Origin: a virus | Reading direction: 5' to 3' (one strand) | Length of the DNA stretch: 25,906 nt | Virus record (IMG/VR): IMGVR_UViG_3300046001_010565 | Span: 1-25,906 of that record | In this document: in pieces, positions 1-25,906 of the stretch | How positions within the stretch are numbered: position 1 is the stretch's first letter | How the letters are laid out: every line of letters starts with the position of its first letter | The notes under the pieces: generated by a model | The model's database searches: none | What the model was told of the DNA's origin: nothing | The model's input: only the letters and a program-made list of their open reading frames with translations | Translations under genes and position numbers: made by a program

Positions 1-178
1 GTATGTTTTTTCCAGTAGTGTTTAGAGCTGTGTAAGCACCAGCAACTCCTATTTTATAGTATAGATCATGTGTGTATCTTTCAGATGGCAGCAAGCCAGA
101 ACCCAAAAATCCTACAACTTGTAGTTTTGAGCCATCTCTTTGCGCGCAAGAAACGGTAATAGTTGTTGCGCTAGACAT
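1..178 (-). CDS. Unknown protein, 5' part only (runs off the window)
   Basis: An open frame begins at the ATG at 178 on the minus strand and stays open for 59 codons to the window edge, so only the N-terminus is visible. It begins MSSATTITVSC and is rich in Ser, Thr, Gly and aromatic residues, as in beta-rich virion or secreted proteins, but I do not recognise a family. Its start overlaps the stop of the upstream HTH gene as TAATG, so the two are probably translationally coupled and share one transcript. The longest open frame and the coupled start are the only support for it being a gene. Confidence 0.6.
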   Translation of the reverse strand, partial: MSSATTITVSCAQRDGSKLQVVGFLGSGLLPSERYTHDLYYKIGVAGAYTALNTTGKNI

Positions 179-390
179 TAATTATTTTCAGACTTGCCGG
201 CAACAGCTTGTCTTAATTCAACTCGCCCACGACCAGAAAGTTTAATTAAACCAAGTCTTCGTCTCATTTCTCTTACAGACTTAAGGCTTCGGTTAATTGA
301 AGCCGCGATATCTAAATCTTTCATGTTCGCGGACTCTGACTTTAAAAACTGTTTATGTTCCTCGCTCCATCTTTCTTTTTTGTCTTGCAT
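178..390 (-). CDS. Small helix-turn-helix DNA-binding protein
   Basis: This is a 70-residue basic protein. Residues about 8-48 read as a three-helix homeodomain-like or Myb-like HTH: an initial helix (EEHKQFLKSES), a turn helix (MKDLDIAASINR) and a recognition helix (SLKSVREMRRRLGL). The C-terminus is Gly/Arg-rich. The same pattern, an isoleucine/alanine helix, then S-x-K-S/T-V, then R-R-x-x-G, occurs at the N-terminus of the protein at 1020-1862, so the two may be related. AAGGAG at 402-397 gives an ideal Shine-Dalgarno six bases before the ATG, and a GTGTAT element lies at 415-410. It is divergent from the sigma-like gene at 437, with 46 bases between the start codons. A regulatory role is inference; it could also be a DNA-binding accessory factor. 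Confidence 0.7.
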   Translation of the reverse strand: MQDKKERWSEEHKQFLKSESANMKDLDIAASINRSLKSVREMRRRLGLIKLSGRGRVELRQAVAGKSENN

Positions 391-409
391 TTTATTCTCC
401 TTTTAATTA

Positions 410-415
410 ATACAC
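410..415 (-). promoter_or_regulatory. GTGTAT -10-like element before the HTH gene
   Basis: Read on the minus strand, GTGTAT begins 25 bases before the ATG at 390 and is followed by the AAGGAG ribosome-binding site. It is one of about ten copies of this hexamer placed before gene starts in the window. No -35 box is evident. Confidence 0.5.
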
Positions 416-425
416 CTCTGAATAC

Positions 426-431
426 TATAAT
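426..431 (+). promoter_or_regulatory. TATAAT element of a probable leaderless promoter
   Basis: A perfect TATAAT has its first base 11 bases before the GTG start at 437. A transcription start at the usual distance falls on the start codon. There is no Shine-Dalgarno between them. No TTGACA-like -35 box is seen about 17 bases upstream. Confidence 0.55.
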
Positions 432-436
432 AGTAT

Positions 437-1036
437 GTGAAAAGGCCTCAGAAGGATACAATATTTGCCTTTTTAAAAAAAATCTCTGTAACGAGCGACA
501 AAAAGGTTACTCATCAAGAGGTCGTGGATTTAATTGAAAAAATTGCTAAAACGCACATGAATAAAACATTTGCGTACATGACTTCTGACGATATAGCTTC
601 ACAGACTAGATTAATCTGTATACAACAATTAAAATTTTATGAACCAGAAAGGGCGGCTGGCTGGGATGACATAAACTCTCTTGAGCGTTGGCTTAACAGG
701 GTTGTAAAAAATAGATTAAAAAACTTTTATCGAGATCACTGTGGAAGCTTAAATGAAAAACATCAAAAGGCACGACGATCCCTTAGCGCAAAAGCCAAAA
801 ACAGGAATGAAGACATGGGCGATTCATTTCATCCATCAACTTCAAAGAATGAAACAGAAGACTCTGTTATTTTTAATGAGTTTAGAGATTTCGTCGAGGC
901 AAGACTAACAGAAGAGTCTTTAGAAATATACAGAGCCTGTATGTCAGAAGAGCCAGTTAACTCATACTATAAAAACAAACTTAAAGTTGAGATATCAGAA
1001 ATATTAAAAGGGTGGAATAATGGCGAAAAGAATTGA
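437..1036 (+). CDS. Sigma-70-like transcription factor, region 2 type
   Basis: A 199-residue protein. Residues about 49-101 resemble sigma-70 region 2: an acidic DDI followed by a helix, a phenylalanine-tyrosine-x-P-E-R segment (the usual 'fdp.rg'), then ERWLNRVVKNRLKNFYRDH, which matches the conserved W-L-x-x-V-x-N-R-x-x-x-x-x-R-D of that region. The middle (103-135) is basic and serine-rich. The C-terminal acidic helical part does not show a clear region 4. Small phage late sigma factors such as T4 gp55 also lack a full region 4. The start is GTG: the ATG two bases upstream runs straight into TGA. The gene's 3' end overlaps the next gene by 17 bases. Directing phage transcription through the recurring -10-like motif is inference. 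Confidence 0.6.
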   Translation: MKRPQKDTIFAFLKKISVTSDKKVTHQEVVDLIEKIAKTHMNKTFAYMTSDDIASQTRLICIQQLKFYEPERAAGWDDINSLERWLNRVVKNRLKNFYRDHCGSLNEKHQKARRSLSAKAKNRNEDMGDSFHPSTSKNETEDSVIFNEFRDFVEARLTEESLEIYRACMSEEPVNSYYKNKLKVEISEILKGWNNGEKN

Positions 1037-1862
1037 TGACGCTGACAAGACTTACATAGAAAATAACTGTAAATATAAAACAGATAAAGAAATAGCTGAA
1101 AATATTGGCTGTTCTATAAAAACTGTGGAGAGACACCGGCGAAGCGTTGGTATGCAAAAAAACGCAACAAAAGACCCGGTCGTCCTGATAGAACAGAAGA
1201 AAGAATTTATAAACCGGGATATGTTTGATTTTCAGATGCGGTCATTTGAAACTAGTCCACGCGGAATGCGGGTTAAAGATCAGCTACCAAAAAAAGACTG
1301 GCAAATCTTTTGTGAAGAGTGGGCAAACTATAAGCTTCAGCTGGAAGACCTTACTCATACCGAGCAAAACACAGTTGAGCAAATAATTTTTTTGAAGCTC
1401 AGAACCGATAAAAATCAAAAAGAATATTACGACGCTATTAACTTAAGAGACCGGTTAATGGAAGAAAACGGTATAACCGACGTTAAGGATTTAGATCTCA
1501 CTAATCCAAAACAGGCTGAAGTATATCAGAAAATATTTAATGCCTCTTTACGAACAACCGATCTAAATAAAGAATACAAAGACCTGCTTGATAAACTTGT
1601 AAAATTAAATGAAACGCTTAACGCAACGAGAAGACAGCGAGAGGAAAAAGGTAAGGTTGGAGGCGACACGTTCTTTTCCCTCTGCAAGAAGTTTGAGTCT
1701 ACTAGAACAAGAGAAAAAGAAGGTCGCATGGCTGAGCTTCTTAAAATTTCAATGAACAATAACACAAACAACTTAAGAAACGCTGTAGAGTTTTTAGACG
1801 GTGAAAACGCACCACAACTACTAGACTCAGTAACAATAGAACTAACAAAGGATCAAGAATGA
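1020..1862 (+). CDS. HTH and coiled-coil protein, candidate small terminase subunit
   Basis: A 280-residue protein. Residues 5-48 form an HTH: DADKTYIENNC, then a TDKEIAENIG helix and a recognition helix SIKTVERHRRSVG. Residues about 105-215 are charged and helical, with heptad-like leucines, and fit a coiled coil used for oligomerisation. The C-terminus is acidic. An N-terminal HTH, a central helical oligomer region and a C-terminal tail, encoded upstream of the large terminase, is the usual plan of small terminase subunits that recognise phage DNA for packaging. Here three other genes intervene before the large subunit. The start overlaps the sigma-like gene, and AAAAGGGTGGA supplies the ribosome-binding site. 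It could instead be another DNA-binding regulator. Confidence 0.5.
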   Translation: MAKRIDDADKTYIENNCKYKTDKEIAENIGCSIKTVERHRRSVGMQKNATKDPVVLIEQKKEFINRDMFDFQMRSFETSPRGMRVKDQLPKKDWQIFCEEWANYKLQLEDLTHTEQNTVEQIIFLKLRTDKNQKEYYDAINLRDRLMEENGITDVKDLDLTNPKQAEVYQKIFNASLRTTDLNKEYKDLLDKLVKLNETLNATRRQREEKGKVGGDTFFSLCKKFESTRTREKEGRMAELLKISMNNNTNNLRNAVEFLDGENAPQLLDSVTIELTKDQE

Positions 1863-2863
1863 AAACCGCAATAGTAACAGGATGCCCAGGACAAGACGCT
1901 TCTTATTTATCTGAATTACTTTTAGAAAAAGGTTATACCGTGTACGGTGTTCATAGAAGAAGCTCTACTTTAAAAGTAAACAGTAATATGAGGAACTGTT
2001 ACTCTAATAATAGATTTACAACAATAGATATGGATATCACGGATGCTTCGGGCATTTACTCAATTATCTCTGATATAAAACCACACGAGTATTATAATTT
2101 AGCAGCCATGTCTCACGTTGGGCAAAGTTTTAAGGAGCCGTTGGCTTGTTTAAACGTTGACGGCTATGCTGTAGCAATTGCGCTAGAAGCCATAAGCAAG
2201 CACTCGCCTGCTACTAAATTTTATCAAGCATCAACCTCTGAACTTTTTGGGGGGCTAACAGAACTTCAATCAGAAGAAACACCTTTTGTGCCAAGAAGTC
2301 CATACGCAGCAGCAAAACTTTATGCGCACAACATGGTAGATATCTATAGAAAGTCTTATGATATTCACGCTTGTTGCGGTATTCTATTTAATCACGAAAG
2401 CCCGAGACGCGGTTTAGATTTCGTAACTAGAAAAATAACGAACTCTATAGCAAAGTTTAAATTAAATTTAAGTGGTCCTGTTGAGCTTGGAAATCTAGAC
2501 GCAATGAGAGACTGGGGACACGCCAAAGATTATGTTCGCGCAATGTGGATGATGTTACAAACGGATAAACCAAAAGACTATGTGGTTTCTACGGGCAAAG
2601 CAGTATCAATAAAAACCGCGTTACAATACGTTTGCGATATTGCTGAAGTAGATTTTAATAAAGCTCATGTGATAAGACCCGGTAATATTCGACCTCTTGA
2701 GGTTTCTATTCTCAGGGGTGATTCTTCAAAAATACAATCTGAATTAGGATGGAAGCCTGAATATGATTGGACTTCTTTGCTTAAAGAAATGTATGAAAGC
2801 GATTATACTAGTGTATTAAATTCTAGTGGCTGGAAAAAGATTGAGACAACCACGGCGGAATAG
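1859..2863 (+). CDS. gmd: GDP-mannose 4,6-dehydratase
   Basis: A 334-residue short-chain dehydrogenase of the extended type. It should convert GDP-D-mannose to GDP-4-dehydro-6-deoxy-D-mannose, the precursor of GDP-fucose, GDP-rhamnose and GDP-perosamine-type sugars. Visible hallmarks are the NADP-binding TGCPGQDASYL at 7-17, with alanine at 14 where the third glycine of the fold is usual; the HRRSS at 32-36; NLAAMSHVGQSF at 80-91; STSE at 125-128 with catalytic Thr126 and Glu128; YAAAK with Tyr149 and Lys153; NHESPRRG at 178-185; and RDWGHAKDYV at 217-226. Length is slightly shorter than typical bacterial enzymes. ATG overlaps the previous stop as ATGA. It is an auxiliary metabolic gene in an odd position, between DNA-packaging genes; its effect on host or virion glycans is inference. 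Confidence 0.95.
   Translation: MKTAIVTGCPGQDASYLSELLLEKGYTVYGVHRRSSTLKVNSNMRNCYSNNRFTTIDMDITDASGIYSIISDIKPHEYYNLAAMSHVGQSFKEPLACLNVDGYAVAIALEAISKHSPATKFYQASTSELFGGLTELQSEETPFVPRSPYAAAKLYAHNMVDIYRKSYDIHACCGILFNHESPRRGLDFVTRKITNSIAKFKLNLSGPVELGNLDAMRDWGHAKDYVRAMWMMLQTDKPKDYVVSTGKAVSIKTALQYVCDIAEVDFNKAHVIRPGNIRPLEVSILRGDSSKIQSELGWKPEYDWTSLLKEMYESDYTSVLNSSGWKKIETTTAE
2811..2816 (+). promoter_or_regulatory. GTGTAT element before the HNH gene
   Basis: TAGTGTATTAAA lies inside the 3' end of the dehydratase gene. GTGTAT begins 15 bases before the GTG at 2826, the same spacing as in the other probable leaderless starts. No Shine-Dalgarno is visible before 2826. Confidence 0.4.
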
Positions 2864-3224
2864 AAAAAATGGAAGATATAGTCCATCCTACTGGTTGTTT
2901 AGAAAAGAAGTGCTTAAGAGAGATTGTTTTCAGTGTCAGTTTCCTGGGTGTTTAGAAAAGAAAAATCTTGAGGTTCATCATATTAAAAAATATGCAGAAT
3001 CAACAAGACTTAGAACTGAAAAATCTAACGGGATTACTCTTTGTAAAAAACACCACGCCTTGGTTACTGGTAAAGAAGAATCTTTTGAGACAGCGTTTTT
3101 TAAAATAATCTGTGAAAAAAACATAGAGGAAATTCAAAAGTTAAATGAACCAGGGAGACAAGGGAGCCTTAAAAAAGGCGCAAAAGACAATAGAAAACGT
3201 TATATACGCAAACGTTATCGTTGA
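2826..3224 (+). CDS. HNH endonuclease
   Basis: A 132-residue basic protein with an HNH (beta-beta-alpha metal) nuclease core. RKEVLKRDCFQCQFPGC at 26-42 carries Cys37 and Cys42. LEVHHI at 48-53 carries the first histidines. SNGITLCKKHH at 67-77 carries Asn68, Cys73, His76 and His77. The pattern matches the two zinc knuckles and catalytic His-Asn-His of free-standing phage HNH proteins. Such genes are common beside terminase genes, where HNH partners of the HK97 type stimulate cos cleavage; others are homing enzymes. The only in-frame start before the domain is GTG at 2826, inside the dehydratase gene, giving a 38-base overlap. The last 80 bases overlap the next gene, and the C-terminal tail there is very basic. 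Confidence 0.85.
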   Translation: MAGKRLRQPRRNRKNGRYSPSYWLFRKEVLKRDCFQCQFPGCLEKKNLEVHHIKKYAESTRLRTEKSNGITLCKKHHALVTGKEESFETAFFKIICEKNIEEIQKLNEPGRQGSLKKGAKDNRKRYIRKRYR

Positions 3225-3729
3225 TAATCAAGAAAAGAAGCCTTGGGACTTTAAAGAAAAACTTCCCTCGAAGTTTTTTGTTAAAGATATAATCGTCAGA
3301 AACTTAGATTATGGCGATTATACTATTGAAGGTTATGATTTGCCTGAATTTAAGAACAGTATAATAATTGAACGCAAAGCATCCGTAGAAGAGTTGCTGG
3401 GTAATATTGGTAAAAACTGGGAAAGGTTTCAAAGAGAACTAGACGGACTTCAAAAGTATTCTAAGTCTTTAATTATAGTTGAAGATGATTTACATGACGC
3501 TTATGCAAAGTACACCGCTAGAAACCCTAAAAAAGGAATGTACTTTACTTTACCTCCAGACTTCTTATTAGCCCGAGTTTGCGAAATTGATCATAAGTGG
3601 GGAATTAAAACACTTTTTCTTAGCAACAAATATTTTGCAAGAAGATACGCCTGTAATTTATTTAGATCAATATTAGAAAAGGAAAAAAATGGAACTGAGT
3701 CAGGAATATCTGGACAACCTATATCTTGA
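3145..3729 (+). CDS. ERCC4-type nuclease
   Basis: A 194-residue protein with the ERCC4/XPF nuclease signature: RNLDYGDYTIEG with GDY at 57-59, then SIIIERKASVEELLGNI with the catalytic ERK at 76-78, then NWERFQRELDGLQKY and LIIVED at 109-114. This is the G-D-Y...E-R-K-x3-D/E-L pattern that binds the metal and cuts branched or single-strand-flanked DNA. No helix-hairpin-helix domain is visible, so it is a stand-alone nuclease domain. The start at 3145 lies 80 bases inside the HNH gene and the end lies 41 bases inside the large terminase gene, which implies translational coupling of all three. A role in packaging, recombination or DNA processing is inference. Confidence 0.8.
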   Translation: MNQGDKGALKKAQKTIENVIYANVIVDNQEKKPWDFKEKLPSKFFVKDIIVRNLDYGDYTIEGYDLPEFKNSIIIERKASVEELLGNIGKNWERFQRELDGLQKYSKSLIIVEDDLHDAYAKYTARNPKKGMYFTLPPDFLLARVCEIDHKWGIKTLFLSNKYFARRYACNLFRSILEKEKNGTESGISGQPIS

Positions 3730-5662
3730 AATTGGCGATACCACTAAATTAAGTATCGTTAGCCCCCTTGATGAAACTATTCCGAAAAGCATGACGGCGG
3801 AGATGTTAATTGCTATAGCAAGAAATCCAGAGTACATTGGTTTTACAGCAAAGACATTTCTTAATATGAATCTTTTTCCATATCAGATGTCAACACTAAA
3901 CATCTTGGCCCAAAAAAGACTTCCCATGCTTTTGGCAACTAGAGGTGGTGCGAAAACAACCATGCTGGCACTGTACGCTATTTTTGAAGCAATGTTTAAT
4001 CAAGGCACTAAAATAGTTGTAGCCGGAGCAGGATTAAGACAGTCTGGTTTAGTGTTTGAGGCAATGGAAAGCATTTGGAAAAACGCGCCGATTCTTCAAG
4101 ATATATGCGGTGCTAATAATGGTCCTCGCCGAAGCGTTCTTGGCTTTAATTGGGATCTTGGCGACAGTAAGATCATAGGCATCCCGATTGGTACCGGAGA
4201 AAAAATCAGAGGTCTAAGAGCCAACGTTATTATTGTTGATGAGTTTGCTTCTATCAACCCAGACATATTTGAGGTTGTCATCAGAGGTTTTGCTGCCGTC
4301 CAAAGTCATAATACTTTCGAAAAAGTAAAAAATGAATATATTAAACGAGCCATGGTAGGAACCTCTGTAGGCAAAGAAACATCAAAGCTTCTTGAGTCGA
4401 AGGGTAATAAAATTATCTTGGCTGGTACTGCATCATATCAGTTTAACCATTTCTACAAATACTATCAAGACTATGTAAACATCATTAGTTCAGAGTCACA
4501 CTTTGGTATCAATCCAGACGACTATGCCATAATAAGACTTCCCTACGACCAGCTACCTCCCGGTATAATGGATGAGGCTATTTTAAATCAAGGTCGCGTA
4601 ACCATGGATTCTGTTATATTTAAAATGGAATACGGATGCGTCTTTGCAAAAGATTCCGAGGGTTTTTATCCAGCCTCAGCAATATTTGCAGCCACCAGCC
4701 CCATAAAAACACCAGAAGGAAACATTTCGTTTACAGTTGAAGCCTTTGGTGATAAAACAGCTAAATATGTAATGGGCATAGACCCGGCGTCTGAGCGCGA
4801 TAATCTGGCTATAACAATACTAAAGGTTCATCCTACTCATAGAGAGATGGTTTTTTGCTGGAGCACCAATAGAAAAAGATTTGAAGCAGATAAGAAAAAA
4901 GGAACAAAGTACACTGACATATCTGATTATAACACTTTCGTGATAAGAAAGATACATGATCTTTTTAGTAGGTTTAATATAGAAAGAATGCATCTTGACT
5001 CCGGTGGTGGCGGTCGCTCTATCTTAGAAGGTTTGAAAGATTATACAAAACTAAAAGAGGGCGAGTATTGCATATATGATATGGATGATGAAGAGTGCGC
5101 CAGAAAAGCCGGACTTCATGCAATAAAAGTAATTGAGTTTTCTTCCAGAGAATGGTACGAAACCTCGCACTTTAATCTATTAAAAGATATAACAACCATG
5201 AAAATTCTTTTCCCAGAATACGATGCGCTTGGTATAGAACAAGAACGTATCCTTGGAATAGAGTCTTTAGGTGAGTACTCGTCTGAAAATATATTAGGCG
5301 AAGTTGAAGAGTGCAAATACCAAACCACCCTTGTTCACGAAACAACAACAGCCAAAGGACAAAAAAGATGGGATCTTCCAAAAGTTAAAGGGGTTATGAC
5401 AGAAGGGCTTAAGTCTAGACTCAGAAAAGACCATTTCACAAGTTTACTCTTAGCTAATGACGCGGCTAGAAACATTGACAACAACGGACATCTTGATAAA
5501 ATTAAAACCTTTGGTGGATACTCCTCAAAGTATATTGTAAGTAATAACACTTCTGGTTCAGACGCGATGTACCAAGGTCCTGGCATGAGAAAAATGCGAG
5601 GCGGTGACATTGGAACAAGAATATCGATTGATAAGGGCGAACATGGAAACATAGCCTATTAG
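3689..5662 (+). CDS. Terminase large subunit (packaging ATPase and nuclease)
   Basis: A 657-residue DNA-packaging motor. The N-terminal ATPase shows a Walker A-like TRGGAKTTM at 84-92, the usual phage R-G-x-x-K-T/S-T variant, and a Walker B VIIVDEF at 180-186 with catalytic Glu185. A coupling-motif candidate is LAGTASY at 244-250. The C-terminal RNase H-like nuclease shows GIDPASERDNLAI with Asp365, MHLDSGGGG with Asp437, and KDHFTSLLLANDAA near 580-593, giving the third acidic residue. It cleaves concatemers and pumps DNA through the portal. Length is within the usual range of large terminases. AAAAGGA lies six bases before the ATG, inside the preceding nuclease gene. The stop TAG at 5660-5662 shares its G with the possible GTG start of the portal frame. 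Confidence 0.95.
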   Translation: MELSQEYLDNLYLEIGDTTKLSIVSPLDETIPKSMTAEMLIAIARNPEYIGFTAKTFLNMNLFPYQMSTLNILAQKRLPMLLATRGGAKTTMLALYAIFEAMFNQGTKIVVAGAGLRQSGLVFEAMESIWKNAPILQDICGANNGPRRSVLGFNWDLGDSKIIGIPIGTGEKIRGLRANVIIVDEFASINPDIFEVVIRGFAAVQSHNTFEKVKNEYIKRAMVGTSVGKETSKLLESKGNKIILAGTASYQFNHFYKYYQDYVNIISSESHFGINPDDYAIIRLPYDQLPPGIMDEAILNQGRVTMDSVIFKMEYGCVFAKDSEGFYPASAIFAATSPIKTPEGNISFTVEAFGDKTAKYVMGIDPASERDNLAITILKVHPTHREMVFCWSTNRKRFEADKKKGTKYTDISDYNTFVIRKIHDLFSRFNIERMHLDSGGGGRSILEGLKDYTKLKEGEYCIYDMDDEECARKAGLHAIKVIEFSSREWYETSHFNLLKDITTMKILFPEYDALGIEQERILGIESLGEYSSENILGEVEECKYQTTLVHETTTAKGQKRWDLPKVKGVMTEGLKSRLRKDHFTSLLLANDAARNIDNNGHLDKIKTFGGYSSKYIVSNNTSGSDAMYQGPGMRKMRGGDIGTRISIDKGEHGNIAY

Positions 5663-5694
5663 TGTATGTTAAATTGGGCTATAATGGTATTATC
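5662..5694 (+). promoter_or_regulatory. Double -10-like region before the portal gene
   Basis: GTGTAT at 5662-5667 directly follows the terminase stop, and a TATAAT lies at 5680-5685, 15 bases before the ATG at 5695. A TATTAT at 5688-5693 is a third possibility. There is no Shine-Dalgarno before the ATG. The arrangement resembles the other leaderless starts, but the spacing is less exact. Confidence 0.45.
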
Positions 5695-7341
5695 ATGTCT
5701 GAAGATCCAAATTTTTACATCAGCGGCAATAAAGAAAAACAAGAAGGCTTAGAAAAGCTTGGAAAAGCTATGGCTAGCCAAGATATGGCCGTTGCTGGTT
5801 TTTATTCAAATCTTGAAGAAGGTATTTCTGTAAGACCGCCTTTTACTAGAAATACCTACGAAAGATTTAGACCAGGCGAGAGAATACCTGAAAAAGACGA
5901 TGACATCATGACCTCGTGCAGAGATGCATATCAGAGCGTTGGGGTTATCAGATCTGTGGTAGATTTAATAACTGAAACAGCGGTAGAAGGTCTAGAGATA
6001 GTTAGTGAAAATGAAGGCATTACAAACTTTTTCAAAAGCTGGTCTCAAAATGTAAACTTAAGAGAAAGGGCTGAGAGGTTTGCTAATTATTTTGTGGTTG
6101 AGGGAAATGTCGTTGTACGTAAAAAAATTGGTAAAATAGATATACCAACCGCAAGAAGAATGAAACGTGGATCGGCAGCAACTAAAAATGTGTCGATTCC
6201 AATCGGTTATATATTCTATGACCCACAAACAATTCGATTAATTGGCGGACCTCTTGCTATTTTTGCAGACTATAAGAAGTGGGGCGTTAAAGTTAGTAAC
6301 GCTCAAATGCAAACTTTAAAAGATGCATACGCTAAAGACAGTGAAATAGTAGATAAGCTTCCTGCTGAAATAAAAGAAATAATAACGTCTAAGGGTATTT
6401 TGGCTGAAACTCTTATACCTATTCCGCAGGATGAGGTGTGGGTTGCTCATTACAAGAAAAAAGACAGCGAAGTTTGGGCAAAAAGCTTTATTTTTAGTAT
6501 TTTACACGACGTTATATATAACGAGAAGCTTCGGCTTGCAAAAATAAGCGCTCTTGACAGTTGGTACAACTCTATTAGAATTTGGAAGCTTGGTGATCAC
6601 AAAGAAGAGATTTTACCAGATTCTGGTTCAATTGTAAAGCTGGCAAAGATTCTTGAAAACCATACTGGTGGCAATCTCGATATTATCTGGGATTCCATGT
6701 TAACTTACGAACAGTTCTTTCCGCCAATTGAAAAGCTTGAAAACTTTAAAGAAAATTATGAGTCCATGCTTTTAGGTCTTGGTGTTCATCAAACTCTTAT
6801 TGGTGGAACGGGTAGCACTGGCGGCGACTCTTTCGTTGGTTTAAGAAACCTAATGAAGAGAATCGATTGCGTTCGTCGAGCCATGAATGATTGGATTACT
6901 AATGAGATTGATGAAGTTTGTGATGTTATGGGTTTTCAGGATAGACCCAAGGTAAGATTTAATAACGACAACTTGTTTGATCAGCCTAGCTATTTTAAAC
7001 TTTTAGTTGAGTTAGTTGATCGAGGTGTGGTTTCTAATGAAACTGCTGTAACTAAGATTGGTGAGATGTGGGATATAGAAAAGAGTCGCATCAAATCAGA
7101 AGAAGAAGCTCGTAAAAATAAAGAAATGCCAGAAAAGCTTGGTCCGTTTATACAACCAAAAATATCTGAGTCAAACTTTAAAAAGAACAAAGAAATGCAG
7201 GGTCTTGTAAGCGAAACCGCTGGACCACAGGTTCCTCCAGGAAAACCAGGAAGACCTGCTGGATCTAAAGATACTGTTACTAGAAGCCCAAAAAAGAAAA
7301 CCAGAGCAGATGTAAATAATGATGTTACTGATGAAGTTTAA
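5695..7341 (+). CDS. Portal protein
   Basis: A 548-residue protein forming the ring at one head vertex through which DNA enters and to which the tail attaches. Support comes from position directly after the large terminase, from size, and from portal-like segments. There is an N-terminal helix around RDAYQSVGVIRSVVDLITETAVEG, then ERFANYFVVEGNVVVRKK. The central region reads DSWYNSIRIWKLG, followed by an acidic ILPDSGSIVKL segment. A helical crown then contains GGTGSTGGDSFVGL, where the Gly/Thr-rich loop and flanking long helices fit the clip and stem of portals. The tail is Lys/Pro-rich (PGKPGRPAGSKD). The frame is open from GTG 5662, but I place the start at ATG 5695 (MSEDPNFYIS), because the 11 upstream codons coincide with promoter-like elements. 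Confidence 0.85.
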   Translation: MSEDPNFYISGNKEKQEGLEKLGKAMASQDMAVAGFYSNLEEGISVRPPFTRNTYERFRPGERIPEKDDDIMTSCRDAYQSVGVIRSVVDLITETAVEGLEIVSENEGITNFFKSWSQNVNLRERAERFANYFVVEGNVVVRKKIGKIDIPTARRMKRGSAATKNVSIPIGYIFYDPQTIRLIGGPLAIFADYKKWGVKVSNAQMQTLKDAYAKDSEIVDKLPAEIKEIITSKGILAETLIPIPQDEVWVAHYKKKDSEVWAKSFIFSILHDVIYNEKLRLAKISALDSWYNSIRIWKLGDHKEEILPDSGSIVKLAKILENHTGGNLDIIWDSMLTYEQFFPPIEKLENFKENYESMLLGLGVHQTLIGGTGSTGGDSFVGLRNLMKRIDCVRRAMNDWITNEIDEVCDVMGFQDRPKVRFNNDNLFDQPSYFKLLVELVDRGVVSNETAVTKIGEMWDIEKSRIKSEEEARKNKEMPEKLGPFIQPKISESNFKKNKEMQGLVSETAGPQVPPGKPGRPAGSKDTVTRSPKKKTRADVNNDVTDEV

Positions 7342-7372
7342 GGTCTATAAGCATTAATTAAAGGAAGAAAAC

Positions 7373-7807
7373 ATGCCAATGGAATTACTGTCAATGATCG
7401 GCGGAAGTGTAACGGGTTTTGTGTTTCGCTACTTGGCTGAAAAAAGACAAAACGATAAAGATATTTTTGAGCGACTTATAAATGCTAACAAACAAACTAC
7501 AGAGAATCAAGACAAGGCAGTTCAAAGAGTTCCTCTTGATGCTGGCAGATTTGTTCGACAGGTAATAGTTCTTGTGGTTTTATTTGGCGCTTTTGCTGCA
7601 CCATTTATTCTTCCATTTTTTGGAATTCCTACTTTTGTGGAAATTGATGTTCAAAACCCAGAAGCTATTTTTGGCTTAGTTCCAGCGACAGCAAGAAAAG
7701 CTTTTGTAGAAATAAATGGTTTTTTTTGGACTGCTGAAAATAGAGAAATTTTACTTAGTATAGTAGGTTTCTATTTTGGTTCTGCTGCAGCATCTAACAA
7801 ATCGTGA
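7373..7807 (+). CDS. Holin-like three-helix membrane protein
   Basis: A 144-residue protein with a glycine-rich amphipathic first helix (LLSMIGGSVTGFVFRYL, 5-21), a charged stretch, a strongly hydrophobic helix (RQVIVLVVLFGAFAAPFILPFF, about 62-83) and a C-terminal hydrophobic segment (EILLSIVGFYFGSAAAS). The order and the ending with G-F-Y-F-G-S recall the 3TM holin family of marine phages, as I remember it. Such proteins form inner-membrane holes that trigger lysis. AAAGGAAG precedes the ATG. It overlaps the next gene's possible GTG start, and the neighbour is a lipoprotein, which suits a small lysis pair. A virion or membrane-stress role cannot be excluded. Confidence 0.55.
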   Translation: MPMELLSMIGGSVTGFVFRYLAEKRQNDKDIFERLINANKQTTENQDKAVQRVPLDAGRFVRQVIVLVVLFGAFAAPFILPFFGIPTFVEIDVQNPEAIFGLVPATARKAFVEINGFFWTAENREILLSIVGFYFGSAAASNKS

Positions 7808-7815
7808 GCTTACAT

Positions 7816-8088
7816 ATGAATAAAATACTTCTTTCAATTTTAGCATTTGCCTTAGCTGGTTGCGATACCATGCCTGTAATTATTCCAGATAAAACCGGCG
7901 ATAATGTTATCATGATGACTCTTAAAGATCAAATTGCACAAAGCGGAACAATACAACCGTCTTATGGCTGGCTTTTCTGGTATGCTCCAATATTTTTCAT
8001 AGCTCTTATGTGGGCCTGGAGAGAGTTTATTCACAAACCGGTAGAGTGCGATGAGCCGGTTGAAACACCTAAAGAAGAAAAAGATTAA
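7816..8088 (+). CDS. Small membrane lipoprotein, possible spanin-like lysis protein
   Basis: The frame opens at GTG 7804, but ATG 7816 gives a clean lipoprotein signal: MNKILLSILAFALAGC with a lipobox LAGC and lipidated Cys16. The 90-residue product then has about 34 polar residues, one hydrophobic segment (GWLFWYAPIFFIALMWAW, 51-68) and an acidic, proline-containing tail ending EEKD. An N-terminal lipid anchor plus a C-terminal membrane segment is the plan of unimolecular spanins such as T1 gp11, which fuse inner and outer membranes at the end of lysis. Against this, the linker is short and the residue after the cysteine is Asp, an inner-membrane retention signal in E. coli. The stop overlaps the stop of the minus-strand gene that follows. 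Confidence 0.6.
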   Translation: MNKILLSILAFALAGCDTMPVIIPDKTGDNVIMMTLKDQIAQSGTIQPSYGWLFWYAPIFFIALMWAWREFIHKPVECDEPVETPKEEKD

Positions 8089-8309
8089 ACGGGTTTTATA
8101 TTACCGGCGGCGTTTTGAAAAATTAAAAAGTGAGAAGGCACGTCTTCTTTATTTTTTAACGCTCTTTTCTTTGCTACTTCTACCTCTTTCTTTGTAAGCA
8201 GAAGAGGAATTACGTCTCCGTTTCCTGCCATAAAGCCAACAAAATAATAAAACAAATTTTCACCTTGTTTACGGTTTTTGTTTTTAATTGCTACTTTTTT
8301 CTTGCTCAT
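8085..8309 (-). CDS. Unknown 74-residue basic protein
   Basis: The product begins MSKKKVAIKNKNRKQG, then a FYYFVGFMAG segment, then a charged helix (KKEVEVAKKRALKNKEDVP) and ends NIKPV. The frame continues upstream to 8492, but I choose the ATG at 8309: it has a GTGTAT-type element 15 bases before it and avoids a long overlap with the upstream gene, leaving only 26 bases. No known domain is recognised; the Lys-rich N-terminus could bind nucleic acid or a virion partner. Its stop codon interlocks with the convergent stop of the lipoprotein gene, with no terminator between them. Confidence 0.65.
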   Translation of the reverse strand: MSKKKVAIKNKNRKQGENLFYYFVGFMAGNGDVIPLLLTKKEVEVAKKRALKNKEDVPSHFLIFQNAAGNIKPV

Positions 8310-8922
8310 CTTTATAATATACACTATTGTCCTCAGAAACAGACCATCTTTCACAGGTTTCTGCTGTCCACACCGTTGTTCCAACTTTATAACCACATTC
8401 TGCCGCGGTTGGTTTATTTCCAACAAAAAACGCGTCTTTGAATAAGATTCTATTTGTCGGCAATGCTGCAATCTGCCCATTAGATAAGGCAATTACATGA
8501 GCACATTTATTTTGCTCTGGTATTCCAGTAAAAGAAGTGTCTGGATTTGAATCTTTAAGCCACTCAATAGTAAATAAGTAGGTGCCCGACACCCCGTCCT
8601 TTGTTCTTAAAAAACACTCACACTCATGACTAGCCAAGTAATCCCATTGAATAACCTGAATTTTTTCAGTAAAACAATCCCATAGCTGTAGATGCTCAAG
8701 AGAGTATTCATGATCCGTTTCGGGTTCTTTCCACCACAAAGCGTGTAACGGTAAACCACGCCAGTGAGCGCCAGTTTTTAACATGCCATGAAAGCACAAA
8801 GCTCTTTGATGCTCAGACTTCACCCCAAATAGGTAAGCCTCAGTAAAGCCTTCCACGTTATCTAGATCATATAAAAATTTATTTTTTACTAGCACTTGAG
8901 TGATAGGAATATTAGCGTGCAT
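8284..8922 (-). CDS. Conserved-looking phage protein of unknown function
   Basis: A 212-residue soluble protein with no signal peptide or membrane segment. It has many aromatic residues and several cysteines. Notable segments are VKNKFLYDLDN near the start, then FHGMLKTGAHWRGLPLHALWW, LQLWDCFTEK, GTYLFTIEWL, PEQNKCAHVIALSNGQ and LPTNRILFKDAFF. From memory this layout resembles a roughly 200-residue family of unknown function in large marine phages, often near head genes; that recollection is unverified. It is the first gene of a two-gene minus-strand block inserted in the + strand head region, and its promoter is back to back with that of the protease gene. No function is proposed. Confidence 0.75.
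   Translation of the reverse strand: MHANIPITQVLVKNKFLYDLDNVEGFTEAYLFGVKSEHQRALCFHGMLKTGAHWRGLPLHALWWKEPETDHEYSLEHLQLWDCFTEKIQVIQWDYLASHECECFLRTKDGVSGTYLFTIEWLKDSNPDTSFTGIPEQNKCAHVIALSNGQIAALPTNRILFKDAFFVGNKPTAAECGYKVGTTVWTAETCERWSVSEDNSVYYKDEQEKSSN
8319..8324 (-). promoter_or_regulatory. GTGTAT element before the 74-residue gene
   Basis: On the minus strand AGTGTATATTATAAAG leads directly into the ATG at 8309; GTGTAT starts 15 bases before it. The element lies inside the 3' end of the upstream gene. No Shine-Dalgarno is seen. Confidence 0.45.
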
Positions 8923-8927
8923 ATGAT

Positions 8928-8933
8928 ATTGTA
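8928..8933 (-). promoter_or_regulatory. TACAAT element of a probable leaderless promoter
   Basis: On the minus strand TACAAT starts 11 bases before the ATG at 8922, with five bases between them. The upstream 40 bases are A-rich, and no Shine-Dalgarno is present. Confidence 0.45.
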
Positions 8934-9008
8934 GTTTACTTTGTTTTTTTTAATACTTAAAAGATTAAAACTAGATATTAAATAAGCCTTTTAACGATTA
9001 AAGAGGAT

Positions 9009-9017
9009 GTGTATAAT
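9009..9017 (+). promoter_or_regulatory. GTGTATAAT promoter element before the protease gene
   Basis: GTGTATAAT combines the recurring GTGTAT with a perfect TATAAT (9012-9017). The first T of TATAAT is 11 bases before the ATG at 9023. An AAGAGGA at 9001-9007 is too far from the ATG (15 bases) to be a good ribosome-binding site, and it would lie upstream of the predicted transcript start. Confidence 0.6.
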
Positions 9018-9022
9018 AAATT

Positions 9023-10945
9023 ATGGAAATTTTTGAAAACGAAAAAGTGATATCTGAGCTTGTTTCTAATAACAAGATATCATACCAATCACAGATTGTT
9101 ATAGACAAAAGTACCGATGTTAAAAAATTAAACAATATTTGCGCTGGAAACGCTTGTGCAATTGCTTCAATTGCCCCAAATGGATATAAGCCGACAGATG
9201 ACGTTACTGCGATTTCGTCAATTCTTGTGACAGACATTTGGAATGCAAACAATGATGTTTTTACCTCTGAAGAAATTCTTGCCAGGTATGAAACTGCGCA
9301 ATTCAAACCAATTAACTGGATGCATAAAGGCTCCGAAGACAGCGAAAATGAAAACATCGGTGTTATGCTTGACGCTACTTTAGTTTATGGAGATATTCCA
9401 GAGATTAATATTATAAAAGGAGCAGAGGATATTCAATGCTCTGATTTAAAAACCTGCAGTGGAAAAATACACGTAAAACAAGATGGCATTATTTGGTCGG
9501 GGTATTTTCCAACCTATGCTTCTAAAATCGATAAAGGCATTAAAGACGGCTCTCTGTTTGTTTCCATGGAATGCTTTTTTGATGACTTCGGTTACGCTTT
9601 AAGAAAAAACGAAGATTCTAACATTATTTTCCTGGACAGAACAAGCGCCACATCAAAAATGAGCAAGGATTTGACCGCTTTTCAAGGCAGCGGATACACC
9701 AAATATAATGGTGAAAAATACCAAATCGGCAGATGGTTAAAGAAAATCACTTTCTCTGGTCAGGGAGTGGTGTACGAACCAGCCAATAAAACTAAAAACA
9801 AAATCAATAGTATAATTTTTGCAGACGCTGTTAATCCAGTTCCAACCCTGCAGGAACCTGGCACAATACTTAATACAAATGAGATGCCGGAGGGTATGAG
9901 CGATGATGTTTCAAACATTTCTAGAACAGACACTCCTGAAGGTCTACGATACAGACAACAAATGCCGACCACTTACCAGCCACCAAAAGACGGCTTTTTG
10001 TTCTTTACTGCAAAAGAAGCAGAAACTGTTGGAAAAATAAAACTGGGCTGTACTGGATACCATCTCTTTCAAGAAAACAGGCATGGAGACAAACCGCTGT
10101 TATATTCTGCTCTTATAGCAGATCCTTCAGATCTTGAAAAACAAAATCAAATTCCACAATTTAGACCGTGTTCTGACGAGCGAGAGCTGCGATTTGCCAT
10201 GAATGAACTTGGTATTAGTACTGAAACCGATAATAGTTTTTATATAGATAAACCAGAAGGTGATGGTAGCGAGGTGACTACTTTTAATCCGCAAGGCGAA
10301 CCGCCAGCAGAAGGACTGCCGCCAGCTGCCGATAAAACAATGATAACTAATAACAAAGCGACACGTGGAAACTCAAACGCTTTAGACTTTGATAAAAAAT
10401 TAAATAAGGTGTATGTTAAGAAAGAGGAAAACATGTCAGACACAAAAAATCTTACCGGTTTAGAACAAGCACTAACAGAAAATATACAATTAAAAGAGCA
10501 GATTACCTACGCAGAGCAGGCAATTAATTTAGCCGCAAAGCACATTGAAAAAACCAATGCTTCTTTAGTAAAGCTTAAAGAACTGCAAGAGTTTAAAGAT
10601 GAAGCAGAAGCAATTATCAATGAGGCTTACGATAACCAAACTGCGCAAGACAGACTCGCTACCATGAAAGAAATTGTTGGAGATAGTTACAACGAAGAAG
10701 ATCTGGCAGAACTCAAGAGTATGTCAGAAGCTTCTTTCGCGGAGCTAAAGAAGGCAGTTGCTAAAGTAAGCAAGAAGATCGAAAAAACGATCACCGATCA
10801 AGAAATAATTCTTAAAGCAACCGCAGCAATCAAAGAAGCTAGCAAACAAAAACAAGTATCACCAGTTTTCGTGTTGGAGTCAACACCTGGTAAAAAAGAA
10901 GACGCTGCGAAAACACTCATTGATCACGCAATGAGACGCAGATAA
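9023..10945 (+). CDS. Prohead protease with C-terminal scaffold domain
   Basis: A 640-residue protein. Residues 1-270 look like a prohead maturation protease: FKPINWMHKG with candidate catalytic His101, and GSLFVSMECFF at 176-186 with candidate nucleophile Ser181 (or Ser177). The usual protease has a conserved His and Ser in just these contexts. Residues about 290-420 form a cysteine-containing region (GKIKLGCTGYHLF, PQFRPCSDERELRF) that I do not recognise. A Pro/Gly-rich linker follows, and the last 170 residues are highly charged helices of scaffold type. It should act inside the prohead, cleaving scaffold and capsid proteins. The longer-than-usual size comes from the fused central region and scaffold. 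Position before the decoration and capsid genes fits. Confidence 0.8.
   Translation: MEIFENEKVISELVSNNKISYQSQIVIDKSTDVKKLNNICAGNACAIASIAPNGYKPTDDVTAISSILVTDIWNANNDVFTSEEILARYETAQFKPINWMHKGSEDSENENIGVMLDATLVYGDIPEINIIKGAEDIQCSDLKTCSGKIHVKQDGIIWSGYFPTYASKIDKGIKDGSLFVSMECFFDDFGYALRKNEDSNIIFLDRTSATSKMSKDLTAFQGSGYTKYNGEKYQIGRWLKKITFSGQGVVYEPANKTKNKINSIIFADAVNPVPTLQEPGTILNTNEMPEGMSDDVSNISRTDTPEGLRYRQQMPTTYQPPKDGFLFFTAKEAETVGKIKLGCTGYHLFQENRHGDKPLLYSALIADPSDLEKQNQIPQFRPCSDERELRFAMNELGISTETDNSFYIDKPEGDGSEVTTFNPQGEPPAEGLPPAADKTMITNNKATRGNSNALDFDKKLNKVYVKKEENMSDTKNLTGLEQALTENIQLKEQITYAEQAINLAAKHIEKTNASLVKLKELQEFKDEAEAIINEAYDNQTAQDRLATMKEIVGDSYNEEDLAELKSMSEASFAELKKAVAKVSKKIEKTITDQEIILKATAAIKEASKQKQVSPVFVLESTPGKKEDAAKTLIDHAMRRR
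10409..10414 (+). promoter_or_regulatory. Internal GTGTAT element before the scaffold start
   Basis: Within the protease gene, GTGTAT begins 24 bases before the in-frame ATG at 10433. AGAGGA at 10423-10428 lies between them at ribosome-binding distance. The spacing matches the intergenic copies before 390, 12732 and 19548. Confidence 0.5.
10433..10945 (+). CDS. Nested in-frame scaffold protein, internal start
   Basis: The ATG at 10433 is in frame with the protease and would give a separate 170-residue product beginning MSDTKNLTGLEQALTEN. It is almost wholly charged and helical with heptad-like spacing (QLKEQITYAEQAINLAAKHI, then KELQEFKDEAEAIINEAYD) and ends basic (HAMRRR), as scaffold proteins that bind capsid subunits do. 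AAAGAGGAAAAC directly before the ATG and a GTGTAT element upstream support independent expression. Lambda uses the same plan, with scaffold Nu3 nested in frame in protease gene C. The stretch codes as part of the fusion in any case; the separate product is inference. Confidence 0.65.
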   Translation: MSDTKNLTGLEQALTENIQLKEQITYAEQAINLAAKHIEKTNASLVKLKELQEFKDEAEAIINEAYDNQTAQDRLATMKEIVGDSYNEEDLAELKSMSEASFAELKKAVAKVSKKIEKTITDQEIILKATAAIKEASKQKQVSPVFVLESTPGKKEDAAKTLIDHAMRRR

Positions 10946-10965
10946 TTTAGTAAAATTTAAAACTT

Positions 10966-10971
10966 GTGTAT
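10966..10971 (+). promoter_or_regulatory. GTGTAT element before the decoration gene
   Basis: GTGTAT starts 27 bases before the ATG at 10993 in the 47-base gap after the protease gene. AAGGA at 10980-10984 is the ribosome-binding site, eight bases before the ATG. Confidence 0.5.
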
Positions 10972-10992
10972 TAAAAATTAAGGATAAAAAAC

Positions 10993-11556
10993 ATGGCATT
11001 AAAACCTGATAGAAACGAACTCGACGTAGACATCTCTTATTTCTGGGCAACCGGCATTGGTTATGGCAGTGAAAGAGGAGGCTGGGTTTCCGCAACTGGA
11101 TCCACCGCCGCCTCTGGTGCTGGCATGGATCAAGCAGTTAACCAAGTTTGGTACAGCTTAAACGCAACCGGACTTCGTCCGCTCGGCCTTCTGCTGAACG
11201 ACGTTGTTAACGTAGACTTAACCAGACAGATTCTTAATCCGTACAAGAGCGAAGTGCAGGTTGGTGACAAGATCACCGTGCTCAAGAAGGGTTATGTCTT
11301 AACTAATAGAATCGTAACCACAATTGGACCAAATAGTGTTGCTATTACTCCTGGCGCTCCAGCTTATACAGGCCCAAGCGGCTTTATCAGCTCTGTTGCC
11401 AGCGGATCATTGGGTCTTGGTAACTCAACTACAGCCAACGGCACCGGTAAAGATTTTAATGCTCACATTAACAGCCCGTCTGGCTCACACGTTATTGGTA
11501 AGTTCCTGAGTGCGGCTGACGAAGACGGTTACGCGAAGGTCTATATAGACTTATAA
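10993..11556 (+). CDS. Capsid decoration (head-stabilising) protein
   Basis: A 187-residue protein rich in Gly, Ser, Thr and Val, with no membrane segment, fitting a beta-rich virion protein. The central GDKITVLKKGYVLTNRI and the ending IGKFLSAADEDGYAKVYIDL resemble head decoration proteins: a K-x-G-x-V-L-T strand and a terminal 'IGKsLs..D.DGYAkV.idl', as I recall the family. Position immediately before the major capsid gene is where such proteins are commonly encoded. It would bind the outside of the expanded capsid. Codons look more C/G-ending than in the flanking genes, suggesting high expression. Confidence 0.65.
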   Translation: MALKPDRNELDVDISYFWATGIGYGSERGGWVSATGSTAASGAGMDQAVNQVWYSLNATGLRPLGLLLNDVVNVDLTRQILNPYKSEVQVGDKITVLKKGYVLTNRIVTTIGPNSVAITPGAPAYTGPSGFISSVASGSLGLGNSTTANGTGKDFNAHINSPSGSHVIGKFLSAADEDGYAKVYIDL

Positions 11557-11584
11557 TTTTGATTTAAAAGAAAGAATATAAAAC

Positions 11585-12649
11585 ATGTCAAATGAAATTA
11601 AAGATAGTGTAGAAACAAGTGAGTTAACTGACGCAGCAAAGCGCCTTTTGTCCGACGCTGGCAGCAATGATAAAAACACCTCAATGAGAGCACAGGCTCA
11701 AATTGCTAAGGGTATTGCTTCAGCCTTGAATGAGTTCAATCACACTCAGGCTGTTGAAGGACCAATCCGAGAAGGCATTCTGAAGGGAGACATTGTGTCT
11801 GACATCTTTGTAACAGAAGACTTCAGCTACACGAATGATCTTAGAATTCCTCTGGATCTGCTTGCTCCTGGAACCGAGAAGGATCACGTTGCTTACGTTA
11901 TCCCAGATCACGGCAAGATTCCGATGCGTAGAGTTGAGTCTGATTACATTCAGTTGAATACCTATATGATTGGTAGCTCAATTGACTGCACTCGCAAGTT
12001 CTTGAAGAACGCAAGATTTGATGTTCTTCGCCGAATGATTGAAGTGCTCAACATGTCCTTCGTGAAGAAGAACAACGATGACGGCTGGCAGACTCTGCTT
12101 GCCGCAGCATACGGTCGTGGTATCGCAGCATTTGATGCCGATGCACCAGCCGGTTCGTTTACGCCAAAGCTTGTTAGTCTCATGAAGACTGTTGTTCGAC
12201 GTAACGGTGGCGGTAACTCCACCAGCACGAATCGTCGTAAGCTTACTGACTTGTACTTGTCTCCAGAGGCATTCGAGGACATGAGCGCATGGGGTCTCAA
12301 CTTAGTGTCTGACGACATCCGTTCCTCTATCCAGAGAAGTGATGAAGGTGCTGTTCGCGGCATGTATGGTGTAAACTTCCATGATGTTGACGAGCTGGGC
12401 GTTGGTCAAGAGTACCAGCTTTACTACACCAGTGTGTTAAGTGGATCGCTTGCTTCTTCTGATGAAGAGTTGGCAATCGGTTTAGATCTGACTCAGCCAG
12501 ACAAGTCTTTCATTCACCCTGTCTCACAGAAGATTGAAGTGACTGAAGATGACAATCTTCACAGACACGGTCTTGTTGGATTCTACGGTTCGATGGAAGG
12601 TGGATGGGCTTGCTTAGACGTTCGTTACATCCTTGCTGGTTCATTCTGA
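11585..12649 (+). CDS. Major capsid protein
   Basis: A 354-residue protein of the size expected for an HK97-fold capsid subunit. The N-terminal 80 residues are charged and helical; then FVTEDFSYTNDLRIPLDLLAPG, a segment IPDHGKIPMRRVESDYIQLNTYM typical of the P-domain strands, a long helix (RFDVLRRMIEVLNMSFVKK), and LTDLYLSPEAFEDMSAWGLN with the usual 'lyvsp.a..d' strand-helix. It ends with LHRHGLVGFYGSMEGGWACLDVRYILAG, matching the common C-terminal pattern of capsid proteins. It follows the protease, scaffold and decoration genes and is itself followed by a strong terminator. Codon use is visibly richer in C and G at third positions. A TATAAT at 11552-11557 may be a promoter. Confidence 0.85.
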   Translation: MSNEIKDSVETSELTDAAKRLLSDAGSNDKNTSMRAQAQIAKGIASALNEFNHTQAVEGPIREGILKGDIVSDIFVTEDFSYTNDLRIPLDLLAPGTEKDHVAYVIPDHGKIPMRRVESDYIQLNTYMIGSSIDCTRKFLKNARFDVLRRMIEVLNMSFVKKNNDDGWQTLLAAAYGRGIAAFDADAPAGSFTPKLVSLMKTVVRRNGGGNSTSTNRRKLTDLYLSPEAFEDMSAWGLNLVSDDIRSSIQRSDEGAVRGMYGVNFHDVDELGVGQEYQLYYTSVLSGSLASSDEELAIGLDLTQPDKSFIHPVSQKIEVTEDDNLHRHGLVGFYGSMEGGWACLDVRYILAGSF

Positions 12650-12670
12650 TTCTAAGTTAATTAAATAAGT

Positions 12671-12705
12671 CCCGCCTCCAGTTTATTGGGGGCGGGATTT
12701 TTATT
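12671..12705 (+). terminator. Rho-independent terminator after the capsid gene
   Basis: CCCGCCTCC pairs with GGGGGCGGG (nine pairs with one T-G wobble) around the loop AGTTTATT at 12680-12687. A T-rich tract follows at 12698-12705. It begins 21 bases after the capsid stop and should separate the highly expressed capsid transcript from the connector genes. Confidence 0.9.
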
Positions 12706-12706
12706 A

Positions 12707-12712
12707 GTGTAT
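12707..12712 (+). promoter_or_regulatory. GTGTAT element directly after the terminator
   Basis: TTAGTGTATTT begins right at the end of the terminator T tract; GTGTAT starts 25 bases before the ATG at 12732. AGAGGA at 12719-12724 is the ribosome-binding site. It probably restarts transcription for the connector genes. Confidence 0.55.
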
Positions 12713-12731
12713 TTTTATAGAGGAACATAAA

Positions 12732-13211
12732 ATGGGTCTAATAGCTACAAAAATTGGTGGTTCAACCGGAGTAGTAGATAGGGCTGTCAGTCGAGTTAAC
12801 AGTTTAGTTTACGTGAATCAACAGTACGGCGTGATCGGGCTGAATGGTGAAACCGCAGTGTCTCATCAATTTTCATTTGATAAAACGTGGAAGCCGTACG
12901 CCACTGGAGTTAGTGCAATAGGCAGTGCTGGATTATACTTATACGCTTCTGAAAGCGGCACACACGGTGAGCCGGTGGAAAATGCTATTATTTATAATCC
13001 CGGTCCAACAGCCATAAGAGTCGGCTATAACATTCCAGTTTCTGGTTCGTGGAGTGCGGAAACAGGCTTCCCTCTTGGTTCTGGTGACAGTATTCAGTTT
13101 GGTGGTCTTGGCGTGGCTACAGTTAGAAACGTATGGGCAAAATCACCAGCTGGAGATATTGGGGCGCAAGTAGTTTATATACAGACAGCACTTAAAGATC
13201 ACGGGGTATAA
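12732..13211 (+). CDS. Unknown virion protein, head or neck region
   Basis: A 159-residue soluble protein rich in Gly, Val, Ser and Tyr with strand-like alternation (AGLYLYASESG, NAIIYNPGPTAIRVGYNI, DSIQFGGLGVATVRNVWA), suggesting an all-beta fold. The stretch 'NPGPTAIRVGYNIPVSG...L.SGDSIQFGG' looks like the beta-sandwich of small phage decoration or fibre-base proteins that occur in several copies on virions. It is the first gene after the capsid terminator and is two bases from the next gene, so it is part of the connector operon. I cannot assign a specific function. Confidence 0.6.
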   Translation: MGLIATKIGGSTGVVDRAVSRVNSLVYVNQQYGVIGLNGETAVSHQFSFDKTWKPYATGVSAIGSAGLYLYASESGTHGEPVENAIIYNPGPTAIRVGYNIPVSGSWSAETGFPLGSGDSIQFGGLGVATVRNVWAKSPAGDIGAQVVYIQTALKDHGV

Positions 13212-13212
13212 A

Positions 13213-13740
13213 ATGCCTACAGTTACTTCTTGGACTGATGTATTACCTAGCAGACTGCGCTATTACATAGGCGATGTTGCGTCTCCGCAGACATACTCAG
13301 ACTCAACCCTACAAAGTTATTTAACGCTAGGAGCCTCAGTTGTTATTTCAGAGGTTCGTTTAATAAAAGTAAATTTTACGATTGACACACTGAATAACAC
13401 CATTACTCCAGATCCAATCATAAGCGCTGACATAGATCATGGCATAGCCAGTTTATTTGTTTTTAAAGCCGGTGCGATAATTGCTATTTCAGAAATGCGT
13501 AAAGACGTTTCCAAGTTTGGCATAAAGATCAAAGACGACGTTACTTCTTATGACGGCACCGGGGCGCTTAAAGGCAGAATGGATGCTCATAAGATGTATC
13601 TTGAAAATTACGAGACTGCAAAATGGGCCTGGGAACGCGGAAACAGGGCTGCACTCAAGGCTGTTTTTGGACCATACGAAAGTGCAAATATTGGTCAAAC
13701 AAGTGTGGATTTCTATTGGCCAACAATAAGTAGGAGATAA
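13213..13740 (+). CDS. Probable head-tail connector adaptor
   Basis: A 175-residue, mostly helical protein. Its N-terminus LPSRLRYYIGDVASPQTYSD followed by STLQSYLTLGASVVISE is the usual opening of adaptor proteins of the HK97 gp6 or SPP1 gp15 kind, where a short peptide binds the portal and a helical bundle forms a ring. Later come DHGIASLFVFKAGAIIAISEMRK and IKIKDDVTSYDGTGALKGR, also adaptor-like. It would bind under the portal and start the neck. Position in the first connector operon after the capsid gene agrees. The assignment is by pattern and position; it could be another neck protein. Confidence 0.55.
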   Translation: MPTVTSWTDVLPSRLRYYIGDVASPQTYSDSTLQSYLTLGASVVISEVRLIKVNFTIDTLNNTITPDPIISADIDHGIASLFVFKAGAIIAISEMRKDVSKFGIKIKDDVTSYDGTGALKGRMDAHKMYLENYETAKWAWERGNRAALKAVFGPYESANIGQTSVDFYWPTISRR

Positions 13741-13742
13741 GT

Positions 13743-14255
13743 ATGACGTATATCAGTAGTGATATAATATCTGAGTGGCGCACAATAGCACAAGGTCTTA
13801 GTAGTACTTCAGAACTTGGTGTGGCTTGTCGGCTGTCATTTCAAAACTCTATTATTGCAACCGGCTTTATTACCAGTGATAGTATTGGAAAAAAACAAGC
13901 TTTTATGCCAAGCTATGGCGGTAAGTCATCACTGCAATTACGCCCCGGATACGAGTATTCTAATATACCCACAGGTGTTGGTTTAATACAAAGTGAAAAC
14001 TCAAAAACAATACCAGCCCGAGTGTACGGCGCTAATAAAGAGTTTAGTGATATAAGCACAAACGCCGGACAGTCAAAAAATATTTACAAGATGATTTGCG
14101 ATAAAGAATATCTGCCTGATTTAATGAGATGTTCTGATGCCATTTTGAACTATGGATTTGCGGAAAAAGAAGTAAGAACAAATCTAATGATGCCTCCCGT
14201 TCCTTACGGACTTGGTGGTTTTTCACAAATAAAAAGTTATTGGGTTGAGGCATGA
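13743..14255 (+). CDS. Probable head-closure or neck protein
   Basis: A 170-residue protein starting two bases after the adaptor gene, with GGAGATAAGT ahead of the ATG as ribosome-binding site. It opens ISSDIISEWRTIAQGLSSTS, then has a beta-type middle with Gly, Ser and Pro (GVGLIQSENSKTIPARVYG) and ends with PPVPYGLGGFSQIKSYWVEA. No clear family is recognised. In the standard order, a stopper or head-closure protein follows the adaptor, so that role is the best guess from position. Its stop overlaps the next start as ATGA. Confidence 0.4.
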   Translation: MTYISSDIISEWRTIAQGLSSTSELGVACRLSFQNSIIATGFITSDSIGKKQAFMPSYGGKSSLQLRPGYEYSNIPTGVGLIQSENSKTIPARVYGANKEFSDISTNAGQSKNIYKMICDKEYLPDLMRCSDAILNYGFAEKEVRTNLMMPPVPYGLGGFSQIKSYWVEA

Positions 14256-15256
14256 CTAACGTAAATATTCCGTCATCATTACTAATTCTTGATGTGACAG
14301 AATATAACTTACTCTACGAACAAGCTGCGCGTAAGCTTAAAAGATCATCTGATCCAGACAAAATAATTAAACGTGCTTTTCCAGCAGCAGCAAGAAAAAC
14401 AGCGGCTTGGTTGGCTGACCAATTTACTAATTTTGTTATGAAGGATCCCAATATAAGTCAGGTTCTTAAAGACAACCAACTTCGAGGAGCTTTAGGTTTA
14501 CGACAGGGTTTAGATATAAAAGCCACCATTTTTAGAAAATCAAAAGCTTTTTTTAAAGTACAGCTAGTTTCAGCAGCTAACAGTTCATACGAAATTAGAT
14601 TTGTGAATGAAAACGCAATGACGGATGTTGCCAAAAACATATATTACATCTCTAAAAGAAGTTTCGCTAGCCCTTTTTCATCTAAGCGCGTTCAAAACCC
14701 AATGAAACAAAAGATCACTTGGTTTGAGTGGCTTTTAAGACCCAGTACCGGTAAAATACAAGGATATAGTGTTTGGCCTGGTTTAGGTGGAAATAAAAAC
14801 GTTTCTACAAAACTTGGTGAAAAACAAAATTTGCCACCTGAGTTTATAAAGCAACAGCTTGAAAGCTCAATAAAAAGTAGATCAAGAAGCGGAACGCACA
14901 CCATGCTGTTTGGTGGAAGCTTTTCAGTTAGAAATTGGGTTAATAGAAAAAACGACATAAATATAGATAAAGAATTTCTCATTAAAAGCGCAAAAGACGC
15001 GAAGGATTATTTTAGAATAGCGCTTATTGAGCAAGTGGAAAAACAAGGTATATCAAGAAATGTAACCCGGGCTAGCGGTGGCGCTGCAATTGAACTGATA
15101 GCAGCAAAAACCGTTGACGAAGGAACACAACTTAGACAAGAACGAGCATCTAAACAATTCTATGATTTAGTAAGAAACCTTAAAGCCAGCGGTGACTTGA
15201 AAACTTTGGCTTTAATAAAAGCGCTAGCAGCAAAAGAAGGTATAAAAATAAAATAA
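14252..15256 (+). CDS. Probable neck or tail-completion protein
   Basis: A 334-residue basic protein with alternating helical and strand regions. The N-terminal third has RAFPAAARKTAAWLADQFTNF, a helix resembling the start of HK97 gp10-like tail-completion proteins. The middle has ITWFEWLLRPSTGKIQGYSVWPGLG followed by a Lys-rich stretch. The C-terminal 100 residues are helical and Ala/Lys-rich, ending KALAAKEGIKIK. It is larger than common gp10-type proteins (about 150 residues). It is encoded between the connector genes and the tail gene set, overlapping the preceding gene by four bases. A junction role between head and tail is inference from position. Confidence 0.4.
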   Translation: MTNVNIPSSLLILDVTEYNLLYEQAARKLKRSSDPDKIIKRAFPAAARKTAAWLADQFTNFVMKDPNISQVLKDNQLRGALGLRQGLDIKATIFRKSKAFFKVQLVSAANSSYEIRFVNENAMTDVAKNIYYISKRSFASPFSSKRVQNPMKQKITWFEWLLRPSTGKIQGYSVWPGLGGNKNVSTKLGEKQNLPPEFIKQQLESSIKSRSRSGTHTMLFGGSFSVRNWVNRKNDINIDKEFLIKSAKDAKDYFRIALIEQVEKQGISRNVTRASGGAAIELIAAKTVDEGTQLRQERASKQFYDLVRNLKASGDLKTLALIKALAAKEGIKIK

Positions 15257-15264
15257 GTAATACA

Positions 15265-16209
15265 ATGGCATTTAGAGAAATAAAATATTTAGGACAATAC
15301 AGCGCGAGATCACAGATACGCGAAAATATGATTTGGCGTCTTCGGGAAGCGTTTACAAACATAGGCGGTTATTATAACATTTCATCCGGAACCTATTCCT
15401 ATAACGGCGTAACGGATATGGCTATTTTAAAACCAGCTTTCAGATCAGAAATATCCAGTACTTCCACCGGGTACAAGTTTTGGCAGGGCGTAAGCCCAGA
15501 CTGGGTTTGGGAAACCGTATCACCAGAATACACTGGAGGAACTGACCGAATATTAGTTAGCGGCATTCATATAAACGGTCAATTTTACCCCACCGGAACC
15601 ACCGGCCAATATTCTTTCTATGTAGATTACGCCAGAGGAGGCGTTGTGTTTAATAATGAATTAAATGCCGCCACACAAATATACTGCAATAGATCAGAAA
15701 GAGCGGTATTTATATATCCGACAAAGTCCGCCAATTATAAAACTATTTTTGTTGAGCACTTAAAAAGATTTGAAAACTATGTTCCTGGTTCTGGCAATGA
15801 CGCTCTTCCAACAGAGTTAAGATCGTTCCTGCCAGCCGTATTTGTGGATGTTATGCAGTCTAATGCCGAGCCGTTTCAGCTTGGTGATATTACAAATCTG
15901 CAACACTACACGGTGTTATTGGATGTTATTGCTGAAGATCCGGCTTTGCATGACACTCTGGTGGACTCCGCTTTGTCGCTGGCTAGCCAAGGAATAAAGA
16001 TGTTTGATGTCAATCAAGTTGTTCAAAATAAACAGATGCCATTAAACTATAAAGGTGAGCTTGAGAACACCACAAACTCAGATGCTTTATACGCCTTATA
16101 CCCATGGAAAACGGGTCGTTTTGATAATAACCCTATTGAAATAGAAGGTTATACAGCTCTTCCGCTGTATAAATCAACAGTAACAATAGATTTTGAGATA
16201 GTATTATAG
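15265..16209 (+). CDS. Neck or tail-terminator candidate
   Basis: A 314-residue protein. Its first half contains a beta-rich part (ILVSGIHINGQFYPTGTTG, then YSFYVDYARGGVVFNNELN). Its second half (PAVFVDVMQSNAEPFQLGDI, then YTVLLDVIAEDPALHDTLVD) resembles tail-terminator folds, where a short alpha/beta domain caps the tail tube. It ends STVTIDFEIVL. It stands directly before the major tail protein gene, where terminators are usually encoded. No Shine-Dalgarno is obvious before the ATG at 15265, so translation may depend on coupling to the upstream gene nine bases away. The family is uncertain, and a structural protein of another type is possible. Confidence 0.4.
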   Translation: MAFREIKYLGQYSARSQIRENMIWRLREAFTNIGGYYNISSGTYSYNGVTDMAILKPAFRSEISSTSTGYKFWQGVSPDWVWETVSPEYTGGTDRILVSGIHINGQFYPTGTTGQYSFYVDYARGGVVFNNELNAATQIYCNRSERAVFIYPTKSANYKTIFVEHLKRFENYVPGSGNDALPTELRSFLPAVFVDVMQSNAEPFQLGDITNLQHYTVLLDVIAEDPALHDTLVDSALSLASQGIKMFDVNQVVQNKQMPLNYKGELENTTNSDALYALYPWKTGRFDNNPIEIEGYTALPLYKSTVTIDFEIVL

Positions 16210-16211
16210 TT

Positions 16212-16217
16212 GTGTAT
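16212..16217 (+). promoter_or_regulatory. GTGTAT element before the major tail gene
   Basis: GTGTAT starts 29 bases before the ATG at 16241, just after the upstream stop. TAAAAGGAGA at 16221-16230 is a strong ribosome-binding site between the two. Confidence 0.55.
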
Positions 16218-16240
16218 ATTTAAAAGGAGAATAACTTTAA

Positions 16241-17389
16241 ATGGCTGACAATAAAAGACTTTATTACGCTTCATACGGCGCTGGTATTGCAAAAAATAGT
16301 ACTAGTACTTCAACTGGTTGGATTGCGGTGAGCGGACTACAAAACGTTGGTATAAATACAACATTCAATTTAGATCAAGTATTTCAACTTGGTCAACTTG
16401 ATATTTTCGACCTTCCTGAGAACCAGCCTCAGATCGAATGCACCATGGAGCAAGTTCTGTGTGGAGCAACCCTTCTGCCAATCTTGGCTACTCAAGGAGC
16501 TACCACTGGTAGTCTTGTGGGTAGATTTTCAAATGAAACCTGCAATATTGCTGTAGGTTTTTATTCTGATACGACTGAGATTGTTGGTACTGGTACTGGT
16601 TTTGCCGCTGCACCAAGTGGCACATGCGTAATGAGTGGAATGTATGTTAGCTCAATAAGTATTAATCTACCGGTTGAAGGCCAAATGACCGCCAGCACAA
16701 CGTTTGTTGGTAATAACAAGATCTGGGTTTACGGCACTGGTGTTGGCGGTCAAGGACCAGCAACCGGTTACTACCCAACATCTTTCGGTGCTAATATTGA
16801 CTCAACTGGTGTTCGCAGAAGATACAACTTTAACCCAACCGGCTCTATTTTACCAAGAAGCGTTGCCGGAGTAAGACCAATTGGAGCAACTGCAAGTTTA
16901 CCTGCGTCTGGGCAAAGCGCAACCGGTGAAGACGGTGGTTATCTCCCAAGAATTCAGTCTATTCAAATTTCAACAGACTTTGGTAGACCTGAAATATTTC
17001 AACTTGGCAAGCGCGCTCCTTACTGCCGATACATTGACTTTCCAGTTGAAGTTACCACTGCAATTGAAATTATAGACAGAGGCGGAGACAAAGTTGCGGC
17101 TTTAGACTCACAAGCAAACGTTAGTAATGAGCCAATTATCATAGGGTTGGATGATAACACCGTGTTTGATTTAGGCCTTAAGAATAAACTTACCTCTATA
17201 TCCAATACCGGTGGAGACACTGGCAAGGGAAATAGAACCACTACTTATAACTACGTTAACTATAACTTCCTTTACATCCGCGATCAAAAAGATCTAAGCA
17301 CCACAAGCCCAAGCCCTAAAGTCCAACTCCTTTCAACCGGAGGCGCGACGGTAGGCGTCGCTGGTACATTCTCTGGAACGCCAACGTAA
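16241..17389 (+). CDS. Major tail (tube) protein
   Basis: A 382-residue beta-rich protein, rich in Gly, Thr and Ser, and without membrane segments. VSGLQNVGINTTFNLDQVFQ followed by LGQLDIFDLPENQPQIECTMEQ is typical of tube proteins that polymerise around the tape measure. LPVEGQMTASTTFVGNNKIW resembles the tube-domain strand pattern. IFQLGKRAPYCRYIDFPVEV, then TTAIEIIDRGGDK, repeats the same kind of motif. It has its own promoter-like element and strong ribosome-binding site, is followed by a terminator, and precedes the chaperone and tape measure genes, which is the standard position. No sheath gene is recognised beside it, favouring a non-contractile tail. The Gly/Thr-rich C-terminus may be an exposed extension. 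Confidence 0.75.
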   Translation: MADNKRLYYASYGAGIAKNSTSTSTGWIAVSGLQNVGINTTFNLDQVFQLGQLDIFDLPENQPQIECTMEQVLCGATLLPILATQGATTGSLVGRFSNETCNIAVGFYSDTTEIVGTGTGFAAAPSGTCVMSGMYVSSISINLPVEGQMTASTTFVGNNKIWVYGTGVGGQGPATGYYPTSFGANIDSTGVRRRYNFNPTGSILPRSVAGVRPIGATASLPASGQSATGEDGGYLPRIQSIQISTDFGRPEIFQLGKRAPYCRYIDFPVEVTTAIEIIDRGGDKVAALDSQANVSNEPIIIGLDDNTVFDLGLKNKLTSISNTGGDTGKGNRTTTYNYVNYNFLYIRDQKDLSTTSPSPKVQLLSTGGATVGVAGTFSGTPT

Positions 17390-17414
17390 TATAAGTTTTA
17401 CAACAAAAATAAAG

Positions 17415-17439
17415 ACCCGGCCGAAAGGTCGGGTTTTTT
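17415..17439 (+). terminator. Rho-independent terminator after the tail tube gene
   Basis: ACCCGGCC pairs with GGTCGGGT around a GAAA tetraloop at 17423-17426, an eight-pair stem with one G-T wobble, followed by six T residues ending at 17439. It ends the tail-tube transcript; the next gene's TATAAT starts two bases after the T tract. Confidence 0.92.
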
Positions 17440-17440
17440 C

Positions 17441-17446
17441 TATAAT
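17441..17446 (+). promoter_or_regulatory. TATAAT element of a probable leaderless promoter
   Basis: TATAAT begins 11 bases before the ATG at 17452 and directly after the terminator T tract. A -35 box would have to lie inside the terminator stem, where none is seen, and there is no room for a Shine-Dalgarno. Confidence 0.6.
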
Positions 17447-17451
17447 ACTGT

Positions 17452-18486
17452 ATGAATGTTTCATCAGATAAAATATCAAGCATTATATCTGGAGAATTTC
17501 CGATATCGTATAATAATAAAAATTACGTATATAAACAGCCTGGGCTGGTTACAATTAATCGTGCCTTATGCAAGCATGGAAACCTAGAACAAGAGCTTAA
17601 AAAAGAAGGTTTTTTTACAGAGGAAGACGAAAAGGATATTCTGTATAAAAAGAATATATGGTCAGACGAGCTAGAAAAAGAATTGCAATTAGCAAAAGAT
17701 ACAATACCAAAATTAAATTATTCTATTATTGAATGTGAGTTTAGGTCTATAGAAAAAAACTATTTAACAAATAAAAAGCGTGAACTGCAAAAGCTTATAC
17801 TGGATCTTGAAAACAAGAAAAACACTTTTGTCTATCAAACTATCTCATACAATAAATTAAAGCTAGAATATAGTTATCTTTTACCTCACACGATATTTTT
17901 AAACGGTGAAAAGTATTGGAAAACAGAGAGTGATTTTGATAACGAAACCGACCACGCTTTGATAAATCATTTAATATCAGAGGTTTCTAGCCAGTTTTAT
18001 TCCGAAAAAGATATTCGTAAAATAGCACGCTCTGAACCCTGGCGGTCATTGTGGAAAACATATTCTAAGGGTGGAGGGAATCTATTTGATTGCACTATAT
18101 CCAATATGTGTAAGTCACAAAGAGAGCTTTGCTATTGGTCAAATATATATGATAATGTCTTTGACAGTCATGAAAGACCTGAATGGGAAACTATTGATAA
18201 CGATGACGATCTAGATCTTTGGTTTGAGAATCAATATAATAAAGCCAATAAATCAGCTGGTTCTGGACCTGTAAGTAAAAACCCAAAAATAGCAGGAGCA
18301 AAAGAGGTATTTGTGATGGCAGAAACAATAAATGATGCCCAAAAAGTGTATTCTAAAATGAATACCCCTGCGTCATTACAGGATATTCAAAGTAGGAATA
18401 AGACGCTGCTAGAAGCTGGTGTTATGAGTGACTATCAACTACCTGATGTTAAGCTTGATATTCAAATGCAGCAAAACAGGAATTAG
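17452..18486 (+). CDS. Tail-assembly chaperone candidate
   Basis: A 344-residue soluble, acidic protein with a helical middle (ECEFRSIEKNYLTNKKRELQ and the following Lys/Leu-rich helix) and Trp-rich motifs: SEPWRSLWKTYSKGG, QRELCYWSNIYDNVFDSHERP and DDDLDLWFENQY. It lies between the tube gene and the tape measure gene, where proteins that guide tape measure folding are normally encoded. No conventional frameshift into the next gene was found. It may instead be a baseplate or hub assembly protein. The start at ATG 17452 is set by the TATAAT placed 11 bases upstream. The C-terminal 75 residues, rich in Ala, Ser, Gln and Asn, look flexible. Confidence 0.5.
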   Translation: MNVSSDKISSIISGEFPISYNNKNYVYKQPGLVTINRALCKHGNLEQELKKEGFFTEEDEKDILYKKNIWSDELEKELQLAKDTIPKLNYSIIECEFRSIEKNYLTNKKRELQKLILDLENKKNTFVYQTISYNKLKLEYSYLLPHTIFLNGEKYWKTESDFDNETDHALINHLISEVSSQFYSEKDIRKIARSEPWRSLWKTYSKGGGNLFDCTISNMCKSQRELCYWSNIYDNVFDSHERPEWETIDNDDDLDLWFENQYNKANKSAGSGPVSKNPKIAGAKEVFVMAETINDAQKVYSKMNTPASLQDIQSRNKTLLEAGVMSDYQLPDVKLDIQMQQNRN

Positions 18487-18491
18487 ATTAA

Positions 18492-18845
18492 ATGAATTAT
18501 CGGGAAGCTAGAGAAAAAATAAAATTAATTCAAAGCGAAAGAATTAAAGAACTTAATGAAGTTCGCTGCGAGGAAATATTAAAAAAAGCAACATCGTCAC
18601 ACATAGACACTGTTTTTGTTGGAGCTGTTTCAAAAATAGAAGAGTTTTTTGGTGTTTTATGGGGTGAAAACGAAAATGTCGATGAAGAGAAGATGACATC
18701 AGAACAAAAAAAATGGTTTAATAAATTTCTTGATTTAAGAGATTGTATATTTAACCAAGGAAATTCTGAAAAAAAGAAAATGCTTAATGAAATCAGTTCA
18801 TTTAAAATAACAATAAAAGAAACTAAAATACATGCAGGACAATAA
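18492..18845 (+). CDS. Small tail-region protein, unknown
   Basis: A 117-residue helical protein (EAREKIKLIQSERIKELNEV, then SHIDTVFVGAVSKIEEFFGVLWGE, then EQKKWFNKFLDLRDCIFNQG). It follows the chaperone candidate by five bases and overlaps or abuts the next gene at 18847. No domain is recognised. It may be part of the tail-assembly chaperone set, a role suggested by position only. Confidence 0.5.
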   Translation: MNYREAREKIKLIQSERIKELNEVRCEEILKKATSSHIDTVFVGAVSKIEEFFGVLWGENENVDEEKMTSEQKKWFNKFLDLRDCIFNQGNSEKKKMLNEISSFKITIKETKIHAGQ

Positions 18846-18846
18846 A

Positions 18847-19512
18847 ATGGAAAACGTAAAAATATTTGAGTTTGAAGGTTCGAATTATAAAATAGTAAAG
18901 CCGTCTAATAAAATAAGACGAGAAAGCGATGCCGTCTATGCTAAAGCGTATAGAGAAGCTATTGCTGGTGGTTTATTCCTTGAGGCTGAGATTGAAAAAA
19001 TCTTGAAGGAAAGAGGTCTTGATAGATACGCCCAAGAAGAAAGTAGAACAGAAACATCTAAGCAGATCGATAAACTTTTAATGAAACTTGACGCGGAGAA
19101 GTCCAAAGAAGAAGGACTTAAGATTGTTGATAAGATTAAAGATCTAAGAAAAATATTAGATGAAGTTGATAGTGCGCGATATGAACTTAACTCACAGTCT
19201 GCAAACTTGGCTGCAGAAAATAAACGATTTAACTATTACTCATTTGCTTGTTGCTCTGAGGAAGACGGTAGTAAGGTCTGGTCTTCATTTAAAGAGTTTG
19301 AAGAAGATGAATCAGACTTAGCAAACAAGGCAGCAACTGAAATAATGGCCTTTATATACGAAGGAACGCAAGAAATACTTCGTCAAATCGAAAAAATGAG
19401 ACCTGAAAACGCTTGGCTTGAAAAACACGGAGAGCAGCCTGTAGAGTCATTTATGGCGGAAGAAGTTAAAGCAAAAAAACCAAAAGCAAAGAAAAAGACC
19501 TCAGTTCGATAA
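18847..19512 (+). CDS. Tail-assembly chaperone candidate
   Basis: An ATG at 18832 is also open, but I choose 18847 because AGGA at 18836-18839 is seven bases before it; this gives 221 residues. It opens ENVKIFEFEGSNYKIVKPSN, then RRESDAVYAKAYREAIAGGL and a charged coiled coil (about 60-115), an acidic middle, and a Lys-rich tail (KAKKPKAKKKTSVR). The combination of a short beta part, a long helix and position just before the tape measure gene is what tail-assembly chaperones show. The A7 run at 19473-19479 was examined for frameshifting and found unconvincing. Its stop is 35 bases before the tape measure start. Confidence 0.5.
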   Translation: MENVKIFEFEGSNYKIVKPSNKIRRESDAVYAKAYREAIAGGLFLEAEIEKILKERGLDRYAQEESRTETSKQIDKLLMKLDAEKSKEEGLKIVDKIKDLRKILDEVDSARYELNSQSANLAAENKRFNYYSFACCSEEDGSKVWSSFKEFEEDESDLANKAATEIMAFIYEGTQEILRQIEKMRPENAWLEKHGEQPVESFMAEEVKAKKPKAKKKTSVR

Positions 19513-19522
19513 ATATCCTTTA

Positions 19523-19528
19523 GTGTAT
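19523..19528 (+). promoter_or_regulatory. GTGTAT element before the tape measure gene
   Basis: TTAGTGTATAAC precedes the tape measure gene; GTGTAT starts 25 bases before the GTG at 19548. TAGAGGA at 19532-19538 is the ribosome-binding site, nine bases before the GTG. Confidence 0.55.
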
Positions 19529-19547
19529 AACATATAGAGGACATACT

Positions 19548-22500
19548 GTGGCAGAGGACTTCTTTTTAAGATTTGGTGCTATTGTCAGCACTGTCAGGAT
19601 TAACCAAGCCGCCGTCAAAAGCGCTTCTAGTGCACTTAAATCTGCTTTATCAACTAATGCTGAGATAAATGTTGACGTGGGTTTTAAACAGACCGACGCC
19701 AAGCTTGTTATTGATCAGATAAAAAAGATTCAAAAAGAAGCCTCTAGTATATTTGGCAAGTCTGCTATTGCTGGTGGTTCTGGCACCCCAAAAAACATTA
19801 CTGATTTAGTCAAGAGCGTTGAGTCAGTTAGAGCAGCCTCTATTTCCGCAGCAGAAGCTCTTAAATTAATTAATATTAATCCAGCCTCCTTTAAGGGTGC
19901 GGATAATATAAAGATAGAACTACTAAAGCTTCAGCAGTCCCTTCGCGTTCTTAAAAGAGAAGGTGAAGCAAAGATTAAAATTAATTTTGATGAATCAGCT
20001 CTTGAGGGTCTGCTGAATAAAACCCAAAGATTAAAATCAAATCTTCAATCTAGACAGAATGTTCTTGGTACTACTATAGGTCAATTTATTAAGGCGCGGT
20101 CGTCACAAGAAGAACAGAAAGAAAAACTTACACCAGGATATACGGCGAAAAGCAGAACCGATATTAGAGATGAAGCTTTATCGATGTTTAAGCCGTCTTC
20201 TGCAAAAGACTTAACTGGCGTTAACAACCTAATCAACTTAGCACGAAAGAAAACACAAGAAGTTACCAGCGCTGTATTTGATCAAGCCAGAGCAGTTCAG
20301 CAAGTCTCTAAAGAAGAAAAAATACGCATAGCTAACGCTGAAAGATTGTTTGCTATTGAACAGCAGATACAAAAAACAATAGAGAAAGAAGTTGCGGCAG
20401 AGTCAGCGCGAGCAAAACTATCTGCAGCCAGAGGCGTATCATTCTCCCCTAGAAGCAGAGTTGAAATAGAATCCGCTGTTCGCTCTACTCCTGAGGTTGC
20501 GGGAGTTTTATCATCCAGCAATGTTAGTCGATTGCAAACAATGCAAGCTGGAGCAACATTAAGAGCCGAGGCAGACGCGTCAATAAAAGCGGAAAAACAA
20601 GCCCTTAAAGAATTAAATAATCTTGAGACTGCAAGACAAAAAACTCTTGATCAAGAAGAAAAAAAGCGCGCTCAGATAAAGAAAAACGTTCAAGATATCT
20701 ACGATACTTTATCTAAAATAAACGCTATAGCTGCTAAGTCAGGTGGCACTTATACACCTCTTACCAAGAGACAGTTGGCACAAAGAGCTTTAGAGGTTTC
20801 TGGTCTTTCAGATACTGGATCAGGACCAGTTAATGTCTCAACACTTTCTGGCGGTAAACTTGATGCTACTCTTGGCTCAACAAAGAAAAAAACCCAAGAA
20901 GCAAAAGAGGCAATGTCAGAGTTTAAAGACATGCTTCGGGGTGTTGAAAAAGGAACAGTAAGTCCGCTGCAGTTTATCTCAAAGTTTGGAAATTCTTTTG
21001 AGCGTCTCGGCGCTCAAGTTACTCTGGCCACGCAAAGAATTGTTGGATACGTTGTTGGCGCGTCGGCAGTTTTTGGCGTGATAAGTTTTGTTAAACAATC
21101 AACGCAAGAGTTTTTCAATCTCGAAGCTCAGTTGGTAAAAGTCGCTCAAACTATGGAGCGCACTGGAGACGCTAAAAATAGAGTTGGTCAATTATCTGAT
21201 TTTGTAAAATCAACAGGCGCAGATCTTGGTTTACAACCATCCAAAGTAGCCAGTGGTATAAGTATACTCGCTCAGGCTGGCTACACTGATGTTGCTCAAA
21301 TACAAGAAGCTATAACTGCTATATCTCAAGCCGAGCTTGGTCCAAGTTTTGGTAATCAAGAGCAAATAGTTGATGGTCTTATTGCCACGTATAGACAGTT
21401 TAATCTTACTCTTGGAGATACTCGTACAATCCTAGATGTGGTTAATCAGTTCTCCAAAGAGTATGCCGTAGAGTCTAAAGACATATTTGAAATAATTAAG
21501 CGTGGAGGTTCAGCGTTCTCTGTACTTGGTGGATCTTTTGAGGGTTTTGTAAAAATAGCTTCTTCTCTTAGACAAGAAACTAGAGAATCAGCCTCTGTAA
21601 TTGGTACTTCATTAAAAACCATTACAACTTCTTTGTATCGTCCAAAGTTTGAAAAATTCTTAAATAAAATCGACCCAAAGATTCTGCAAGAGCTTGATCC
21701 AGAACAAAGATTGCGCGCTGTTGCAAGGGCTTTTGAAGGATTTAAATCACCGACAGCTAAAGTTGCTGCTATTGGTGAGTTTGTTGATACAAGAAACGCA
21801 TCGCGCGTGTTAGCTCTTTTTAATGCATTAAATAAAGAAGGTGAAAATTTAGACGAAACCGCTAGTAGAGCAGCAGGATCTGTACTTCGTGACGCAATAA
21901 TAAAATTAAATAGCGTTGGCACTGCACTAGATAGAGCAAAAATATCTTTGCAAAATGCTTCAATTAATTTGCTGGATAATCCGTTTGCTATACAGTTTAT
22001 CAAAACTATCAGCGGTTTTGGTGCTGGGGTAGGCAAGGTATTATCTCTTAAACCAGTCGGAACTGTTGCGGCTCCGGCAATCGCTGGCGTTGCAATATAT
22101 GCTTTAGCCAATATAATAAAATCTTCAATATCAACATACTTAAATCTTATTAACTCTAATACTAAGCTTGCTATAAATTTAGAAAAGCTAAATGCTAGCA
22201 TGTCTATCCTTAATAATTCGATAACTGGTCTGTCTGGTCGAGGCTCAGCATCAGCTGCCGGTGCAGCGGGTGCCGCAGGAGCCGCAGGAGCCGCCGGTGG
22301 CGCTACTGGATTCTTTGGAAAAACGAAGGGGTTTTTTGGTACAAATCTCGGTCAGGGAATAGCTGCTTTTGTGGGTTCATCTATACTAGATCAAGTAGCT
22401 TCTACAGTCCAGGACTCCAATCCTGGAACAGCTTCAGCATTAAAAATAGGCTCTGGTGGACTTCAGGGGTTTGCGCTGAGTAGAGCCATAGGTCTTGGAA

Positions 22501-25076
22501 CTAAAGGCACTGTTGCTGGAACTGTAATAGGAGCCGGTCTTGAAGCGTATCAACAGTTTTCACAAAATCAACAAATTGAGAAACTCAAACAGGATCAACG
22601 ACAGCAACAACTTTTTTCCAGAAGATCGTTAGAAACGCAGAAGTTTATATCAAGCGGCGTGGCTCCTGAAAATTTTCAAGCTTCTTTCGGCCCACAAATT
22701 GAAAGGTTTTTTATAGATAAAGACAGTACTGATAAAAGACTTCAGTTATTATTAGATACAGTAATTGATCCAAAGGGTACAAATTCTGAAGTACAAGCTA
22801 AATTATCTAAGTTTATAAAACAATCAACGCCTGGCGGTACGTCTCTTAGTGAGTCTGAGGCTGCAGATATAGTTACTAGCTTGACAGAGTCTGGTGGTCA
22901 AGGACAACAATTAAACGAAACATTAAGGAGGCTGTATAAAAACGCAGCTTTTAGAGCGCAAAAAGGTGGTTTGACTGATAGTTCACGAGATGAGGCTATA
23001 AAAACTGAGCTTGGTGTTGCCTTTAAAAGAAGTGGAATTAATTACAGCGTAGGCGCGTTCGATAAGATTTTTCAGTCATTAAAAACCACCGTTGGTGACA
23101 CAACAGGTTTTCTGATTAATTTTGAAGAAGCCATGATGGACTTTAAAGCTAGTCTAGATCTGGCGAATGCTGCAATTGTATCCTCAATTAAATTGTCTAC
23201 AGATAGTTCCGACAGAAGACGTGAGTTACGAGCAGGTCAATTTCTTGGAGCAGAACAATTACAAAACATATTTGACTCACAAAGATTTGCGTCTGGCGAA
23301 GGCGTTTCACTTCCGTCTACCTCAACATCTAGAGATTTAAGTAAATTTGGTTTTGGTGCTTTAGATGATCCAAGATTAAATAACCGTATAAAGCTAATAG
23401 ATGACTTTGTTACTGCATTTAGAGCATCCCCAGACTCAAGCGCCAACATATCAAGCTTTAGTAAAATTAAACTTAAAGGAATAGAAGGACAGGCAACAGA
23501 AGACAACATATCTAGTAGAACTGATTTTTCTACACAGGTTGAAGACATTAACAGTATTAGATCTAAGATAGAAGCAACCTTTGGTTTTATGAAGGAGATG
23601 GCTCCTGAACTTTTTAAACAAATATTAGACAATCCTTTTGCTATGGATCTTGAGAATCTTGGCAAGCTAATGCAATCACCCGATACAAAAGTCGGTGAAA
23701 AGATGCTTGGTATTGATCAAATGAGAGTTGCTGCAATAGAAAAAGTCAATTCTCTTATTAGAGATCAAAACGATGCGTTAAAACAAGCCAGCGCGCTATC
23801 GGAATTAAACTTTCAAAAGAGAAATCAGATTGCAGATATAGAGGTGCAGATCGCTAAAACTCGTTATGAGGGAAATTCTCAAGCTATTGATATAAGACAA
23901 GGCTCTGGCATGAGGAGTGCCACAGGTGCGGCTGGTGAAAGAACGGCACAAGCGGAAAGCTTTGCCAGAACGATAATGGGAATGGGTGGTAATAGGACTG
24001 ATGCTGGAATGTCTAATTTAAGTCGAGATTTAGCCAACGTTCAAACTAATATGGCTCAACTTCTTGGTAACATTCAAAAAAACACATATCTCGGTGGTGC
24101 ACAAACTGACAATCTAATTAAATATGCTAATAGCATAAATGCAATTATATCCAACCGTGGATTAAAATCAGCACCCGTTGATATTACTCAGCAGGACAGT
24201 CAAATTCTTTTAGCCGACACAGTTAGAGCTTTCAATGAAACAAAAAGCGAAATACCAAAATTAGCAGAGTTATTTAATTCAGGTCTTGACATAATGAAGC
24301 AAAAGGTACTTATAACTGTTCAAGATATACAATCAAAGATACAAGCAGGCACAGGGTTTATAAAAGAAAGCTTTGTGCAAATGTTTGGAGGAAGTCAAGA
24401 GCAGGGTTATACCGCTCAGTTTGAGGCTCAACAAGCGAGAGACTCAATTAGAGAAGTAGTGACACAGCTTCAAACTAGAGGGGTTACTCCACAATATCTT
24501 GACAACACACAAAATCTTGTAAAAGACCAAGGACTGCAATCATTTGTTGAAGGTTTAGTAAATAGTTTGTCTGGTACTGGAGATTTAGGTAGGTTGCTTG
24601 AAGCAACAAAAAGAGCTGGACAAAATCAATTTGAGACATCGGGATTTACAGGCGAGCAACTCTTTAATGCTATCACAATAGCTGGTGGCTCACGAGCGGT
24701 CAAAGAAAACACTGGTTTTGGTATGGATCTTGCCTCGCTTTACGGTGGTGTCGAGACTAGCATAGCAACTCTTGGTGGTTTAATAACAAGTCAAATATCA
24801 GCGCAAAAAGACTCTATTGGTCTTATACAGAATCAAACAACTTTAATATCAGATAGTACCAGCGCTCTAGCTAAGGCTTTAGAAGGTATACCAGAGACAA
24901 TAAAGGTTCAAATAGGCGGCGTAGAAACAATCAATTTAAATTTAACTAAAACCAACGCAGAAGAAGATATGAAAGCCATCAAGACAGCAGTCACAGAGCA
25001 GGTTATGGAATATATAAGAAGAGCTTTGGAGACTTCAGGTATAACAATAAATTCAATGGGCGCTCCAGGACGGTAA
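19548..25076 (+). CDS. Tape measure protein
   Basis: An 1842-residue protein, the longest in the window, that sets tail length and lies inside the tube. Residues 1-480 are Ala/Lys/Glu/Gln-rich helices. About 485-760 looks like the TP901 tape measure domain: IVGYVVGASAVFGVISFVK, then DFVKSTGADLGLQPSKVASG, ISILAQAGYTDVAQIQEAIT, and a helix-rich part ending GTSLKTITTSLYRP. Hydrophobic segments occur near 499-517, 835-860 and 935-1000, the kind that later insert in the host membrane. Residues 904-918 hold G-A-A repeats. The C-terminal 600 residues return to charged helices. The start is GTG with a good ribosome-binding site. At about 1.5 angstrom per residue a tail near 270 nm is predicted. Confidence 0.93.
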   Translation: MAEDFFLRFGAIVSTVRINQAAVKSASSALKSALSTNAEINVDVGFKQTDAKLVIDQIKKIQKEASSIFGKSAIAGGSGTPKNITDLVKSVESVRAASISAAEALKLININPASFKGADNIKIELLKLQQSLRVLKREGEAKIKINFDESALEGLLNKTQRLKSNLQSRQNVLGTTIGQFIKARSSQEEQKEKLTPGYTAKSRTDIRDEALSMFKPSSAKDLTGVNNLINLARKKTQEVTSAVFDQARAVQQVSKEEKIRIANAERLFAIEQQIQKTIEKEVAAESARAKLSAARGVSFSPRSRVEIESAVRSTPEVAGVLSSSNVSRLQTMQAGATLRAEADASIKAEKQALKELNNLETARQKTLDQEEKKRAQIKKNVQDIYDTLSKINAIAAKSGGTYTPLTKRQLAQRALEVSGLSDTGSGPVNVSTLSGGKLDATLGSTKKKTQEAKEAMSEFKDMLRGVEKGTVSPLQFISKFGNSFERLGAQVTLATQRIVGYVVGASAVFGVISFVKQSTQEFFNLEAQLVKVAQTMERTGDAKNRVGQLSDFVKSTGADLGLQPSKVASGISILAQAGYTDVAQIQEAITAISQAELGPSFGNQEQIVDGLIATYRQFNLTLGDTRTILDVVNQFSKEYAVESKDIFEIIKRGGSAFSVLGGSFEGFVKIASSLRQETRESASVIGTSLKTITTSLYRPKFEKFLNKIDPKILQELDPEQRLRAVARAFEGFKSPTAKVAAIGEFVDTRNASRVLALFNALNKEGENLDETASRAAGSVLRDAIIKLNSVGTALDRAKISLQNASINLLDNPFAIQFIKTISGFGAGVGKVLSLKPVGTVAAPAIAGVAIYALANIIKSSISTYLNLINSNTKLAINLEKLNASMSILNNSITGLSGRGSASAAGAAGAAGAAGAAGGATGFFGKTKGFFGTNLGQGIAAFVGSSILDQVASTVQDSNPGTASALKIGSGGLQGFALSRAIGLGTKGTVAGTVIGAGLEAYQQFSQNQQIEKLKQDQRQQQLFSRRSLETQKFISSGVAPENFQASFGPQIERFFIDKDSTDKRLQLLLDTVIDPKGTNSEVQAKLSKFIKQSTPGGTSLSESEAADIVTSLTESGGQGQQLNETLRRLYKNAAFRAQKGGLTDSSRDEAIKTELGVAFKRSGINYSVGAFDKIFQSLKTTVGDTTGFLINFEEAMMDFKASLDLANAAIVSSIKLSTDSSDRRRELRAGQFLGAEQLQNIFDSQRFASGEGVSLPSTSTSRDLSKFGFGALDDPRLNNRIKLIDDFVTAFRASPDSSANISSFSKIKLKGIEGQATEDNISSRTDFSTQVEDINSIRSKIEATFGFMKEMAPELFKQILDNPFAMDLENLGKLMQSPDTKVGEKMLGIDQMRVAAIEKVNSLIRDQNDALKQASALSELNFQKRNQIADIEVQIAKTRYEGNSQAIDIRQGSGMRSATGAAGERTAQAESFARTIMGMGGNRTDAGMSNLSRDLANVQTNMAQLLGNIQKNTYLGGAQTDNLIKYANSINAIISNRGLKSAPVDITQQDSQILLADTVRAFNETKSEIPKLAELFNSGLDIMKQKVLITVQDIQSKIQAGTGFIKESFVQMFGGSQEQGYTAQFEAQQARDSIREVVTQLQTRGVTPQYLDNTQNLVKDQGLQSFVEGLVNSLSGTGDLGRLLEATKRAGQNQFETSGFTGEQLFNAITIAGGSRAVKENTGFGMDLASLYGGVETSIATLGGLITSQISAQKDSIGLIQNQTTLISDSTSALAKALEGIPETIKVQIGGVETINLNLTKTNAEEDMKAIKTAVTEQVMEYIRRALETSGITINSMGAPGR
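22258..22305 (+). repeat. Glycine-alanine-alanine repeat in the tape measure gene
   Basis: Imperfect 9-base units of the type GGAGCCGCA encode about five G-A-A triplets, just before a Gly-rich stretch (GGATGFFGKTKGFFG). This is a local repeat within one gene, possibly a hinge between the hydrophobic segments. Confidence 0.7.
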
Positions 25077-25083
25077 ATAATCT

Positions 25084-25906
25084 ATGAGTATATTTGGAAT
25101 AGTTTCAACCGCTTTTGCCTATGGTTCATATGGCGTATCTAGCGGTGTTTCAACTATTGCCATGTCAGGAGGTGCAGGTTCTGGTACTGCAGCCATGCCT
25201 CTATTTATCGCCTCAGTTGAAGCTCCGATCACTGGTTCAACCACCGCATTCATTTCTTCTTTAGACCAGTGCTCAACGTGGTCATCACTTAACCAAGACT
25301 GGGTGAGATATAATAACACCACTCTGGAAGCGTGGAATGTAATGCCAACCAGCTGCGTTCAGGGTCCTTATGAAACAAAAAGCGCAACGGTCTTTATCAA
25401 AGGAGCTTCGGTTGTTTCATTTAATGTGAGTATGCCGATGTTTATTGGTAACAGCGGAGACGGCGTTATAAGCTCAGCGACCACCGCATTCATGTACGCG
25501 CCTGCTTTTGAGGTGGCTTCAGGCACCGCATTTATGAGCGGGTATGACTATGTCAATAAAGCGGTAGATGTTTTTATCTCAGGAGAAAACTACTCAAGTC
25601 AATCCACCGGAACATTATTTATGTCTGGTAATGATGAGTCTACGCTTGAGAGTAGTCTATATATCTTTGGTATGGAAAACACGGATGTTGTTACACCAAC
25701 GGATTGGACACCCGCACTAATCACAACATCATTGTGGTTGGATGCTACAGATGCATCAACAATCACTCTTAATAGCACTACCGTTTCTCAATGGAACGAC
25801 AAGAGTGGAAATGGTAGAAATTTCTCTCAGGCAACGGCAGGTAATCAACCCACATATCAAGCATCTGGAATCAACTCAAAACCCTCTGTGGCTTTTAATG
25901 GGGCAC
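25084..25906 (+). CDS. Virion adhesin or tail-tip protein with LamG-like domain, 3' end missing
   Basis: The frame is open from ATG 25084 to the window edge, 274 codons. AGGACGG at 25068-25074, nine bases upstream, is the ribosome-binding site. The N-terminal 190 residues hold repeated strand motifs of the type T/V-x-F-I/M-S-G (LFIAS, TAFISS, VFIKG, MFIGN, AFMSG, VFISG, LFMSG), separated by Ser/Thr-rich turns, fitting a beta-repeat shaft. From about residue 212, SLWLDATDASTITLNSTTVS and WNDKSGNGRNFSQATAGNQP match the opening of LamG or concanavalin-A-like domains that bind glycans. Such proteins recognise host surfaces at the tail tip or fibre. The end of the domain lies beyond the window. 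Confidence 0.8.
   Translation, partial: MSIFGIVSTAFAYGSYGVSSGVSTIAMSGGAGSGTAAMPLFIASVEAPITGSTTAFISSLDQCSTWSSLNQDWVRYNNTTLEAWNVMPTSCVQGPYETKSATVFIKGASVVSFNVSMPMFIGNSGDGVISSATTAFMYAPAFEVASGTAFMSGYDYVNKAVDVFISGENYSSQSTGTLFMSGNDESTLESSLYIFGMENTDVVTPTDWTPALITTSLWLDATDASTITLNSTTVSQWNDKSGNGRNFSQATAGNQPTYQASGINSKPSVAFNGA

Follow-up and report, generated by a model that had tools for sequence, protein, structure and literature searches.

The window analyzed here is the whole 25,906-nucleotide stretch of IMG/VR virus record IMGVR_UViG_3300046001_010565. Its head gene block contains a putative protease-scaffold fusion open reading frame (ORF) of 640 amino acids at 9023 to 10945 (+), open over its entire length, in which a protease-like domain (residues 54 to 270; 9182 to 9832, +) is joined to a helical tail of 170 amino acids. 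The two parts are separated by a variable linker (residues 271 to 462; 9833 to 10408, +) that carries indels and is modeled with a pLDDT under 50. The tail is also a nested ORF in the same frame (10433 to 10945, +; 170 amino acids, MSDTKN...), which starts at codon 471 of the fusion, shares its 3' end, and is predicted to form coiled-coil helices. Before this internal ATG lie a Shine-Dalgarno (SD) core, GAGG (10424 to 10427, +), and, 24 nt before the start, the word GTGTAT (10409 to 10414, +), which encodes Val463-Tyr464 and was proposed to be a late-promoter element. The ORF, the internal ATG, the SD, and GTGTAT are all located where the initial annotation had placed them. Two more copies of the word stand nearby, one at 9009 to 9014 (+), 14 nt before the full-length protease ATG 9023, and one at 10966 to 10971 (+), 27 nt from ATG 10993 of the next gene. 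That gene (10993 to 11556, +) encodes a small capsid-associated, decoration-like protein with a weak match to the Pfam XM1 gp53 minor capsid family (E=2.8e-4, below the cut-off). The major capsid protein gene that comes after it (11585 to 12649, +) has no GTGTAT of its own; its matches to the PHROG major head protein (E=0.003) and to Pfam Phage_capsid_4 (E=0.003) are both weak. The head block is closed by a terminator-like hairpin (12667 to 12700, +; a 15-pair stem plus a T run) directly before another GTGTAT (12707 to 12712).

An AlphaFold2 model of the fusion, built from 19 sequences, had a mean pLDDT of 54, with values of about 70 to 80 in much of residues 60 to 250 and 480 to 580. In this modest-confidence model, the fold that the protease domain best matches is that of assemblin: the best 20 matches from VIA-align were all herpesvirus assemblin proteases (best Z of 8.8; rmsd of 2.9 over 119 residues), which emerged only after VIA re-alignment, Foldseek alone having found no significant match. 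T4 gp21 and the lambda-type (S49, ClpP-like) proteases were absent among the structural matches, an absence that is no evidence against them. The candidate catalytic residues are Ser181, which lies within an invariant VSMEC stretch, and His101, by its position the likely catalytic partner of Ser181. Searches of the fusion against PHROGs and Pfam gave no assignment, with scattered weak matches at most, and neither the fusion and its distant counterparts described below nor the capsid protein had a phage relative that we could find in GenBank. In the tail, helices are predicted at residues 476 to 552 and 569 to 609, and the fusion profile had weak, mostly coiled-coil matches among PDB sequences. 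The initial annotation had described the C-terminal 170 codons as a coiled-coil scaffold; the predicted long helices agree with the coiled-coil part of that description, and the scaffold role is inferred because the tail has a fitting shape and charge and its gene immediately precedes those of the capsid. The fusion was retained in every relative whose contig holds the whole ORF. Close relatives also share an extra conserved block between protease and scaffold, DGFLFFTAKEAE...GCTGYHLYQ...ADP.DLEKQ (window positions 9833 to 10408), which is absent from L005, L030, L031, and L032.

In the windows that precede 373 genes of 21 related loci, GTGTAT ranked above every other hexamer, with 73 occurrences where 1.8 were expected; it again came first among upstream hexamers in the distant relatives (61 seen, 3.1 expected). 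Position frequencies over 70 unique sites reveal a single block, preceded by A/T and followed by an A-rich stretch, without a -35 block, as expected of a late promoter read by a phage sigma factor. In the distant relatives, a T5 run lies within 25 nt upstream of 43 of 66 gene-preceding sites (65%; background, 3.7%), which is the layout of promoters placed after terminators. These features point to GTGTAT as a putative promoter element. It is very improbable that the word acts instead as an RNA element, such as a processing or translation signal. Such a signal would fit the position of GTGTAT close upstream of starts and its being read on the coding strand, but the distance between word and start varies widely, from 14 to about 60 nt, GTGTAT often comes directly after terminators, and the phages encode sigma factors. 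Among close relatives, the distances to the start fall into two groups, 12 to 15 and 21 to 33 nt, and the 24-nt spacing of the internal site, which the initial annotation had called standard, agrees with the sites of other genes, mostly at 23 to 33 nt. One feature of the internal site in the window speaks against it: the base before GTGTAT is G, as at just 3% of family sites. A sigma-70-like match at 10389 to 10417 (9 of 12) was rejected, since the region has 11 such matches where chance alone would give 8.3. At the portal ORF, the first listed start, GTG 5662, coincides with a GTGTAT element, and translation probably begins at ATG 5684 or 5695 instead.

A candidate reader of GTGTAT is encoded at 437 to 1036 (+; GTG start, 199 amino acids). 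Its product weakly matches a PHROG sigma factor (E=3.6e-4), 10 of 12 homologues have a weak Pfam Sigma70_r2 match, and the structural matches of its model are nearly all sigma factors, including the sigma-E domain 8b3z (Z of 8.8; rmsd of 2.4 over 73) and T4 gp55 (7d7c; Z of 8.0). Of 21 related records, 15 contain a homologue, and sigma-like genes are present in distant relatives too. The two largest close-clade records searched, G001 and G003 (the records of L008 and L012), each have two sigma-like genes, one above the Pfam cut-off, which counts against a firm assignment; the 437 to 1036 product is one candidate reader of the word. T4 late promoters of the gp55 type are likewise single-block elements read by a small phage sigma factor. 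The resemblance extends to the phage-encoded sigma-like protein, which matches gp55 among other sigmas; the word differs, GTGTAT here versus TATAAATA in T4.

In the close-relative set (n=16, window included), Val-Tyr is encoded by exactly GTGTAT in all 16 sequences. A start codon with an SD-like core follows 24 or 27 nt downstream in every one of them; it is TTG in L014 and L017 and ATG in the others. From codon use, GTGTAT would be expected at 5.6% of Val-Tyr pairs, and elsewhere in these proteins Val-Tyr is written with many different codons. In a 15-sequence set in which synonymous sites are near saturation, all but 8 of the 157 conserved degenerate residues vary in their codon; Val463 and Tyr464 are among the 8 that do not, within a linker whose length and sequence vary elsewhere. 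On the other side of the ledger, the internal site reads GGGTAT in L005 and L023, where the same variant also precedes other genes.

A profile scan of viral contigs identified at least 563 relatives, of which the best 80 were kept. The distant set comprises 54 distinct ORFs at ~30% identity; genome contigs added just seven distant relatives, in MAG contigs of mixed taxa. A linker GTGTAT followed 35 to 59 nt downstream by an in-frame SD-ATG was found in 35 of the 54 ORFs, compared with 4 of 108 control segments. All 35 words are in frame 1, mostly within Gly-Val-Phe/Ser, versus frame 0 (Val-Tyr) in the close clade, and on a tree of the protease domain the two frames fall on opposite sides of the longest split. 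The Val codon at the distant site is GTA in 43 of 44 cases, whereas the mean share of the top codon elsewhere is 0.64. The internal spacing tracks that of each clade's gene starts: 24 to 27 nt against mostly 23 to 33 nt in the close clade, and 35 to 59 nt against a median of 43 nt in the distant one. Counts across relatives are not independent events, given near-copies and shared ancestry; the difference in frame and the synonymous codons are evidence that goes beyond such counts. Codon conservation, the second reading frame, and clade-specific spacing thus point to selection on GTGTAT as a DNA word. The ORF, the internal start with its SD, and the motif, as well as their conservation, can be read directly from the sequences; ATG and motif are both kept in the 16 close relatives (apart from the two TTG starts) and in most distant ones, the opposite of the loss of both that the initial annotation had named as refuting its idea.

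Selection could in principle act on the residues, for example on a protease cleavage or linker site, with the DNA word incidental. Conservation of Val-Tyr (or Gly-Val) within an otherwise variable linker would agree with such a site, which we nevertheless consider hardly plausible, because the same word underlies different residues in the two clades and its synonymous codons are near-invariant.

The distant set also holds evidence for nesting at the level of translation. The word-plus-start pair is missing from the linker in 19 of the 54 ORFs, and a well-supported clade of eight (L082, L091, L105, L106, L107, L116, L121, and L124) has an internal SD-ATG, mostly with an AAGGAG-type SD, without GTGTAT. 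Both observations count against an internal promoter as a general feature; the second means that a nested start can exist without the word, and the clade looks like a natural contrast, with translation-only nesting. A rival reading is that ribosomes start at the internal ATG on the protease mRNA, as in lambda C/Nu3, with GTGTAT inactive as a promoter and the internal SD sufficient by itself. This is unlikely, since it leaves unexplained the exact conservation of the GTGTAT codons, the persistence of the word where the reading frame differs, and an internal spacing that matches each clade's promoters. Most relatives have a GAGG/GGAG core at the internal start, but the SD of the close clade is only 3 to 4 nt long, and 4 nt is also reached by 11 of 207 other in-frame ATGs, a point against a dedicated start there. 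The suggestion in the initial annotation that the internal start seems to have its own promoter element is supported by the conservation of GTGTAT at the DNA level.

The genes around the nested start bear on what such a promoter would serve. Upstream, 12 of 16 close relatives have a GTGTAT at a distance of exactly 14 nt from the protease ATG and no SD in between. If transcription starts ~7 nt past GTGTAT, as it would for a -10 element, the full-length protease message of the window clade may have almost no leader; the scaffold message, unlike that of the protease, would begin with its SD. Downstream, few distant relatives have a GTGTAT before the decoration gene (2/49) and none before the capsid gene (0/46), so that the nearest upstream copy is usually the one inside the protease gene. 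The internal element may therefore drive scaffold, decoration, and capsid genes jointly in these phages. The same absence would fit a promoter meant for the decoration and capsid genes, with the nested scaffold start a by-product or unused. We find this improbable: the window clade keeps its internal GTGTAT although the next gene has its own (10966), and the SD and start codon are kept at a narrow distance from the motif, even when the start is TTG.

The reading that we favor, to which we assign a probability of roughly 0.7, is that one gene gives rise to two proteins, the fusion from the upstream GTGTAT and the scaffold alone from the internal GTGTAT. During the late phase of infection, a phage sigma factor would direct RNA polymerase to initiate at GTGTAT elements. 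Initiation upstream of the gene would lead to the full protease-scaffold fusion; initiation at the internal copy would produce a shorter message with ATG 10433 as its first start codon and the SD just inside a short leader. From this short message the 170-amino-acid scaffold would be made alone, and read-through would add the decoration and capsid proteins. The scaffold could then be made in excess of the protease and would co-assemble with the fusion via the common C terminus, and the protease would remove it during head maturation.

Of the known systems, herpesvirus UL26/UL26.5 comes closest, ahead of lambda C/Nu3. In herpes simplex virus 1, the UL26 and UL26.5 transcripts are 3' coterminal, and the UL26.5 promoter lies within UL26 (PMC2949831). 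The phage gene resembles this pair in two respects: a protease domain, assemblin-type by model, is fused to a putative C-terminal scaffold, and an in-frame, 3'-coterminal ORF for that scaffold is nested in the protease gene. A promoter-like word conserved as DNA lies within the protease coding region and may play the part of the UL26.5 promoter. Unlike in herpesviruses, the gene sits in a phage genome whose gene order is that of phages, and the putative promoter element is of the bacterial sigma type. In lambda, the C-terminal part of C, an S49-type protease, is also made as the separate scaffold Nu3 from an internal in-frame start, and Nu3 is made from the common late transcript. The C-Nu3 interaction is among those listed for phage lambda (PMC3224144). 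An internal in-frame start with an SD inside the protease gene is the sole feature in common with our phage, in which, unlike in lambda, a conserved promoter-like word precedes that start and the protease model is assemblin-like. In T4, gp21 and gp22 are encoded by separate genes. The T4 prohead contains scaffold gp22 in large excess over protease gp21, about 580 to 55 copies (PMC9958956). Both phages would have protease and scaffold inside the prohead; unlike T4, ours has a fusion with a nested start. We found no published phage internal promoter within a protease-scaffold gene in the searchable literature, whose coverage is incomplete. A dedicated internal promoter element, as predicted here for a phage protease-scaffold gene, would be what is new relative to the lambda C/Nu3 precedent, and the prediction is well supported by sequence conservation.

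Thus, in an uncultivated tailed-phage family, the head-maturation protease gene appears to hold a promoter and a second start for its scaffold half. A growing virus head needs protease and scaffold in very different amounts, and, if the favored reading is true, phages, like herpesviruses, set these amounts by transcription, via a promoter within the coding sequence. The shared assemblin-like fold and nested layout would then bear on the extent of the assembly machinery common to phages and herpesviruses. Our broadest proposal is more tentative, and we rate it just short of even: that a large uncultivated family embeds a phage-specific late promoter in the head-protease coding sequence, from which the scaffold gene, in many members along with the decoration and capsid genes, is transcribed separately from the protease, and that the protease of the window clade is translated from a nearly leaderless message. 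The gene would in that case be a phage counterpart of UL26/UL26.5, convergent or from a common tailed-virus ancestor. If GTGTAT is indeed a promoter, its retention in two different frames within one gene family would be a clear case of its kind.

Between portal and protease, an opposite-strand gene (8284 to 8922, -) matches PHROG 3704 (ferredoxin, auxiliary gene; E=1.8e-48), and a gene of the GDP-mannose 4,6-dehydratase or epimerase family at 1859 to 2863 adjoins the terminase genes.
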